64,000 bases of DNA, taken from assembly GCA_018262895.1 (NCBI GenBank), contig JADFDJ010000002.1, positions 1-64,000 of the forward strand, written 5' to 3'. The DNA is from Methanomassiliicoccus sp. GTDB lineage: Archaea; Thermoplasmatota; Thermoplasmata; Methanomassiliicoccales; Methanomassiliicoccaceae. The position numbers and the translations under genes are program-made. Position 1 is the first letter of the stretch. Every line of letters begins with the position of its first letter. The notes beneath the pieces are model-generated. The model was given only the letters and a program-made list of their open reading frames with translations, was not told the DNA's origin and ran no database searches. This document shows, piece by piece, positions 1 through 64,000 of the stretch.

Positions 1-483
1 GACTGGGTCAAGACGCACGCGGCCATCGAGGTCGATTCGTTCATGGTGCTATCGTACTCGTTAACGAGCTCGAACGTGCACGATAGCCAGATGTTCGCGG
101 ACGTCTGGGATCATCTGCCGAAGAACGTTTCTCCGATACGTTCTCTGGCCGACTCCGCATACCATGGGGAGGTCTGCCTGGCAGCGGCCAGGCAGCATGG
201 TGCGGTGCCGCTCCACGGCATCAAGAAGAACGCTCGACACTTCGCTAGACCGCAGACGAACTATCAGAAGATGGTCTCGTTCTGGCAGCACTGGCCGAAC
301 CGTGCTGCCGAACTGTACGGCAAGCGGAATCATGCTGAAACGGCGTTCAGCATGATCGGTGGCCGCTTCGGACACCGCATCAGATGTCGTTCCGAGGTAG
401 GTAGAAAAATCGAGGTCAGAACGAAGATCGCGTCGCACAACATCAGGATGCTGGCTTGGATGTCGTTCAAGTCATCGAACTAG
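1..483 (+). CDS. IS5/IS4-type transposase, C-terminal part (cut by window edge)
   Basis: The open frame runs from base 1, so the N-terminus lies outside the window. About 160 residues are visible. They carry the second DDE aspartate in the LADSAY context and the signature Y-x2-R-x3-E (YGKRNHAE), which is typical of the IS4/IS5 superfamily DDE transposases that cut and paste an insertion sequence. The frame ends at a TAG. No internal stop or frameshift is seen in the visible part. The next 170 bases hold no gene. The right terminal repeat cannot be identified because the left end is missing. Confidence 0.85.
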   Translation, partial: DWVKTHAAIEVDSFMVLSYSLTSSNVHDSQMFADVWDHLPKNVSPIRSLADSAYHGEVCLAAARQHGAVPLHGIKKNARHFARPQTNYQKMVSFWQHWPNRAAELYGKRNHAETAFSMIGGRFGHRIRCRSEVGRKIEVRTKIASHNIRMLAWMSFKSSN

Positions 484-617
484 TTTAGCGTCAGGGTCAT
501 TATTGGTTGTTTGTTCGAAACGATAAGGCCCGTTGAAAAAGCCATTATCAGAACCCCTTACTTAGAGATCATCGAAAACTTGATTAACGAACCCTCCCCC
601 ACGGTAGACTACGGCAT

Positions 618-629
618 GTAATGTATTAC
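618..629. promoter_or_regulatory. palindrome upstream of the MerR-type regulator, possible operator
   Basis: GTAATGTATTAC has perfect 5-bp arms around a 2-bp centre and ends 26 bases before the MerR start codon. MerR proteins bind dyads in promoters and often regulate themselves. Use as an autoregulatory operator is an inference. Confidence 0.35.
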
Positions 630-655
630 GGCGTCGTTGAACGTTCAGGACCAAC

Positions 656-1489
656 ATGACCGCCGAGCTTCTCACGATCGGAACCCTGTCAATGCTCACT
701 CGGTTGACGCCAAAGACGCTACGCTATTACGAGGAGAAGGGTCTGCTCGTCCCCACCAAGAAGGAGATCACTGGCTACCGTATCTACAGCTACGAGCATG
801 TGGCTCGCGGTCTCCTCCTGAACCGCCTGTCCGGCCTCGGTTTCGGCATCCAGGAGATGAAGGCCATCATCGACGTGATCGATGGACGGGCCGATCGCTC
901 TTCCATAGGGCCGATAATCGCCGCGAAGGTCGTCGAGACCACGGAGCGGGTGGAGGAACTTGAGCGGATCAGGGAGGTCCTGGAGACAACGGATCTGGAG
1001 AGATTGATAGACATGAGCCAGGAAACACCGAAGATAGTGGAGGTCGCACCGATCAGGATCGTATCGAAGAGAGGAAAGGGGGCATGGGCGGAGGTCGTCC
1101 CCAGGCTGATGGAGGAGGTCTATTCTGCGGTCAGCTCACAACCGCAGGCCCGAATCTCCGGCCCGCCCATGTCCATATGCCACGACCAGGAATATAAGGA
1201 GAAAGACCAGGACGTGGAGGTCTGCGTGCCGGTCACCGGCCGGGTGGTGGTGGATGAAGATCTTGCGGTCAGAACCCTTGAAGGCGGTCAGGTGGTGTCA
1301 GCCATACACAAAGGACCATATGATACGGTCGGAGAGGCCTGGGGGAGGGTGTTCAAGTTCGCCCAGGAGAACGGGCTGATGAGGAACGGGCCCGACCGGG
1401 AGATCTACCTGAACGATCCGACGAACATACCGGTCAGCGAGGTCCTGACCGAGGTCCAGCTGCCGGTGGAAAGACCGCCTACCCCTTGA
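656..1489 (+). CDS. MerR family regulator with GyrI-like effector domain
   Basis: A 277-residue transcription regulator. Residues 6-75 form the MerR winged helix with the classic TLRYYEEKGLL helix-turn-helix and the YRIYSYEHV wing. A short coiled linker follows (about 85-115), then a GyrI-like/AraC effector-binding domain from about 122 to the end, with the typical HKGPYDTVGEAW segment. This is the BmrR-like architecture, in which a bound small hydrophobic drug or ligand switches a promoter on. The ATG is preceded by AGGA. The gene is followed by a T-rich terminator. No obvious target gene is adjacent, since the next gene is convergent. The ligand is unknown. Confidence 0.9.
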   Translation: MTAELLTIGTLSMLTRLTPKTLRYYEEKGLLVPTKKEITGYRIYSYEHVARGLLLNRLSGLGFGIQEMKAIIDVIDGRADRSSIGPIIAAKVVETTERVEELERIREVLETTDLERLIDMSQETPKIVEVAPIRIVSKRGKGAWAEVVPRLMEEVYSAVSSQPQARISGPPMSICHDQEYKEKDQDVEVCVPVTGRVVVDEDLAVRTLEGGQVVSAIHKGPYDTVGEAWGRVFKFAQENGLMRNGPDREIYLNDPTNIPVSEVLTEVQLPVERPPTP

Positions 1490-1490
1490 G

Positions 1491-1503
1491 CTTTTTTCCT
1501 TTT
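1491..1503 (+). terminator. T-rich terminator after the MerR gene
   Basis: A run CTTTTTTCCTTTT begins directly after the TGA stop. Archaeal RNA polymerase terminates on such T-rich tracts without needing a hairpin. Confidence 0.5.
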
Positions 1504-1579
1504 ACCTGACCGAGGACATCGGTCTATGGCCTTTTTTCTGAGATGGTCGATCGATCAATTTAACAAAAGAGAGGATCGC

Positions 1580-2668
1580 TCATAGTCCATCTACATTCCT
1601 CACGTTGATTTTTACCGGCACCTCAAGAAAGGCGCCATAACGCGCCACCACCTCCTCCGCGGAGTCGATGTCCGATGAGGTCAGCCGGGAGAACGGGCTC
1701 ACCTCGACCACCATGCCCCTCTTAGATCTCTTACCCCTCCAAGTTCCCTGGACCTGTCCATCGATCACCAGGGTAGGATAGAATATGCCGTTTGACGAGA
1801 GCACGTCCTTGGTGTGTCCCTCATCCAGCAGTGCGCTCCGCTCCTTGTACCCGATGATGTGCTCGTCGAAGGCGGGTAGGAGGAGGACGTTCGGACCTTC
1901 GTTCACCCCCGATCGCGAGACACCCGAGTAGTACTTGGCCCCATCCTTAGTCTCCTCGTTCAACCGGGAGCCAGCGATCTCGATACCTTCCCTAACCTCG
2001 CCCATCGTTAGACCGGACCACCACACCAGGTCCTGAGCGCTGGCCGGGCCGTGCCCGCTGAAGTAGCGCCACGCCAGCTCGCCCAGCGCCCGCTCCCGCG
2101 GGATGCTCTTGGAGAGCGGTACCAGACCATCTAGGAGCATAAAGCTCGGCTCCTTCCCGACCATGGGGCCGAAGCATATCGTTCCTTCAAGCGCCAGGCG
2201 CCGCAGGATGTGGTATCCGCGCTGCCCGGCGGTGGATATGCCTCTTTCTTCCAGGGCGGCCATCATCTCGCCCCTGGTCAGCCGGCCCTTGGAGTCCAGA
2301 ACCTTGGTCAGTACGTCCCTGCTCCGCCCGTACACGCGGTCATCAAGGCCAAGCTCCTCATCCCTCCGCTTGCTCCTGGCGATGACCAGCGGAGCTACCA
2401 GCTGGAGGAGCCACCGTATGTCCTCGGCAGCCGTGAAATGTATTGTGCCCCGCATGAGCCAGGTCCGCACGATGGACCCGGAGGCCACCGCCTTTTCGAC
2501 GTCAGCGACCGTTGAGCCTGAGGACCGCAGACCGATCGCCCAAAGAGAGCTGGGTCGGTCCTGGGCCTGTAGCGCCAGGATCCTGGAGACGACCTCTTTT
2601 ACCGTGAAGGACGGGCAGCTGATGCCCTGGGAGCACAACCTGCGAACGGCGATGTCAGAAAAAGCCAT
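1580..2668 (-). CDS. winged-helix (HTH_42, AlkZ/YcaQ-like) DNA-binding protein, possible DNA glycosylase
   Basis: A 362-residue member of the winged-helix DNA-binding family that includes the bacterial DNA glycosylases AlkZ and YcaQ. The N-terminal LALQAQDRPSSLWA contains a Q-x-Q motif (about residues 34-36) at the position of the catalytic glutamines of AlkZ, and VRTWLMRGTIH (about 88-98) is the conserved tract of the family. Family knowledge suggests removal of bulky alkylated or crosslinked bases, but many archaeal members are untested. The gene is a single unit, convergent with the MerR regulator. The ATG is the only reasonable start. Confidence 0.75.
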   Translation of the reverse strand: MAFSDIAVRRLCSQGISCPSFTVKEVVSRILALQAQDRPSSLWAIGLRSSGSTVADVEKAVASGSIVRTWLMRGTIHFTAAEDIRWLLQLVAPLVIARSKRRDEELGLDDRVYGRSRDVLTKVLDSKGRLTRGEMMAALEERGISTAGQRGYHILRRLALEGTICFGPMVGKEPSFMLLDGLVPLSKSIPRERALGELAWRYFSGHGPASAQDLVWWSGLTMGEVREGIEIAGSRLNEETKDGAKYYSGVSRSGVNEGPNVLLLPAFDEHIIGYKERSALLDEGHTKDVLSSNGIFYPTLVIDGQVQGTWRGKRSKRGMVVEVSPFSRLTSSDIDSAEEVVARYGAFLEVPVKINVRNVDGL

Positions 2669-2749
2669 CAGACGGTGATGATCAGGTGACTATTTGCCCT
2701 TCTCGGACGGTCACTTTTGAAAAAGGCCCTTGGGTCGGCTCAGCTCAGA

Positions 2750-4048
2750 TCACTGGGCCTTGGACCGGGGCCTTCCCCCATCCATCCGCGCTCCCGAGAG
2801 AGATCGAGGCAAACGCGCTCTGTTTCCGCCGTTGCCGCTCTTCTCGAACCTGGGCCTCGGACCCGAAGCCCCCCTCGATGGACCGTTCTGGGGAGTGGAG
2901 ACCTTCCTGATCGCGGGCTCCGGCCTGGGCACGATCTCTATGTCCAGCAGGTCTATTGGCTTCCCGGTCCTGTGCTCGATCTCCCTGATCATCTGCCGCT
3001 CCTCCGGAAGGAATATCGATACGGCCATGCCTTCCTTTCCCGCCCTTCCGGTCCTACCGATGCGGTGCACGTACGTGTCCGGTTCGTCCGGAGCGTCGAA
3101 GTTCACGACACAGTCCACGGCGTCAATGTCCAGACCCCTGGCCGCCACATCCGTGGCCACGAGGACCTTTATGGACCCATCCTTGAAGCTCCTGATGACC
3201 CTCTCCCGCTTGTTCTGGGCTATGTCCCCGTGGATCGCTCCCGCCGTATAGTCATAGGCCAGCAGCTTCTTCGTCAGCTGGTCGACCCTGCGCTTGGTGT
3301 GGCAGAAGACGATGGCCTTAGGTTTGTCGGCATCCAGGATCGTGCATAGCGCATCGCGCTTCGCTTCCCTATTGGCAACGATGTAGTACTGCTTGGTCAG
3401 GTCCAGGACCGGCTCGTCCCTGGAGACCAGTATCTCCTGCGGCCTGTCCATCTGACGGAGGGCAAGCTGCTTAATCTCCGGCGACATGGTCGCCGAGAAC
3501 AGCAGCGTCTGCCTCTTCTTAGGGACCTTGGAAAGGATGAAGTTCAGGTCCCTGGCGAAGCCCATGTCGAGCATGCGGTCCGCCTCGTCCAGGACCACAA
3601 TGGAAATCTTGGAGAGGTCCAGGTCGTTCCTGTTCATGAGGTCCTTGGCCCTGCCGGGCGTAACGACCACGATGTCGACCCCCTTCCTGAGCTTGTCCGC
3701 CTGGGGTCCGATGCCTACGCCCCCGTAGATGGGGACGCATGTATGACCAGTGAACCTGGAGAGCTTGGACAGCTCCTCGTGCACCTGGTTGGCCAGCTCC
3801 CTTGTGGGGATCAGGACCAATGCGGACGGTGCCCTCATCCCCGGCCTGACCCTGTGCAGGATGATGGTGCCGTAGGTACCGGTCTTCCCAGTGCCGGTCT
3901 GCGCCTGGGCGAACATGTCCTCGCCCTTGAGGCCTGTGGGTATTGCTGCTATCTGGACGGGGGTAGGCTCCTCCCACCCCATGTCATTCATTGCACTGAT
4001 GATCTCCTGGGAGATCTGTAGATCTGCGAAACCTGTCACGATATTCAC
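2750..4048 (-). CDS. DEAD-box RNA helicase
   Basis: ATP-dependent RNA helicase of about 432 residues. In order: Q motif (PTPVQIAAIP), Walker A AQTGTGKT (about 49-56), PTRELA, DEAD (about 154-157), SAT (about 185-187) and HRIGRTGR (about 329-336). A basic, Gly/Arg-rich tail of about 60 residues follows and probably binds RNA. The frame is open to an ATG at 4138, but a TATA box (4121-4129) lies inside that extension, so transcription should begin near 4097. The GTG at 4048 (reading VNIVTGFADL) is therefore preferred. Likely roles are RNA remodelling, ribosome assembly or cold adaptation. The gene stands alone. Confidence 0.93.
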   Translation of the reverse strand: MNIVTGFADLQISQEIISAMNDMGWEEPTPVQIAAIPTGLKGEDMFAQAQTGTGKTGTYGTIILHRVRPGMRAPSALVLIPTRELANQVHEELSKLSRFTGHTCVPIYGGVGIGPQADKLRKGVDIVVVTPGRAKDLMNRNDLDLSKISIVVLDEADRMLDMGFARDLNFILSKVPKKRQTLLFSATMSPEIKQLALRQMDRPQEILVSRDEPVLDLTKQYYIVANREAKRDALCTILDADKPKAIVFCHTKRRVDQLTKKLLAYDYTAGAIHGDIAQNKRERVIRSFKDGSIKVLVATDVAARGLDIDAVDCVVNFDAPDEPDTYVHRIGRTGRAGKEGMAVSIFLPEERQMIREIEHRTGKPIDLLDIEIVPRPEPAIRKVSTPQNGPSRGASGPRPRFEKSGNGGNRARLPRSLSGARMDGGRPRSKAQ

Positions 4049-4120
4049 TCTTTGGGAAAATAAAAACGAGCTGTAGAAGAACAGACGATTTTGCTTTCGG
4101 CCCTTGGTTGTGATCACCGT

Positions 4121-4129
4121 ATTTATATG
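4121..4129 (-). promoter_or_regulatory. TATA box of the DEAD-box helicase
   Basis: On the minus strand the sequence reads CATATAAAT, a good archaeal TATA box, about 73 bases before the GTG start. This leaves a leader of roughly 50 bases and rules out the longest reading of the helicase frame. Confidence 0.55.
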
Positions 4130-4238
4130 TTTCCTCATTTCTCATTTTTCGAGCCATCGGTCAGGTGACCCTGAGATGGAGGTCGAACGAGGGGCTCGAG
4201 CGCCTGCCCATCATGTTCATCAGCTTTTGTACGTCAAC

Positions 4239-4255
4239 CAAGCCACGGTGGCTTG
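4239..4255. promoter_or_regulatory. 17-bp palindrome between helicase and ABC exporter
   Basis: CAAGCCACGGTGGCTTG has 8-bp perfect arms around one base. It sits in the 290-base divergent region, about 85 bases before the exporter ATPase start. It could be an operator or an RNA hairpin. Its role is unknown. Confidence 0.35.
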
Positions 4256-4340
4256 CCCGACGGGGGCTTAAAGGTTATATTCACACCGCGCCTACGGCAT
4301 AAAGGCGTAACAACGAGCATATGTGCGGAACGGTGAGATA

Positions 4341-5267
4341 GTGAACCCCATCGAGATAAGCGACCTGAGAAAATACTACGGCGATGTGAAGGCGGTGGAT
4401 GGGATCAAGTTCACCGTTAAAGCTGGCGAGGTGTTCGCCCTACTTGGTCCCAACGGGGCAGGAAAGACGACCACGATCGAGATACTGGAGGGCCTCCGGC
4501 GAAAGGACAGCGGCGAGGTCCGGGTCCTCGGCATGGACCCATGGGAGAACGGTCACGATGTTCACATGAGGATCGGTGTCATCCCCCAGGAGTTCAACTT
4601 CTTCGAGAAGACCAGCCCCCGGGAGGCCATCAGGCTGTATGCCAGCCTATTCAACGTCAAGGTGGATGCGGACGAGATACTGAGGGAGGTCCTGCTGGAG
4701 GACAAGGCCGACACACTCTTCGACAGCCTCTCCGGAGGGCAGAAGCAGAAGATGGGCCTGGCCCTCTCGCTCGTGAACTCCCCCGATCTCCTTTTCCTCG
4801 ACGAGCCCACCACCGGTCTGGACCCCAACGCCCGCAGGGCCATATGGGAGGTGATACGGGGCTTGAAGGCCAAGGGCCGGACGATAGTCTTGACGACCCA
4901 TTACCTCGATGAGGCCCAGCAGCTCTCGGACAGGGTGGCCATCATGGATCATGGGCATATCGTGGCCCAGGGGACCTCCGATGAGATCATAAGGCAGCAC
5001 GGCTCGGGCGAGAGGTTGGAGATCAACGGCAGCGAAGGGCTGGCCGATCACATCCGGTCCACCACTGGCCTGAACGTCCATTATGACAGCGGAGTGGTGG
5101 CCATTGCGCTACACAAGAAGGATGACGCCCTCACCGCGCTGCAGGCGGCCAAGAGCTCCAACATGGACTGGGGAGACATCCGAACTAAAAGGGACAGCCT
5201 GGACGATGTGTTCGTGAGGCTAGTGAGCGGGATCGTGGACGAGAGCGGCGAGCTCCGGGTGCGGTGA
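4341..5267 (+). CDS. ABC transporter ATP-binding protein (ABC-2 exporter)
   Basis: A 308-residue ATPase of a drug/polyketide-type ABC-2 exporter. Walker A is GPNGAGKTT (about 36-44), the signature LSGGQ (about 130-134), and Walker B LLFLDEP (about 150-156) with TTGLDP and the switch histidine in TTHYLDEA. The C-terminal 80 residues form the DUF4162-like regulatory region common in this class. The frame opens at a GTG at 4323, but the GTG at 4341 has GGTGAG six bases upstream and is preferred. The permease starts 4 bases after the stop, so the two form an operon. The substrate cannot be read from the sequence. Confidence 0.93.
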   Translation: MNPIEISDLRKYYGDVKAVDGIKFTVKAGEVFALLGPNGAGKTTTIEILEGLRRKDSGEVRVLGMDPWENGHDVHMRIGVIPQEFNFFEKTSPREAIRLYASLFNVKVDADEILREVLLEDKADTLFDSLSGGQKQKMGLALSLVNSPDLLFLDEPTTGLDPNARRAIWEVIRGLKAKGRTIVLTTHYLDEAQQLSDRVAIMDHGHIVAQGTSDEIIRQHGSGERLEINGSEGLADHIRSTTGLNVHYDSGVVAIALHKKDDALTALQAAKSSNMDWGDIRTKRDSLDDVFVRLVSGIVDESGELRVR

Positions 5268-5271
5268 TCCC

Positions 5272-6411
5272 ATGGCCAACAAGACCAATGGTGGGATCAT
5301 AAGCGGCAGGAGGATACTCGCGGACTTCAAGGTCTACAGCCGAGGGTACCTGAGGAACCGCTTCGGACTTTTCTTCGGGCTCATTTTCCCGGTGATCCTG
5401 ATCCTCATATTCGGGGCCATCTTCTCCGGGACCTCCACGGGGAAGGTCACGGCCTACGTCCAGAACAACGACACCGGGCCGTTCGCCACGCCCCAGATGG
5501 ACGTGGCCGGCCAGTTTGTGACAGCGCTCAACAGCTCGGGGACCCTGGACCTGGTGATGGTGCCCACGTCCGAGGACATGCCGCAGTACCTTGCGAACCA
5601 CTCGGCCTCGGACGGCATCATCATACCCGCGGGCTTCTCCGCGAGCTACTTGGCCGAGCAGAGGGTCAACGTCACCGTTTACGGGAACCCATCCTCCAGT
5701 ACCAGCAGCATCGTCTCGGGGACGGTCGGGGGGCTGGCGAACTACTTCAACCTCCAGCGCTTCAACGGAACGAGCGTCATAGGCCTGGAGCCGGCCACTC
5801 TCAACGCTGAGCAGACCAAGTACATCGACTTCCTGATCCCCGGCCTGATAGGCTTCTCCATCCTGGTCAGCCCCATGTTCTCTCTTGTGAACATCTCCTC
5901 GGAGTACAAGAAGACCAAGCTCTTCAAGCAGCTGAGCCTGACCCCCCTCACGAAGATGGAGTGGCTCATATCCAAGGTGCTGTGGTACATCGTCCTCTCG
6001 TCCGTTTCCTTCCTGCTCATGGTCGGCGTCGGCATAATGGCCTTCGGGGCGCACGTCACCCTGACGATATGGCTGGTGCCCTTCCTGGTCCTCGGTCCCA
6101 CGCTCTTCGCGGCGCTGGGTATGCTGGTCGGGACGGTCTCCAAGAACCCCGAGTCCGCAGGTGTGGCCGGAAACATCGTGACCTTCCCCATGATGTTCCT
6201 ATCGGGGACGTTCTTCCCCATCAGCATCATGCCCGACTACCTCCAGGGCCTGGCGCACGTGCTGCCGCTGTTCTACGTCATCGAGGGTCTTAACAACGTG
6301 ATGGTGTACGGCAACATCGGAGCGGCGCTGATAGATCTGGCCGTCATCCTGGTGATAACGGCCGTGGTCTTCGTGGCAGCCGTATGGTTCTTCAAGTGGA
6401 GGGAGGATTGA
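5272..6411 (+). CDS. ABC-2 type permease
   Basis: A 379-residue membrane partner of the preceding ATPase. There is one N-terminal transmembrane helix (about 28-48), a roughly 130-residue soluble loop probably outside the cell (about 50-180), then five or six hydrophobic helices. The last loop has the LSGTFFPISIMPDYLQ motif characteristic of ABC-2 permeases of the YhgE/DrrB type. It probably exports a lipid-soluble compound or drug. The ATG at 5272 is 4 bases after the ATPase stop and is translationally coupled to it. Confidence 0.92.
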   Translation: MANKTNGGIISGRRILADFKVYSRGYLRNRFGLFFGLIFPVILILIFGAIFSGTSTGKVTAYVQNNDTGPFATPQMDVAGQFVTALNSSGTLDLVMVPTSEDMPQYLANHSASDGIIIPAGFSASYLAEQRVNVTVYGNPSSSTSSIVSGTVGGLANYFNLQRFNGTSVIGLEPATLNAEQTKYIDFLIPGLIGFSILVSPMFSLVNISSEYKKTKLFKQLSLTPLTKMEWLISKVLWYIVLSSVSFLLMVGVGIMAFGAHVTLTIWLVPFLVLGPTLFAALGMLVGTVSKNPESAGVAGNIVTFPMMFLSGTFFPISIMPDYLQGLAHVLPLFYVIEGLNNVMVYGNIGAALIDLAVILVITAVVFVAAVWFFKWRED

Positions 6412-6585
6412 ACCGGAAGGCGGACGGGGCATTGACCTTCTTCATCTGGATTAGGATAAGATCTCCGATCGGACGGGCGTAGTTACGGACCAGAGGATAT
6501 AGGCACTGGGAGCGAGCGCGATTTACGCGTGGGAGCGAGAGCAGGGCTTGTTTCATGTTGATGAGCACGCTCACCTCCTATCGCC

Positions 6586-7242
6586 TCACCACAGTCCGTA
6601 GATCGGTCCGATGAGGAAGAACGTCACGAAGCCGATGGTGTTGCTAAGGCCGTGGGCGAGAACGGCCGCCCATAGGTTGTCATTGAACCGCAGCCGGACC
6701 CAGCTGAAGAACACAGCATCAAGGGTGGTGGCCAAGATCCCCACGACGCCCTGCTCGGAGTGGGCGATGCCGAAGAGCAGAGAGGTGACCAGAACGGTGA
6801 TAACGATGCCCCATCTCGAGCTTCCGACGATCTCCCTGACCCTGATCTGGAGGTAACCCCTGTAAACGATCTCCTCCCCCAACGCCGCCAGCGTCCAGGT
6901 CATGAGCAGAAGGAACGCGAGGTTTCCCACATTGCCCTTCAGGTCCTCGAACGCGCTGAGGTCCTGGCTGGTACCGGTGACATGGCTCAGCACGGGCATC
7001 ACCAGGCCTAACTGCATGACGGTCCATACCAGGACGAGGACCAGGACCATCAGGATGAGGCGGGAGGGACGGTCCACTCTCTTGAACCCGAGAGTCCTAA
7101 CGCCATCTCTTCGGACGATCAGCGATACCGCGCAAAGCCCCAGGACCAAGAGGGTGGGTATGAGCAGGTCCAGGACGATCATGGCGCTGGCGAGCGCAAG
7201 TTCGATAACTGCGACGATTCTCCACCTAACTTCCCCGAACAT
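6586..7242 (-). CDS. CPBP family intramembrane metalloprotease (CAAX protease/Abi-like)
   Basis: A 218-residue polytopic membrane protein. The glutamyl protease motifs are present: EEIVYRGYLQ (EExxxR), FGIAHSEQG (FxxxH) and HGLSN near the C-terminus. The family cleaves within the membrane, and archaeal and bacterial members process prenylated or peptide substrates or give bacteriocin immunity. The frame is open to 7365, but the extra 41 residues are Arg/Ser/Pro-rich and unlike a membrane protein. The ATG at 7242 (MFGEVRWR) gives the usual length and lies about 25 bases after a TTTTATG promoter box. A single gene, convergent with the ABC exporter. Confidence 0.8.
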   Translation of the reverse strand: MFGEVRWRIVAVIELALASAMIVLDLLIPTLLVLGLCAVSLIVRRDGVRTLGFKRVDRPSRLILMVLVLVLVWTVMQLGLVMPVLSHVTGTSQDLSAFEDLKGNVGNLAFLLLMTWTLAALGEEIVYRGYLQIRVREIVGSSRWGIVITVLVTSLLFGIAHSEQGVVGILATTLDAVFFSWVRLRFNDNLWAAVLAHGLSNTIGFVTFFLIGPIYGLW

Positions 7243-7543
7243 TTGGTCCAGGAGTGGTGGTGGGCGGCATAAAACTAACGACCCGATCAAGAGCGAGCGC
7301 CAGAGGGTCCGGCGATCGTCCAATGACCGAGCACTCGGGGAACGAGCCTGGCCAGATCGGTCCATGCATGCTCCAAGAACCTCAAATTAACCAACGACCA
7401 CCGTTCGACCAGCAGGGGCCACGCCCTGGCCGTACCGAATTGACTGAGGTCAGGGACACATCTAACGAACGAACGTCCTCATGGGGCGGTCTTTGCGAAG
7501 GTGCATATAGCGGTGCCCCCTGCATTCGAGCTTCGTGGATCAC
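7243..7543. other. divergent intergenic region between CPBP protease and HNH-like gene
   Basis: About 300 bases without a credible gene. The ends carry the two divergent promoters: TTTTATG on the minus strand for the protease, and GCATATAGC at 7503-7511 on the plus strand for the next gene. Nothing else was recognised between them. Confidence 0.4.
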
Positions 7544-8284
7544 ATGGACACCGCAGGCGTGCCGCTGCTGACGCAGGATGATCGGAGGCGGAGGATCATC
7601 AAGCTGTTCGAGGAAGGGCTGACATACTCTCAAATACGCAACGAGATGGCAGCATCCACCTTCGATTTCCCCGATTTCGAGGCCTTCCTCAGTATGATCG
7701 GAGCAAGCTCGGAGGGCGAGTACCGGCGCATACATGCCAGCATCGAGCGGACGAGGGCTGTACGCGAGCGTGCAGCCAACATCAGGGACCAGGACCGCCC
7801 GGCCTTGGAGGATGAGGGATGGAATCTAACAAGGAAGAAGGTTTTAGAATCGAACCTTGGCGCGTGCCTCTTCTGCGATCGTAACGCGGAGGAGGTGCAC
7901 CACGTGCTGGGACAGGAGGAGAGAACAGCCTCCAAGTACCTCATACCGGTCTGTCCCGAGCATCATTCATTGATGACGGCTTCGCACGTTGCCCGGGACG
8001 GTCGGGAGCTCAGAAGGATGGCCGCGAGGATGGCGTTGATATATCCACGGCTCTACCTGACGGTGCGTAAGAGCATAAGGACGGAAGACGGGGACTTGGT
8101 CTCCTACGCCGTGGTGCGCATCCAGAACCGAGAGCAGGCGGTCGCGAAGGACGACCCCTGCCCGGGATGGCAAGCTGCCGTCGGCACGGATGAGGTGCAA
8201 GGTGGGCAAGGCTGTGCCATCCTGTCATTCCAGATCGTTGTCTCGGAGACGGGCTTCGATACCGGCATCAGGACCAGGACGTGA
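7544..8284 (+). CDS. HNH-like zinc-binding protein, function unknown
   Basis: 246 residues, not assigned to a named family. The N-terminal third is helical and basic, with a possible helix-turn-helix (RRRIIKLFEEGLTYSQIRNEM). The middle carries C108-x2-C111, then VHHV (H119/H120), then C137-P-E-H-H141. That order of cysteines and paired histidines resembles the zinc and beta-beta-alpha core of HNH nucleases or 5-methylcytosine-type restriction domains. The C-terminal 70 residues are polar and possibly disordered. A GTG at 7535 is also possible. The TATA-like box at 7503-7511 makes the mRNA nearly leaderless at the ATG used here. No modification gene is adjacent. Confidence 0.6.
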   Translation: MDTAGVPLLTQDDRRRRIIKLFEEGLTYSQIRNEMAASTFDFPDFEAFLSMIGASSEGEYRRIHASIERTRAVRERAANIRDQDRPALEDEGWNLTRKKVLESNLGACLFCDRNAEEVHHVLGQEERTASKYLIPVCPEHHSLMTASHVARDGRELRRMAARMALIYPRLYLTVRKSIRTEDGDLVSYAVVRIQNREQAVAKDDPCPGWQAAVGTDEVQGGQGCAILSFQIVVSETGFDTGIRTRT

Positions 8285-8385
8285 TAGCGTAGCTCCAGGC
8301 CTTGAGCTGTGGCCCTGACATTCTCCGTCCCATGATTGGCATAAGGGCCATCCGTTCTTCCATGTACCGGTAGCATCACGGACGA

Positions 8386-9627
8386 TCAATCGCTCCCCGG
8401 TGATGGTGGGATCTCCTCTGTTGTCGGCATTGCCCTGCGAAATGCCCGCTGTAGGAGCGGGGGCGCTATGAGCGTGGTGGCGATGGACATGAACACCACC
8501 ACCGCGAACAGGGAATCGTTCAGTATGCCCACGCTCAGACCGATGCTGGCAACAATGATGCCGACCTCGCCCCGAGGGCTCATACCGATTCCCACTATGG
8601 TCGCCGATCGGCGACCCAGCGATCTTGCTCCCAGGCCGCAGGCCAGGAACTTGGTCAGCATGGCCACGACGGTGATGGCGACGGCGAACAGGAGCAGATC
8701 GATATCCGCGAAGACCGATAGGCTGACCTGGATTCCCACGAACACGAAGAAGAAGGGGCTCATGAACTCGTTGATGGCCTCGAAGCTCTGCTCGCACGGC
8801 CACCGCTCCTTGTACTCGGCGAACACCATCCCCGCCAGGAAGGCCCCTATTATCGCGGCCAGCCCGAAGACCGATGCCAGGGCGGAAAGGCCGAAGCAGA
8901 CGATCACGGCCAGCATCAGGGGACTAACACGTGAATGTCTCTTTTCCAAGCTACAGACGATGGCATCGGCAGGCTGTGGCTTTATGGCCACGGGGAGGAC
9001 CTTGGTGCTTATCAGGATGACCGTGAGGACGAAGAAGGCGGCCATTCCCGCCACCAGGACGATGTCGATGATGTTCAGCCCTCCTCCGCTCGCCGCCCCG
9101 CTGACGATGGCCAGAACGACCAGTCCGAGTATGTCATCGATCACTGCCGCCCCGATTATCACACGAGACTCTACCGTGTCGCTCAACCTCATGTCCCTTA
9201 TGACCCGGGCGGTGATGCCCACGCTGGTCGCGACCAGGGCGGCACCTATGAACATGGCCTCCGAGGGCGGGTTGTCGAGGGAGACCATCAGCAGATAACC
9301 GGACGCGAACGGCACTATGACCCCTAGGACCGCTACGTAGATGGCCGTCCTCCCCACCTTGCTCAGGTCGGAGAACCTGGTCTCCAGGCCGACAGCGAAG
9401 AGAAGGAAGATGACCCCCAGCTCGGCCAGCAGCTCCAGGAAGCCAAAGTTGGCCTCCACCTGGAGAAGGTCGAACAGGAGTGTATTACCTATGACTATTC
9501 CGGCGATTATCTCCCCCACCACCTGCGGGAGCTTCAGGAACTCGAACCCTATGGCGAACAGGCGGGATGCGAGCACAACGACGAAAAGTAAAGTGAGGAC
9601 TACACTGATATCAAAGTCCACGGCCAT
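8386..9627 (-). CDS. CPA2-type Na+/H+ (Kef-like) antiporter
   Basis: A 413-residue antiporter of the monovalent cation:proton antiporter-2 class with about 12 hydrophobic helices. LKLPQVVGEIIAGIVIGNTLL is the usual first-helix motif and VIDDILGLVVLAIV carries the paired aspartates (DD) that bind the ion. No C-terminal TrkA-N domain is attached. The role is cation or pH homeostasis at the cell membrane. A GTG/ATG start 7 codons upstream is possible, but the ATG at 9627 follows AGGGGG directly and is better. The next gene downstream (HNH-like) is convergent. Confidence 0.9.
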   Translation of the reverse strand: MAVDFDISVVLTLLFVVVLASRLFAIGFEFLKLPQVVGEIIAGIVIGNTLLFDLLQVEANFGFLELLAELGVIFLLFAVGLETRFSDLSKVGRTAIYVAVLGVIVPFASGYLLMVSLDNPPSEAMFIGAALVATSVGITARVIRDMRLSDTVESRVIIGAAVIDDILGLVVLAIVSGAASGGGLNIIDIVLVAGMAAFFVLTVILISTKVLPVAIKPQPADAIVCSLEKRHSRVSPLMLAVIVCFGLSALASVFGLAAIIGAFLAGMVFAEYKERWPCEQSFEAINEFMSPFFFVFVGIQVSLSVFADIDLLLFAVAITVVAMLTKFLACGLGARSLGRRSATIVGIGMSPRGEVGIIVASIGLSVGILNDSLFAVVVFMSIATTLIAPPLLQRAFRRAMPTTEEIPPSPGSD

Positions 9628-9818
9628 CCCCCTATAATAACAGGTCATCCCTCATTATCCTTGCCTTCGGTACCTCTGCGTATGTGTTCGCAACCGCTGA
9701 GCTAAGGAGAGGGGAGCGTTCTAGGACTGCCTACCTCATCTTCATGCATCAGCCAAGATACTGAACGTGCCGCTTTCCTCCAGATGATTTAATCAACATT
9801 GAGCGAGCAACTAGTTGC

Positions 9819-10343
9819 GTGTCCTTAGAGACCTTCTTCGATCCATTGGTAGACCTCTTCCTCGGGAGCTCCCTGGACCCGGTCGTGTACAGCCTCGGCT
9901 TTTTCTTCTATGTGGTATTGTCCCACACGGTCATCCCCACCCCTCTGGAGGTGGGCCTGGTGATCAACATGGGGGGTCCCCCGCCCATGTGGATCAGGAC
10001 GCTGATAGTGGGGGCCGGCATGATGGTCGGTGCAAGCCTGGTATTCCTGTTCGGTACGAGGCTGGAGGATCGTTTGGACGATCTAGGTAGGAGGCATAGG
10101 TACCTAGGAACCCTGCTTAACGTTCTGCAGGGATTCGTGGCCCGCACCCGGTATCTAGGCCTCTTTCTGATAATGTCCATCCCTGGCATGATCGATACCG
10201 TGCCTCTCTACCTGTTCGCCCTCTTCAATCGACGCAACGTCATGAAATTTCGCTTCTTCGCCCTTACGATCTTCTTTGCCGGAATAGTTCGGGCAACACT
10301 GTTCTACATCATCCTGCTCCTGTTCGGAGTGGCCATCCTCTGA
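9819..10343 (+). CDS. polytopic membrane protein, weakly VTT/DedA-like
   Basis: 174 residues with four or five hydrophobic helices. An amphipathic N-terminus is followed by SHTVIPTPLEVGLVINMGG, which resembles the re-entrant loop (proline-rich, then small residues) of VTT/DedA or SNARE-associated family membrane proteins. A charged central loop (RLEDRLDDLGRRHR) and two C-terminal helices follow. Those families scramble or flip lipids, but the match here is loose and the function is unproven. The start is a GTG. It stands alone between the antiporter and the symporter. Confidence 0.65.
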   Translation: MSLETFFDPLVDLFLGSSLDPVVYSLGFFFYVVLSHTVIPTPLEVGLVINMGGPPPMWIRTLIVGAGMMVGASLVFLFGTRLEDRLDDLGRRHRYLGTLLNVLQGFVARTRYLGLFLIMSIPGMIDTVPLYLFALFNRRNVMKFRFFALTIFFAGIVRATLFYIILLLFGVAIL

Positions 10344-10476
10344 CCGATCAGCACCATCCTCGGACCAAAGCAGCGGTGCGATGCCGAAAGGATAATCACT
10401 GGACCGATCGGGGGCGGGCACATCATCAGGCATTTGGCCATATTTCTTTCGAGGATGGACAGCTGACCTTCTTCTC

Positions 10477-11769
10477 CTATTGGAAGACCGCCTGAATTAT
10501 GCTGAGCAGGGTGACGGCGATCAGAACCACGGGAACGACGTACCGGGTCAGCATTATGACGATGCCACCCCAACGCTCACCGATCTCTGAGGTGATCTCC
10601 TTCTTGTCAAGGTACCAGGAGAAGACCACGGAGATGAGGACGCCCGCCAGGGGTAGCCCATAGCTTCCCACCGTCTCGTCCATCAGGTCCAATATCCTCC
10701 TTCCACCGACCATCAGCTCGGCCTGGCTGTAGCTCAGGGCGGAGAGCATGCCCACCGCGACGGTTCCCACGGTTAGGTAGGCAGCGGTCCGTTTGCGGGA
10801 TATCCCGAGCTTTTCCATGACCACGGTCACATTGACCTCCAGCATGGATATGGCGGAGGTGAGGGCGGCAAAGAACAGGAGGGTGAAGAACGCTATCGCC
10901 AGTATGTTCCCGTATGGGATGCTGTCGAAGGCGATGGGGAGGGTGACGAAGGCCAGCTCCGCCCCCAGGGTTGGCTCCAGCCCCACTGTGAACGCTATGG
11001 GGAAGATGACCAGCCCGGCGAGTATAGCGACCGATATGTCCGCGAAGGTGATGATCATGGACGACCGAGGTATGCTCACGTTACGCTCCAGATAGCCGCC
11101 GTAGGTCATCAGGATCCCGTAACCCACCGACAGCGAGAAGAACGCCTGGCCGAAGGCAGCGCTCCATATATCTGCCCGTGACAGAACGGAGAGATCAGGG
11201 GTGAAGAGGAAGTCCAGACCGGAGCTGAAACCGTCCAGGGTGGTTGCGAACAGTGCCAGCGCGATAAGTATGATGAAGGACAGGGGGATCACCGCCGTGA
11301 CTATCCTCTCGATCCCCCCCTTGACCCCCAGCGAGACGACCAGGCCGGAGAGGGCCGCGGCCATGATGAAGAAGACGATGGGCAGGTATGTTGATATGAA
11401 CTCGGAGAACTGGGGCTCGGTCCCTGAAATGGAGAAGATGACGTAGGCCAAGGTCCATCCGGTGATGACCAGGTAGTAGCTCATAAGGAGGAACAGGAGT
11501 ATGGAGATGATCCATCCCAGAGGTTTGAACTTCGATCTGACGAAAGAGAAGGAGGAGACCACGTCCTTCTTGAGGCGCCTCCCCACCGCCAGCTCCAGCA
11601 CCATCAACGGGACGGCGAACAGGAAGACAGCGATAAGATAGGGGAGAAGGTATGCACCGCCGCCGTTCTCCCCCAGGACGGAGGAGAACCGCCAGATGTT
11701 ACCTATCCCGACAGCGGAGCCGATGGCGGCAAGTATAAAGATGGGACCGGACGACCACTTCTCTGTCAA
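10477..11769 (-). CDS. sodium:neurotransmitter symporter family (SNF) transporter
   Basis: 430 residues with 11-12 transmembrane helices. The N-terminus AAIGSAVGIGNIWRFSSVLGENGGGAYLLPY has the unwound helix-1 motif (GxAVGxGNxWRF) and the following glycine-rich tract diagnostic of LeuT/NSS-fold transporters. Homologues take up amino acids or similar solutes with sodium. The start is a TTG seven bases after a perfect GGAGG, which fixes the N-terminus. A strong AT-rich TATA region lies just upstream (around 11806-11825). The substrate is not predictable. Confidence 0.92.
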   Translation of the reverse strand: MTEKWSSGPIFILAAIGSAVGIGNIWRFSSVLGENGGGAYLLPYLIAVFLFAVPLMVLELAVGRRLKKDVVSSFSFVRSKFKPLGWIISILLFLLMSYYLVITGWTLAYVIFSISGTEPQFSEFISTYLPIVFFIMAAALSGLVVSLGVKGGIERIVTAVIPLSFIILIALALFATTLDGFSSGLDFLFTPDLSVLSRADIWSAAFGQAFFSLSVGYGILMTYGGYLERNVSIPRSSMIITFADISVAILAGLVIFPIAFTVGLEPTLGAELAFVTLPIAFDSIPYGNILAIAFFTLLFFAALTSAISMLEVNVTVVMEKLGISRKRTAAYLTVGTVAVGMLSALSYSQAELMVGGRRILDLMDETVGSYGLPLAGVLISVVFSWYLDKKEITSEIGERWGGIVIMLTRYVVPVVLIAVTLLSIIQAVFQ

Positions 11770-12049
11770 TGAACAACCTCCAAAGGCAACTGGTATCGTT
11801 GGGATTTTTTATTATTTAATACATGGTGTGAACTGCTGAAGAGGCTGATGCCAACGCCCCATCTCAGCCCTACATCGTCGTGGTCCATCCATTTTTTCAA
11901 CCCCAAGCATTGGACCGCTCGTTGATGGTATAAGGCGAACCCCTACCTCATCCTCACATCATCTGGACCAAAGGAACCACTCAATAATGTGGGCTTTGCA
12001 CCGTCACACCTCTGACCGCCGGTCTGGATTATATCAAGGCCCGGTTTTT

Positions 12050-12517
12050 TTACTCGAAGAGGTCTTTGCCCTTATGAAATAGCTCCAAGCTGACCAGCTC
12101 ACCAACCAGCCTACCCTCATCATCCACCACGGGCAGGGAGTCCCACCGGTTCTTGATCATCATGTTGAGGGCATCGGTGATCCTGGTCTCCCTTCTTACA
12201 GCGGTGACCTTCCGCAGAGCGCTGCCGATGTCGTCCTTGAGCGCATCGCGCATGAAACGAATGAAGGACAGGGTGCTCCCACCCATCACCCCCACCTTGT
12301 AACCGATCATCTCGAGCACGGCCGCCGTGCTGACAGCACCGACGAGCTTCATGTCATCGTCCACAACATAGACGACATGGGAGGTCGGGTTCCGGAGCAT
12401 CTCCTCAATGGCATCCCTCATCTTCGTCCCCTGTCGTATCACCACTGGCTCCTGAACTAGTATCTCGTAGACATCTCCGACCAGAGTATCGTGGAAACTT
12501 TTCTCGATCTCGACCAT
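12050..12517 (-). CDS. CBS domain-pair protein
   Basis: 155 residues made of two CBS domains (about 15-70 and 90-150) with the typical PVVDDEGRLVGELVS ends. CBS pairs bind adenosine nucleotides or SAM and act as energy or ion-status sensors. The middle segment (GYKVGVMGGSTLSFIRFMRD) joins the two halves. There is no attached enzyme. It lies 76 bases downstream of the DUF389 gene on the same strand and may be co-transcribed with it. Its partner is unknown. Confidence 0.85.
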   Translation of the reverse strand: MVEIEKSFHDTLVGDVYEILVQEPVVIRQGTKMRDAIEEMLRNPTSHVVYVVDDDMKLVGAVSTAAVLEMIGYKVGVMGGSTLSFIRFMRDALKDDIGSALRKVTAVRRETRITDALNMMIKNRWDSLPVVDDEGRLVGELVSLELFHKGKDLFE

Positions 12518-12593
12518 GTGATACCCAATTAGAACCTCTTGTTAATGACATCTTTTGTTGCCGAACGGAGGCAGGGCCTGTTTAAGAGGATGG

Positions 12594-13742
12594 CTAAGCT
12601 ATCTGTATCATGCGCTCGGCCGCGAGCAGGATGACCGCCAGGACTATGAACAGGATTATCCAGACGCCTACCGCCGTGAAGGCCGATCGTTTTGCCTTCT
12701 CCTCTTCACGCCATTCAGAGGGCCATACACCGAGGGAGATGAACACGATGGTACCGGCAAGGTTGATGCCGATGAGGTTGCTTACCAGGAGGAGCAGGGA
12801 CTGGGATGCATAGTAATACTCTCCCGCTCCCAACAGCAGACCGGTAACAACCAGCGGGGGCATAAGCGCTGCGGCCACCGTCACTCCGACCAGGGACGTA
12901 CCCGCGCCTATGGCGAAGAACAAGGCGGCCGCCGCCCCCGCGGCCAGTCCAATGATGGCATCCCCTATGCTCACCTTGGTCCTGAGCGCGATCTCATTGA
13001 TGGTGGGATCAACATGAAGGAAAACTCCGAAGACGAAGGAGAGCACCAGGGCAAGGAGCAGGCCGGAGCCCAGAGTGATCAGGGCTTTCCTAGCGAGGTT
13101 CTTATTGGCGAGAGTGGTGGACAGGGATAGGGCGACATTGGGCGTGAGCAGGGGAGCGATGACCATGGCCCCGATGATCACCGCGATGTTGTTCTCGACC
13201 AGCCCCACTGCGGCCACGATGACGGAGAGTATGACCAGCGCAACATAGTTGACGTTGACCTTGACGGCATCGCTGAGGTCCGAGTACAGCTCATCTCTGC
13301 TTATCCTCCTTTTCTTCCTCTGCTTATCATTCTGGGTCTTCTTCTCAGGAACGACCTTCTCTCCCTCCGCCGGGACGGGGCTTGCACCTGCCCCCTCGGT
13401 CCTATCAGCGATCGAAGGTACCGATCCCTCTGACCTTTTCATCGCCTCTGCTCTTCCTTTCTCTTTTTCCTCTTTCTCCTTCTCCTCTATCGGCCTGTAT
13501 TCAGGTATGGTCGCTCCCAACTGCAGAATGTTGATCCTGAAACCTTTGAAGGTGGAGAAGACCTCCTTGAAGCGCATGGTGACCGCCTCGGTCTCCTCGG
13601 CATCGAGGATAATGCGGACCATCATCAGCTCCTCGCCCAGCGGGATCCTGGGGAGTTCCTCCACCTCTTCCTCTTGGATAAGCTCCTCCACCCTCTTCGT
13701 CAGGGAGGTCGGAACGATGATCTCTACCAGCCTGAGCGACAT
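12594..13742 (-). CDS. DUF389 (TIGR00341-like) membrane protein
   Basis: 382 residues. An N-terminal soluble ferredoxin-like region (1-80) is followed by a charged Lys/Glu-rich linker (about 84-150). A hydrophobic DUF389 core then follows with about six helices, including IIGAMVIAPLLTPNVALSLS and AAALMPPLVVTGLLLGAGE, the conserved tracts of this family. The function of the family is unknown; a transporter or channel is suspected. The proximity to a CBS-pair gene on the same strand suggests nucleotide-linked control, but this is only contextual. The ATG is the natural start because it begins the conserved MSLRLVEIIVP domain. Confidence 0.85.
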   Translation of the reverse strand: MSLRLVEIIVPTSLTKRVEELIQEEEVEELPRIPLGEELMMVRIILDAEETEAVTMRFKEVFSTFKGFRINILQLGATIPEYRPIEEKEKEEKEKGRAEAMKRSEGSVPSIADRTEGAGASPVPAEGEKVVPEKKTQNDKQRKKRRISRDELYSDLSDAVKVNVNYVALVILSVIVAAVGLVENNIAVIIGAMVIAPLLTPNVALSLSTTLANKNLARKALITLGSGLLLALVLSFVFGVFLHVDPTINEIALRTKVSIGDAIIGLAAGAAAALFFAIGAGTSLVGVTVAAALMPPLVVTGLLLGAGEYYYASQSLLLLVSNLIGINLAGTIVFISLGVWPSEWREEEKAKRSAFTAVGVWIILFIVLAVILLAAERMIQIA

Positions 13743-13958
13743 GGACGCAATGTGTATTGACCGCTCTTGGGAATAATGATTGCCGTTCCATCGACGATCA
13801 TCAATCGCTGTGACGACGGCATCACTATTCCGTCCTCATTGCAGGGCGTCTCGATTAGGATACTGGAGGGGCTTGAGCGATGGGGCCGATCGAAGCCGCT
13901 GAATGCGACATGGATCGCCACAAGCGGCCGTCCATCCGGTCCTGGCCCGACTAGACCT

Positions 13959-14885
13959 TCACTCCTCGTAAGGGAACAGGTCAGTGCTGAGGTACCTCTC
14001 CCCGGAGTCCGGAGCCAGCGTCACCACCTTCTTCCCCTTCCCGAGCTCCTTGGCCACCTGCAGCGCGGCGAACACCGCGGCCCCAGAGGAGGTGCCGACG
14101 AAGATGCCCTCCCTCCTCGCCAGCTCACGGGCGGTGGCCTTGGCGTCCTCGTCCCGCACCTGGACGATGCGGTCGATCTTCTTGACATCGAGCACCGAGG
14201 GGACGAAGCCGGCACCGATGCCCTGGATGGTGTGGATGCCAGGTCTGCCGCCGGACAGCACTGGGGACGCCCACGGCTCCACAGCTACGAGCAGAGCCTT
14301 GCTTCCAGCCTCTCTGAGTCTCCTTCCTACTCCAGTGATCGTACCGCCGGTGCCGACCCCGGCGACGAACGCGTCCAGGTCCGGTAGGTCCTGGAGGACC
14401 TCCAGCCCCGTGGCATCATAGTGGGCCTGGGGGTTCGCGGGGTTTTCGAACTGCTGGGGCATGAAGGCGTTCGGCCTCTCCACGGCAATGCTCCTGGCGG
14501 CCTCTATCGCCGCCCTCATGCCGCCTGCCTTGGGGGTGAGCACGAGCTCCGCACCCATGGCCCTCAGCAGCTTCCTGCGCTCCAGGGACATGCTCTCCGG
14601 CATCGTCAGGACCAGCCCGTAGCCCTTGACCGCGCACACCATGGCCAGCCCGATTCCGGTGTTCCCCGACGTGGGCTCCACGACCACGATGTCCGTGCCC
14701 GGGCGCAGCCTGCCGTCCCTCTCGGCCTGCTCGATCATGACCAGAGCGGCCCGGTCCTTCACCGACCCCATGGGGTTGAAGGACTCCAGCTTGACGTGCA
14801 CCTCAGCGCAGTCCGCCGATGGGAGCCGGTTAAGGCGTACCAGGGGCGTTCTCCCAACGGTTTCCAGTACGTTACTGTACCTCAT
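13959..14885 (-). CDS. cysK: cysteine synthase (O-acetylserine sulfhydrylase type)
   Basis: A 308-residue PLP enzyme that makes cysteine from O-acetyl- or O-phosphoserine and sulfide. The PLP lysine is K43 in NPMGSVKDRAA, the phosphate and substrate loop is PTSGNTG (about 71-77), and the PLP-phosphate glycine loop is GVGTGGTITG (about 176-185). The length is that of CysK/CysM. GGGTGACATC directly precedes the ATG and gives a strong start. The gene is monocistronic. Few euryarchaeal methanogens rely on CysK alone, since many use SepCysS, so this may be an acquired route. The acceptor substrate cannot be told from the sequence. Confidence 0.93.
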   Translation of the reverse strand: MRYSNVLETVGRTPLVRLNRLPSADCAEVHVKLESFNPMGSVKDRAALVMIEQAERDGRLRPGTDIVVVEPTSGNTGIGLAMVCAVKGYGLVLTMPESMSLERRKLLRAMGAELVLTPKAGGMRAAIEAARSIAVERPNAFMPQQFENPANPQAHYDATGLEVLQDLPDLDAFVAGVGTGGTITGVGRRLREAGSKALLVAVEPWASPVLSGGRPGIHTIQGIGAGFVPSVLDVKKIDRIVQVRDEDAKATARELARREGIFVGTSSGAAVFAALQVAKELGKGKKVVTLAPDSGERYLSTDLFPYEE

Positions 14886-15512
14886 GATGTCACCCTCTCA
14901 TGCCACCTGTCAGCTCGTACGAGATTAGTTCTCAGCGGCCTCCGCGACGGCCCTCCATCGATCATCATAGGTATCACACGTTCTTTGGACGCAGTGCACG
15001 GCAGAAACAATCTGTCCGGTGGCACCCGCGGCAAGGCCCTTCGCTGGACCTTTCGCTACGCTCGTCTCGACCGATGTCCTCGAGCCGCCTCTCCTCGTTT
15101 CTCCCTCAAGGCTCTCACTTCCGCTTCCGGCGAGCACATCCAATTCACGCCTCGCCATCGGAATAACGATTGTTAATTTATTAATTGTCCTGTACCGGGA
15201 TCGGTCATAGACGGAAGGGTGGTGCCTGGGCACACCGCGATTGGAGCAAAGACCTCAGATCATCGTTTTTCAGGACCATCCTGTTAGGGACCATTTTAAT
15301 ATAACGGGGTCTACAATTGTTAATTGTTTTGTTCGAATATCCTCAGGATCGGACGCAAAGGAGCGGTGAAGATAACGTTCGCGAGGAAGCTTCAAGCTGT
15401 TTTTCACATTGGCCCGGGAGGGGATGTGAGGGAAGGGGGGAGGTGCAAAAGCGTCCTTCGGATCGCCTGGGCTGGTTAATCTCTTCATTCAACAACGGGG
15501 GGTCATAATGAC
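14886..15512. other. 627-base divergent region between cysK and the carotenoid operon
   Basis: No convincing gene. It contains two AT-rich sites that share ATTGTTAATT (15169-15178 and 15316-15325) and a TATA box at 15293-15303. About 190 bases of probable crt leader follow, rich in G-runs near 15415-15440. Short open frames here lack ribosome binding sites and resemble no known protein. Confidence 0.5.
15293..15327 (+). promoter_or_regulatory. TATA box and overlapping operator of the carotenoid operon
   Basis: TTTTAATATAA (15293-15303) is a good archaeal TATA box. Ten bases downstream, ACAATTGTTAATTGT (15313-15327) is a dyad with 6-bp perfect arms and a 3-bp centre. It lies where the transcript should begin, a position expected for a repressor site. 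A related ATTGTTAATT site is 147 bases upstream. The cognate regulator is unknown. Confidence 0.5.
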
Positions 15513-16994
15513 ATGAAGGACGTGATAGTGGTCGGAAGCGGGTTCGGAGGACTCGCGCAGGCAGCGCTCCTGGCCAAGGATGGCCACAAGGTCAGGGTGT
15601 TCGAGAAGAACGAGCAGCCGGGAGGCCGAGCGAGCGTGTACTCGGAGAAGGGCTACACCTTCGACATGGGCCCGTCCTGGTACCTCATGCCGGACGTCTT
15701 CGAGCGTTACTTCCAGGGGTTCGGGAAGAGGCCGTCGGAGCTGTTCGACCTTGTGCGCCTGGACCCATCTTACAGAATATTCTTCGGGGACCAGAAGCAG
15801 GTCGACATATCCTCGGAGCTGGAGGCCAACTACGCGCTCTTCGACACCCTGGAGGAGGGCGGGGGCGACAAGCTGCGGACGTACCTGGACGAGTCAAGGG
15901 AGAAGTATGACGTGGCGATAAAGGAGCTGCTGTACAGGGACTATAACAAGCTCACGGATTTCCTCGACCGACGACTTCTGGCCCAGGGACGGAAGCTGCA
16001 CCTCTTCGAGAACCTGGACTCCTTCGTCAACAAGCACTTCACGAGCGATGAGGCGAAGAAGATCGTGGAGTACTCGGTCGGCTTCCTCGGGGGTTCGCCC
16101 AAGAACACGCCATCGTTCTACCACATCATGTCCCACATCGACTTCAACCTCGGCGTGTGGTATCCTCGGGGAGGGATGAGGGAGATCGCGGCCAAGATGG
16201 TCGAGCTTTGCGAGGACATGGGCGTGGAGTTCAGGTACAACGAGCCGGTGACGAGGCTCGAGTTCGAAGGCCGGAGGGTGAAAGGGGTGGTGACTCCACA
16301 GGGCTCCTACTCTGCGGACATCGTGGTGATGAACGCTGACTACGCTCACTCCGAGCTCGAGCTGGTCGACCCCAAGCACCGCAGCTATAGCGAAAGATAT
16401 TGGGAGAAGAGGGTCCTCGCCCCCTCAGCGATGGTGGCTTATCTCGGGGTCAACAGGAAGGTGGAGCAGCTGGTCCACCACAACCTGTTCCTCGATGAGG
16501 ACTGGGCCAACGGCTTCGAGGCCATCTTCGATCGCAACAACCACAAATGGCCGGATACACCTTCCTACTACGTCAACGTCCCCTCGCGCACCGATCCCAC
16601 CGCCGCGCCGGACGGTTGCGATACCCTCTTCGTGCTCATCCCCCTGTCCCCGGGGCTCGAGGACACGCCAGAGCTCAGGGAGGCGTTCTACGACAGGATC
16701 ATGGGCGATCTGGAGCGCAAGTTAGGCACCGACATTCGATCCAGCATAGAGGTCAAGCGCATCTTCGCCCTCAACGACTTCAAGGAGCGTTACAACGCTT
16801 ACGAGGGTACCGCCCTGGGCCTCAGCCACACACTAGGACAGACCGCGCTTTTCCGTCCGGTCCACCGCAGCAAGAAGGCTGATAATCTCTATTATACCGG
16901 CCACTACTGCCATCCGGGCATCGGCGTCCCCATGGTGCTCATATCGTCACAGATAGTGAGGGACCTGATAGCCAAGGGCACAAAGGGGGCGTGA
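15513..16994 (+). CDS. crtI: phytoene desaturase (CrtI type)
   Basis: A 493-residue FAD-dependent desaturase that introduces double bases of conjugation into phytoene on the way to lycopene. The N-terminal dinucleotide-binding fold is VVGSGFGGLAQAALLAKDGHKV, followed by EKNEQPGGRAS and the CrtI-type DMGPSWYLMPDVF. The C-terminal motif GHYCHPGIGVPMVLISSQ is the second FAD-contact region of the family. It is the first gene of a three-gene operon and stops one base before crtB. The leader is about 190 bases. The number of desaturation steps cannot be predicted. Confidence 0.95.
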   Translation: MKDVIVVGSGFGGLAQAALLAKDGHKVRVFEKNEQPGGRASVYSEKGYTFDMGPSWYLMPDVFERYFQGFGKRPSELFDLVRLDPSYRIFFGDQKQVDISSELEANYALFDTLEEGGGDKLRTYLDESREKYDVAIKELLYRDYNKLTDFLDRRLLAQGRKLHLFENLDSFVNKHFTSDEAKKIVEYSVGFLGGSPKNTPSFYHIMSHIDFNLGVWYPRGGMREIAAKMVELCEDMGVEFRYNEPVTRLEFEGRRVKGVVTPQGSYSADIVVMNADYAHSELELVDPKHRSYSERYWEKRVLAPSAMVAYLGVNRKVEQLVHHNLFLDEDWANGFEAIFDRNNHKWPDTPSYYVNVPSRTDPTAAPDGCDTLFVLIPLSPGLEDTPELREAFYDRIMGDLERKLGTDIRSSIEVKRIFALNDFKERYNAYEGTALGLSHTLGQTALFRPVHRSKKADNLYYTGHYCHPGIGVPMVLISSQIVRDLIAKGTKGA

Positions 16995-16995
16995 C

Positions 16996-17874
16996 ATGGT
17001 GGACGAGAGGCTCCGATCCATATTCAAGGAGGGCAGCAAGACCTACTACAACTCCACCATCTTCTTCCGCCGTGAGGTCAAGGAGGACGTGTTCAAGCTC
17101 TACGCGTTCGTCAGGGTGGCCGACGATCTTGTGGACGCGATACCCCAGAAGGTCGAGGAGTTCTACCGCTTCAGGGAGAGGTTCTACGCTGCCCTGGAGG
17201 GCGAGGAGGTGGATGATATCGTCATCACCTCCTTCGTCGAGCTGTATCGACGCAAAGGGTTCCAGCGGGAGTGGGTGGACGCCTTCCTGCGCTCCATGGA
17301 GATGGACCTTGGCACGCGCTCCTACCAGACCATGAGCGACCTGCAGGTCTACCTGTACGGCTCCGCGGAGGTGGTCGGGCTGATGATGGCCCGCATCATG
17401 GAGCTTCCGGAGTCCTCCTACCCCTACGCGCGGCACCTGGGGAGGGCGATGCAGTACATCAACTTCATCCGGGACATCCAGGAGGATAACAGGCTGGGCC
17501 GGTCCTACTTTCCTCAGGAGGAGCTTCTGAAGTACGGCCTGCCGGACCTGAAGGAGTCGACGGTGAGGATGCATCCAGAGATGTTCAGGCAGTTCGTGAG
17601 GGCCCAGATCAGGAAGTACATGGAATGGCAGCGGATCGCCGAGAAAGGATTTGGTGCGATCCCCAAGCGGGACCTGGTGGCCATCAAGACCGCCGCCGAC
17701 ATGTACAAGTTCACCGCCACCAAGATCTACTCCCGGCCGATGAGGGTGTTCCACAGGAAGGTCAAGCCCTCGCTGGGCAGGATCATGATCGGTTACTCGA
17801 GGAACCGCCTCTGCCCCCTGGTCAACCGCCAGTATCCGGCCCGGGGCCGCATCAAGGGAGATTATGACGAGTGA
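16996..17874 (+). CDS. crtB: phytoene synthase (CrtB type)
   Basis: A 292-residue head-to-head prenyl synthase that joins two geranylgeranyl diphosphates into phytoene. Both magnesium-binding aspartate motifs are intact: VADDLVDAIP (D-x3-D) near residue 40 and RDIQEDNRLGRSYFP near 165. The length is that of bacterial and archaeal CrtB. The ATG follows the crtI stop after one base, and the stop overlaps the start of the UbiA-type gene by 11 bases, so the three genes are tightly coupled. A squalene synthase reading is less likely given its position beside crtI. Confidence 0.93.
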   Translation: MVDERLRSIFKEGSKTYYNSTIFFRREVKEDVFKLYAFVRVADDLVDAIPQKVEEFYRFRERFYAALEGEEVDDIVITSFVELYRRKGFQREWVDAFLRSMEMDLGTRSYQTMSDLQVYLYGSAEVVGLMMARIMELPESSYPYARHLGRAMQYINFIRDIQEDNRLGRSYFPQEELLKYGLPDLKESTVRMHPEMFRQFVRAQIRKYMEWQRIAEKGFGAIPKRDLVAIKTAADMYKFTATKIYSRPMRVFHRKVKPSLGRIMIGYSRNRLCPLVNRQYPARGRIKGDYDE

Positions 17875-18727
17875 GACCTCGTTCCTGAGGTACATTCTGA
17901 AACTATCCAGGTTCCGGTTCTGGATATACACAGGCGGACCGTTCGTGGTGGGATATGCCCTCGGGGCTCCGGAGCTGGAGGCGTTCTTCGCTCTGGACTA
18001 CTACGTGTACCTGCTGTACTTCTTCCTGCCAGCCAACATATTCATCTACGGTGTCAACGACTACTGGGACGAGGACACTGACAAACTGAACAGGAAGAAG
18101 GACGAGAGGGAGCTGCGGGTCACCGATAGCGATAAGAGGAGGCTCATATGGATCCTGTGGGCGACCGTTGGCGTGAGCGCCGTCCTCATGGTGTTCCAGG
18201 ACAACGTCGAGCGCATCCTGTTCCTCATATTCCTCTCGCTATCGTACTTCTACAGCGCCAAGCCCCTTAGGTTCAAGGCCGTCCCCATCCTGGACTTCAG
18301 CTCCAACATGCTGTACATAATGCCGGGGATCTTCGCGTACTACCTGGCGGGAGGGCAGCTGCCCCCGCTGCTGCTGGTCCTGGCCGGGTACTTCCATATC
18401 GCGGCCATGCACCTGTTCTCGGCGGTCCCGGACATAGAGTGCGACAAGAAGGCCGGCATCAGGACCACCGCCGTGGTCCTGGGGGAGAGGCGCTCCCTGA
18501 TGCTGGTCGCGGCCTTCTGGACGGTATTCTCCGCTCTGGTGATCTACCTCACCGGTCTCCATCCCCTCTCCGTGCTGGTCCTGTTGTTCCCGGCCTTCCC
18601 CCTGGCCCTACTGTTCGATCGCAGGAGGGACATCAACAAGCTGTACTGGCGCCTACCGTATGTCAACAACCTCCTCGGCGGCCTGTTGTTCTCTGCAGTG
18701 GTCTTAGGTCTCGCCTTCCAGAGCTGA
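17864..18727 (+). CDS. UbiA-family prenyltransferase, lycopene elongase-like
   Basis: A 287-residue integral membrane prenyltransferase with about eight hydrophobic helices. The two metal-diphosphate motifs are VNDYWDEDTDKLN (N-D-x2-D-x3-D) and PDIECDKKAGIRTT (D-x3-D-x3-G). Placement behind crtI and crtB matches lycopene elongases (LyeJ/CrtEb), which add C5 units to lycopene ends to make C45/C50 carotenoids such as bacterioruberin precursors. It could instead be a lipid or quinone prenyltransferase, but the operon context favours carotenoids. No cyclase or CruF-like hydratase gene is in the window. Confidence 0.85.
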   Translation: MTSETSFLRYILKLSRFRFWIYTGGPFVVGYALGAPELEAFFALDYYVYLLYFFLPANIFIYGVNDYWDEDTDKLNRKKDERELRVTDSDKRRLIWILWATVGVSAVLMVFQDNVERILFLIFLSLSYFYSAKPLRFKAVPILDFSSNMLYIMPGIFAYYLAGGQLPPLLLVLAGYFHIAAMHLFSAVPDIECDKKAGIRTTAVVLGERRSLMLVAAFWTVFSALVIYLTGLHPLSVLVLLFPAFPLALLFDRRRDINKLYWRLPYVNNLLGGLLFSAVVLGLAFQS

Positions 18728-18786
18728 ACGGTCGGTTAACGGTCCAGAGGTGGCCTCGGTTCGGACCGAGCGGGATGGACCTGTTA

Positions 18787-19443
18787 TTAATTCTTGGACC
18801 CAGGAGCGGTCACCACGCTCACTGCAGGGGCCGCCACCGCCGCCCTCACCAGCTCGAAGGCGTAGGAGAGCATCTGCTCCCGGACCTCCTCGCTGGCCTG
18901 CCGCTTCTCCATGCGCTGGAGCATGCCGTCGACCATGGATGATGCGGCGAAGGCCAGCTTCTCAGGGTCGACGTCCGAGCGGATGGAGCCGTCACGGATA
19001 CCCTGCTTTATCACCGCTACCATGAGCCCGTTCGTGGCCGCCCCCGTCCTGGCCATCTCCTTCCCTCGCGGCCCGGAGCCTCCCAGGGGGCTCCTGAAGA
19101 CATTGTCGTGCAGCAGCCTCCGGTAGTCGGAGTGGGAGGACCAGAAGCGGATGTAAGCGCGGCCTATGGCCATGAGCTTGTCCAGGCCAGTCCTCGCCTC
19201 CTTTACCGCCTCCTCGTACATCTCCAGGGCTATGCGCATGCCGTCATTGGCCACCGCATAGAACAGCTCCTCCTTGTTGGAGAAGTACAGGTACACGCTG
19301 CCCTTGGCGATCTCCAGCCTGGCCGCGATCTCGTCCACGCTGGTGGACTCATATCCTTTCTGGAAGAAGAGCTCGCGGGCGGCGTCGATGATCTCCCTCT
19401 CCTTCCTCACCCGTTCCCTCTGCCTGCGCTCTGCCGTACCCAT
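18787..19443 (-). CDS. TetR family repressor
   Basis: 218 residues. The N-terminal helix-turn-helix (about 15-62) has the usual AARELFFQKGYESTSVDEIAARLEIAKGSVYLYFSNKEEL signature region, followed by a helical ligand domain. It is the third gene of a minus-strand operon behind two flavodoxin-like genes, whose promoter carries tandem 15-bp dyads of a size TetR dimers bind. Autorepression of the operon is the simplest reading, but is inferred. It is convergent with the carotenoid operon, so control of crt genes cannot be excluded. GGAG lies about 12 bases before the ATG. Confidence 0.92.
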   Translation of the reverse strand: MGTAERRQRERVRKEREIIDAARELFFQKGYESTSVDEIAARLEIAKGSVYLYFSNKEELFYAVANDGMRIALEMYEEAVKEARTGLDKLMAIGRAYIRFWSSHSDYRRLLHDNVFRSPLGGSGPRGKEMARTGAATNGLMVAVIKQGIRDGSIRSDVDPEKLAFAASSMVDGMLQRMEKRQASEEVREQMLSYAFELVRAAVAAPAVSVVTAPGSKN

Positions 19444-19481
19444 GTTATCGCTGGCTCCAAGACATCATCCGTCTTCCATCC

Positions 19482-19985
19482 TCACGATACTGTTAGACTT
19501 CCGCGCACCTCGGCGGCGAAGGCTCGGGCGCGCTCCAGGTCCTCCTCGCCGGGATGCCCTGCCCCGTGGGCCTCCCCGCTCATCTTGGCCCAGCGGCGCA
19601 CACGGCCGCGTGGATAGAGACGCAGGAGCTTGGGCATCCACCAGACCATGTTCCCCTGGCACTCGAACTCTCCCAGCAGCTCGCAGCCCGCGGCCGCACG
19701 GCGGCAGTTCGGTACCACGCTTTCGAACCCGTCCATGCTGGCCGGCATCCCATGGGTCAGGAACAGGGCGACCTTCTTGCCCCGCGCCCTCCCCAGGAAC
19801 CTCCTGGCCTTGCGAGGGGGACCCTCTGCTATCACTGGGAACCCGGCGAATATGAGGTCGTATCCGTCCAGCGGGCCCACGTCGGTCATGGCCATCATGA
19901 TGCTGTCCGGGAGCGCGGAATGTATGGCCTCGGCAACCCTGCGCGTGTTGCCCGAGCTGGACAGGTATGCCACCAAGGCCCTCAC
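19482..19985 (-). CDS. flavodoxin-like protein (paralogue 1)
   Basis: A 167-residue FMN-binding flavodoxin fold. The N-terminal phosphate loop is YLSSSGNTRRVAEAI, and the family's YDLIFAGFPV and LFLTHGMP tracts follow. The frame extends to 20057, but the true start is the GTG at 19985: its ribosome binding site GGTGA overlaps the stop of the upstream paralogue, and translation then begins with VRALVAYLSSSGNT, exactly aligned with that neighbour. The role is one- or two-electron transfer or flavin-dependent redox control. It is co-transcribed with paralogue 2 and the TetR repressor. The electron partner is unknown. Confidence 0.85.
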   Translation of the reverse strand: MRALVAYLSSSGNTRRVAEAIHSALPDSIMMAMTDVGPLDGYDLIFAGFPVIAEGPPRKARRFLGRARGKKVALFLTHGMPASMDGFESVVPNCRRAAAGCELLGEFECQGNMVWWMPKLLRLYPRGRVRRWAKMSGEAHGAGHPGEEDLERARAFAAEVRGSLTVS

Positions 19986-19989
19986 GGTC

Positions 19990-20493
19990 TCACCCGGAGG
20001 ACACCATGGCCACGATGCTGCGAGCGAACTCCCCGGCGCTGGCGACCTCAGAGGCATCGGGGTGGCCGATGGTGACGGCGCGCATCCTCCCGAACTCCTG
20101 CAGCTGGGGATCGGGGCTGCTGATCAGATGCTGCGCCACGCTCTCGGCGAGTTCTCCCTGGCAGTCGTAGACCCCCAGGACGCGGGCCTGGGCGAAGGGG
20201 GCCTGGCACTTTGCCATTATGCCCTTCAGCATGTCCGTCCCCGGGGGCATGGCATGGGTCACGAACAGCGCAACGTTCTTGCCCTTGGCGTTCCTTTCCA
20301 TGAAATCCTTCACCGCTGCCGGCGCGCCGAACTGGTGCACCGGGAACCCGACGAACGTCAGGTCGTAGGCGTCCAGGCTCTGCACCTCGCTCAGCTCCCG
20401 GAGGTCCTTGGGTCCGTCGATGTTCGCGTAGATCATGTCCGCGAGCTTCCTGGTGTTGCCGCTCAGCGACATGTAGGTTACCAATATCCTCAC
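19990..20493 (-). CDS. flavodoxin-like protein (paralogue 2)
   Basis: A 167-residue flavodoxin-fold protein and first gene of the operon. YMSLSGNTRKLADMIYANI is the FMN phosphate loop, and YDLTFVGFPVHQFGAPAAVKDFM, VALFVTHAMPPGTD and YDCQGEL align with the downstream paralogue, so the pair arose by duplication. The start is a GTG behind a near-perfect GAGGTGATGAT. The gene stops 4 bases before its paralogue's start. Flavodoxins of this type serve redox stress or electron supply. Repression by the co-encoded TetR through the operators at 20511-20543 is likely. Confidence 0.85.
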   Translation of the reverse strand: MRILVTYMSLSGNTRKLADMIYANIDGPKDLRELSEVQSLDAYDLTFVGFPVHQFGAPAAVKDFMERNAKGKNVALFVTHAMPPGTDMLKGIMAKCQAPFAQARVLGVYDCQGELAESVAQHLISSPDPQLQEFGRMRAVTIGHPDASEVASAGEFARSIVAMVSSG

Positions 20494-20510
20494 ATCATCA
20501 CCTCAATGTT

Positions 20511-20547
20511 ATGACTCTAAGTCATAATATGACTATCAATCATATAA
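20511..20547 (-). promoter_or_regulatory. tandem TetR-type operators and TATA box of the flavodoxin operon
   Basis: Two dyads lie 18 bases apart: ATGACTCTAAGTCAT (20511-20525, perfect 6-bp arms, 3-bp centre) and ATGACTATCAATCAT (20529-20543, one mismatch). A TATA box, TTATATG on the minus strand (20541-20547), overlaps the second dyad. A bound repressor would block both TBP and the transcription start. The 18-base period places two dimers on nearly the same face of the DNA. Confidence 0.65.
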
Positions 20548-20630
20548 CACTATCGCTCATCGAGGTTCGCATCATTATCGCTCATGCAAATCTCAGGCGT
20601 CATGGCGTTAAGCAGGAAGATGGTGTCAGG

Positions 20631-21518
20631 TCATCCTATCCTTATGATCCGCTCCCACCTGGTGATGGCGCTGCCGCCGAACAGCACCCTGCGCCCTTCC
20701 GCGGGGCCGGAGGTTTTCAGCCTTACTATATTGGGTGCGTCAAGGCTGGGTCCCTGCTCGATCTGCAGCAACCCTCCGTCCCACATCCCATGTTCCAGAA
20801 GGCAGTGGCCGAGCGCGGAGTTGCCGGACCCGGTGGCAGGGTCCTCCAGGTACCCGTACTTGGGAGCGAAGACCCTGGTGCGGTAACCTGACGCAGGGAG
20901 CGACGTCTCCTTGGAGAAGACGAGCACGATGTCCACCTCGTGGTCCCGGCAGAACGCTTCCAGCTCTCCCATGTCCGGCAGGGTCCGGAGGACCTCGTCC
21001 AGTCCCCTCAGGGGCACCAGCAGCGTGCGTAGGCCGGCATCCATGAGCTCCGTTCCCCCCTCCAGGCTGGCCTCTGGGACATCAAGGGCGGAGGACACCT
21101 CCTTGGCGGTCACGGTGCAGGGAAGGCGCTGCGGCTCCGGAGAGGATATGTACACCGCGTCCGACGCTTCGATATCGTCGATAACCGGCAGCGTCCCTCG
21201 CCTGGTCTCTATCATGACCACTTCCTTAGGGGACGGTCTGGGCCCGGCCCGGAGAAGGGTGTACATGCAGGCGATGGAGCCGTGACCGCAGAAATCGACC
21301 TCGCACTCCGAGGAGTAGTAGCGCAGCGTGTATGTCCCCGGCCCCCTGGGAGTACAGAACACCACCTCTCCGACGGTGCCCTTCTGGTCCCTGGCGATCG
21401 CCTGCATCTCCTCTGGCGTAAGCTCTTGGTCCTTCTCCAGCACGACGACCCCCGCGGGGTTGCCCTCGGCGATCCCCTCAGAGAAGGCATCTATCTTCTG
21501 GAATCGCACCTCCCTCAT
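20631..21518 (-). CDS. PhzF-family isomerase-like protein
   Basis: A 295-residue protein with the diaminopimelate-epimerase-like fold of PhzF. Family tracts are visible: an N-terminal VDAF-like FQKIDAFSEGIAEGNPAGVVVL, the FCGHGSIA turn, and PATGSGNSALGHCLLEHG, equal to the DPATGSA motif. The usual catalytic Glu in SExxF is replaced by the context GTVGEVVFC, where the Glu is kept. PhzF isomerises dihydro-hydroxyanthranilate in phenazine producers, but most archaeal homologues have unknown substrates. No phenazine genes are near. The gene stands alone with GGAGAGA before the ATG. Confidence 0.85.
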   Translation of the reverse strand: MREVRFQKIDAFSEGIAEGNPAGVVVLEKDQELTPEEMQAIARDQKGTVGEVVFCTPRGPGTYTLRYYSSECEVDFCGHGSIACMYTLLRAGPRPSPKEVVMIETRRGTLPVIDDIEASDAVYISSPEPQRLPCTVTAKEVSSALDVPEASLEGGTELMDAGLRTLLVPLRGLDEVLRTLPDMGELEAFCRDHEVDIVLVFSKETSLPASGYRTRVFAPKYGYLEDPATGSGNSALGHCLLEHGMWDGGLLQIEQGPSLDAPNIVRLKTSGPAEGRRVLFGGSAITRWERIIRIG

Positions 21519-22082
21519 TCTCTCCGTCCGATTCTAGATGGGGGCTCCCGATTTTTAATCCTTGACCCGGCGATCTTTCCGCGGTGGGCGGTCAGTGCTG
21601 CCCTCCACCTGCCTACCGGGGATGACCGTCATCAACGGGTGCGTACAGAGCTCTCGCGGTCCGCACGACCCACGGTAACCGTGGGTTGCTCTGCCATCGC
21701 GATCTTGGACGGACCATCGATCGGCTCGCACCGGGGGGCCGAGCTAGAAGAGGCGATCCATGACATCTTGGAGACCTTTTCGTCGACGTTCTCCGGAGAG
21801 GCTCGGGTCTCGATAGCTAAAGGCGTACCCTCGCCATCCCCCTCTCCGACCATGGACCCCCACGTTCCCTGGGATGGTTCTTTCAATGAGTGGTCCTGCC
21901 GTCTCGCCGTATAGAAGTTATTAACAAGCGGCCCTTTCCATTCTACACTGGCCGTTCCTTTCGGGCCGTCCAGAACATGGCCAGGCACCATCCAGATGAT
22001 CTTTTTTTATGCACGCAGAACAGGTTCCTCTATGTTTTTTGCAGCTAGGTTTTATTAAACATGAGCCTATTATCCTAACTGC
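21519..22082. other. intergenic region before the surface-protein leader
   Basis: About 560 bases without a supported gene. Open frames on both strands lack ribosome binding sites and resemble no known family. The only recognisable element is TTTTATTAAAC near 22051-22061, a TATA-like box about 25 bases before the first hairpin of the leader described next. Confidence 0.35.
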
Positions 22083-22342
22083 AAGGGACAAAGCGTCCCT
22101 TATCCTATCCCCGGCCCGCCGTCGGGCGAGCTGAGCTCAATGGATAGGTCCGGCGGCCGACAGGGGTCGATTTTTTGGCCCCCTACCGAGCGCCGATCCG
22201 CGTTTGAGCGAGAACCCCCCGAAAGGAGTGTGGAGCGCTTGAAAGACTATGAGACTAGCAACGCAGCCGACCATGGAGCGACCCCCCGCGGGCGCTCCCC
22301 AGGAGCCTGGTGCCCTAGGCCCTAGGCATATGGAAGTGAGCT
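22083..22342 (+). other. hairpin-rich leader upstream of the surface protein
   Basis: This 260-base stretch is dense in inverted repeats: AAGGGAC/GTCCCTT with a 5-base loop (22083-22101), GCCCG/CGGGC, GAGCT/AGCTC, AGGGG/CCCCT around a T-run, and GGAGCG/CGCTCC. The direct repeat CCTAGGCCCTAGG sits just before the start. A TATA-like box at about 22051 would begin the transcript here. It may be a structured 5' leader stabilising the mRNA of an abundant protein, or a separate non-coding RNA. It does not match SRP or RNase P RNA landmarks. Confidence 0.45.
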
Positions 22343-24523
22343 ATGAGCACGGTAATAGAGCCTGAATTGGGCAATAGGCCTCGCCGCCAGGGGCTGGCGC
22401 GGCGGATTGCCGGGAGAAAGTTGAAGATTTTTATATCGGTCCTTGTGATCGTGGGAATGGTCTTCGCACCCATCGTTTCCATGGTTTTGAACCAGAACGC
22501 CGCCCTTTCCGGATCGGAGGGGAATGACGGCACCACCATTGATGTGACCCAGACCGCGGCCACGGCCACGACCTCGAACGGACCTTTCTCTCTGAACACG
22601 GCCTCATCGAACCTGACGGTCGTCCAGAAGACCGGGCTCATAACCGTGTATGCGCAGACGTACTCGCTCACCGTCGACTATAGGACGGGCGGCTATGTCA
22701 CCTACAAGATCCAGCCCTACTTCACCACCGACTACATCGTCTACCGCCGGGTGAACCCCGCCGGTCCGGGCGACGGGACGGTGGACCAGTACAACAAGGC
22801 CATGGACTACGTGACCATGACCATCTCCAAGTGGGGCCGCTCCGGCAGCACCGTGTGGTTCCTGGAGTCCTGCAGCCAGTTCAGCCTGACCCAGAGCTTC
22901 ACGTTCTACAAGGACTACATGGAGCTGGACACCACCTACGCTCCTGGAACGTCCAAGGTCATGACCACTTACTTCGTGGGCGAGTACTCGGCCAAGGGGT
23001 CGATGTACAACCTGTACTCCGACGGCAAGAACCACCGCTACGTTCCCGGGTACCCTGAGAACTGGCCCCAGGCCAACGGCCTGGGAGGGTGGTACCCGTC
23101 CTACCTGATGTACGCTCCCGCGATGGACGTCCGGGTCCCCGGACGGCAGCTGGGCGTGGAGTGGGGCTTCTCCGACACCGAGGCATACATATCCTCACCG
23201 GTGTGGACCAAGGACATGGGCGGGGGCGGGGAATCGTTCATCGCTCTGAAGTATACCTCCCTGGACTGCAAGGTCCCGAGCATCGCCTCCGGGGCCCAGG
23301 AGACGTTCCACCAGTTCATACGCCCGTACAAGTACACCGACGGGCTGGCGCAGGGGCACGATGAGGGCTATGCGCAGTGGGTCTCGGCCAAGATCGTCAA
23401 GACCTGGGGCAGCCACAGCACCGACATCTTCCCCCTGACCTTCGGTAACATGAACAGCTGGGACAGCACCATCCGCAGCTACGTGGAGGGTTCCCAGATC
23501 ACGGTGGCCATGCAGTCCAAGAACACCGATCAGATCAACTGGAACTACAAGTCCGCGCAGCAGATGACCCCCACGTCCAAAGCCGTTCCCAGCGCCTGGG
23601 CGCTGTACGACTCGGCAGGTCACCCGTACAAGAACACCAACGGGTACTACGTGGCCAGCGCGGCCTCGTCGGCATACCGTAACTACCTCATCAACCAGGA
23701 CGATTACAATAGCTGGTGGTGGGGCTCGACCGGGGTGTTCTTCGACCAGTGCGACTCCATAAACGGGTACAACCAGCTGCTGAGCGACTACAACACCAAG
23801 CCCATGTTCGTGTACGATGGCTTCCTGAACCTGGCCAAGGAGGCCCGCGCCTCCGGGTACTGGAACTACATCATCATGAACTCCTACACCGCCCAGCTGC
23901 ACCTGTCCATGGTGTGCGACCTGACGCTGGTGGAGGGCTGGAAGGCCGTGCCGTCGTACAACACGGACTTCCGCTCCCACGTGATCAGCACCATGCTGTT
24001 CGTGAATAACATCCCCGAACAGTACCGCCCGCACATCGTGGTGTACCAGAACTACGTCGCCGGCACCGATCAGGCGGCGGTGTACTCCGCGGTCTTCGGC
24101 GCTGCCAGGTACGGGTTCTGCGTGGAGCTGCTGTCCTACTCCAGCTTCTCCAGCCAGATCCACAACCTGCAGATGGCGGAGAACATGTTCAAGGCCATGG
24201 GTGCGTCCCGTCACCAGGACCCCACCATCACCCCGGCCACGCTGGACACCGCCTCCGAGGGGACATCGCTGACCACCAACAAGCAGATGGTCGTCGTCAC
24301 CGGTTCCGGGTCACCTGTGATAAAGGAGACGGGCGTGTACAGCAAGTACATGCTGACGAACCTGTGGAGCGCCACCAAGTCCTTCACCCTGACCCTGCCC
24401 GCCGGCTCCTACGCAGCCTCGGGAGGGATCACCATCTCGAGCACGGTGAAGAACTCCGACGGGACGGTGAAGCTCACCGGGACCATCATCAAGGAGGCCA
24501 CGGGCACCATTACCAAGAAGTGA
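22343..24523 (+). CDS. large secreted/anchored surface protein with glycoside-hydrolase-like region
   Basis: 726 residues. A basic N-terminus is followed by one hydrophobic helix (about 30-52), so the protein is exported or anchored by its N-terminus. A Thr/Ala-rich spacer and a long extracellular part rich in aromatic residues, Ser and Thr follow. The segment around residues 463-530 (GVFFDQCDS, later LTLVEGW) resembles strand ends of a TIM-barrel glycoside hydrolase with Asp and Glu as possible catalytic acids; this is a weak recognition. Codon use is strongly biased to C-ending codons, as in highly expressed genes. It could be an S-layer or cell-wall protein or a secreted glycosidase. GGAAGTGA lies before the ATG. 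Confidence 0.7.
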   Translation: MSTVIEPELGNRPRRQGLARRIAGRKLKIFISVLVIVGMVFAPIVSMVLNQNAALSGSEGNDGTTIDVTQTAATATTSNGPFSLNTASSNLTVVQKTGLITVYAQTYSLTVDYRTGGYVTYKIQPYFTTDYIVYRRVNPAGPGDGTVDQYNKAMDYVTMTISKWGRSGSTVWFLESCSQFSLTQSFTFYKDYMELDTTYAPGTSKVMTTYFVGEYSAKGSMYNLYSDGKNHRYVPGYPENWPQANGLGGWYPSYLMYAPAMDVRVPGRQLGVEWGFSDTEAYISSPVWTKDMGGGGESFIALKYTSLDCKVPSIASGAQETFHQFIRPYKYTDGLAQGHDEGYAQWVSAKIVKTWGSHSTDIFPLTFGNMNSWDSTIRSYVEGSQITVAMQSKNTDQINWNYKSAQQMTPTSKAVPSAWALYDSAGHPYKNTNGYYVASAASSAYRNYLINQDDYNSWWWGSTGVFFDQCDSINGYNQLLSDYNTKPMFVYDGFLNLAKEARASGYWNYIIMNSYTAQLHLSMVCDLTLVEGWKAVPSYNTDFRSHVISTMLFVNNIPEQYRPHIVVYQNYVAGTDQAAVYSAVFGAARYGFCVELLSYSSFSSQIHNLQMAENMFKAMGASRHQDPTITPATLDTASEGTSLTTNKQMVVVTGSGSPVIKETGVYSKYMLTNLWSATKSFTLTLPAGSYAASGGITISSTVKNSDGTVKLTGTIIKEATGTITKK

Positions 24524-24540
24524 TGGACAGGAGCTCAAAC

Positions 24541-24570
24541 TTCTTCCCATTTCCTATCTTTTTGTTTTTA
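24541..24570 (+). terminator. T-rich terminator after the surface protein
   Basis: A pyrimidine tract with TTTTTG and TTTTTA runs begins about 17 bases after the TGA stop, fitting archaeal T-run termination. Confidence 0.5.
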
Positions 24571-24669
24571 TGGGGATACGTATTTTTACGCCGCGTTCGT
24601 TGGCATCATGTCCAGCCCTGAGGTGTCACACCGTGATCGACGCCGAGAGCGGGACGGGAGAGGCGTGGC

Positions 24670-24912
24670 ATGAAGATCGAGGTGCTGGTCATCGGGTGCG
24701 CCAAGTGCAAGCGCTTGGAGAGAAACATCCAGCAGGCGCTGCAGGAGCTGGGCATGGAGGAGGAGATCGAGCGAATTGAGGACATAGAGGAGATAAAGAG
24801 GCGCGGGACCATGCGCGTGCCGATACTCTACATAAACGGGGAGATGAAGGCCGTGGGCATGGTGCCCAGCGTGGAGGACATCAAGGCCATGCTCACCTCC
24901 GCTTCCGGATGA
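24670..24912 (+). CDS. small thioredoxin-like disulfide protein
   Basis: An 80-residue minimal thioredoxin/glutaredoxin-fold protein. The redox site is C10-A-K-C13, directly after the first strand (MKIEVLVIGCAKCKRL), and the cis-proline is in MRVPILYING. This matches the archaeal redox-active disulfide family (MTH895-like, TIGR00412), which reduces disulfides in the cytoplasm with electrons from a thioredoxin-reductase-like partner. GGGAGAGG precedes the ATG. It is convergent with the THUMP gene, with 18 bases between them. Confidence 0.9.
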   Translation: MKIEVLVIGCAKCKRLERNIQQALQELGMEEEIERIEDIEEIKRRGTMRVPILYINGEMKAVGMVPSVEDIKAMLTSASG

Positions 24913-24930
24913 CGCATCCTCTTTGACGGC

Positions 24931-25476
24931 TCAGATTATCTGGGTCAGGCCCACCTCGAGCCTCAGCTGGTTCACGTCGATGATCTGGTCCTTCTCCAGG
25001 AGCGATATCCCGGCCATCGGCCCCAGCACCTCCACGGCTATTATCTTCTGAGGGTGCCGGAGGTCCACCTTCCCCTTGAGGATGGGGTCCGTCAGGAGGA
25101 GCATCAGCTCCTCGGAGTGCTTGGGGTGATGACGCTTGTGCACATGCATCTTCCAGCTCTCATGGTCCCCAATGCCCTCGGCCGCCTCCTTCACCGCCTC
25201 GATCATGGCCTCCTCGGTCGCCTCCACCCAGGTGTCCACGGGCACCCAGTGGAAGGTGTGGTAGAGCATCTCGGGAGCGTCCATGAACTCTCTCCTGATG
25301 CTCTTTATCAGCTCCTTGGCGTCACCGTCCACCTGCACGCAGAACACACCGTTCACGCACGAATGCTCCATGTGCTCTATGGTGTAACCCGCCCCCTCTA
25401 TCCTATTCCTTACCTCCCTCTCCGCCGTTCCTGCCTGGTTGGGATGGAAGGTCACCAGTAGGTTGTATCTTTCCAT
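24931..25476 (-). CDS. THUMP domain protein (Tan1-like)
   Basis: 181 residues: an N-terminal alpha/beta region (MERYNLLVTFHPNQAGTAEREVRNRI) and a C-terminal THUMP domain with KMHVHKRHHPKHSEELM and the closing IAVEVLGPMAGISLL. This is the archaeal form of Tan1, the adaptor that presents tRNA to an acetyltransferase for N4-acetylcytidine formation. A catalytic domain is absent. The frame opens at a GTG at 25485, but the ATG at 25476 follows GGTGG and is preferred. An AT-rich promoter lies just upstream. The partner enzyme is not in the window. Confidence 0.85.
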   Translation of the reverse strand: MERYNLLVTFHPNQAGTAEREVRNRIEGAGYTIEHMEHSCVNGVFCVQVDGDAKELIKSIRREFMDAPEMLYHTFHWVPVDTWVEATEEAMIEAVKEAAEGIGDHESWKMHVHKRHHPKHSEELMLLLTDPILKGKVDLRHPQKIIAVEVLGPMAGISLLEKDQIIDVNQLRLEVGLTQII

Positions 25477-25698
25477 CTGGACCACCGAATTTTAATTTCG
25501 GCCGGCGGTTATTGATATTTTTGATACAGCTCCCGCTTTCTTACGAAGGATGAGTCATCTGGCATGCTCATGGCCCTGATGGCGAAGGATGCCTTAGTGA
25601 GCTTTGACGTTGCCATCTCGTTCGGGGTAGAGATTAACTCTGCGAAGCCCATCACCATGTGAGGCCGCTGGGTGACGGCCGCGAGAGGGGGCACACGA

Positions 25699-26622
25699 AT
25701 GGATGAGATCAGGGTAGGACCAAAGAACGACAATCTAGGCTGCTTCTTCAGGATGGTTTCCGTCGAGCACCTCCATGAGCTGAGGGATGAGGTCGAGGAG
25801 CATCATCGCCAGGGGAGGTTCGATGAAGCTTTCTTTCAGGACCTGGGGACCAAGGTAAGCTTCGATCCGCCTCCGGAACTGCCGGACGCCCAGACCATAC
25901 TGGTGGTCTCCAGACCGCAGTCGTCCCTGTCCGTTCGAGTACGATGGAGGGGGGAGGACATACCTCTGACGGTCCCCCCCGGCTACGCTGATATCGAGGA
26001 AACGGACAGCCTGGCCCTGGCAGCTTTGAACAACCTCCTCAGACCGGGGCCGTACCGGTACGTTAAGGCCCAGCTCCCGCTCAAGCTGCTTGCCGCCCGT
26101 AGCGGGCTGGTGAGGTACGGGAGGAACAACATCACCTACCTGCCCAGGTTCGGGAGCTTCCACCGCCTCACCGCCTTCTTCAGCGATGCGCCCTGCCACG
26201 AGGACCATTGGCAGGAGGCCGAGCAGCTGCCCGGATGCGATGGTTGCGGAGCCTGCCTGAGGGCATGCCCGACCGGTGCCATCTCGGATGACCACTTCAT
26301 AATGAGGGCCGAGAGATGCCTCACCCAGCTCAATGAGAAGGACGATCCTGAGCCCTTCCCGGAGTGGGTCGATCCTACCGCGCACAACGCCCTTGTGGGC
26401 TGCATGCGCTGCCAGAGGGTGTGCCCCTACAACAAGAACGTGGTGTACTGGTCCTTGGACCGGGGCTCCCTCTCGGAGGAGGAGACCGCCCTGCTGCTGA
26501 GCGGCAGGCGCACGGGGGAGGACGTCCGCTCCCTGGAGGCCAAGCTGGAGAGCATGGGGCTGAGCCCCTCGAACTTCCCAAGGAACCTCGCCGCTCTCCT
26601 GGACAACAGGGACAGGACCTGA
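25699..26622 (+). CDS. QueG-like double [4Fe-4S] reductase, substrate unknown
   Basis: 307 residues. The N-terminal part resembles the fold of epoxyqueuosine reductase. Two ferredoxin-type clusters follow: C180-x2-C183-x2-C186-x3-C190-P and, after a spacer, C235-x2-C238-x3-C242-P. This is the QueG/reductive-dehalogenase-like architecture, where a cobalamin and Fe-S centres reduce a substrate. Archaea use archaeosine rather than queuosine, so a true QueG role is doubtful. The ATG at 25699 follows GGGGG and is preferred over one nine codons upstream. It overlaps a tiny downstream frame by one base. Confidence 0.8.
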   Translation: MDEIRVGPKNDNLGCFFRMVSVEHLHELRDEVEEHHRQGRFDEAFFQDLGTKVSFDPPPELPDAQTILVVSRPQSSLSVRVRWRGEDIPLTVPPGYADIEETDSLALAALNNLLRPGPYRYVKAQLPLKLLAARSGLVRYGRNNITYLPRFGSFHRLTAFFSDAPCHEDHWQEAEQLPGCDGCGACLRACPTGAISDDHFIMRAERCLTQLNEKDDPEPFPEWVDPTAHNALVGCMRCQRVCPYNKNVVYWSLDRGSLSEEETALLLSGRRTGEDVRSLEAKLESMGLSPSNFPRNLAALLDNRDRT

Positions 26623-26747
26623 TGCCTACCGCGTCCGGTAGTGCATCCATCGCGCTCCAGCGAGGTACGGGCCAGGCGATCATCAGAATTAACGAAGGGA
26701 TGCCAGCAGGTAAGGCCCGTCCGGTCTTGGAGGCCCTTATGAAATAA
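26622..26747 (+). CDS. possible 41-residue coupled small protein
   Basis: The TGA of the QueG-like gene overlaps an ATG (TGATG). The frame then runs 41 codons to TAA, with the tail INEGMPAGKARPVLEALMK. The arrangement would allow translational coupling, but there is no known family and the codon use is ordinary. It may be chance. Confidence 0.25.
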   Translation: MPTASGSASIALQRGTGQAIIRINEGMPAGKARPVLEALMK

Positions 26748-26872
26748 TATAAATTTGGGCTTTCTGATGGAGGCCCTGAGGTCGTTCAGTGAGAGAGCGA
26801 TGTTGTTGCGATATTTGAGATAAAGAACCAGATATCGTCTAGATATTTGACGAATTGACTGATTGTTGAAAT

Positions 26873-26882
26873 CTATAAAAAA
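26873..26882 (+). promoter_or_regulatory. TATA box of the citrate synthase gene
   Basis: CTATAAAAAA is a strong TATA box. The transcript would begin near 26898 and reach the ATG at 26914 with AGGTG in between. This rules out the longer upstream start of the open frame at 26863. Confidence 0.6.
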
Positions 26883-26913
26883 GGTTTTTAATGAAGATTG
26901 TCTAGGTGTATCG

Positions 26914-28071
26914 ATGGGTTCCACGGAGAACAAGGGACTGAGGGGGGTCAAGGCCGCCACCACCCACATCAGCATGGTGGATGGTGAGGCGGGCAAGTTG
27001 TTGTACCGAGGGTATACCATCGAGGACCTGGCGAGATACTCGTCGTTCGAGGAGGTCGCGTACCTCCTAATTCACGGCCGCCTTCCCAGGAGGCAGGAGC
27101 TGGAGGATTTCTCCCAGGACCTGATCGCCCATCGCAGGGTGCCCAGTGCGCTCATCGCCTCGCTTGATATGCTGCCGTTGGACACCCCGCCCATGGCCAT
27201 TTTGCAGGCCGGGGTGGCCCTGATATCGGGCTACGACCCCGAGCGCTTCGATGAGTCCCGCGAGGCCAACCAGCGCAAGGCCATGAGGACCATCGCGGTG
27301 ATGCCTACGATCATCGCGGCGTGGAAGAGGCTGGTCAACAACCAGGGGTCCGTGGAGCCAAGGGACGACCTGTCGCACGCCGCTAACTTCCTCTACATGA
27401 CCAGAGGTAGGGAGTTCCGGGAGGAGGCGGTCAGGTTCATGGACGTGGCCATGATACTGCATGCCGACCACACCTTCAACGCCTCCACCTTCGCCACCAG
27501 GGTCGTGGCCTCCACAGGAGCGGACCTGTACTCATCTATCGCGGCCGGGATCGGGGCACTGTCCGGACCTTTGCACGGCGGGGCCAACGCCCAGGTCATG
27601 AGGAACCTCCTGGACACCAAGGACCCGGAGAGCGTGGAGGCCTGGGTGGAGGACCAGTTCAAGAGGGGAAAGAGGGTCTCGGGGATGGGTCACGCTGTCT
27701 ACAAGACCATTGACCCCCGGGCGAGGATACTTCAGTACATGGCCAAGCAGATCACCACCGACCATCCGGAGTACCGGTGGTACGAGATGACCGAGCGCAT
27801 GGCCATCGCGACGCAGAAGGAGTTCCTGAAGAAGAAGGGCAGGCAGATCTATCCCAACGTCGACCTCTACAGCGCCTCCATTTACCACGCCATGGGAATA
27901 CATCATGATTTCTTCCCCGCGGTCTTCGCCATGGCCCGCTCCGCCGGATGGTGCGCGCACATCCTGGAGGAGAAGTTCCCCGAGCCACCGGTGAGACCTG
28001 CGCTCTACAGGCCATCGAGCGTCTACGTGGGCAAGGTCGATCAGGAGTACATCCCCATAGATGAGAGATGA
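26914..28071 (+). CDS. gltA: citrate synthase (Si-type family)
   Basis: A 385-residue citrate synthase that condenses acetyl-CoA with oxaloacetate. Active-site regions are intact: a histidine in GPLHGGANAQV, a second in SGMGHAVYKT, and the aspartate in the HHDFFPAVFAMARSAGW segment, with the C-terminal RPxxxY (RPSSVY). Family members can also be 2-methylcitrate synthases, which the sequence does not exclude. The ATG at 26914 follows AGGTG. The longer open frame from 26863 starts upstream of the TATA box's transcript start. No other citric-acid-cycle gene is adjacent. Confidence 0.94.
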   Translation: MGSTENKGLRGVKAATTHISMVDGEAGKLLYRGYTIEDLARYSSFEEVAYLLIHGRLPRRQELEDFSQDLIAHRRVPSALIASLDMLPLDTPPMAILQAGVALISGYDPERFDESREANQRKAMRTIAVMPTIIAAWKRLVNNQGSVEPRDDLSHAANFLYMTRGREFREEAVRFMDVAMILHADHTFNASTFATRVVASTGADLYSSIAAGIGALSGPLHGGANAQVMRNLLDTKDPESVEAWVEDQFKRGKRVSGMGHAVYKTIDPRARILQYMAKQITTDHPEYRWYEMTERMAIATQKEFLKKKGRQIYPNVDLYSASIYHAMGIHHDFFPAVFAMARSAGWCAHILEEKFPEPPVRPALYRPSSVYVGKVDQEYIPIDER

Positions 28072-28151
28072 CCTTCCGGGACCTCTCTGGCAATAAAGAA
28101 CGGTCAAGCAGGTTCTATTACTTATCCAGGGCTTAGCAGGACGGGACGGAC

Positions 28152-29927
28152 ATGACGGAGATGCAATGGGACCTATCGGTTCTGGTGGACAGCACCGACC
28201 CTGAAGGTATCAAGACGCAGCTGGAGGAGTTCGTGGAGGAGTCCACGAGGTTCGCGGAACGTTACCGCGGCCGCATCCAGGGCCTCTCGGCCGGAGAGCT
28301 GAAGGAGATGCTCGATGCCAAGGACACGCTCTCGCTCAAGTACGAGGGGGTGCTGACCTACTGCTCCCTCCTCTTCCAGGCCGACCAAGGGGATCCCGTG
28401 GCGACGTCCCTTAACGATGCCAGCTCCCGTGCGGGGAACCGGGTGGGGCAGAACATGGCCTTCCTGGGCATCGATCTCGGGAAGCTGCTGCTCTCCCGGC
28501 CGGAGCTGGTCGACGATCCCGTCCTGGCGGATTACCGCCATTACCTGAAGAGGTACCTACGGTCGGCGCCGCACTTCCTGTCGGAGAGCGAGGAGAAGCT
28601 CATCATAACCAAGGACCGCTCCGGCATCCGGGCATGGTCCAAGCTGCAGAGCAAGTGGCTTAGCGCCAAGACCTTCCGACCGGTGATCGACGGCAAGGAG
28701 GTTCCGCTGACCATCGGGGAGGTGGTCCCATACATCTACAGCCCCGACCGCGAGGTCCGCAGGGCGGTCTACCATGCGCTGGGCAGCACCCTGGGGGACG
28801 ATCAGCTGCTGTGGGCGGACGCGCTGCGGGCCATATGGACGGACCACCAGGAGATGTGCCGGCTGCGCCGTTATCCCTCGACCCTCACCCCCAGCCTCAT
28901 CGACAACGATGTCGAGGAGGGAACCATTATGACGCTCATGCAGGTGGTGAAGAAGAACGCCACGCTGTGCCAGCGCTACTTCCGGCTCAAGGCCTCCCTG
29001 CTGGGGCTGGACGTCCTGGGCAACTGGGACCTGAGGGCCCCGCTGCCGAACACCGAGGAAGAGGTTCGTTCCTGGCAGGAGGCGAGGGACCTTCTGGTCT
29101 CTGTGTACTCGGGCTTCGAGCCGCAGTACGGCCAGTGGGTGCAGGAGATGTTCGACCTGCGGCGCCTGGACGGTGAGCTGCGGAAGGGAAAGAGAACGGG
29201 CGCGTTCTGCGACACCTGGGTGCGGGGGCGGTCCGCCTTCATCCTTTCCAGCTTCAACGGTCACATCAATGACGTCTACACCCTGGCGCACGAGCTGGGG
29301 CACGGCGTGCACGCCTACCTGTACACCCGGGCCCAGAACCCCAGCAACTGCCAGGTCAGCCTGTGCGTGGCGGAGTGCGGAAGCATGTTCGGAGAGCTGC
29401 TGCTCACCGAGCGGCTGCTGCAGGATGCGGCGTCGAAGAAGGAGAAGAGGCAGCTCCTGGTGAAGGTTCTCAACAGCTTCACCCAGGTGGTTTTCCAGGA
29501 GGGGTTCCGGTTCTTCTTCGAGATGGAGCTGGCCAAGGCCGTGGACGAGGGAAGGTACCTGGACGGGGAGACCATCTCAGGAATGTGGGTGGCGGCTCAG
29601 CGCTCGATCTACGGCACCTCCGTGGAGTACCTGCCGGAGAACAGGTGGGACTGGGCGAGGTTCCCCCACCACTACTTCTCGGACATCCGTTTCTACGAGT
29701 ACCCGTACGTGTTCGCGCAGCTGTTCGTCTTCGCCCTGTACCGCCTGTACAAGGAGCAGGGAAGGGAGTTCGTGCCGCGGCTGAACAACCTCCTGGCGGC
29801 CGGATCGAGCCGGTCGGCGGCGCAGCTGGCCGCGGAGCTGGGGTTCGATATAAACGAGGAGGGGTTCTGGCAGAAGGGGATCGACCAGGCCGAGGAGTAC
29901 CTCAGGCAGCTGGAGGAGCTTAGCTGA
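28152..29927 (+). CDS. pepF: oligoendopeptidase F (M3 family)
   Basis: A 591-residue zinc metallopeptidase that trims short peptides in the cytoplasm. The zinc motif HELGH is at 380-384 in LAHELGHGVHAY. The family's third zinc ligand region follows about 30 residues later in VAECGSMFGELLLTERL. The length and all-helical sequence match M3B oligoendopeptidases. It lies 80 bases after the citrate synthase stop on the same strand and may share its transcript. The start GGACATG lacks a strong ribosome binding site. Confidence 0.95.
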   Translation: MTEMQWDLSVLVDSTDPEGIKTQLEEFVEESTRFAERYRGRIQGLSAGELKEMLDAKDTLSLKYEGVLTYCSLLFQADQGDPVATSLNDASSRAGNRVGQNMAFLGIDLGKLLLSRPELVDDPVLADYRHYLKRYLRSAPHFLSESEEKLIITKDRSGIRAWSKLQSKWLSAKTFRPVIDGKEVPLTIGEVVPYIYSPDREVRRAVYHALGSTLGDDQLLWADALRAIWTDHQEMCRLRRYPSTLTPSLIDNDVEEGTIMTLMQVVKKNATLCQRYFRLKASLLGLDVLGNWDLRAPLPNTEEEVRSWQEARDLLVSVYSGFEPQYGQWVQEMFDLRRLDGELRKGKRTGAFCDTWVRGRSAFILSSFNGHINDVYTLAHELGHGVHAYLYTRAQNPSNCQVSLCVAECGSMFGELLLTERLLQDAASKKEKRQLLVKVLNSFTQVVFQEGFRFFFEMELAKAVDEGRYLDGETISGMWVAAQRSIYGTSVEYLPENRWDWARFPHHYFSDIRFYEYPYVFAQLFVFALYRLYKEQGREFVPRLNNLLAAGSSRSAAQLAAELGFDINEEGFWQKGIDQAEEYLRQLEELS

Positions 29928-30013
29928 GAGGTCTCTTCCCGCCATATTGAAAAGGCTTGGAGAGCGTTTGGGAAGTCGTTCCACCGGGGACGAACTGAAC
30001 GGTCAGCGGGATG

Positions 30014-30745
30014 TCAGTCCAGGTCCTCTTCCTCCTCCACCATCTCCTTAACGGGGACGCGGTTCTTGTTCGAGCGGACCTGGCCGTCCTTGATGAAGAT
30101 AACCCTCCCGGCCTGGGAGGCCACGCGGTTGTCGTGGGTCACCATGACGGATGTCATGTTCTGCTCGGCGCTGAGCCTGCGGATCAGGCGCACGATCTCC
30201 ACCTTGTTCTTGGAGTCCAGGTTGCCCGTGGGCTCGTCCGCCAGCAGCAGCGGGGGGCGGTTGGCCAGCGCGCGGGCGATCGATACGCGCTGCTGCTCTC
30301 CCGCGCTGAGCTTGCTGGGCCGGTGGTCCTCGCGGTCGGCGAGCCCGACCAGCTTCAGCAGCTCCTTGGCTCTCTGGGTCCTCTCCTGCGCCGTCATGCT
30401 GGTGAGCTCCATGGGAAGCTCGACGTTCTCGCGGGCGTTCAGGAAGGGCATGAGGTTGAAGCTCTGGAACACGAACCCGATCTTGTCGCTGCGGATCCTG
30501 GCCAGGGCGCTCTCCGGGAGGGCGGTGACGTCCGTGCCGTCGATCACCAGCTGCCCCTCGTTGGGCCGGTCCAGGCAACCCAGGATGGTGAGCAGCGTGG
30601 TCTTGCCGGAGCCCGACGGACCGCGGATGGCCACGGACTCGCCCCGGGCGATCTCCAGGTTGACGCCCTGGATGCCGATCACGTTGCGCTCGCCCATCTG
30701 GAAGGTCCTGCTCAGCCCTGTCGCTCTCAGTATGGCATCAGTCAT
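30014..30745 (-). CDS. ABC transporter ATP-binding protein (MacB/LolD type)
   Basis: A 243-residue ATPase. Walker A is GPSGSGKTT (about 40-48), the signature is LSAGEQQRVSIARAL, Walker B LLLADEPTGNLD carries the LolD/MacB hallmark, and the switch histidine follows in MVTHD. It works with the FtsX-like permease whose stop overlaps its start by 8 bases. MacB-type systems use ATP for periplasmic or surface work such as expelling peptides or antibiotics. The operon promoter carries BlaI-type dyads, suggesting induction by cell-surface stress. The substrate is unknown. Confidence 0.95.
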   Translation of the reverse strand: MTDAILRATGLSRTFQMGERNVIGIQGVNLEIARGESVAIRGPSGSGKTTLLTILGCLDRPNEGQLVIDGTDVTALPESALARIRSDKIGFVFQSFNLMPFLNARENVELPMELTSMTAQERTQRAKELLKLVGLADREDHRPSKLSAGEQQRVSIARALANRPPLLLADEPTGNLDSKNKVEIVRLIRRLSAEQNMTSVMVTHDNRVASQAGRVIFIKDGQVRSNKNRVPVKEMVEEEEDLD

Positions 30746-32117
30746 TTTTCAACGCCTCCACCGGCTTGGTCCTGGATGCCCTCCAGGCAGGGTATAGGCT
30801 CCCCAGCGCCCCAAGGCACACGACGATGAGGAACGCCACGAGCATCCACGCGGGGTCGGGCTGTATGGACAGGCTTGCCACCTGCTGCATCCTTCCTCCC
30901 ATGGACGAGGTCGTCGATGAGGGAAGCAGCACCGAGGCCAGTGTCGAGGTGCCGAGCCAGCCGATAACGGCTCCGACGATGCCGGCGATGGCCGAGACCA
31001 TCACTCCCTCGAGCATGAACTGGGCGATGACCGCGCCCTTGCTGAACCCCAGGGTCTTGAGGACCCCGATCTCCTTGGTTCGCTCCTTGACGGTGTACAG
31101 CATCACGAACAGGATGATCAGGCCGGTGGCGGCCACGGCTATGATGATCATCTGCAGGGCGGTGTTCTCCGTCTGCTCGACCGTCGATGACGCGCTGGCC
31201 AGGGTCTGCTCGCTCATCTCCTGCAGGTTGTTGAGCTCCTCCAGGCGGTCGGACATCGTGGACACGCTGACGTCCTCGTAGGCCAGGGAGATCGCGGAGG
31301 CGATGGTGCTGACGTAGTCCTCGTCCTCGGCGTAGACGTAGAGGTAAGACACGTTGGTGCCCATGTCGTAGATCTCCTGAGCGTCAGCGATGCTCATGAA
31401 CACCGTGCGGTTGCCCATGGTGGTGGTGTTCTCGTAGATACCCACCACGGTGAACTCGGTGTCCTGGATGGTTATGGTGTCCCCCACCCCGCATTCGTAG
31501 TACGCGGTCAGGTTCTCCGTAAGCAGGACGGCCCCGGTCTCGCTGGCCTCCAGGTTCCTGCCCTCCAGGATGGTGGTCGGGAGCACGCTGTAGTTGGCGA
31601 TGTTCTCCTCGGTGAGGGATACTCCCAGGACGGTCACCACATCGGACAGCATATCCCTCATGCTGCTCATGTCCGGCATGTTCATCGTACCGTTGGGCAT
31701 GCCCCCGGAGTCGGGCGGGCTGCCCCCGAAGAAGTCCTCTCGGTCCGGCATACCCTCGGTCTGGCTGACGAACGGGACCACGGCCTCGACGCCGTCTATG
31801 GCCTTGATGGTCGAGATCACGGTGTCGTTGACCGTGGCGGAGGACTGCTGTCCCGGCGCCCCCTGCCTCTGTGAGGAGAACGAGGAGCCGGTATTGCCGA
31901 CCTCGATCAGCGTGGACGTGTTCTCGATCTCCGCGGCCTGGGCGGCGTAATCTACGGCCATCCTGTCGTTGAGCTGCTCCATCGCCGACTGGCTGGCGTT
32001 CAGCCCGGCGGGGATGGATATCATGACAGCCATGGCGATCCCTATCGCGATGACGGCGAGGATGACCCTCCCCTTCCGGCGCGCGATGTTCCTGGCGGCC
32101 CTGCTTGCTATTCCCAA
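30738..32117 (-). CDS. MacB/FtsX-type ABC permease
   Basis: About 459 residues. One N-terminal helix (RGRVILAVIAIGIAMAVMISIPAG region), a roughly 240-residue extracytoplasmic MacB-like domain with Ser/Met/Gly-rich stretches, and three C-terminal FtsX helices ending in LGSLYPAWRASRTKPVEALKND, the typical FtsX tail. The open frame reaches an ATG at 32156, but the TATA box at 32178-32187 would place the transcript start there. The TTG at 32117 has GAGGTG six bases upstream and begins LGIASRAARNIARRK, so it is preferred. It is the first gene of the operon. Confidence 0.85.
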   Translation of the reverse strand: MGIASRAARNIARRKGRVILAVIAIGIAMAVMISIPAGLNASQSAMEQLNDRMAVDYAAQAAEIENTSTLIEVGNTGSSFSSQRQGAPGQQSSATVNDTVISTIKAIDGVEAVVPFVSQTEGMPDREDFFGGSPPDSGGMPNGTMNMPDMSSMRDMLSDVVTVLGVSLTEENIANYSVLPTTILEGRNLEASETGAVLLTENLTAYYECGVGDTITIQDTEFTVVGIYENTTTMGNRTVFMSIADAQEIYDMGTNVSYLYVYAEDEDYVSTIASAISLAYEDVSVSTMSDRLEELNNLQEMSEQTLASASSTVEQTENTALQMIIIAVAATGLIILFVMLYTVKERTKEIGVLKTLGFSKGAVIAQFMLEGVMVSAIAGIVGAVIGWLGTSTLASVLLPSSTTSSMGGRMQQVASLSIQPDPAWMLVAFLIVVCLGALGSLYPAWRASRTKPVEALKND

Positions 32118-32177
32118 ATAATGCACCTCGGGTGATGGGGCGATGGCCCCTACCATAGGTGCGATGGTCGCGGCCGT

Positions 32178-32204
32178 ATTATAATGTTACTATGTAAGAT
32201 AGTA
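32178..32204 (-). promoter_or_regulatory. BlaI-type dyad and TATA box of the ABC operon
   Basis: TACTATGTAAGATAGTA (32188-32204) has 6-bp perfect arms. On the minus strand it lies directly upstream of ATTATAATA (TATA box, 32178-32187). A repressor bound here would cover the site of TFB. A near-identical dyad lies at 32314-32330. A BlaI/MecI-type repressor is encoded 1.4 kb upstream. Confidence 0.65.
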
Positions 32205-32313
32205 GCAAAAGTAAAGAAGTCTTGGTCCGAAGGGTGAAATCGGACTGGGGGAGGTTGCATATTGATGGACTAAGACCTCTGGTTATCTAATAATCACAGT
32301 TGTATTAATACAT

Positions 32314-32330
32314 TACTATTTACAATAGTA
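32314..32330. promoter_or_regulatory. second BlaI-type dyad
   Basis: TACTATTTACAATAGTA has 7-bp perfect arms and a 3-bp centre, and shares TACTAT...ATAGTA with the dyad at 32188-32204. TATTAATA (32303-32310) next to it could be a second promoter box for the ABC operon. It lies 8 bases past the end of the peptidase gene. Confidence 0.6.
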
Positions 32331-32337
32331 GCTATTA

Positions 32338-33636
32338 TCAAATCGTTGATTCTTCCAAGAAGTGGTCGACGGGCATAAAGGGTACACGCATGCCGGGGAG
32401 GGCGACTGGCCCAGCCATGTTTATATCAGCAGGACCGGTCACGTTACCCAGCGGGCGGAGCTCCACGTGATGGTCGAACACCGGCATCGCATCCATCACG
32501 CCATGCATCTCCATGTGGAGGATCTCACTTCGGACCTCGCCCAGGCCTGACAGCAGCACCACGGTGGCCAGGAGGACTGCGATGGAGAGCACCAGGCAGG
32601 TGCGGGGGGACAGGGGTCCCCGGTCAATGCCCTCGGCGAAGGACCGGGCGCGGTCCCCCAGGGACGGATGGCTGGACATCAGGGATGACCGCTCGGTGAA
32701 GGAGAGCGCGAAGCACAGCCCCAGCCTGGTGGCCCAACTGGACTTCCTGCTACTAGTGCCGAGGAAGGAGGTGACCTTCTCGATGGCCCGGAGCAGGGAG
32801 GTCTTCTCCTCGAGCACGGACCTGGCGGTCTCGTCCGCCAGCCTCTCCCTCTCCCTCTGGGCCGCCCTTACCGAGAGATGGGATGCCGGGTTGAAGAACT
32901 GCACCCAGGACAACGCCCTGATGGCGGTGCGGAACCACACGTCCCGATTCTTGACGTGCGAGAGCTCGTGGGCCGCGACCGCCCTCAGCTCCTGCCGGTC
33001 CAGCAGCTCCAGGATGCCCAGGGAGAACACCACCGTGGTGCCCCTGCCGCGGCCGAAGGTGAACGCGTTGGGTCGGAGGTCCTCGACCAGACCGAGCCTG
33101 GGCATATTGATGCTCAGGGCGGCAGAGAGGTCTGCGACGTCCGCCCACAGCTCAGGAAAGTCCTCCGGGGAGAGATCGACGACCCGTAGAAGCCTCCTTG
33201 CCAAGCGGTCCCCCAAGAGCACGGAGAAGGTGAGCGAGAGCATGCCCAGGAACAGGCCGATGGCGATGATGGTGCCCGATATCGATAGGAAGCCATCGCT
33301 CATGGGGCCGACCTGCGGCAGGAACGGGTCCATGGGGGCTATGCCCTGAAGATAGGTTCCGTCCGTCAGCTGGACGAAGAAGGTATGTCCGCCCTCTGGA
33401 CGCACGCCTCCCATCAGCGTAGGCGACAGCCAGAGCACCACCGCCAGGGACAGGACCAACGGGGTGACGATGATGATGCTCTTCCAGCGGGGGCTGAGCG
33501 TGTGGTTTATTCTTATGAGTAGAAGAGAGCTCACAAGGGCTATGAGCATTGTCAACGTGGCGTAGTAGAACGCCGGCTGCATCGCCTGCCACAATATCTG
33601 GTCCACAAGCTCCAGGCTATCCCCTCGCTTCCTCAC
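32338..33636 (-). CDS. membrane M48/BlaR1-like zinc metallopeptidase
   Basis: 432 residues. Three N-terminal hydrophobic helices (about 18-40, 53-70, 110-135), then the zinc motif H223-E-L-S-H227 in AHELSHVKNRDVWF followed by RERLADETA, which supplies the third ligand. A single C-terminal helix and a short outer tail of about 55 residues end the protein. The layout equals BlaR1/MecR1 without a penicillin-binding sensor domain. It overlaps the BlaI-type repressor by 4 bases (ATGA). The likely role is to cut the repressor, or a partner, in response to a surface signal, by analogy with BlaR1-BlaI. This is not proven for archaea. Confidence 0.82.
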   Translation of the reverse strand: MRKRGDSLELVDQILWQAMQPAFYYATLTMLIALVSSLLLIRINHTLSPRWKSIIIVTPLVLSLAVVLWLSPTLMGGVRPEGGHTFFVQLTDGTYLQGIAPMDPFLPQVGPMSDGFLSISGTIIAIGLFLGMLSLTFSVLLGDRLARRLLRVVDLSPEDFPELWADVADLSAALSINMPRLGLVEDLRPNAFTFGRGRGTTVVFSLGILELLDRQELRAVAAHELSHVKNRDVWFRTAIRALSWVQFFNPASHLSVRAAQRERERLADETARSVLEEKTSLLRAIEKVTSFLGTSSRKSSWATRLGLCFALSFTERSSLMSSHPSLGDRARSFAEGIDRGPLSPRTCLVLSIAVLLATVVLLSGLGEVRSEILHMEMHGVMDAMPVFDHHVELRPLGNVTGPADINMAGPVALPGMRVPFMPVDHFLEESTI

Positions 33637-34070
33637 TCCCGTTTTTTAAGCTCCTTCTTAAGCCGGTCAAGCTTATCCCTGTCCATGGATACCTGCTCCA
33701 CGAAGCAGTCCGTGACCTTTTCGCCGAACTTATCGATCAGGCTGCCGAGAACGTCCTGGATGGCGGAACGCTCGAAGTCGTCCCTCTCCATCTTCGGCCA
33801 GTATACATAATACAGACCGCCCTTGCCGCTCTTGACCTCGCGGTCGAGAAGGCCCTTCTCGAAGAGGCGGTTCATAGTGGTCATGATCGTGGTGTACGCC
33901 AGCTTGTTATCGTCTCCCAGAGCCCTGTGGACCTCTCTGACCGTGAGCGGTCGGGTCTCGGCCGCCCATATGGTGTCCAGCACCTTGGCCTCCAGAGGTC
34001 CCAGGAACGAGTCTGTCCTGATCCCTTCAAGGTTGTACTGAGGGAGCGTGTTCTTCTCCTTTTTGCTCAT
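33633..34070 (-). CDS. BlaI/MecI/CopY-type winged-helix repressor
   Basis: A 145-residue repressor. The winged helix (about 20-95) has the BlaI layout: LGPLEAKVLDTIWAAETRPLTVREVHRAL, LAYTTIMTTMNRLFEKGLL and a wing ending in YYVYWPKM. The C-terminal 50 residues are a charged helical dimerisation region. It is the first gene of the repressor-peptidase operon, ahead of the MacB-type transporter. Dyads TACTAT...ATAGTA before the transporter fit the family's known TACA/TGTA-type dyads in outline. A half-site, TACTAAG, lies in its own promoter (about 34092-34098). Confidence 0.9.
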   Translation of the reverse strand: MSKKEKNTLPQYNLEGIRTDSFLGPLEAKVLDTIWAAETRPLTVREVHRALGDDNKLAYTTIMTTMNRLFEKGLLDREVKSGKGGLYYVYWPKMERDDFERSAIQDVLGSLIDKFGEKVTDCFVEQVSMDRDKLDRLKKELKKRE

Positions 34071-34181
34071 CTTGGTCGGTTATTATTGAGCTTAGTAGCT
34101 ATATAGTTTTTCGAAAGAAATTATCGCTGCTAGAGTGATCATCGTTCCTGATGGAGAGAGCGCGATGGCTCGACGCTGCCT

Positions 34182-34643
34182 CTAGACGTTGATCTCCTTG
34201 AGCACCCGCAAGGCCTCGCTGATGTGCTTCCTCGGCTTCATCTGGGAGGTGAACACCATCCTGATCACGCCCTGCCTGTCAATGAGGTACGTGATGCGAC
34301 CCGGTGTCCTCCCCGCCCCCCAGGCACCGTACAGGTCCCGGACCTTGTTGTCAGGATCGCTCAACAGCGTGAACGGCAGCTCGTGCTCCTCGGCGAACTT
34401 CTTGTGGGATTCCACCGAATCGGACGAAACGCCGATGACATCGGCCCCGTTCTTCAGGAACTCCTCGTGCATCTCCCGGAACTCGTGTGCCTGCATGGTG
34501 CATCCGGTGCTGAAGTCCTTGGGATAGAAGTACACCACCAAAGCCTTCTTGCCCTCCATCTGTCCAACGTCCACCATGTTGCCGTTCTGGTCCATAAGTG
34601 AGAACGCAGGTGCGAGATCCCCTACCTTCAAGTGCTTTGCCAT
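34182..34643 (-). CDS. peroxiredoxin (BCP/PrxQ type) lacking the usual resolving Cys
   Basis: A 153-residue thiol peroxidase that reduces peroxides. The peroxidatic cysteine is C48 in YPKDFSTGCTMQAHEF, with the conserved FSLMDQNG and GVSSDSVESHKKF tracts. Classical BCP has a resolving Cys five residues later (TPGCTxEAC). Here position 53 is His, and TPGC is STGC, so it must use a distant or external thiol. No other Cys is present in the protein. The gene is single and ends in TAG. Confidence 0.92.
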   Translation of the reverse strand: MAKHLKVGDLAPAFSLMDQNGNMVDVGQMEGKKALVVYFYPKDFSTGCTMQAHEFREMHEEFLKNGADVIGVSSDSVESHKKFAEEHELPFTLLSDPDNKVRDLYGAWGAGRTPGRITYLIDRQGVIRMVFTSQMKPRKHISEALRVLKEINV

Positions 34644-34880
34644 TTCTCTGCCCTCCTTTCGAACATGACTGTTCTTTTATTATGCTCTCTCAACATTTAA
34701 GAAAAGTGCCTGTTATGCGATGGAGCTGGCACATCTATGCTCATGGCTCTTTTTTCATAGGCGAGGCGAACGGGCATATGGTGCCGGGTCTGACAGTAAG
34801 GAACCATAGAGTGCCAGTAATGATTATTCAATAAAAAGGAAGGATGGTTTCGAATGGAAGATTATAAAACGACATGGAGG

Positions 34881-35333
34881 CTACTTTATCGGCCATACCA
34901 GCCGGGTCATCAGCTTCTCCACAGGCACCTCATCCGGGCTGTTCAGGTACTCCTCCCACATGTAGTCCGCCGGCTCGTAGCCGTTGGTTTTCATCCACTC
35001 CATCATCTTGTTGTAGGTGTCAACGATCTTGTCGTAAGGGCCCATGTGCATGCCCACCACTGCCTTGACGGCAGGCAGCTCCAACGGCTTCACGCGGCCC
35101 TTGGTCACTGCATTTCCCGCCACGGGGAAACCCACGTCCATGTCCGTCTCATCTTCCGACCAGGAGTGGTAGAGCGCGAACGGTGGACCTGCGCACTGCA
35201 CATCCTTCTGGAGGACAGGCATGAGCTCGCCGAACATCCGCCCCATCGCCTGGGGTATGTCCTGCATCTTCACCTTTTCCCTGATGGAGATAGCCGTCTG
35301 CTTCTGAGTCGTGATTACCTCGAATTCTCCCAT
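34881..35333 (-). CDS. stand-alone GyrI-like effector-binding protein
   Basis: A 150-residue protein made only of the GyrI-like/AraC effector domain: two repeats around GPPFALYHSWSEDETDMDVGFPV and MHMGPYDKIVDTYNKMMEWMKTNGYE, ending in WEEYLNSPDEVPVEKL. Such proteins bind cyclic or aromatic drugs and may be SbmC/GyrI-like or enzymatic (thioesterase or hydrolase activity is reported for some). It has the same domain as the C-terminus of the MerR regulator at 656-1489. The ATG is well supported, as MGEF starts the first strand. Confidence 0.9.
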   Translation of the reverse strand: MGEFEVITTQKQTAISIREKVKMQDIPQAMGRMFGELMPVLQKDVQCAGPPFALYHSWSEDETDMDVGFPVAGNAVTKGRVKPLELPAVKAVVGMHMGPYDKIVDTYNKMMEWMKTNGYEPADYMWEEYLNSPDEVPVEKLMTRLVWPIK

Positions 35334-35715
35334 GTTATGTTCAATGAGAAAGCATAGTTAAGAAGGGTTTCGTGGGAGGTGAGCGAAAGTGAAGACGACC
35401 TGACAGAACCCAGTTACGAAATACCTGAGTGAAAGTACTAACATCATGACGCAGCACCACATTTCTCGATCCAGATGAACGATAAATACAATCTATACAA
35501 GGCTCAATAAGCCATTGCTCTGAACCTATTCCTATGCAGCATCTGATGCCATGTGCTGCGCTCTTCGTTCGAACAATGTTCATTATCCAGGTGCCCTTCA
35601 TAGATCGGGCCAATTACATCATTCGATCAACGGGTAACTTCATAGGGTAAAACCATTCTTTATCACTCAGCACATATTTCTCTTCAAACGTTAGGATTGC
35701 AGAGGAGTTGGGAAG
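35334..35715. other. 382-base AT-richer region between GyrI-like gene and membrane protein
   Basis: No gene, repeat or RNA was recognised. A 90-codon frame on the minus strand lacks a ribosome binding site and resembles no family. The GC content is lower than the neighbouring genes, as in much of 35-37 kb. Confidence 0.3.
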
Positions 35716-36339
35716 TTGGCCATCGCTTTCGAATATACCCGCGAGTTCAAGGATGCCTCGATCGAAAAGGTGCAGAGCAAAATTCTCGCTTGGCTTGGGA
35801 AGGAAGGAGTACAGAAGGTCAAGAGCACCGGCCCCTCGAGCATCGAGGCGATGCATGGAACGTTCAAGACCACCAAGCCCTACGAGCGTGACGGCAAGAA
35901 AAAGCTAAGCTTCTTCCTGAGCTCTTCTGGAAGGAACGTCATTGTAAACGTTACCGCAAGGCCCTCCATCACCATACTGGACGATATTGCCCTCAGAAGG
36001 GAGGAGACCAGGGCGAACTGGGGGGCCCTCATGGAGGAGCTGTGGACGAGCATCGAGGTGAGCGTTTCCGCCAAGGATCGAGAGAAGAGGGTCCCAAGGT
36101 CAAACCTCCCCAACTATGAGGAGGAAGAGAGGAGGTTGGAAGCAATGAGGAAGGGCGGGAAGATGCTCGCTCTCATTGGTTTTCTGGACCTTATTACCTT
36201 CACGACCATCGCCGTCATCCTTTATTCCCTGGAAATCGACGTGCCGCTCATCATCTTCGCAATACCTATCATCGCAGCCATCGTACTCCTTGTCTGGGGG
36301 TTCAGGAGAATTTGGGGGCCATCGACAAGGACTATTTGA
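35716..36339 (+). CDS. hypothetical protein with two C-terminal membrane helices
   Basis: 207 residues, no family recognised. A soluble N-terminal domain (1-130) begins FEYTREFKDASIEKVQSKIL and is rich in beta-forming and charged residues, with RPSITILDDIALRREE near the middle. Two hydrophobic segments (about 150-170 and 178-198) end the protein, so the soluble part faces one side of the membrane. The start is a TTG nine bases after GGAG. The low-GC neighbourhood and the strong hairpin that follows suggest an accessory gene. Function not assigned. Confidence 0.7.
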   Translation: MAIAFEYTREFKDASIEKVQSKILAWLGKEGVQKVKSTGPSSIEAMHGTFKTTKPYERDGKKKLSFFLSSSGRNVIVNVTARPSITILDDIALRREETRANWGALMEELWTSIEVSVSAKDREKRVPRSNLPNYEEEERRLEAMRKGGKMLALIGFLDLITFTTIAVILYSLEIDVPLIIFAIPIIAAIVLLVWGFRRIWGPSTRTI

Positions 36340-36420
36340 TCCTCTCGCTACAAGTGGCCCGCTGAAATTGAACATGATGGAAGCAACAATAGCTCTACTG
36401 GACAATCTTAGATCGTATAC

Positions 36421-36470
36421 AAAGAACAGGCGGGAACTCTTCTTATTGTTCCCGCCTGGCGTTCTTATTT
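36421..36470. terminator. strong hairpin downstream of the membrane protein
   Basis: CAGGCGGGAAC (36427-36437) pairs perfectly with GTTCCCGCCTG (36448-36458) over a 10-base loop, with further complementarity of AAGAAC and GTTCTT outside it. The 3' arm runs into TTATTT. It may terminate or stabilise the upstream transcript, or be the end of a lost mobile element. Confidence 0.5.
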
Positions 36471-36552
36471 GGGTTACCCCGCTTCGGTTCATACGCCCCT
36501 GGAAATTTTTGACGCCCAGATAGCATCGGCCGACACTCTGCTAGACCAACCC

Positions 36553-36708
36553 TCATCCGTATCTAGTGAAGACCTTCTTCTCCCCCCTGACAGGAACTTT
36601 ACGGCGGCCGGTGGTCTCGATGCGATACCTTACAGGCATCACTTCGGAACGATCGCTCGGGGTCCCCATCTCCTCGGCCCTCTTAGGGATCTGCTGCTTC
36701 ATCTCCAT
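36553..36708 (-). CDS. 51-residue basic protein, function unknown
   Basis: A short gene with an excellent ribosome binding site: TGAGGTGAGAGA directly before the ATG at 36708. The product of 51 residues begins MEMKQQIPKRAEEMG and has a basic second half (RYRIETTGRRKVPVRGEKK), ending in VFTRYG. The charge pattern could suit nucleic-acid binding. No family was recognised. Upstream on the minus strand lies a 22-bp perfect palindrome and a TATA-like box (ACATAAAAT near 36760-36768), which supports expression and regulation. Confidence 0.6.
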   Translation of the reverse strand: MEMKQQIPKRAEEMGTPSDRSEVMPVRYRIETTGRRKVPVRGEKKVFTRYG

Positions 36709-36739
36709 TCTCTCACCTCATGCCGAGCAGCAACGGCAC

Positions 36740-36761
36740 ATGCCGATGCATGCATCGGCAT
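36740..36761. promoter_or_regulatory. 22-bp perfect palindrome upstream of the small basic gene
   Basis: Arms of 11 bp around the core ATGCAT, with outer arms ATGCCG/CGGCAT. It lies 32 bases before the ATG and directly after the TATA-like box, where transcription should begin. It could be an operator or an mRNA hairpin controlling translation. Confidence 0.55.
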
Positions 36762-36948
36762 TTTATGTATGGGATTCCAGATATTTGATGATTGCATCCC
36801 AACCTTCGAGATCATCATATCCATACTGCGCATGAGGTACAAGAAAAGTGAACGGCCAGCCTCTGAATGGATCTAAGGATCGGATCAGGACCCCACTTCC
36901 AGGAACGTAGGCGAGATCTACACCAAAAAAAGAATAGCATCGCCTATA

Positions 36949-37030
36949 AATTCTTGACGTAACGCCCGTAGATTTTCTAAGGGGGCTGTAGATATGCAGC
37001 TCAACCTCCTCTGGGAGGACTAAAAAAAAC
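36949..37030 (+). ncRNA. candidate small RNA upstream of S6e
   Basis: A consensus TATA box, CCTATAAAT (36949-36957), is followed about 25 bases later by a segment with two hairpins: GCTG/CAGC (36985-37000) and CCTCC-TCTG-GGAGG (37005-37018). The GGAGG arm is followed by CTAAAAAAAAC. No C/D or H/ACA box was found. It is not the S6e promoter, which has its own TATA-like box at about 37061. It may be a small RNA or a leader transcript. Weak evidence. Confidence 0.3.
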
Positions 37031-37110
37031 GTTTACTATGGACCCACCGGGGCGCCAATAGTTATTTATTCTAAGCTACATTAAGGCGATTACCTAAAAA
37101 AGGTGTTTAG

Positions 37111-37506
37111 ATGGTAGAATTCAAAGCTGTCATCAATGATGTCAAGACCGGTAAGTCGTACCAGGTCCCAGTAGCCGGCCATCATGCCAACTCCCTTATC
37201 GGTAAGAAGATCGGGGATGTCGTGGACGGTATTTTCGTTAGCCTTCCCGGATACAAGTTGACGATCGCAGGCGGGAGCGACAAGGACGGAGTCCCCATGC
37301 GCGCTGATCTCCCAGGCGTTAGGCGTAAGAACATACTGCTGTCCGATGGCATCGGCTTCGCTGCCCCCTCGGATGGGATGAGGCGCCGCAAGCTGGTCCG
37401 CGGTAACACGATCTCCCCCGAGACCACCCAGATCAACATGACCATTTCCGCCGCCGGTTCCAAGTCTGTCGAGGAACTGCTCCCTAAGAAAGAGGAGAAG
37501 AAATGA
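37111..37506 (+). CDS. rps6e: 30S ribosomal protein S6e
   Basis: 131 residues of the archaeal/eukaryotic small-subunit protein S6e: [15 protein letters not shown], then [35 protein letters not shown] and the [11 protein letters not shown] tract are all family hallmarks. It assembles with 16S rRNA in the ribosome. GGTG lies before the ATG, and a TATTTATT box is at about 37062. Its stop overlaps the eIF2-gamma start by 4 bases (ATGA), a conserved archaeal pairing. Confidence 0.97.
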
Positions 37507-38726
37507 AGGTGTCCCAGCAGCCCGAGGTCAACATCGGGATGATCGGCCACGTCGACCACGGCAAGACGACCCTCACCAGGGCCTTGAGCGGGGAGTGGAC
37601 GGACCGTCACTCTGAGGAGATCAAGAGAGGAATCTCCATACGACTGGGCTATGCTGATACCGCTTTCTATCGTTGCAAGAAGTGCAATAAGTACACCACC
37701 AAGGCGATGTGCCCGGAATGTAATGAGGAGGCCGAGTTCCTCCGCGCGATCTCCTTCGTCGACGCTCCCGGACACGAGACACTTATGGCCACCATGCTTT
37801 CGGGCGCGGCCATGATGCAGGGCGCCCTACTATTGGTCGCCGCCAACGAGCACTGCCCGCAGCCGCAGACCAAGGAGCACCTGATGGCCCTGTCGATCAT
37901 CGGGGTCGACAAGATCATCATCGTGCAGAATAAGATCGACATCGTCACCAAGGAAGAGGCTTTGGAGAACTACCGCGAGATCAAACGCTTCGTCAAGGGG
38001 ACGATCGCTGAGAACGCCCCCATCATTCCTGTCTCCGCTCACCACGATGTGAACATCGACAAGCTCATCGAGACCATAGAGACGTACATCCCCACACCAA
38101 AGTACGACAGCTCCAAGACGCCGATGATGTACATCGCCCGGTCCTTCGATATCAATGTCCCCGGCTCCTCCCCCGATTCACTTAAGGGCGGAGTGCTGGG
38201 CGGTTCCCTCACGCAGGGGACCCTTGAGGTCGGGGATGAGATCGAGGTCCTTCCCGGCCGCAAGGTCGAGGTCAGCGGTAAGACCTCTTGGGAGAAGATC
38301 ACCACCACCATTCAATCGCTTCACACCGGCAACACCAAGCTGAGCACCGTTGGTCCCGGCGGCCTGATCGCCATCGGTACCAAGCTCGATCCCGCGCTGA
38401 CCAAGTCCGACGGTCTGACCGGGAGGCTGGTCGGGAAGCCCGGAACCCTACCGCCGGTCGTTCACAAGTTCGTCATGAACACCCACCTCCTGGAGAGGGT
38501 CGTGGGTGCCGCTGAGGACCTGGTCGTGGAGAACATCAAGACGAATGAGCCGCTGATGCTTAGCATCGGCACCGCGACCACCGTGGGCATAGTCACCAGC
38601 GCCCGCGGGAGCGAGTCCGAGGTCGCGCTGAAGATACCGGTGTGCGCGCTCAAGGATCAGAGGGTCGCCATATCCAGGCGCATATCCGGAAAGTGGCGCC
38701 TCATAGGCTACGGCATAATCCAGTAG
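37503..38726 (+). CDS. eif2g: translation initiation factor 2 subunit gamma
   Basis: A 407-residue GTPase core of archaeal initiation factor 2, which carries initiator Met-tRNA to the small subunit. G1 is GHVDHGKT (about 15-22), a zinc ribbon CKKC...CPEC follows, G3 is DAPGHE, and G4 is NKID. Domains II and III complete the usual length. It overlaps S6e by 4 bases. The stop is TAG, and the next gene begins 6 bases later in the same frame. Confidence 0.97.
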
Positions 38727-38732
38727 GCCTCC

Positions 38733-39089
38733 ATGCCCAACGTGGTACTGGACACCAACGCCCTGCTTTTACCCTTTGAGCGATCGATCAACATCGACGC
38801 GCAGCTGCGCTCGCTGTTGGGCGAGTGCCAGATCTTCGTACCAGGACCCATCGTGGGAGAGCTAAAGCGCTCCCCCAGCAAGCACGCTCCGGCCTCTCTC
38901 CGGCTTTTATCCCGCTACACCATAGAGGACACCGTGGCCGTGGGAGACAACGCGGTCATAGAGCTCGCCGAGCGCCTGGGAGCGTACGTCGTGACCAACG
39001 ACCGCCTGCTTATCTCAAAGCTTCGGCAGAAACGGATAAAGGTCATACTCCTGAGGGGCGGGAGCCACCTCGCCGTTGATGACGGCTAG
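38733..39089 (+). CDS. PIN-domain RNase (Fcf1/VapC-like)
   Basis: 118 residues spanning a single PIN domain. Acidic catalytic residues: D7 in VLDTNALLLPF, the Glu of VGELKRS, and Asp of NDRLL. It lies directly after eIF2-gamma, a conserved archaeal neighbourhood, which suggests rRNA processing (Fcf1/Utp24-like) more than a toxin-antitoxin role. No antitoxin gene is next to it. It ends in TAG, overlapping the stop of the convergent DUF2099 gene. Confidence 0.88.
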   Translation: MPNVVLDTNALLLPFERSINIDAQLRSLLGECQIFVPGPIVGELKRSPSKHAPASLRLLSRYTIEDTVAVGDNAVIELAERLGAYVVTNDRLLISKLRQKRIKVILLRGGSHLAVDDG

Positions 39090-39904
39090 ATCAGCGGCCG
39101 GGGAGGGTCCTCGGGTGCCGTGACGTTGGGGTTCTTCAGCATCTCCAGGCGCACCTTGAGGAGCATCTCGCCCCAGAGCGAGGAAGCGTAAATGGGGACC
39201 TTATTACCGACCTGCAGCAGGGCCTTTTCCATTGCTCTCTCCCTCACTGCCTTGGAGGCGCAGGAGGTGATGATGTCGCAGGTGTCGAAGAACGTCTCCG
39301 CCTCCTCGGCGGTGCGGCCGGTGGTGTGGACAGCGAAGATAGCCACGCGCTGGCCGAACTCCTCCCGGATGCGCCGGGCGTCAGCGGCCGATGCCACGGT
39401 GACACCGACACGCTTGAACCCGCGCACGAACGCCAGCCTCGTACCTTCGTACTGATCTATCTCCGCCCTCTTGGGGTCCAGCACCATTTCTTTGCCGATG
39501 GCGTCGATGATCTCGGGGATGGGCGTGGTCTCGACAAGTCCGGAGACCCTTCCACCGATGCCTTGTATTAGCTCTGGATCTGAGACCACTGCGGTCCCGG
39601 CGCCCTCGCATACAATCACCGCAGCATCGAGCAATCCTCTGTCCACGGCCATGCCTAGTAGCTCGGAGACGCCGAAGGAGAGGAAGTCCTTCATGCGCAT
39701 CTTGCGCTCTGGAGTGCACATCCCGAAGTCGCGGATGCGGAACTCCATGTTCTCCCTGACCGCCTCCGGCGTGATGACCTGGATGTTACGGACCTTGGCG
39801 AACAGGGGGCAGTACTCCACCTCCGGTCTCCCGACCTCCACGACCTTCCCGTCCCTGATCACTACCTTGGTCCTGCCCAAAGCCTCGATCACGTGCCTGT
39901 CCAT
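39086..39904 (-). CDS. DUF2099 family protein (methanogenesis marker 8)
   Basis: About 272 residues. Family-typical tracts: VEYCPLFAKVRNIQVITPEAV, FGVSELLGMAVDRGLLDAAVIVCEGAGTAVV, PELIQGIGGRVSGLVETTPIPEII and ITSCASKAVRERA. The family is considered specific to methanogenic archaea and its function is unknown. The frame opens at 40000. The ATG at 39904 has GGGGAGGG seven bases upstream and lies well after the TTTTATA box, so it is preferred over the ATG at 39931. It is divergent from ribK. Confidence 0.88.
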   Translation of the reverse strand: MDRHVIEALGRTKVVIRDGKVVEVGRPEVEYCPLFAKVRNIQVITPEAVRENMEFRIRDFGMCTPERKMRMKDFLSFGVSELLGMAVDRGLLDAAVIVCEGAGTAVVSDPELIQGIGGRVSGLVETTPIPEIIDAIGKEMVLDPKRAEIDQYEGTRLAFVRGFKRVGVTVASAADARRIREEFGQRVAIFAVHTTGRTAEEAETFFDTCDIITSCASKAVRERAMEKALLQVGNKVPIYASSLWGEMLLKVRLEMLKNPNVTAPEDPPRPLI

Positions 39905-40026
39905 CCAGATACCCTCCCCGCTCGTTGCCATCTCCAAGGCAAGGAAGCTATAAAAATGATGGTCAGCACGCTCACTGACCACGATCCGGGTTGCTACCAA
40001 TATGCAAATACGATGTAGGCCATACG

Positions 40027-40698
40027 ATGCGAATTGGAATGAACGAGAAGTTCGCCGTAGCTCTGAAGCAGATAGCCCTGCTGGGCGGAATCAACGATTA
40101 CATCGCCATCTCCTCGCGCGAGCTGGGCTCGCGTCTGAGGATAAGCCAGCAATCGGCGTCCAAGCGCATCCTGGAGCTGCTGGAGGAAGGACTGATCCAG
40201 AGGGATCTTGGCGCCAGGAAGCAGCGCATCAAGCTGACCAAGAAGGGAGTTGACGCCTTGCGTTCGGAATACTCGGAATACCAGAAGATATTCGAGCTCA
40301 GGGATCAGCTGGCCATCCGCGGCATGGTCACGACGGGTATGGGCGAGGGGCAGTATTACGTGACCCAGCCCGGATACCAGGAGCAGTTCACGGAGAAGCT
40401 CAACTTCGTGCCGTTCGAGGGGACGCTGAACCTGAAGATGAACCCCTCAGACGTCGATAAGCTGGACATCCTCCGCCGGGGCGACGGCGTTGTCATCAAC
40501 GGCTTCCAGCGCAACGGCCGCACGTTCGGAGAGGTGAGGGCATTCCACGCCACCATCCAGAACATCGAGTGCGCTGTCATCCTCCCGTCGCGCTCGCACT
40601 ACAGCGACATCATGGAGGTCCTATGCAAGTACAACCTTCGTCGCACGCTGGGTCTGCACGACGGGGACGTGGTGGAGATCCAGATCAAGGTAGATTGA
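40027..40698 (+). CDS. ribK: CTP-dependent riboflavin kinase with HTH domain
   Basis: About 223 residues. An N-terminal winged helix (to about residue 85) with SSRELGSRLRISQQSASKRILELLEEGL, then the archaeal riboflavin kinase barrel: GMGEGQYYVTQPGY, FEGTLNLKM and SHYSDIMEVLC. It makes FMN using CTP as phosphate donor. Fusion to a DNA-binding domain is known in archaea (RbkR), where it regulates riboflavin genes. The ATG at 40027 suits a near-leaderless transcript. It is convergent with purQ, which begins one base after its stop. Confidence 0.93.
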   Translation: MRIGMNEKFAVALKQIALLGGINDYIAISSRELGSRLRISQQSASKRILELLEEGLIQRDLGARKQRIKLTKKGVDALRSEYSEYQKIFELRDQLAIRGMVTTGMGEGQYYVTQPGYQEQFTEKLNFVPFEGTLNLKMNPSDVDKLDILRRGDGVVINGFQRNGRTFGEVRAFHATIQNIECAVILPSRSHYSDIMEVLCKYNLRRTLGLHDGDVVEIQIKVD

Positions 40699-41535
40699 TC
40701 AGAACCTCTTGCTCACATGGTCGAGGACGGAGCGGAATATTACGTGCCCGTCCCCCGGAGCGTCCGGCTTTCCCCCACTGCGGGTCCAGTCAGGGTGCTG
40801 GTAGCGGAACATGGCCCTCTCGGGATGAGGCATCATGCCCAGCACGTTGCCCTCGGGGTTGCAGATGCCGGCGATGTTGCCAATGGCCCCATTGGGGCAC
40901 CACGGGTATCCCGCGTAGTCGCCGTTGGGGTCGACGTAGCGGAACACCACCTGGTCGTTCTCCTCCAGACGCATCAGGAACTCCTCCTCGCTCTCCGACG
41001 GGAACCGGAGGTTGCCCTCCGCGTGGGCCACAGGGATGGCGACGATCTCGCCCCGGGGCAGCAGGGAGGTGAACACGCACTTGCCGTGGTTCTCGTGCTT
41101 AAGGTACGAGGGGCGGCACTCGAAGCGGCCCGAGACGTTCGTGTACAGCGCTGCCTGCGGGGCCTCGCTCATGATCTCGTCGAACGATGGCAACACGCCC
41201 AGCTCCACTAGTATCTGGAAGCCGTTGCAGATGCCCAGCACCGGCCGCCCTGAGGCTATGAAGTTCTCCAGGTCGGCGGCGAGGTGGCTCTTCATGCGGG
41301 CGGCGAAGATGGCACCGGCGCGAACGTAGTCCCCCGCCGAGAACCCGCCGGGCAGCATCAGCACCTGGTACTCGTCCAGCTCCCTGCGAAGCTCTCCGGG
41401 GGAGCGCCCGATGAGCTGCTTCAGGTGCACCTTCTCGGGGTCCGCCCCCAGGGCCTTGAAGGCGTCGTACGCCTCCTGCTCGCAGTTGGTGCCTTCGATG
41501 CGGAGAATGCAGACCTTGATCTCTTCGAGCTTCAT
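40699..41535 (-). CDS. purQ: phosphoribosylformylglycinamidine synthase, glutaminase subunit
   Basis: A 278-residue class-I glutamine amidotransferase that supplies ammonia to PurL. The nucleophile is in GICNGFQILVE, and the catalytic His/Glu pair lies in the C-terminal MMPHPERAMF tract. At about 280 residues it is longer than bacterial PurQ, as is common in archaea. The ATG lies just after the purL stop, with GGGGTGAT as ribosome binding site overlapping that stop. It is the last gene of the purS-purL-purQ operon. Confidence 0.96.
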   Translation of the reverse strand: MKLEEIKVCILRIEGTNCEQEAYDAFKALGADPEKVHLKQLIGRSPGELRRELDEYQVLMLPGGFSAGDYVRAGAIFAARMKSHLAADLENFIASGRPVLGICNGFQILVELGVLPSFDEIMSEAPQAALYTNVSGRFECRPSYLKHENHGKCVFTSLLPRGEIVAIPVAHAEGNLRFPSESEEEFLMRLEENDQVVFRYVDPNGDYAGYPWCPNGAIGNIAGICNPEGNVLGMMPHPERAMFRYQHPDWTRSGGKPDAPGDGHVIFRSVLDHVSKRF

Positions 41536-41539
41536 GACA

Positions 41540-43867
41540 TCACCCCAGCGATCTCCATAGAGGTTCGGACCACGCCCTTCTCATGGCCTGGGTCTTCAGG
41601 TCCACGGCCGCGCCCTTGTCCCTGATGGTCATCCTGCTTCGGCCGACGCTGCCGATGCGGAACGCATGCTCCTTCGCGAGCGCCTCGAACTCTCCGGCCC
41701 TGGAGAGCTCCACCTCCACGACGAAGCGGGAGTTGGTCTCGGAGAACAGCTTCACCGCCGTGGGGAGGTCCCCCAGGGCGCCGAGGTCTCCCTCGAAACC
41801 CAGGTCCCCGCCCAAGCACATCTCCGCCAGCGTTATCGCCAGTCCGCCGTCGGAGCAGTCGTGGCAGCTGCGTATGAGGCCCTTGGACATGGCGCCTAGC
41901 AGGAGGTCCATCCTGGAGCGCAGCACCGATGTGTCCACCGCGGGCACGGAGCCCCCGCTGCCGCCGTAGCGGCGGTACAGCGCGGACGCGCCCATCTCCT
42001 CCCTGGTCTCACCTATCACATACACGGGGTTCCTCTCCACCTTGAAGTCGGTGGTGACGCACTTCCTGATGTCCTCGACGATGCCCACCCCCAGCACCGT
42101 GGGCGTGGGCAGCGCCGGGCCCTGGGCGGTCTCGTTGTAGAAGGATACGTTGCCGGACGGGACCGCCAGGTCCAGGTCCCTGGCCATCTCCCCGATGCCC
42201 CGCACCGCCTCCTTGAACTCGAACAGGCGCTCCGGTTTCTCCGGATTGCCGAAGTTGAGGCAGTCGGTGAGCGCGTGCGGTCGCCCGCCGACGGCGATGA
42301 TGTTGCGGCAGGCCTCGTCCACCGCGCTCCTCCCGCCGTTGTAGGGGTCCTGGGACGTGAACCAGGGGTTGACGCCGATGGCGATGGCCAGACCGCGGAA
42401 GGAGTCGGTCCGGGGCTTGAGGACCGTGGCGTCCGCGGGCCCGTGCAGACCGGGCTTGCCCTGGAGGGGCTTGATGACGGTCGACGCCCGCACCTCATGG
42501 TCGTACTGCATGATGGCCCAGTCCTTGCAGGCGATGTTGGGGTCCGCCAGCGTCGACAGTATGACCGAGTTCCAGCTCTCCGGGAGCTGCGGCTCCTTGA
42601 CCGGTAGAAGGGTGCTAACGTTGGAGGCCGCCGTCGGTCGGCAGTACTCCGGACCCTTGGTGAGGAAGTCCAGGTCGAGATCGAAGACCTCCTCCCCCTG
42701 GAAGATGAGACTCACCTTCTGCTCCTTCACCACCTCGCCGATGACCGTGGCCGGAACGTCCCACAGGTCAAAGACCTCCAGTATGCTCTCCACGTTCTCT
42801 TTGGGAGAGGCGAGCATCATCCTCTCCTGGGACTCGGACACCCAGATCTCCCACGGTGCCAGGCCCGCCTCCTTCAGCGGGACCTTGTCCAGCTGCACCA
42901 CGGCCCCGCACCCTCCGGCCAGGGCGATCTCGCCTACCACGCAGGACAGGCCGCCCCCGCCGAGGTCCTTGATGCCGCTGACCAGCCCCCTCTCGTTGAC
43001 CTCGAGGCAGGCATGGATCGTGGGCTCCTTGGTTATGGGGTCGCCCAGCTGCACCGCTCCCCGGGACTCGTCCTCGGAGCGTGAGCTCAGCTCCGCGGAT
43101 GCGAAGGTCACGCCGTGAATGCCGTCACGACCGGTCCGGCCGCCGACCAGGATCAGAACGTCACCGACGCCCCTCACGGCGTTGTTGAGCAACTTGTCCT
43201 TCCGCAGGAAGCCTATGCAGCCGACGTTCACCAGGCAGTTGCCGGTGTAGGACGGATCGAAGAACATGCCTCCTGCGACGGTGGGGATGCCGATGCGGTT
43301 CCCGTAGTCACGTATCCCCGCGACCACCCCCTGGGCGAGATACTTGGGCAGCTTTACTCCCTGGGGCACGCTCATGAGGTCCAGGGGGCCGAAGAACAGA
43401 GGGTCTACCAGGGCGATGGGCTGGGCGCCCATTGCCAGCACGTCTCTCACGATGCCGCCTATGCCCGTGGCCGCCCCACCGTACGGCTCGATGGCCGATG
43501 GATGGTTGTGGCTCTCGACTCTGAGCGCGTACGCGTGCTCGTCATCGAAGGCCATCACCCCTGCGTCCCCCTTGGCCAGGACGTCCGGGTGCTTGATGCC
43601 GAAGATGTGCTCGCGCAGGAAGCACTTCGAGGATTTGTAGCAGCAGTGTTCGCTCCACGCCTGGGCGATGGACTGGAGCTCGACGTCCGTGGGCAGCCGG
43701 CCCCGGGCCTTGAAGTACGCCTTCACCGTCTCCAGCTCCTCCAGGCTGAGGTTGAGCCCCATGGTCTTGGACATCTCCCGCAGCTCGTCAGGTGACGCCG
43801 AGAACAGGTCCACCTCGAATAGCGGGAAGGGCACGGCCCTTTTCCTGGTCAACTCCTTGCTGCCCAT
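41540..43867 (-). CDS. purL: phosphoribosylformylglycinamidine synthase, PurL subunit
   Basis: A 775-residue small-type PurL, the synthase subunit that uses PurQ-derived ammonia to convert FGAR to FGAM in purine synthesis. The two AIRS-like halves are visible: ESHNHPSAIEPYGGAATGIGGIVRD in the first and GGDLGFEGDLGALG and the following ATP-grasp-like tract in the second. It is the middle gene of the operon: PurS ends nine bases before, and PurQ begins four bases after. Confidence 0.97.
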   Translation of the reverse strand: MGSKELTRKRAVPFPLFEVDLFSASPDELREMSKTMGLNLSLEELETVKAYFKARGRLPTDVELQSIAQAWSEHCCYKSSKCFLREHIFGIKHPDVLAKGDAGVMAFDDEHAYALRVESHNHPSAIEPYGGAATGIGGIVRDVLAMGAQPIALVDPLFFGPLDLMSVPQGVKLPKYLAQGVVAGIRDYGNRIGIPTVAGGMFFDPSYTGNCLVNVGCIGFLRKDKLLNNAVRGVGDVLILVGGRTGRDGIHGVTFASAELSSRSEDESRGAVQLGDPITKEPTIHACLEVNERGLVSGIKDLGGGGLSCVVGEIALAGGCGAVVQLDKVPLKEAGLAPWEIWVSESQERMMLASPKENVESILEVFDLWDVPATVIGEVVKEQKVSLIFQGEEVFDLDLDFLTKGPEYCRPTAASNVSTLLPVKEPQLPESWNSVILSTLADPNIACKDWAIMQYDHEVRASTVIKPLQGKPGLHGPADATVLKPRTDSFRGLAIAIGVNPWFTSQDPYNGGRSAVDEACRNIIAVGGRPHALTDCLNFGNPEKPERLFEFKEAVRGIGEMARDLDLAVPSGNVSFYNETAQGPALPTPTVLGVGIVEDIRKCVTTDFKVERNPVYVIGETREEMGASALYRRYGGSGGSVPAVDTSVLRSRMDLLLGAMSKGLIRSCHDCSDGGLAITLAEMCLGGDLGFEGDLGALGDLPTAVKLFSETNSRFVVEVELSRAGEFEALAKEHAFRIGSVGRSRMTIRDKGAAVDLKTQAMRRAWSEPLWRSLG

Positions 43868-43876
43868 GCCAATCCC

Positions 43877-44116
43877 TCACTTCAGCTGGACCCTGAAGGT
43901 CTGGATCACTGGGTTGGCCAGGAGCTTGCGGGACATTTCTTCGCAGACCGACGCGGCCTCGGAGGCAGGGATGTCCAGGTCCATCTCGAAGACCTTGACC
44001 GTCTTGACGCTCCTGATGCCCTTAAAGCCAAGCAGCTCCAAGGCCTTCTTGGTGTTCTCGCCCTCAGGGTCCGCGACCCCATGCTTGAGCTCTATCCTGA
44101 TCTCGGCCGTCACCAT
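43877..44116 (-). CDS. purS: phosphoribosylformylglycinamidine synthase subunit PurS
   Basis: A 79-residue PurS, a small bridging protein of the FGAM synthase complex: AEIRIELKHGVADPEGENTKKALELLGF and the VKVFEMDLDI strand are characteristic. The frame opens at 44146, but the ATG at 44116 begins the first strand and fits the family length. It is the first gene of the purSLQ operon. Confidence 0.95.
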   Translation of the reverse strand: MVTAEIRIELKHGVADPEGENTKKALELLGFKGIRSVKTVKVFEMDLDIPASEAASVCEEMSRKLLANPVIQTFRVQLK

Positions 44117-44217
44117 GGTCAGCACCGAATCCGAATTGAGGTCCAATACTTAACTATATGCGGGATGAGGGAAGAAAAAGGGGGACGGAGGCTGCGGTCC
44201 AGCGCCCTCCGCGCCGC

Positions 44218-45744
44218 CTATGGCAAGGCGGTTATGATGAGGCTCCAGTTCATCATCGCCATGAGCGGAAGGTCCTGGTCCGATGACGCGCATGAGGCGA
44301 TCGCGTTCTGGAACACAATTCTCATGGGGTTCAGCTGCTGGGGCTGAGGCTCCAGGGCGATATCCGGGTCGTTCTGGATCACCAGGCGCATGCGGTCGAG
44401 GCTCCCGAAGAAGTACTCCTTGTATGCCGCCCGCTCCCCGTCGGTAGCCTGGTCTGTGGGAATCCAGTCCACGGTGTCGGCGGCGGTGACGTCGACCGGC
44501 ACCCAGCCGTACTCAGGCAGGTTGAACTCGGCCCAGAAGTGGGTGCCGGTCCCTCCACCGAAGGACTGGTAGCCTCCGCAGGAGCGTGCCGGTATCCCCA
44601 GGGAGCGGAGCAGGGCGCAGTAGTACTGCGACTGGGCCCCGCAGTCCCCGTAGCGGTGGGTGCGGACGTACTCCGACTCGCCGATGTTCAGCGCGTCAAT
44701 CGTGAGGTGCGGCGTGTAGCTGTAGGTGATGTTGCCGATGACGTAGTCGTACAGGAGCTTGGCCTGCAGGTAGGGATTGGTCTCGTTGCCCACGACCTGC
44801 TGGGCCTCGGCGGTTATCTCCGGAGTGATCCTGATGCTCTCCTGGGAGGTCGTGTACCTGATGTAGTCCTCCGAGGTCCTGTTGTAATCGCCCAGGGATG
44901 AGGGGTCGATATCGAAGTGCTTCTGGTATACAGCGTAGGAGTAGGTCACATCGATGGCAAGGTCCTCAGTAAGGTTCTCCAGCGGGACCTCCATGTAGAT
45001 CTGCCCCAGGTCGCCGTCCGTGGATATGGTCCTGACCCATTCCTCCGGTTCCGCGGAGACCACCGTTACATTGACCTGGCTGGCCGTCCCGATGGGGGCC
45101 GGGAGCCACACTGAGAGGGTGCCGGTGGAGGGCAGTTCGGAGCGGGGGATGGTCAACGTGCCGTCCGCAATGTAGCTCCTGGGGCTGAAGAAGGTCCCGG
45201 AACGATTGGCATCAAGTTCGAGGACCTCGTCCATCATGGCCTTGAACATGTCCGGTTCATCCTTGTCCAGCCACTGATGGAGCAGTGTGAGGTTGCGGAA
45301 GGCGATGTTCTCGGCGATGCCGCCGTAGTAAAGCTCCTCACCGTCAGATACGATCTTCTCGATGCTGGAGCTGTTGAGCCATGAGCTGCGCTCGCTCTCC
45401 GGGACCCAGGTGAAGGTATCGGCAAGGAGCTCCTCCGCCTGCTCCCTGGTCAGACTGTACTCGAACAGCACCCGGTCGCATCGGAACTTCATATTTTGCG
45501 CCTCTGAGGCCGCATCTGCGTTCCCGGACCTCAAGAAGTCCTGGTACGAGCGTTCGAACAGGTCCGAGGCCGCGCCGTAGTTGGAGGCCTGGAACTCGAC
45601 CATCCCGTTATCGAATAGCTGCCTGGCCGTGAGATCAGGCCTTTCGGTGCTGATGGCCAGCACTGCGCCCATGCCGGATATGAGGACCGCGGCGGCGATG
45701 ACCATGGAAACTGTGCGGGAAGTATCGGTAGAGCCCATGGTCAT
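44218..45744 (-). CDS. anchored surface protein with transglutaminase-like domain
   Basis: 508 residues. A hydrophobic N-terminal helix (about 11-31) for export or anchoring, followed by an extracellular part with a helical TPR-like region (about 40-150) and a beta-rich middle. A transglutaminase-like core follows with catalytic triad C368 (GDCGAQ), H402 (THFWAEF) and D418 (PVDVTAAD). A hydrophobic patch near the C-terminus (LMAMMNWSLIITALP) may be a second anchor. Such archaeal proteins act as cysteine proteases or peptidoglycan/pseudomurein-unrelated amidases on the surface. No partner is evident; monocistronic, TAG stop. Confidence 0.85.
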   Translation of the reverse strand: MTMGSTDTSRTVSMVIAAAVLISGMGAVLAISTERPDLTARQLFDNGMVEFQASNYGAASDLFERSYQDFLRSGNADAASEAQNMKFRCDRVLFEYSLTREQAEELLADTFTWVPESERSSWLNSSSIEKIVSDGEELYYGGIAENIAFRNLTLLHQWLDKDEPDMFKAMMDEVLELDANRSGTFFSPRSYIADGTLTIPRSELPSTGTLSVWLPAPIGTASQVNVTVVSAEPEEWVRTISTDGDLGQIYMEVPLENLTEDLAIDVTYSYAVYQKHFDIDPSSLGDYNRTSEDYIRYTTSQESIRITPEITAEAQQVVGNETNPYLQAKLLYDYVIGNITYSYTPHLTIDALNIGESEYVRTHRYGDCGAQSQYYCALLRSLGIPARSCGGYQSFGGGTGTHFWAEFNLPEYGWVPVDVTAADTVDWIPTDQATDGERAAYKEYFFGSLDRMRLVIQNDPDIALEPQPQQLNPMRIVFQNAIASCASSDQDLPLMAMMNWSLIITALP

Positions 45745-45794
45745 GGGACCAAGGTCATTTTATTTCCAGGTTTGTGCCTGAATATCCTTTCCGA

Positions 45795-46445
45795 TCATGG
45801 CGCCAGTCCGTATATGGGTATGGCCTGGGCGATGCCGGAAAGGATGAAGTTCACTGCCACTGCCGCCAGTAGCAGGCCCATTATGCGGGAGAAGGCCATG
45901 GCGCCGGACTTCCCCATGAGGTTGTAGATGAAGCCCGACTCCTTCAGGACAACGTAGGAGATGGCTACCGTCAGGATTATGGCCAGGCCGATGGCTAGGA
46001 GGTAGAGGTAGGAGTCCGGGTAGGTCGAGGAGTCGGAGACCAGGATCATAACGGTGGTGATGGCGCCGGGGCCGGCGAACATCGGTATGCCCAGGGGAAC
46101 GATGCCCACGGACTCCTGTTGCAGCGCCTCGTCATGTTCCTCCTGCGTTATCTTGATCTTGGACTTCTGACCCTGAAGCATGGAGAAGGCGATGGAGAAA
46201 AGCAGCACGCCCCCGGCGATCTTGAACGATGGGATGGTGATACCGTACAGGGAGAATATCCACTGGCCGAACACCGCGAACGTGAACAGCACTACCAGGA
46301 CGACGATACAGGTCTTGGCGGCCACGCGCTGCTTCTGCGCGGGCGTGAACCCTTCGGTGATGGCGAAGAAGAAGGGGATGTTACCCAGGGGGTTGACGAT
46401 GGCGAACACCGTGGCGAACGCCGAGATCGCGAACTCCGGTTGCAT
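45795..46445 (-). CDS. MarC family integral membrane protein
   Basis: 216 residues with six hydrophobic helices. ATVFAIVNPLGNIPFFFAITEG and GPGAITTVMILVSD are the family's repeated N-P-x-G tracts. MarC/UPF0056 proteins were once thought to give multidrug resistance; their true role is unknown. The gene is followed downstream by the transglutaminase-like protein and preceded by trmI on the same strand (24 bases apart). Confidence 0.92.
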   Translation of the reverse strand: MQPEFAISAFATVFAIVNPLGNIPFFFAITEGFTPAQKQRVAAKTCIVVLVVLFTFAVFGQWIFSLYGITIPSFKIAGGVLLFSIAFSMLQGQKSKIKITQEEHDEALQQESVGIVPLGIPMFAGPGAITTVMILVSDSSTYPDSYLYLLAIGLAIILTVAISYVVLKESGFIYNLMGKSGAMAFSRIMGLLLAAVAVNFILSGIAQAIPIYGLAP

Positions 46446-46469
46446 GTCTGCTAATCACCGTGCCCATGA

Positions 46470-47243
46470 TTATAGCTGATGGTCCCGGGCGGCCTTCCGG
46501 GCGAAGACCAGGTATCCGGTGTGGCCGAGGTTCTCGTACGCGGGGCGCACCCCTCCGGGATGGACCTCGATGCGCCGCTGGATGTTCTCCACCGCGTCCA
46601 CCTCCAGGTACCCGTGCTCCCTGAGCCCCGTAACCACACCCTCCACCTGGTTGGTGTTGGGGACGAAGGCGGAGAAGCACCCTCCGGGACGGAGGATGCG
46701 GTCTATGTTGTCGAGCGCCTGCCACGGGTCCGGCATGTCCAGCGCCACCGCGTCCACCATAGTACCAAGGTCCAGGCTCTTCACATCCCCTATGCGCAGG
46801 TCCCAGTAGGGGGCCAGCCCCGCCCGTTCGATGTTCCTCCTGGCGCGGTGAGCGAACTCATCCCTGACCTCGACGGAGATCACCTTGCCCGTCGGCATGA
46901 CCGAGCTCAGCAAGGCCATCGTCAGCGCTCCCGAGCCCACACCTGCCTCCAGCACCACGTCTCCCGCCTTAAGTCCCAAGCGGAACACCACCGTGGCCGC
47001 GTCCTTGGGGGTGATGATCTGCGGGCCCCTCTCCAACGATTCCATGAGCTGTACCACGGTGGCCTTGAAGGCGTGGAAGTCCTTTCCCGCGAGCCTTACC
47101 AGAGAACCGTCGCTCCTTCCGACGATCTTGCTGCCGTCGACGACCCCCAGGCCCTGCACCTTCATCATGTCATTATGGAGCTGAAGCCAGAAACGCCGGT
47201 CCCTGTCGTCCAGGAGATATATAAGATCGCCTTCGGAGAGCAT
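46470..47243 (-). CDS. trmI: tRNA (adenine-N1) methyltransferase TrmI
   Basis: 257 residues of the TrmI fold. An N-terminal beta domain precedes the Rossmann SAM-binding core (GDVVLEAGVGSGALTMALLS) and the family's DAVALDMPDPWQALDNIDRILRPGGCF catalytic tract. It methylates A57/A58 in the T-loop of tRNA for stability. The start ATG leads MLSEGDLIYLLDD, typical of archaeal TrmI. It may be co-transcribed with marC. Confidence 0.95.
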   Translation of the reverse strand: MLSEGDLIYLLDDRDRRFWLQLHNDMMKVQGLGVVDGSKIVGRSDGSLVRLAGKDFHAFKATVVQLMESLERGPQIITPKDAATVVFRLGLKAGDVVLEAGVGSGALTMALLSSVMPTGKVISVEVRDEFAHRARRNIERAGLAPYWDLRIGDVKSLDLGTMVDAVALDMPDPWQALDNIDRILRPGGCFSAFVPNTNQVEGVVTGLREHGYLEVDAVENIQRRIEVHPGGVRPAYENLGHTGYLVFARKAARDHQL

Positions 47244-47387
47244 GATGCAACAGCATGGGGGACGGACAAAAATACTTTCCCTCCCTACCTTGCAGGCCGG
47301 TCATCAGAATATGTGGGAATCATCGGGCATCAGTTCCTCGCATCACCATCGCCTTCATATGGGTACGCTGCCTAGGATAGCCGACCT

Positions 47388-47987
47388 ATGGTCTCACTCC
47401 TGTCCCTTAGCTCATCGCCTCTCGTCTGGGCCTACCTTGCGCTGATGGTCCTCTTCTTCTTCATCAGCATAGTCTATCGCGGGGTGAGGAGGGACCACAG
47501 CGTCGTGAGGGGCACGAGGACAGAGTATCTCCTGTTCCTCATCGTCAATCTCGCGTTCATTCTCCTTCCCTTCACGTACGCAGTGAGCAGGGTGTACGAT
47601 GGTCTGAACTATCATGTGCCGCCCTTCTTCAGCATATTAGGTCTAGCCGGCCTCGTCGCCGCATTCCTCATCAGGGCAAAGGCCCACCTGGACCTGGGTG
47701 AGAGCTTTACCATATCCCCGGGGACAAAGAGGAGGAGGCCGCTTGTCACCACTGGCATCTATTCCCGCATCAGGCATCCCATGTACCTGGCGATGATGGT
47801 GTGGGCCATCTCCTCCCCGTTGGTCCTTCATAACTACCTTATCGGGCTGTTCCCCCTGGCCGCCATAGCTACCTTCCTTCTCGTTCGTGTGCCCCTCGAG
47901 GAGAAGATACTCATGGAAGAGTTCGGAGAGGAGTACGAAGCGTACGTGGACCGTACAGGCGCCCTGCTGCCCCGCATCATCGGGTGA
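47388..47987 (+). CDS. ICMT/PEMT-type membrane methyltransferase
   Basis: 199 residues with four or five helices. The C-terminal half has the diagnostic GIYSRIRHPMYLAMM and RVPLEEKILMEEFGEEYEAYVDRT of isoprenylcysteine carboxyl methyltransferase and phospholipid methyltransferase relatives, which use SAM at the membrane. The substrate is unknown in archaea; a lipid head group or prenylated molecule is possible. Divergent from trmI. Confidence 0.88.
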   Translation: MVSLLSLSSSPLVWAYLALMVLFFFISIVYRGVRRDHSVVRGTRTEYLLFLIVNLAFILLPFTYAVSRVYDGLNYHVPPFFSILGLAGLVAAFLIRAKAHLDLGESFTISPGTKRRRPLVTTGIYSRIRHPMYLAMMVWAISSPLVLHNYLIGLFPLAAIATFLLVRVPLEEKILMEEFGEEYEAYVDRTGALLPRIIG

Positions 47988-48099
47988 GATGGGCAGTACT
48001 CATAGCGGAGATGTTAAGGAACAGCTTCTTGCCCCCAATCCTTATCCGCATCAACTGTCTGGAAAACCATTTTATACAGTTATGGCGTTGGCCGGACTC

Positions 48100-48306
48100 A
48101 TGGCAGAGGCCGATCTACCTAGCAAGGCCATTAGGTTTCTATCCATTCTTCTGATAATCGGCGGAGTGGCTTTCTACTTAGTGTGGGGGATCGCCTTCGG
48201 CAGCTGGAACTTCTTCGAGTCCCGCTTCGTTCCCGTGTACGCCATCTTTATAGTCATGGTGGCGTTCGGCGGTCTTGGTCTTTTATTGTTAAAGAACAAG
48301 GACTAA
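48100..48306 (+). CDS. 68-residue two-helix membrane protein
   Basis: Sequence MAEADLPSKAIRFLSILL leads into two hydrophobic helices (about 11-33 and 43-63) joined by a short aromatic loop (GSWNFFESR). The tail is LLKNKD. The longer open frame starts inside the ICMT-type gene. The ATG at 48100 lies 24 bases after TTTATA (48071-48076), so the transcript is nearly leaderless. No family recognised. Confidence 0.65.
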   Translation: MAEADLPSKAIRFLSILLIIGGVAFYLVWGIAFGSWNFFESRFVPVYAIFIVMVAFGGLGLLLLKNKD

Positions 48307-48419
48307 GCAAATCTCTTCTCTATTTCTGGACAAACCTCATCTGAATTATGATTTCGTTCACTAATTACATTTCGCTGATCCAGATCGGTAAATAGAAAAA
48401 TAGTGGAGGAGGAAGGTGT

Positions 48420-49823
48420 TTACATCGCGCGGGCAGCGTAGACCACAGTATCGGTCTCCTTGCCGCAGCACAGGCACTTGCCGTGGAAATCCTCTTTGAC
48501 GTATGGGCTCCCCAGGATCTTCAGCTCGGTCCGCTCCTCGATCTTGCGGCCGCACTCCTGCTCCCCGCACCATCCGAAACGCAGCCACTTCTCCGGCACC
48601 TCCTTGAAGTCCATGTTGTCGACGTCCATGATGGAGTCGTCCAGGAACTTCTGGGCCTTGGCGCGCATGTCCTTGGCGATTACCTCAAGCATGGACCGTA
48701 CCTCGTCCACGACCTTGCTCCGGTCGAAGCTGCCCTTCTTCCCGTCGTCACGGCGAGCGTACGCCACCATGCTCTTCTCGATGTCCCTGGCACCAAGCTC
48801 CAGGCGAAGGGGCACGCCCTTCAGCTCCCACTTGAAGAACTTGGCGCCGGGGCGCTCATCGCTCTCGTCGAGAGTTACCCGGACCCCTGCGGCCTTGAGC
48901 TCGTCGCGCAGCGCCCGTGCCTGCGCCGTGACCGCCTCCACGTTCCCCTTTGCCAGTATAGGTACGATGACCACCTGGAAGGGCGCGAGGGCAGGCGGCA
49001 GGACCAGTCCCTTGTCGTCACCGTGCACCCCGACCACGGACCCGAGGAGCCTCTCCGACATTCCGTAGGTGGTCTGGTGCACGTACTTGGTGCTCCCGTC
49101 GACGTCCTCGTACTTAATGTCGAACGGGCGGGAGAAGTTCTCCCTGTAGTGATGTATTGAGCCCAGCTGCAGGCTGCGGCCCCGCATCATGGCGGTGTCG
49201 ATGCCCACCGTGTAATAGGCGCCGGGGAACTTGTCCCACTCGGTGCGCTTCAGCAGCTTGTACGGCAGGCACAGCTTCTGCATGAGCTTCTCCAGGATCT
49301 CAAAGTCCTCCTCCACCTGGCGCTGGGCATCGGCCTCGTCCACGTGGCAGGTGTGGGACTCGAAGAAGTGGATCTCCCGTACGCGGATGAAGGCGCGGGT
49401 CTGCTTGGTCTCGTACCGGAAGGTGTTGACAAGCTGGTAGATCTTGAGGGGCAAGTCCCCGTGGGAGCGCACCCAGATGGAGAACATTGGGTACATGGCG
49501 GTCTCCGACGTTGGCCGCAGGAGCAGGGGGATGTCCAGCTCGTTGAGGCCGGCATGCGTCACCCAGTACACCTCGGCGTCGAAGCCCTTGATGTGGTCCT
49601 TCTCCTTCTGGAACTCGGTCTTGGGGATCAGGAGAGGGAAGCAGACCTCGTCATGGTTGGTGGCGTCCAGCTCCTGGCGGATGAAGGAATCGATGTACTG
49701 CATGATCTTCCACCCGTAGGCAGGCCAGACGTTCATTCCCTTGATAGGGTAGCGCTTGTCGGTAAGGCCAGCGGTCTCGACCAGCTCGTTGTACCACTCG
49801 CTGAAGTTCTCTTCCTTCTTCAT
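48420..49823 (-). CDS. proS: prolyl-tRNA synthetase (archaeal type)
   Basis: A 467-residue class II synthetase that charges tRNA-Pro. Motif 2 and the active site are around LLRPTSETAMYPMFSIWVRSHGDLPL and TRAFIRVREIHFFESHTCH, with motif 3 in the anticodon-joining region. The archaeal/eukaryotic-type C-terminal zinc domain has WCGEQECGRKI and CLCCGKETDTVVYAARAM. No editing domain is inserted, as expected of this type. Single gene. Confidence 0.96.
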   Translation of the reverse strand: MKKEENFSEWYNELVETAGLTDKRYPIKGMNVWPAYGWKIMQYIDSFIRQELDATNHDEVCFPLLIPKTEFQKEKDHIKGFDAEVYWVTHAGLNELDIPLLLRPTSETAMYPMFSIWVRSHGDLPLKIYQLVNTFRYETKQTRAFIRVREIHFFESHTCHVDEADAQRQVEEDFEILEKLMQKLCLPYKLLKRTEWDKFPGAYYTVGIDTAMMRGRSLQLGSIHHYRENFSRPFDIKYEDVDGSTKYVHQTTYGMSERLLGSVVGVHGDDKGLVLPPALAPFQVVIVPILAKGNVEAVTAQARALRDELKAAGVRVTLDESDERPGAKFFKWELKGVPLRLELGARDIEKSMVAYARRDDGKKGSFDRSKVVDEVRSMLEVIAKDMRAKAQKFLDDSIMDVDNMDFKEVPEKWLRFGWCGEQECGRKIEERTELKILGSPYVKEDFHGKCLCCGKETDTVVYAARAM

Positions 49824-49946
49824 CCGTCACACCCTTGATAGCTCCACCGAATAAGGTTCCGGACTTAAATGTTTCAAGGCCGGCCGCCGTCCACGAGCAT
49901 CAACGGCGGGGGGGAAGCATTACAAAGAACGGTAATATGGTGCCGC

Positions 49947-50795
49947 TCAGCGCAGGGCCTTGGCTATCTGGGGCGCGACGGAGATGACCGACACCTCGCC
50001 CTCGATGGTGTTGGTGGAGTACACCGCGTTGCAGCACTTCCGCAGCCGGTCCAGCGCTCCCTTGGCGAACAGGCCGTGGGTGCACACCGCGGTGACGCTC
50101 TTCGCGCCCATTATCTTCAGCTGGTTGGCGGCGGCCTCGATGGTCCCGCCGGTGGAGATTATATCGTCGACGATGAGGGCGTTCTTGTCCTTGGCGTCCA
50201 GGGTCTTGGGGGCCATCCTCACTACCTCCCCCGAGAGCCTGGTCTTCTCCAGGTAGTCCCAATCCGTGCCGATGACGGTGGCGACCTCGCGGGCACGCTG
50301 TAGCGCCCCCTCGTCCGGTGCCAGGACCATGTCGATCTCCGATCCCTTGAAGAAATCGCCTATGCAAGGGGCCGCATGGACATCGTAGGCATCCCCGCGG
50401 AACCAGTCCAGAACGATGGGCTTGTGGATGTCGACGGTGATGAACCTCCTGGAGTTCATCTCCACCACCTTGACCATGACCTTGGCGCTCAGCGCCTCTC
50501 CTCTCTTGAACCGCTCGTCCTGCCGGGCATAACCGAAGTACGGCACCACCGTGCTGACCTTCTTCGCCCCCAGGCCCAAGGCCGCGTCCTGAAGGAGAAG
50601 GAGCTCGACCAGGTTGTGGTCGGGGTGGGTGCTCTGAACGATGATGACGTCATCATCGATCCGCTCCTCCTCGATCCGGACATAGCATTCCCCGTCCGGG
50701 AAGCGGGTGGTGTGGGCTTGCAGGTACTTGCACTCCAGCTCCTTCGCCAGGTCCTGGGCAAGCATCTTCGAGGAAGAACCGCCGACTACAATCAT
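49947..50795 (-). CDS. prs: ribose-phosphate pyrophosphokinase
   Basis: A 282-residue PRPP synthase supplying purine, pyrimidine and histidine synthesis. The PRPP-binding loop is in VDDIISTGGTIEAAANQLK; the flexible loop and the N-terminal VVGGSSSKMLAQDLAKELEC and the VVPYFGYARQDERFKRGEALSAK tracts are characteristic. The length is typical of short archaeal class I-like enzymes. It stands alone, divergent from the HerA-type gene with a 265-base gap. Confidence 0.96.
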   Translation of the reverse strand: MIVVGGSSSKMLAQDLAKELECKYLQAHTTRFPDGECYVRIEEERIDDDVIIVQSTHPDHNLVELLLLQDAALGLGAKKVSTVVPYFGYARQDERFKRGEALSAKVMVKVVEMNSRRFITVDIHKPIVLDWFRGDAYDVHAAPCIGDFFKGSEIDMVLAPDEGALQRAREVATVIGTDWDYLEKTRLSGEVVRMAPKTLDAKDKNALIVDDIISTGGTIEAAANQLKIMGAKSVTAVCTHGLFAKGALDRLRKCCNAVYSTNTIEGEVSVISVAPQIAKALR

Positions 50796-51060
50796 GCGGA
50801 GGGCATTGGCGTTTTCGCTTTAAATCCTACGCCGTCCATCCTTCCATTATCCTGCATATATGGCTGCCTGCTGCGAACCGATAGAGGTATGTGAACGGGC
50901 AGCAACGCCTATCGCTCGACATCGGCCGTGTCGATGCCTTGAAAAAGCCCTCTTCGGAACGCGGACCATTTATACGTCTGGCCTCTTCCGCCGCTCTCAG
51001 CACCAGGTATCGTAATCATGTAACAATTTATTTAACGAGAGCATCCAATGCCTTTCCGGG

Positions 51061-52716
51061 ATGCACATGGAAACCGAGGCGGACAGTCCGCCCCAGGTCG
51101 TTGGTGAGCCGACCGCTGAGCCTGTTTCTGGTGGGCCACATGTCAAGGCCCCGAGCGCAGGACCTGAGAATGCGGCGCCAGCGCCCGCTCAAGATATCGA
51201 CGATCCTACGAACGCCGCAGGCACGGCCCCGCTCACCGATGACAACGGAACGGAGGCCGTAGGAATAATCTACGGGGACGTGGGGACCTCCAGCTTCAAC
51301 CTCAGCGTCACCGGCAGGGTCGAGAAGATGGAGTACATCCAGGCCCAGCACGAGACCGCAGGATGGGTACTGGGGCAGGTCATGGACATGCAGCGTAAGA
51401 CCGACCTATCCCTGGACAGGGCGAAGATGATCTCCCAGGGCGAGGATGTGCTCATACATGAGAAGGTCACCGCACTTGTCAATGTGATCGGCTACCGCGA
51501 TGAGCGCGGACTCCTTCAGGTCCCGCGGACACCGTTCAGGGCCGGCCTGCCGGTCTTCAAGGCCGGGGACGAGCTGATCAAGAATGTCATCGGGCTGAAG
51601 GAGAACACCCCCACTGGAGCTTACATCGGCCTGCTGTTCGGCCACGACATCCGGGTGGAGATGGACATCAACTCCATGGTGCAGAAGCACGTCAGCATCC
51701 TGGCCAAGACCGGCGGGGGGAAGTCGTTCATGTGCGGCGACCTGGTAGAGGAGCTGATGAAGCACAACGTCACCATCATGGTGCTCGATCCCCATGGCGA
51801 GTACGGAGCCATGCGCGAGGCGGGGCATCCTGCCACCAGCTCCCGCAGCTTCAACGTCACCAACCGCGGCTTCGCGGACCGCATCATCGAGTTCGCCACC
51901 GACACCGCCGTGAACCCCCAGGCCAAGCCCCTGCTTTTCACCCTGGCGAACATAGAGGCGGGCGACCTCCTCTCGCTGACGAGCATAAAGAACGGCAAGG
52001 CCTACCTGAACGCGCTGCGGAAGGCCATCGATGCGGTGAAGAGCGTAAAGAAGGAGTACTCCCTGAAGGACATCATCCGGGTGCTGGAGAGCGATGAGGA
52101 GGGCAACAACGCCGCCCTCGTGAACGAGCTGCAGTTCCTGGACGACTGCAAGATCTTCGCCCCCGCGGGAACGCGAATAGATGATCTGGTGGTCAAGGGC
52201 AAGATGACCATCATCAACCTCAAGGGCACGGTCCCGGAGATCGCCGAGCTGATCGTGAACCGCATCTGCACCGCGCTGTTCGAGCTGCGGAAGATGGGGA
52301 AGATACCGCCCATGATGCTGGTGGTGGAGGAGGCCCACAACTACTGCCCGCAGCAGGGGCTGGCCGCGTCCTCCAAGATCTTCCGCACCATCGCCGCGGA
52401 GGGCCGCAAGTTCGGCCTCGGTCTGACGATAATAAGCCAGAGAGCGGCCAAGATCGACAAGAACGTGCTAAGCCAGTGCAACACGCAGATGATACTCAAG
52501 GTAACGAACCCCAACGACCTCAAGGCCATTACCGCCTCCGTCGAGGGGCTCACCGCAGGCATGGCTGACGAGATCCAGAGGCTGCCCATCGGGGTCGCTC
52601 TGTGCATCGGCGGGAACATCCAGATGCCCCTGTTCGTGGAGGTCCGGCCGAGGGAGAGCCGTCACGGCGGGGAGAGCGTGGAGATAATACCGACCAAGGA
52701 CGATGATGAGGCATGA
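51061..52716 (+). CDS. HerA-type hexameric ATPase (DUF87)
   Basis: 551 residues. A polar N-terminal tail (about 1-60) precedes a HAS-barrel (about 65-200). The RecA-like core follows: Walker A KTGGGKS (about 216-222), Walker B LVVEEAH (about 420-426), and the arginine-rich ISQRAAKIDKN tract. HerA pumps DNA with the NurA nuclease, but here no NurA, Mre11 or Rad50 is adjacent and DUF357 follows with an ATGA-type overlap. A DNA translocase or membrane-associated role is possible. ATG at 51067 is an alternative start. Confidence 0.88.
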   Translation: MHMETEADSPPQVVGEPTAEPVSGGPHVKAPSAGPENAAPAPAQDIDDPTNAAGTAPLTDDNGTEAVGIIYGDVGTSSFNLSVTGRVEKMEYIQAQHETAGWVLGQVMDMQRKTDLSLDRAKMISQGEDVLIHEKVTALVNVIGYRDERGLLQVPRTPFRAGLPVFKAGDELIKNVIGLKENTPTGAYIGLLFGHDIRVEMDINSMVQKHVSILAKTGGGKSFMCGDLVEELMKHNVTIMVLDPHGEYGAMREAGHPATSSRSFNVTNRGFADRIIEFATDTAVNPQAKPLLFTLANIEAGDLLSLTSIKNGKAYLNALRKAIDAVKSVKKEYSLKDIIRVLESDEEGNNAALVNELQFLDDCKIFAPAGTRIDDLVVKGKMTIINLKGTVPEIAELIVNRICTALFELRKMGKIPPMMLVVEEAHNYCPQQGLAASSKIFRTIAAEGRKFGLGLTIISQRAAKIDKNVLSQCNTQMILKVTNPNDLKAITASVEGLTAGMADEIQRLPIGVALCIGGNIQMPLFVEVRPRESRHGGESVEIIPTKDDDEA

Positions 52717-53006
52717 AGGACGTCATCTCCGAAGAGAAGCTGGCCAAGTACCTGGACACCACCAAGAGGGCCCTGGACAAGCTCAGGGTGGCAGCCCCGC
52801 CGCGCTCCTTCGGGAAGAGGCTGGCCGACGACTTCCTCAACATGGCCATATCCTACTATAATGACGCTCGACATTTCCGCGAGGTCGGCGACTATGTCAA
52901 CGCCTTCGCCAGCGTCAACTACGCCCACGGCTGGCTGGACTGCGGGGCGCGCATAGGCCTGTTCGACGTGGGTGAGGACGACAAGCTCTTTACGCTATAT
53001 GAGTGA
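52713..53006 (+). CDS. DUF357 family protein
   Basis: 97 residues, all helical, with the family pattern of LAKYLDTTKRALDKL, then MAISYYNDARHFREVGDYVNAFASVNYAHGWLDCGARIG. Function unknown; it is common in archaea. Its start overlaps the stop of the HerA-type gene by 4 bases, so the two are translated together. Its 3' end overlaps the convergent pantoate kinase gene by 12 bases. Confidence 0.92.
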   Translation: MKDVISEEKLAKYLDTTKRALDKLRVAAPPRSFGKRLADDFLNMAISYYNDARHFREVGDYVNAFASVNYAHGWLDCGARIGLFDVGEDDKLFTLYE

Positions 53007-53873
53007 GCCCTCAGAGCTCAGGACCCTCGGGCCCAGAAGGTCCAGGGACAGGCGGTACGTGGTGCCGAACCGCGACAGCTCCTTCTCCATGGCATCCAGG
53101 TCCCCGCGGGCGAAGACGGAGTTGCCCAGCATTATCATGGAAGCGTCACCCAGGCCGTCCACTGCCTCCAGGGCCTCCATGACGGCAGGTCCCGCCAGGC
53201 CGGTGCGCATGGTGAACGCCCTGCTGGTGCGGAAGAACGTGTCCGGGGTAGGGTCCTTCTCCAGCATCCGGTAGCACTCCCTGCCGATATACTCTATCTT
53301 CTTTCGCCTCAGGGGATCGCCCAGCACATCGGAGGTACGGATAACGGGACCGACCACCGCCGCCACAATATCCAAGGTGTCCGTCAGTCGGTCGATGCGG
53401 CCGTGAGGCGGTAGCCCTTCCCTCCGGCGGAAGGTCATTCCCCCTCGGGACAGTGCGGCCACGTCCCCCAAGCCCGTGCCGTTGCTCAGCTCCGCGCGGT
53501 GGGCCGCGGCGAACGCCTCTTCCTTCGTCCTTCCCAGCGCCTCGGCCATGGCGAAAGCGGCTGACAGCGCCCCTGCCGCGCTCATCCCGAAGCCGGTGCT
53601 TATCGGAAGCCCCAGGCTAGCATCCACAGTGATGTCGTACGACCCCTCTCCGATGATGTTCTCCAGGGCGGAACGCATGACTGGGGCATCGCACGGACGG
53701 CCGTCGATGATGAGCTCCATCGAGCCCTCTCCTGGCATGATCTCGATGGACGTGGTGACTCCCCTGTCGATGCACATCCCCGCTCCCCGGGAGCCGGTCC
53801 TGAGCGGCTCCTTATGGACGCATGGCAGGAAGAAGCCGGTAATATGGCCAGGGCAGTAGGCCGTTACCTTCAT
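52995..53873 (-). CDS. pantoate kinase (GHMP family)
   Basis: A 292-residue archaeal pantoate kinase that phosphorylates pantoate in the archaeal coenzyme A route. The GHMP ATP-binding loop is LGLPISTGFGMSAAGALSAAF, and MKVTAYCPGHITGFF is the typical N-terminus. It starts in the ATGA overlap with the coaBC stop, so both genes of CoA synthesis are co-transcribed. The phosphopantothenate synthetase partner is not in the window. Confidence 0.92.
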   Translation of the reverse strand: MKVTAYCPGHITGFFLPCVHKEPLRTGSRGAGMCIDRGVTTSIEIMPGEGSMELIIDGRPCDAPVMRSALENIIGEGSYDITVDASLGLPISTGFGMSAAGALSAAFAMAEALGRTKEEAFAAAHRAELSNGTGLGDVAALSRGGMTFRRREGLPPHGRIDRLTDTLDIVAAVVGPVIRTSDVLGDPLRRKKIEYIGRECYRMLEKDPTPDTFFRTSRAFTMRTGLAGPAVMEALEAVDGLGDASMIMLGNSVFARGDLDAMEKELSRFGTTYRLSLDLLGPRVLSSEGSLI

Positions 53874-55069
53874 CCCAGGACCTTGACCACTTCGTCCAGG
53901 ACCGCGTCCGCCAGGCCGCGCTTGGTCCCCTCGTGCTTCTTCTTTTTTCCGTCCGCGGTGATGATCACCGCCTTGGTGCTCGCCCGACCCACATCCTCGA
54001 GGTCGTTAGCCACGATCATATCCAGACCATACTCCTTGAGCCTCGACACCGCTCTCTTTGACAGCGTCGCCGGGGATACACCGACCTCGGCCTTGAAGCC
54101 TACCAGCACCTTCGTCCGAGGCCTTAGCAGAGGCAGGACCTTAGGCAGGGGGCGGAGCTTTAAGTCTACAGAGCCCCTCCCCGATGGCATCTTGCCATCC
54201 ATCTTAGTGGGGGCGTAGTCGGAGAGGGAGGCAGGAACGATGACCACGTCGTGATCGACCTCGCTGACCATTCCCATCAGGTCCTCCACGGTGCGGAACG
54301 ACCTCACCGCGAGGCCAGGCGGGATTGGGACGGACATCCTCCCGGCCCACAGCTCCACCTCCGCGCCCCTCTCGCGGGCCGCTCTGGCTATCTCCACCGC
54401 AGTAGCCCCGGTGCCGGTGTTGCTCACCACCCTGACGCTGTCCAACGGCTCTTCCGAGGAGCCTCCGATGACGAGCACCCTCCTTCCGCATAGGTCCCCC
54501 TTGGAGAACCTTGCCAGCACCCTCTCGACGATCTCCTCCACCGAGGCCACCCGCGCCTTCTTGCCCTGCAGCACCGGGCCCACGAGCTCGATCCCCATTT
54601 CCCTCAGAGCCTGCACGTTGCGCTGCACCGCTGCGTTCTCGTACATCGCCAGGTGCATCGCCGGGGCCACCAGTATGGGAGTTTGAGTGCCGATGGCGAG
54701 GGTGGCCATGGTGGTCACCGGCGTGTCATCGATCCCCAGGGCCATCTTGGAGATGGTGTTGGCCGTGCACGGTGACACCAGCAGCATGTCCGCCCGCCCC
54801 GGATAGTCCCCCAGCAGGCTTACGTGCTCCGTGGCTCCGGTCAGCCTCGTGATCACAGGCCGGCCGCTGGCGAACTCCATGGCCTCCGGGGTCATGAGCC
54901 TCTGGGCCTCCGGGGTCATGACCACCTGTACCTCCGCCCCGTGTCGGATCAGCTCCCTGACCAGCTCGAAGGACTCCACCGCGGCGATGCTGCCGGTCAT
55001 GCCCAGCACGATGAGCTTGCCCTCAAGCTCTCGTCCCTTAGCGAACCGGATGGTCTCGGAAGGATGCAT
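53870..55069 (-). CDS. coaBC: phosphopantothenoylcysteine decarboxylase/synthetase CoaBC
   Basis: A 399-residue bifunctional flavoprotein. The N-terminal half (about 15-185) is the CoaC FMN decarboxylase with the TGSIAA and AMHLAMYENAAV tracts. The C-terminal half (about 195-399) is the CoaB synthetase that joins cysteine to phosphopantothenate, with VLVIGGSSEEPLDSVRVVSNTGTGATAVEIA. It couples to pantoate kinase by ATGA overlap. The start ATG at 55069 leads MHPSETIRFAKGRELEG. Confidence 0.95.
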   Translation of the reverse strand: MHPSETIRFAKGRELEGKLIVLGMTGSIAAVESFELVRELIRHGAEVQVVMTPEAQRLMTPEAMEFASGRPVITRLTGATEHVSLLGDYPGRADMLLVSPCTANTISKMALGIDDTPVTTMATLAIGTQTPILVAPAMHLAMYENAAVQRNVQALREMGIELVGPVLQGKKARVASVEEIVERVLARFSKGDLCGRRVLVIGGSSEEPLDSVRVVSNTGTGATAVEIARAARERGAEVELWAGRMSVPIPPGLAVRSFRTVEDLMGMVSEVDHDVVIVPASLSDYAPTKMDGKMPSGRGSVDLKLRPLPKVLPLLRPRTKVLVGFKAEVGVSPATLSKRAVSRLKEYGLDMIVANDLEDVGRASTKAVIITADGKKKKHEGTKRGLADAVLDEVVKVLG

Positions 55070-55211
55070 GACGGACTAATCCCCGGTAATGATTTAACTA
55101 TATGTGAGCGGGAAGTCCCCCTGCGAAAGCGGGAGAATGAGAGCGAGCGACATAGAGAGCACTTTCTCAGAGGGGTCATGAATGTTCTTGCGGATACACC
55201 AACACTCGTGA

Positions 55212-55352
55212 CCAAGCCTCTTCCCTCGTGATTTCCGAACGAGGATCACGGTAGGTACGGTCGGAACGACCGGAACTCACGCTTGTGGACAGCCGACCGC
55301 TACAGGCACCAGTGAATGCTGCGCAGGCCGACAGGTTGAAACAAGAAGCCCC
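55212..55352 (+). pseudogene. TnpB (IS200/IS605-type) C-terminal relic
   Basis: An open reading of about 47 codons without a start reads TVGTTGTHACGQPTATG, which matches the Cys-containing C-terminal tail common to TnpB proteins of IS605-type elements. It is followed within 20 bases by a hairpin typical of the right end. Everything upstream of the tail is missing, and there is a stop just before it. A decayed element is the likely reading. Confidence 0.55.
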
Positions 55353-55367
55353 GTCCGAAAGGGCGGG
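55350..55367 (+). mobile_element. IS605-type right-end hairpin
   Basis: CCCGTCC-GAAA-GGGCGGG is a 7-bp stem with a GNRA-like GAAA tetraloop, just after the TnpB tail. Such hairpins lie at the right end of IS200/IS605 elements and in the TnpB guide RNA's 3' part. It now abuts the 3' end of tmk and might serve as that gene's terminator. Confidence 0.5.
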
Positions 55368-55372
55368 ATAGC

Positions 55373-56050
55373 TCATTCCTTGTTTACCATGGACCACACC
55401 GTCCCCAATACATCGTCCAAGGGGCGCTCCGCGTCCACCACGATGTAGGAGGGATCCTCCTCGGCCAGCCTGTCGTACAGGGCGGCCACCTTCTTGAGGA
55501 AGTTCACCTTCTCGAACTTCTCCCTTCCCTTCCTGTCCTCCAATCGCGCCATGGCCTTGGAGGGATCGATCCGTAACAGGAAGGTCGCGTCGGGGCGGAT
55601 GATGACGGGCTCGTTCACCCTCTTGAGCCATTCCAGGGTTCCCGGTCCCAGGTGGGGGCGGAGGGTCACGCCTTGATACGCCAGCGTGCTCCCTACATAC
55701 CGGTCGCAGACCACTATACGGCCCTCCGACGTCCACTTCGAGATCTGAGCGGTGTGCTCGGCCCGGTCTGCGATGTACAGGAACGTCTCGGTGAAGTCGC
55801 TCTTCGCCTCCCTGTTCCCCCTCCGGACCTGGTCTCCCAACCAGGTGCTCGTGGGCTCGGCGGTCAGCTCCACCTCCCGGCCTGTGGACCGCAGCCTATC
55901 AGCGAAGAGGCGGGAGACGGTGCTCTTCCCCGATCCGTCGATGCCCTCGAAAACGAAGAAGCGCCCAGCAAGGACAGGGCAGGCCTCCGTGACCTGCAGT
56001 GTGCTGCCAACGGTGCGGTCTTCGATCAGTGGGCCTTCATCCTCGTTCAT
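55373..56050 (-). CDS. tmk: thymidylate kinase
   Basis: A 225-residue dTMP kinase that makes dTDP. The P-loop is FEGIDGSGKST, the DR tract is VVCDRYVGSTLAYQG, and the lid region lies in MARLEDRKGREKFEKVNFL. The N-terminus is about 25 residues longer than usual (MNEDEGPLIEDRTVGSTLQVTEA) before the first strand, so a later start is possible; none has a clear ribosome binding site. The gene stands alone. Confidence 0.93.
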   Translation of the reverse strand: MNEDEGPLIEDRTVGSTLQVTEACPVLAGRFFVFEGIDGSGKSTVSRLFADRLRSTGREVELTAEPTSTWLGDQVRRGNREAKSDFTETFLYIADRAEHTAQISKWTSEGRIVVCDRYVGSTLAYQGVTLRPHLGPGTLEWLKRVNEPVIIRPDATFLLRIDPSKAMARLEDRKGREKFEKVNFLKKVAALYDRLAEEDPSYIVVDAERPLDDVLGTVWSMVNKE

Positions 56051-56433
56051 GGGCGTTCATCACCTGCGCTCTGGGTCCAGGGGGCGCACCTGAAGAGGCT
56101 GTCGAACAGGCAACTCTCCGCGATCAAGCCACCGGGCATGCCGTCCTATCGATGGAGGCAAGGCCCAGGGCCGGACGTAAAGGGTGCCTTTTACTGGACC
56201 AAGGCTCCCAGATGCGTTCATCCCCGGACCGAGAGCGCTCATCCAGCTATTTATGGTTAGGGTAGGAAGTTGTGGGGGGACTAACGTGCATGCCCTTAAG
56301 AACGATGACCGCATGATAATCTCCGAAAGGTGGTTGCGGCCGTGCACGTCATTTCGCTGCATTCGAGCCGTCCACCATCGATCGGTACGACTTTCCCCAT
56401 GGGCGTACAGCTGGATAGACGAGGATCCACCAT
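56051..56433. other. 383-base divergent region between tmk and surface protein
   Basis: No credible gene. A plus-strand CTATTTATGG (about 56247-56256) may be the TATA box of the next gene, which would give it a leader of roughly 160 bases. No repeats or RNA structures stand out. Confidence 0.3.
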
Positions 56434-58122
56434 ATGGAAGGTGACGTAGAGAACAAAAAGAAGAGATACGCGGACCTCTACCCGTCCGGTGCCTCCCCCG
56501 ACCCCGGTCCGGAGCGGGATCAAAGTGCTCCTAGCACCGACCAGAGGAACGGCAACGGACCTGGGAAGGCAGGGAAGAGCAGGGGACGGTCCAAGCTCCG
56601 GCTGGCCGTTGGCGCTGGGGCGCTTATCATAGCCGCCGTCCTCCTCACCGGCCCGGTTCTGGGCATCCTCAACGGCCTCAACGGCACATCCTCCGGCATC
56701 CCTGTTCTGGTGCATCTGGGGCCCAGCGACAGGGAGGAGGTCAACGAGGCCTCGGTCACCCTGTCATGGTCCCCTTATGGCCCAGCCGAGAGCTACTCCC
56801 TCCTTATCACCAGCTTCGACCAGTACGGGTTCCGTATGAACCGCTCGTCACCGACGTCCAGCTACGTTCTGCATGAGGTCCTGCTGGACGGCACCTACCG
56901 TTGGACGGTGCGGGCCGTGGTCAACGGGAGCTACGGCCCTGTGGGCGAGGCCACGACCTTCACCTTGAGGACGGGGCTGAGCGCACCGGAGCTGTCATCG
57001 CCGGCGGACGGGAGCGCTGTGACCAACTCACTTCCGGTATTGGAGTGGGAGGAGGTCGCCCATGCCGACGAGTACCGCCTGCAGGTCTCCCTAACCCCAA
57101 CCTTCACCAGCACACTGGAGGACCTCGTCCATGGCGGGCTCTCTTACGCCCCAGCGTTCTCTCCCTCGGACGGCACCACGTACTACTGGAGAGTTTCGGC
57201 CCATCACGAGCCGTTGTTGAGCGCATGGAGCGAGACCTGGGCATTCTCCTACAACGTGATGGTCTCGCCCCCCTCTCTGATCGGGCCCATAGCATCGACC
57301 ACCGTGCTGGGCAGCGAGGTGCTGCTGGACTGGGAGGCCGTCCCGGGGGCGGATATCTATCAGGTCCAGGTCGCGACATCCGACCTCTTTGACAACACCG
57401 CCCTGGACACAAGCACCACCGGCAGCTCGTTCACTCTGGCTCAGCCCCTGGTGGAGAACAGCACCTACTCCTGGAGGGTGAGGGCGTCCGACGACGGGAA
57501 GTGGAGCCCCTGGAGCGCTACGGGGCGCTTCTTCCTTGGCGTTGAGGTCTTCAATGTAAGCTACGAGTGGCTCTACGATGGACGGGTGTGGTCGATGGCC
57601 TCGACCGTGAACGGCTCTGACTACTACCCTCTCCACGAGCAGGACCGTACATACAACTACACCTCCTACGTCGTCATTGACGATGCCACCGTGGCGGCCA
57701 TCGCCGAGGAGCTGATGAGCACCGCCCTGCTCAACGGATACGATCCAGCACAGTTCATGCTCTCCTTCGTTCAGGGAATCCCATATACGAGCGATGAGAC
57801 CACCGCCGGCCAGGTGGAGTATCCGCGCTATCCCCTGGAGACACTGGTCGACGGCGGGGGCGATTGCGAGGACAAGGCGGCGCTGTTCGCTTCGCTGATA
57901 GGGTCCCTGCCGCTCGAGAATGATGTCATCATGCTGAAGTACACAAGCCCGGGGGTCTCCGGCCACATGGCCGTGGGCATCTCCGGTAACGAATACGAAG
58001 GACGGGCGTACATGTACGAGGGGTCCGTCTACTACTACTGCGAGACCACCGCTCTGGGATGGGGCATCGGCCAGTTCCCCCAGGAGCTGGAAGGATATGA
58101 TGTCCTGACCTTGCCCTGCTGA
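56434..58122 (+). CDS. anchored surface protein with FN3-like repeats and transglutaminase-like domain
   Basis: 562 residues. A charged cytoplasmic N-terminus (1-54, rich in Lys, Arg, Pro) leads to one hydrophobic helix (about 56-80). Three fibronectin-III-like beta repeats follow (about 90-185, 188-280, 283-370), each with a Y-x-W-R-V core such as TYRWTVRA, YYWRVSA and YSWRVRA. The C-terminal third is transglutaminase-like: C478 in GGDCEDKAALF and H511 in SGHMAVG. It probably cleaves or crosslinks surface peptides. It is related in function, not obviously in sequence, to the protein at 44218-45744. Confidence 0.85.
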   Translation: MEGDVENKKKRYADLYPSGASPDPGPERDQSAPSTDQRNGNGPGKAGKSRGRSKLRLAVGAGALIIAAVLLTGPVLGILNGLNGTSSGIPVLVHLGPSDREEVNEASVTLSWSPYGPAESYSLLITSFDQYGFRMNRSSPTSSYVLHEVLLDGTYRWTVRAVVNGSYGPVGEATTFTLRTGLSAPELSSPADGSAVTNSLPVLEWEEVAHADEYRLQVSLTPTFTSTLEDLVHGGLSYAPAFSPSDGTTYYWRVSAHHEPLLSAWSETWAFSYNVMVSPPSLIGPIASTTVLGSEVLLDWEAVPGADIYQVQVATSDLFDNTALDTSTTGSSFTLAQPLVENSTYSWRVRASDDGKWSPWSATGRFFLGVEVFNVSYEWLYDGRVWSMASTVNGSDYYPLHEQDRTYNYTSYVVIDDATVAAIAEELMSTALLNGYDPAQFMLSFVQGIPYTSDETTAGQVEYPRYPLETLVDGGGDCEDKAALFASLIGSLPLENDVIMLKYTSPGVSGHMAVGISGNEYEGRAYMYEGSVYYYCETTALGWGIGQFPQELEGYDVLTLPC

Positions 58123-58163
58123 GCCTTCAGCACGAGTTACCAGCGGTCAGGTCATCCTGGAGG

Positions 58164-58568
58164 CTATCCGCCTGAGGCGCTCTGGACCAGGAAGGAGATG
58201 AACGATGGCAGGGACTCTATGTCCTTGATCTCCTTCTTGCACAGTGTCGAGATGCGGCTGCGGATGGTATCGTCGTACCTCACTTCGTTGGCCTTGAGAG
58301 CGTTCCTGAGGAGCTGGGCCAGGTGGCCGCCCTTTCGGTCCCAGTCGGTGAGGATGATGGCCTCCTTGCCCGTCCGTGCCAGCTCCTCCGCCACGCCGAA
58401 GAGGCCGCGGGCGTCCTGCACCTGCAGGATCTCGCCGCCTATACCCAGGCAGGATAGGGCCAGCCGGTCCTTGCGTCCCTCTATAAGGATGACCTTGCCC
58501 TCCTCCCGCTCGCGCAGCTGGCCGAGCAGCTCCTCCAGCTCCTCCAGCGTCTCCTGGGGGTCTCTCAT
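58164..58568 (-). CDS. Toprim-domain protein
   Basis: 134 residues from the ATG at 58568, whose ATGA overlaps the stop of the DUF167 gene. The Toprim Mg-binding motifs are visible: GKVILIEGRKDRLAL (Glu) and ILTDWDRKGGHL (D-x-D). Small Toprim proteins are primase- or RNase-M5-like nucleases. The C-terminus is basic and helical. The open frame extends 63 codons upstream, but that part lies inside the DUF167 gene. TAG stop. Confidence 0.85.
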   Translation of the reverse strand: MRDPQETLEELEELLGQLREREEGKVILIEGRKDRLALSCLGIGGEILQVQDARGLFGVAEELARTGKEAIILTDWDRKGGHLAQLLRNALKANEVRYDDTIRSRISTLCKKEIKDIESLPSFISFLVQSASGG

Positions 58569-58858
58569 GCCCCCTCCAGCCGTGAACGTGCTGTCTCCAT
58601 GTCCAGGGGGACAAGGACGGTCTTCTGTCGGTCGGTATGGCCGCGTACGATCTCCACTCTGGTGCCGAAGAGCTCCGAGAGCAGCTCCACGACCGCCCTG
58701 TTCGCTCTCCCCTCGGTGGGCAGGGCCTGCACCTTCACCACCAGACGCTTCCTCCACTCATCGACCTCACCGACCTGGGGCCGCTTCGCGTTGGGGGTGA
58801 CCATGATGTCCACCTCCACACCGCCCTTGACCGCCCGGAGGACCTCGGAGACGTCCAT
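58565..58858 (-). CDS. DUF167 (YggU) family protein
   Basis: 97 residues with the family tracts VTPNAKRPQVGEV and VQALPTEGRANRAVVELLSELFGT and the C-terminal RGHTDRQKTV. Function unknown; the fold is small and conserved in all domains. It is first in a two-gene operon with the Toprim protein and starts at MDVSEVLRA. Confidence 0.92.
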   Translation of the reverse strand: MDVSEVLRAVKGGVEVDIMVTPNAKRPQVGEVDEWRKRLVVKVQALPTEGRANRAVVELLSELFGTRVEIVRGHTDRQKTVLVPLDMETARSRLEGA

Positions 58859-59032
58859 GTGACGGGATGGCAGATGTACGGTGAAAAGGTTTCCATCCTT
58901 TCCCTGTCGATCAGCTTGGAGCGGATGGCATCATCACATCGTTGGATCTCCCTCCACTAAACCAAGACCGCCGTACTTTTTATCGGACAAAACGGACGAG
59001 GTGACCGGATATGCTCAAATACGGCCGACAGA

Positions 59033-59854
59033 ATGAACCTCGTGATGACAGCTTCCACGGACAACTTCACTTACGATGACCTTACCGAGGTCGCCCGTAG
59101 GGAGCAGCGCAACAAGACCATATCCGACGTCCGGAAGGACCTCTACCAGGCGATGGCGGAGTGCCAGGAGATGCTCAAGCGGGAGAGCGAGCGGGAGTTC
59201 GCGGCCGATCCCTTCTCCACCAAGTCCAAGCTTGCCAGCAATCAGCTCCTGAAGTTCCAGGAGAAGGCGGCGCAGGTGTTCGGGTTCCGCATGGGGAAGT
59301 TGCTGGACATGGCTCTCAGGGCGGCCGAGGGGAACAGGACCGAGACCTCGAAGCTCACGATAGAGGAGAAGGAGATCTACGACGAGGTCCACTCCCTCCT
59401 GAAAGAGAAGCGCTCCCTGCTGCTCGAGAACGTCAGGACGCGGATAGTAGAGGTCGAGGAGCCCTCCCTGGACACGGCGGAGGTCCCGGACATGGTCAAG
59501 GAGGCCAAGAGGGAGGAGGTGGAGGAGGCCGCCGTCGATGTGCCCGTGTACCCTAAGTACGAGGTCGATGTGGAGGCGGAGACCGCCGTCCATCCCAGAC
59601 CAGATGCGGAGGAAGGTCCTGACGGGGCCGTGGACAAAGAGCTGAACACCCCCGCCCCGGTCGCTGCTCCGGTAGCACCGCCCACCACTGAATTCGTGAT
59701 CCTGAGGGTCCTGGAGGATATTCCGAAGTTCGTTGGTCCTGACCGCACCTACACCCTCCGGAAGGAAGACCTGGTGTGCCTCCCATCGACCATCTCCAAG
59801 GCCCTCATCGCCAGGAAGAAGGCGGTGGCCGTCTCCGTAGTCCTGTCCGCCTAG
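59033..59854 (+). CDS. GINS complex protein Gins51-like
   Basis: 273 residues. An N-terminal helical A domain (about 10-130, with VRKDLYQAMAECQEMLKRE and a helix bundle) is followed by an acidic, proline-rich linker (about 150-215). The C-terminal B domain begins FVILRVLEDIPKFVGPDRTYTLRKEDLVCLPSTISKALIARKKA, typical of archaeal Gins51. It joins MCM and GAN/Cdc45 in the replicative CMG-like helicase. Start choice between 59033 and 59045 is open. TAG stop. Confidence 0.82.
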   Translation: MNLVMTASTDNFTYDDLTEVARREQRNKTISDVRKDLYQAMAECQEMLKRESEREFAADPFSTKSKLASNQLLKFQEKAAQVFGFRMGKLLDMALRAAEGNRTETSKLTIEEKEIYDEVHSLLKEKRSLLLENVRTRIVEVEEPSLDTAEVPDMVKEAKREEVEEAAVDVPVYPKYEVDVEAETAVHPRPDAEEGPDGAVDKELNTPAPVAAPVAPPTTEFVILRVLEDIPKFVGPDRTYTLRKEDLVCLPSTISKALIARKKAVAVSVVLSA

Positions 59855-60615
59855 ATGATGATGGAGCGTAGGTCGTCAGGGCACATCATGCAGTCTATTC
59901 TGTCTTCCTTGCATCCCAAAGTACGGGAAACCGTTCGCCTTGCCAGGAGAGGTGTGTTGTTGTTCTTGCTGAGGTGGGCGAGGAACACCTTCCGCTTCTC
60001 GCTGTGGGTGGCCCACAGGGCATGGGCGCAGTCCACGTTGGACAGGTGGCCTCTATCGGACCGGATGTCGCTCTTCAGGCGCGGGGGATAGGGGCCGTTG
60101 ATGAGCATCTGCACGTCGTGGTTGGCCTCGATGATGGCCATGTCGGCATCCCGGAGGGCAGCGAACACCTCCGCGCCCACCCTGCCCAGGTCGGTCGCCA
60201 AAAGGACGTTCTTGTCTCCGTAGTGAACGTGGAAAGAGTTGGGATCGGCGGCGTTATGAGATATTGGTAGGGGATCGACGGAGAGGCAGCCGATCTCGAA
60301 CCTCATTCCGGTCTTGAAAAGAATGGTGTCGTGCACAGCACCTATGTTTGAACATGCCAGGGTGGAGCGGTTGCAGCAAATGGGTACCTTATACTTGCGG
60401 GACATGATGCCCGCCCCGCTCACATGATCGGAATGCTCGTGCGTCAGAAGGATGGCGTCAAGGTCATTGGGGTCCAGGCCCACACGGCCCATGAGGTTGG
60501 CGATCCGCCTGCCGGAGATGCCGGCATCGAGCATGATCATGGTGTCCTCGGTGCAAATGACAGAGCAGTTGCCGTCGCTCCCACTGGCCAGGACGTGCAC
60601 CTCTATCGAGCTCAT
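59851..60615 (-). CDS. MBL-fold metallo-hydrolase (YycJ-like)
   Basis: 254 residues of metallo-beta-lactamase fold. The metal motif is THEHSDHVSG, with further ligands in ISHN and the aspartate of ATDLG. It resembles the YycJ/WalJ group of nucleases or hydrolases; the substrate is unknown. Its TAG stop overlaps that of the convergent Gins51-like gene by 4 bases. Start ATG fits MSSIEVHVLASGSDGNCSV, the first strand. Confidence 0.92.
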   Translation of the reverse strand: MSSIEVHVLASGSDGNCSVICTEDTMIMLDAGISGRRIANLMGRVGLDPNDLDAILLTHEHSDHVSGAGIMSRKYKVPICCNRSTLACSNIGAVHDTILFKTGMRFEIGCLSVDPLPISHNAADPNSFHVHYGDKNVLLATDLGRVGAEVFAALRDADMAIIEANHDVQMLINGPYPPRLKSDIRSDRGHLSNVDCAHALWATHSEKRKVFLAHLSKNNNTPLLARRTVSRTLGCKEDRIDCMMCPDDLRSIII

Positions 60616-60968
60616 CGCATCCCAACCTCTATCGTACTTGGGTTAAAATAACTAGCGACCTGTCGTCACCTTGTATGACGACGCATCTGACCGACCTGGC
60701 GATGTTCTTCCATCAGGGTGCGTTGAATGGTCATGATGCTTAACCGCGCCATATTTCAAAATGATCATTGAGCAACAACCTACATTCGCTCACAGGGGAC
60801 CTTCTCCTCAAACTCCTTTCAAACAATATTCTGCACATTTCCGATAGTACCAACAGGGAATGTGGCCTCTTCTCTCACCGTGACGAGAATAATCTACGCT
60901 CATCCGGTCGAACCCTCCCTAAAGTCGATAAGCTCATCATCATCACAGCTCATCTAGCTCCGGTTAAC
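60616..60968. other. 353-base region before the zinc-ribbon gene
   Basis: No supported gene. The open frame leading into the zinc-ribbon gene lacks a recognisable start or family. A 10-bp palindrome AATGATCATT is at 60760-60769. GC is lower than in the neighbours. Confidence 0.3.
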
Positions 60969-61148
60969 ATGCTATGCCCTCAGTGTGGAAAGGAGATGGA
61001 GGAGGGAATGATCAACAGCGATGCCAACATCTTGAGCTGGACGAAAGGGATGCTGAGCATCAGAGGGGACACCCTCAGCTGTGGGGTGGTTGCCTGCTTG
61101 AGGGGTCATAGGTGCATCTCCTGCCGCCTCATCATGGTGAAATATTAG
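60969..61148 (+). CDS. small zinc-ribbon protein (DUF6487-like)
   Basis: 59 residues beginning MLCPQCGKEMEEGMIN. Two Cys pairs, C3-x2-C6 and a second pair in GHRCISCRLIMVKY, form a zinc ribbon; the layout fits the short DUF6487-like family. Function unknown. The start is chosen because the open frame upstream has no conserved sequence; no strong ribosome binding site precedes it. TAG stop. Confidence 0.65.
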   Translation: MLCPQCGKEMEEGMINSDANILSWTKGMLSIRGDTLSCGVVACLRGHRCISCRLIMVKY

Positions 61149-61238
61149 GGGCCAGACAGGCGTTCGGGTCCTGGCTGGCCGGTTCAGGGATGCTCTCTGC
61201 ACGCTTCTGTTCTCTGCCCTCACGAGAGTTCAGAAAGA

Positions 61239-61250
61239 CTTATGTATATC
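61239..61250 (+). promoter_or_regulatory. TATA box of tRNA-Lys
   Basis: CTTATGTATATC lies about 25-36 bases before the first tRNA base, the expected spacing for archaeal tRNA promoters. Confidence 0.5.
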
Positions 61251-61274
61251 GACCATATTTCACGGGCTTACAGG

Positions 61275-61348
61275 GGGCCCGTAGCTCAGCTAGGTAGAGC
61301 AATCGGCTCTTAACCGATGGGCCGAGGGTTCGAATCCCTCCGGGCCCG
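61275..61348 (+). tRNA. trnK: tRNA-Lys (anticodon CTT)
   Basis: A 74-base cloverleaf. The acceptor stem GGGCCCG pairs with CGGGCCC, with G as discriminator. The D-stem is GCTC/GAGC, the anticodon stem ATCGG/CCGAT with loop CTCTTAA gives anticodon CTT (61309-61311), and the T-arm is GAGGG-TTCGAAT-CCCTC. No intron. The terminal CCA is not encoded. It reads AAG. Confidence 0.96.
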
Positions 61349-61357
61349 CTCCCTACT

Positions 61358-61366
61358 ACTTTTATT
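61358..61366 (+). terminator. T-run terminator of tRNA-Lys
   Basis: ACTTTTATT begins about 10 bases after the tRNA end, fitting archaeal T-rich termination. Confidence 0.4.
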
Positions 61367-61479
61367 CACACAATATGACATCTTGATTCGTGAATCCTTA
61401 ACGCAGCATTGGCCCTTGAATCATTGGTACGTAGGTTGGTGGCAGTTATGTACGGTGTTTAGGAATGTTTTGAAGCAAT

Positions 61480-61800
61480 CTATTTGAGCTCAAACACCAC
61501 CATGTCCAGGTCAGAATCGCCAAGGTTCACGATTTCATGCGATTGAGCATCCATGAAGAGGGCCTCACCCGTTTCTAGGTCCATCACATCTACCTTTCCA
61601 GAAGGGTAGGTCAGTTGGGCCTTACCTCCCTTGAGAACATATACAACGTGGTCAGGATGGCTATGCATCGGGGCTTTGTCCCCCGCGGGTATGTGAGCCC
61701 TGAGGACACGCACTCGTTCATTCTCCACTAGGATCCCCGGGGCATTCCTGCCTATTCCCATAGCATCAACGATCTTCTGCTCGTCCTGTGCTGGTCTCAT
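61480..61800 (-). CDS. cupin-fold protein
   Basis: 106 residues with a single cupin barrel: HIPAGDKAPMHSHPDHVVYVLKGG (first metal motif with H-x-H-x4-D/H) and GEALFMDAQSHEIVNLGDSD (second). Substrate unknown; small cupins are isomerases, oxygenases or sensors. The open frame reaches 61929, but the ATG at 61800 follows AGGTGATGTG, so it is the real start. TAG stop. It is divergent from the GPN-loop GTPase. Confidence 0.85.
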   Translation of the reverse strand: MRPAQDEQKIVDAMGIGRNAPGILVENERVRVLRAHIPAGDKAPMHSHPDHVVYVLKGGKAQLTYPSGKVDVMDLETGEALFMDAQSHEIVNLGDSDLDMVVFELK

Positions 61801-61999
61801 CACATCACCTATAAACAGGGCTTCGACAAGCCCAGATATCGTGGGTCCGCCTGGTACTAATAATGAGTGATTTAGCCCACGGGACCTAACAAACCATCGA
61901 TAGTTCCCTCTAACCTGCAACCAGCACATACGTGTTAGTCTTGCGGCGACATTAGCAAACTATATCCATCTCCTCTCCCTGACATCGGACGGCTAGCAC

Positions 62000-62776
62000 A
62001 TGCATTACGTTTACTTCATCGGAACTGCCGGAAGCGGCAAGAGCTCCCTGGTCCAGGCGTTCAGCGAGTGGCTGGATGTCAACGGGATCAACAGCATCAT
62101 CGTCAACCTTGACCCCGGCGCGGACTTCATCCCCTACGAGGCCGACGTGGACATCAGGGACTGGGTCCACCTGGACGAGATCATGTCCGAGTACTCCCTC
62201 GGCCCCAATGGCGCACAGATCGTGGCCTCGGACCTCATGGCGGTTAACGCCAAGGAGTGGGTACCGGTGATAAAGGGTATGGAAACGGATTACTGTCTGA
62301 TCGACACCCCCGGGCAGATGGAGCTTTTCGCCTTCCGCCAGTCGTCCAACGCCCTGGTGGAGGAGCTGGGCCGGGAGGACAGCATGCTTGTTTTCCTCTC
62401 GGACCCCACATTGGCGCGCACCCCCAACGGGTTCGTTTCCGACATGATGCTCTGCGGGATCACCCAGTTCCGCTTCTCCCTCCCCATACTCAACGTCCTC
62501 TCGAAGTCGGACCTTCTCAAGGAGGAGGAGCTGGAGGAGCTCTCCACGTGGTCGCGCGATGCCTATGCCCTCTATAACGCCCTGACGGAGAGGGACATGT
62601 CCTCCCAGACCGTTATCAGCGTCGAGTTCCTGAAGGCCATGGAGAATGTGGGAATGTACAAGGAGTTGACCCCCGTGTCCGCTCTTGAGGGGACGGGCAT
62701 GGAGGATATATACAACACAGTACAGCAGCACTTCGAGGGCGGGGAGGACGCAGGGTCCAGGCCCTCGCTAGAGTAA
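62000..62776 (+). CDS. GPN-loop GTPase
   Basis: 258 residues of the archaeal GPN GTPase family. P-loop GTAGSGKSS (about 8-16), the GPN loop GPNGAQ (68-73), and the DTPGQMELF switch II, with NVLSKSDLL as G4. Eukaryotic relatives assemble RNA polymerase II; the archaeal role is unknown. Its end overlaps the convergent regulator gene by 9 bases. Confidence 0.94.
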   Translation: MHYVYFIGTAGSGKSSLVQAFSEWLDVNGINSIIVNLDPGADFIPYEADVDIRDWVHLDEIMSEYSLGPNGAQIVASDLMAVNAKEWVPVIKGMETDYCLIDTPGQMELFAFRQSSNALVEELGREDSMLVFLSDPTLARTPNGFVSDMMLCGITQFRFSLPILNVLSKSDLLKEEELEELSTWSRDAYALYNALTERDMSSQTVISVEFLKAMENVGMYKELTPVSALEGTGMEDIYNTVQQHFEGGEDAGSRPSLE

Positions 62777-63103
62777 GGCTTCGCCGGCCTGAGAGAAGCT
62801 CTGCTGGTCCGCGGCCACCAGCTGGAAGGTCGCCTTCAGCTTGCCCCTGTCCACGAAGACCAAGGAGTCGTAGATCATTGAGCGGTAGACTGCCCTCTCC
62901 CTTCCCCGGGCATCGTAGCGATATGAGACCTTAGCTACCAGCCCTTTCTTCTCCATGACGCGCAGCCGGGAGAACACATGCGCTACTGGTACTCCCGTTA
63001 TCTTGCATATCTCCAATGCTGAGAGCGGACGGTTCAGAGCTGCCAGGAGGATCTTTGCTGACTTCTCGTCCACAAAGACCTTGGGGGCTCTCATGACCTT
63101 CAT
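62768..63103 (-). CDS. winged-helix transcription regulator (ArsR-like)
   Basis: 111 residues with a winged helix (about 10-75): FVDEKSAKILLAALNRPLSALEICKITGVPVAHVFSRLRVMEKKGLVAKV. The C-terminal part is a short helix region. No metal-binding cysteine motif is present. It may be a local regulator of PAN or an independent gene. ATG leads MKVMRAPKVF. TAG stop. Confidence 0.82.
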   Translation of the reverse strand: MKVMRAPKVFVDEKSAKILLAALNRPLSALEICKITGVPVAHVFSRLRVMEKKGLVAKVSYRYDARGRERAVYRSMIYDSLVFVDRGKLKATFQLVAADQQSFSQAGEALL

Positions 63104-63195
63104 TGATTATTGACTAGACAACAGGCTATATAACAGGTTAGATGTCAGTCCGCTTGACTGATTATCAGGTACAAGATTACAACTCGAGCGTGAAT

Positions 63196-63240
63196 AAGAG
63201 AATAAAAAGTTGAGAATGAAAAGAAGTTTGGAGAAGAGGT
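63196..63240 (-). terminator. T-rich tract after PAN
   Basis: On the minus strand the 45 bases downstream of the PAN stop contain several T-runs such as CTTTTTATT and CTTCTTTTC, typical of archaeal termination. Confidence 0.4.
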
Positions 63241-63242
63241 TT

Positions 63243-64000
63243 TTAAGCGAACATCACGCCGGATTCGACGATCTTCGACGCTTCGTTGTCCAGGACCTTT
63301 ATGATGGCCCTCTCGAAGTCGCTCATGTTGATATGGTCGCGGTTGTCGCGAATGGCGAACATGCCGGCCTCGGTGCAGATTGCCTTGAGATCTGCGCCCG
63401 TAGCACCCTCAGCCTTCATAGCAAGCTCGGATAGGGAGATGTTCTCGTCGATGGCCATCTTCTTGGTGTGGATCTTGAGGATCTCCAGCCTCCCCTCGTA
63501 GCCGGGCACGGGGATCTCGATGATCCTGTCGAACCTACCTGGCCTGAGAAGAGCCTCATCGAGGATGTCAGGGCGGTTGGTGGCCCCGATGATCTTGACC
63601 TCTCCTATGGGGTTGAAGCCGTCAAGCTCCGACAGCAGCTGCATCAGGGTCCTCTGGACCTCCCGATCGCCGCTGGTAGCGACCTCCAGCCTCTTGGCGC
63701 CGATGGAATCTAGCTCATCTATGAACACGATGCTGGGGGCCTTCTCCTTGGCCAGCTCGAACAGCTCACGGACAAGCCTGGCGCCCTCACCGATGTACTT
63801 CTGGACCAGCTCGGAACCCACGAAGCGTATGAATGTAGCGTTGGTCTGGTGCGCTACGGCCTTGGCCAGCAGGGTCTTGCCCGTCCCCGGGGGACCGACC
63901 AGCAGGACGCCCTTGGGGGGCTCGATGCCGACCTTCTTGTAAAGCTCAGGCCGGAGCAGGGGATCCTCCACGGCCTCCCTGACCTCCAGGATCTGCTCCT
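63243..64000 (-). CDS. pan: proteasome-activating nucleotidase PAN (5' end outside window)
   Basis: The C-terminal 252 residues of an AAA+ unfoldase that feeds substrates to the 20S proteasome. Walker A is GPPGTGKT, Walker B is [14 protein letters not shown], the second region of homology has [20 protein letters not shown], and the sensor-2 helix region follows. The C-terminus ends in MFA, whereas the docking motif that opens the proteasome gate is hydrophobic-Tyr-any; here Phe stands for Tyr. The N-terminal coiled coil and OB domain lie outside. TAA stop. Confidence 0.95.

Follow-up and report, generated by a model that had tools for sequence, protein, structure and literature searches.

The question raised by this locus is whether an archaeal repressor of the BlaI/MecI type, encoded beside a membrane zinc peptidase and a MacB-type exporter, belongs to a switch worked by regulated proteolysis and, if so, which genes it controls and what it senses. 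The window, meaning the whole stretch of 64,000 nucleotides that was analysed, comes from a Methanomassiliicoccus-type genome of 2.34 Mb, a genus assigned by NCBI to Methanomassiliicoccales, Thermoplasmatota. As a preliminary description had stated, the repressor and peptidase genes lie directly upstream of the exporter on the same strand, the minus-strand order being blaI, peptidase, permease and ATPase. The features are as follows.

30014..30745, minus strand: MacB/LolD-type ABC ATPase (Pfam ABC_tran)
30738..32156, minus strand: MacB/FtsX-type ABC permease (Pfam FtsX and MacB_PCD)
32176..32185, minus strand: TATA-like box of the exporter promoter, ATTATAATAC read on the minus strand
32188..32204, no strand assigned: predicted proximal exporter operator, exact 17-bp dyad TACTATGTAAGATAGTA
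32314..32330, no strand assigned: predicted distal exporter operator, exact 17-bp dyad TACTATTTACAATAGTA
32338..33636, minus strand: membrane zinc peptidase of at most 432 aa, the true start lying perhaps about 10 codons inside
33633..34070, minus strand: BlaI/MecI-type repressor gene, 145 aa (Pfam PF03965, 1.2e-22)
34081..34097, no strand assigned: degenerate dyad (2 mismatches) before blaI, a putative autoregulatory operator, after TATA-like CTATATAGC

The BlaI-like ORF, single-copy in the genome, passes the curated cut-off of Penicillinase_R (PF03965) with 80.9 bits against 22.6, and profile searches matched it to M. tuberculosis BlaI (2g9w) and to MecI/BlaI structures. Its best sub-threshold NCBIfam model is CopY/TcrY, with 44.1 bits against an equivalog cut-off of 121.95. 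This match favours a reading in which the pair responds to a metal or to some small toxic compound by inducing efflux, as in CopY-type copper sensing, and not to general surface stress. Known CopY proteins carry a C-terminal CxCxxxxCxC motif, and the absence of these metal-binding cysteines from the BlaI alignment argues against such a role. The 4-base overlap of blaI with the peptidase gene, reported earlier, exists if the first GTG is used, but is uncertain because orthologous proteins begin about 7-10 codons further in. The same-strand neighbour immediately upstream of blaI (34182-34643, minus) encodes a peroxiredoxin (AhpC-TSA), and an AhpC-TSA-like gene also adjoins blaI in G020 and G019. 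The exporter is of the MacB/LolCDE/FtsEX type, combining a permease that has an FtsX C-terminal part and MacB_PCD with a MacB/LolD-like ATPase, and scores below the NCBIfam equivalog cut-offs for MacB, LolC/E and FtsX.

The gap between the peptidase and permease genes (32157-32337) is 181 bases long and holds both exact dyads, each with 6-base arms and a 5-base spacer, in agreement with the two dyads previously placed in a gap of about 180 bases. Pattern searches for TACTAT-N5-ATAGTA with at most 2 mismatches gave 3 matches in the window where 0.27 would be expected, a count reached in 0 of 100 shuffles; genome-wide, the two exporter dyads are the sole exact copies. Read on the minus strand, the proximal dyad is followed after 2 bases by the TATA-like ATTATAATA, oriented to the permease, so one dyad does lie next to the exporter TATA box as first described. 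The same promoter layout, dyad-AC-ATTATTATA, is also present in G020 and G022. Absent from the preliminary description was a further dyad, TACTAAGCTCAATAATA, which lies 11-27 bases ahead of the blaI ATG and directly 3' of CTATATAGC (shuffle p = 0.01). Its 2 mismatches were counted against the switch reading. A dyad occupies the equivalent place in G019, G020, G022, G125 and G134, and blaI of the window and its relatives thus appears to carry a palindromic site at its own promoter.

To establish how far this arrangement is conserved, 147 genomes of the order were surveyed. A full-length peptidase was found in five of them (G000, G020, G022, G125 and G134); each has a dyad where the peptidase gene ends and another just ahead of blaI. 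The pattern GCTACTA-N7-TAGTA occurs in 8 genomes, these five included, and its position is always the 3' end of the peptidase gene. In G022 and G125 orthologues of the permease stand behind the same pair, in window-like order. Two of the five methanogen loci, those of G134 and of G020, a relative of the same genus as the window, keep the pair and lack the exporter. Behind their peptidase genes a dyad and TATA-like box persist (L047 of G020, 5278-5320; L050 of G134, 5080-5110), apparently relic promoters left after exporter loss; in G020 the peptidase reading frame now runs into, or ends inside, the dyad and TATA-like box. The blaI of G019 is an orphan repressor: in L147 (1474-1938) the gene and its operator are followed by a convergent oligopeptidase gene, with neither peptidase nor exporter. 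Both the missing exporters and the G019 operator without a peptidase behind it were counted against the switch reading.

A scan of named genomes identified blaI relatives with 41-52% identity in Bathyarchaeota, Brockarchaeota and Thermoproteota. Where the contig extended far enough, the next gene was that of the same peptidase; apart from G019, the pair is adjacent at every archaeal locus long enough to show it. In these phyla the pairs with dyads adjoin MacB or ABC-2 exporters. At one locus, L066, two perfect dyads lie between the pair and a divergent MacB exporter, whose permease is 35% and whose ATPase is 57% identical to its counterpart in the window, and six others have a divergent ABC-2-type exporter with, in those examined, a large secreted NEW3/Ig-type protein. 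A dyad precedes the MacB-type exporter in 4 of 4 archaea found with that arrangement. The earlier proposal that the exporter is a target of the circuit is supported, but the exporter is not an obligatory target.

Upstream of blaI, TACTAT-N5-ATAGTA with at most 2 mismatches, a query taken from the window's exporter dyads, was found at 14 of 15 archaeal loci spanning Thermoplasmatota, Bathyarchaeota, Brockarchaeota and Thermoproteota, with shuffle p values of 0.002 to 0.06 for the 14. The relaxed form TACTAY/RTAGTA was found at all 15 of the same loci versus 3.6% of random windows and, with at most 1 mismatch, at 33 of 67 bacterial blaI relatives versus 2.2% of random windows, figures that are descriptive, as this form was picked after the bacterial sites had been seen and the loci are not fully independent. 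The 30 archaeal sites collected give the consensus GCTACTAY-N5-RTAGTA, after which A or G and then C are the usual bases. At blaI and surface-protein promoters the dyad shares its 5' edge with a TATA-like box (as in AAATAGC), while at exporter promoters within the genus 2 bases separate the end of the dyad from the box that follows. Two BlaI proteins of C. thermocellum, studied by DAP-seq and gel shifts, recognize GTCTAT inverted repeats 5 nt apart and also a similar GACTAT repeat, and the sites ahead of their target genes are paired (PMC8457756). Because the dyad accompanies blaI into distant bacteria, and because C. thermocellum BlaI binds the same geometry, the 17-bp dyad is most likely the BlaI operator. 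The two systems share inverted 6-base arms 5 nt apart, paired sites, autoregulation and BlaR1-type operon genes; the archaeal one differs in its TACTAT arm, its archaeal promoters and its targets.

Candidate targets also lie away from the locus. The best unlinked non-coding dyad genome-wide (G000:C8:19472, 1 mismatch), likewise missing from the preliminary description, is 25 bases ahead of the ATG of a gene whose 527-aa product combines a single TM helix with Fn3-type domains and a transglutaminase-like region. The G022 orthologue is 54% identical, has the dyad in its promoter too, and its transglutaminase-like domain is over the Pfam DUF553 cut-off. Homologues with 37% identity in G018 and G014, genomes in which the BlaI-peptidase locus was not found, have no good dyad, G014 showing only an AT-rich 2-mismatch match. 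HtrA-like proteases with a dyad occur in three archaea (G450, G451 and G453, at L067, L068 and L203), the L203 gene and blaI being on different contigs. HtrA as a universal target was rejected, as most HtrA genes tested in other genomes are without a dyad, and this too was counted against the switch reading. The check that had been proposed for the dyads, conservation at homologous loci, was passed, with recurrence in other archaeal phyla and at unlinked surface-protein and HtrA genes.

Several further matches were examined. Two 1-mismatch sites of G000 (L004 and L005), located inside ORFs or where ORFs overlap, were left out of the target count, and dyads at the start codon of a carbamate-kinase-like gene (L201, G134), inside a reading frame (L202, G450) or without a clear target (L204, G022) were treated as unproven or due to chance. 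L205 (G134, 4771-6970) offers a candidate further target, a secreted right-handed beta-helix (NosD-like) protein whose gene start is separated from a TATA-like box by an exact dyad. In L200 (G125, 5122-5511) an exact dyad by a TATA-like box is ahead of a gene for a zinc-ribbon, probably membrane, protein. A 562-aa paralogue of the Fn3/transglutaminase-like surface protein is encoded in the window itself (56434-58122, plus strand) with no dyad upstream.

Short, AT-rich and intergenic as they are, the dyads could be chance inverted repeats or terminators of the peptidase gene. This explanation is scarcely credible in view of the shuffles and whole-genome counts, the recurrence at homologous positions in several phyla and the way in which dyads abut TATA-like boxes of unlinked genes. 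The terminator role was rejected because dyads occupy promoter positions of unlinked genes.

To place the peptidase, both its build and its sequence relationships were considered. In BlaR1 three TM helices precede a cytosolic HExxH/ExxxD site, and a fourth leads to the outer C-terminus (PMC9834060). The archaeal protein is built in the same way, as a membrane gluzincin with three predicted TM helices, HELSH at residue 223, ERLAD at 264, one further TM helix and an outer tail of about 55 residues, and HExxH and E..AD are invariant in 13 peptidase sequences. With three helices before and one after a complete HExxH/E..AD site, the active site should face the cytosol, leaving a 45-residue loop and the 55-residue tail outside, as in BlaR1. 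No Pfam match to a penicillin-binding (class D beta-lactamase-like) sensor domain was found, about 55 residues remaining after the last TM helix. The 3+1 topology is common to BlaI-linked bacterial M56 proteins and is unlike that of HtpX (M48B) in related genomes, which has two TM helices before the zinc site, no outer tail and about 290-300 aa against 395-505 for the peptidase.

In sequence, however, HtpX proteins are the closest relatives of the peptidase core. The top Pfam family is M48 (1.1e-20), above M56/BlaR1 (1.4e-9), and PDB profile matches likewise favour HtpX (1.8e-17) over BlaR1 (6e-6). The NCBIfam scores are 22 bits for blaR1 against a cut-off of 400 and 83.8 bits for HtpX against an equivalog cut-off of 341, both below threshold. 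In the tree the archaeal peptidases form one clade (82/89) beside HtpX and not with bacterial M56 proteins, a placement to be read with the long M56 branches in mind. The AlphaFold model is moderate (pLDDT 69.5, pTM 0.66), with an unreliable external loop and tail; Foldseek with this model listed ZMPSTE24 and BlaR1 among the top matches, and no claim was based on fold alone. The peptidase is thus BlaR1-like in build and HtpX-like in sequence and, by strict tests, a member of neither family. The earlier assignment as a BlaR1-like zinc peptidase without a beta-lactam sensor keeps its topology, zinc motifs and missing sensor, while its implied sequence kinship gives way to M48/HtpX.

This closeness to HtpX was counted against the switch reading and favours another, in which BlaI is an ordinary autoregulated repressor freed by a ligand or another protease, and the peptidase, only transcribed together with it, is an HtpX-like protease for quality control that degrades membrane proteins and leaves BlaI uncut. 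HtpX in bacteria is a stress-regulated protease, and G019 retains blaI without the peptidase, both of which fit such a role. The 3+1 topology with an outer tail, on the other hand, is that of BlaR1 and not HtpX, the pair is adjacent at all sufficiently long archaeal loci apart from G019, and BlaI is paired with a gluzincin membrane protease across bacteria too. The archaeal BlaI proteins also form one clade (100/99) alongside the single peptidase clade, so the two have probably travelled together. We therefore regard a bystander peptidase as rather unlikely.

The preferred reading, which we consider likely, is that the locus is an archaeal BlaR1-BlaI-like switch of regulated proteolysis for its own operon, the exporter and at least one unlinked surface-protein gene. 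BlaI would bind the palindrome GCTACTAY-N5-RTAGTA over or beside TATA boxes and repress not only its own operon with the peptidase but also the MacB-type exporter and, away from the locus, one or more membrane-anchored Fn3/transglutaminase-like proteins; we infer repression because a repressor at these dyad positions should clash with TBP, TFB or RNAP. The four-helix peptidase would detect a signal at the outer face of the membrane through its external loop or tail, and its cytosolic zinc site would become active; the activated peptidase would inactivate BlaI, presumably by cleavage, releasing the surface-maintenance genes. Comparative genomics gives good support to the predicted operator, autoregulation, exporter/surface-protein regulon, peptidase topology and intact zinc ligands; repression as opposed to activation, BlaI cleavage by the peptidase and the nature of the signal are what we infer.

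As to that signal, the metal or toxic-compound reading gains from several same-dyad bacterial loci that adjoin RND (CusA/CzcA-like) or P-type-ATPase-like ORFs, judged by N-terminal sequence only, and from outer peptidase tails rich in His and/or Met in the window and G022. This enrichment is confined to a few methanogen sequences and was not found in other archaeal peptidases, and a metal-binding role of the tail was rejected on this ground. Moreover, no metal pumps are among the archaeal targets, which comprise exporters of the MacB or ABC-2 type, HtrA and surface proteins, and metal or toxic efflux is improbable for the archaeal pair. The bacterial pairs by RND-like or P-type-ATPase-like ORFs (L076, L082, L086 and L080, named by eye) hint at metal-linked versions.

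Targets of these kinds (exporters, HtrA-type proteases, and surface proteins of the transglutaminase-like and Ig types) point to damage of the surface or membrane as the signal, and the surface-stress circuit first proposed is favoured more strongly than by the single locus, through the cross-phylum dyads and the unlinked surface-protein and HtrA targets. More tentatively, these parts could form an archaeal envelope-stress response in several phyla. Damage to the surface or membrane would be sensed by a distinct archaeal protease clade that combines an HtpX-like sequence with a BlaR1-like topology, and the protease would then destroy BlaI, the common repressor of ABC exporters, transglutaminase-like surface proteins and proteases of the HtrA type. 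Literature searches returned no description of an archaeal BlaI-peptidase pair or circuit, nothing relevant on BlaI-MacB-M56 clusters, no TACTAC BlaI operator and, among paper titles, no archaeal envelope stress response. Sensing of damage outside the archaeal membrane is little described, and the locus offers a repressor, an operator, a candidate sensor protease and a target list; as the parts recur across phyla, archaeal surface-damage sensing becomes a testable question.

The closest known systems are BlaR1-BlaI and MecR1-MecI of Staphylococcus and Bacillus licheniformis, in which a BlaI-fold repressor beside a membrane gluzincin is likewise autoregulated together with its targets. The archaeal locus differs in having no beta-lactam sensor, a peptidase nearer M48, archaeal TATA promoters, and an exporter and surface protein as targets instead of beta-lactamase or PBP2a. 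This points to a BlaR1-BlaI logic that extends beyond beta-lactam resistance, penicillin sensing being one specialisation. The BlaI-peptidase-MacB pairing is not unique to archaea, since BlaI-M56-MacB clusters occur in bacteria (L085, L115 and L128), with a repressor, a sensorless peptidase, MacB-type permease and ATPase, and a TACTAT-type dyad near blaI. Unlike the archaeal locus, these clusters have an M56 (BlaR1-type) peptidase and bacterial promoters, and L128 includes an FtrD-like Fe-S protein.
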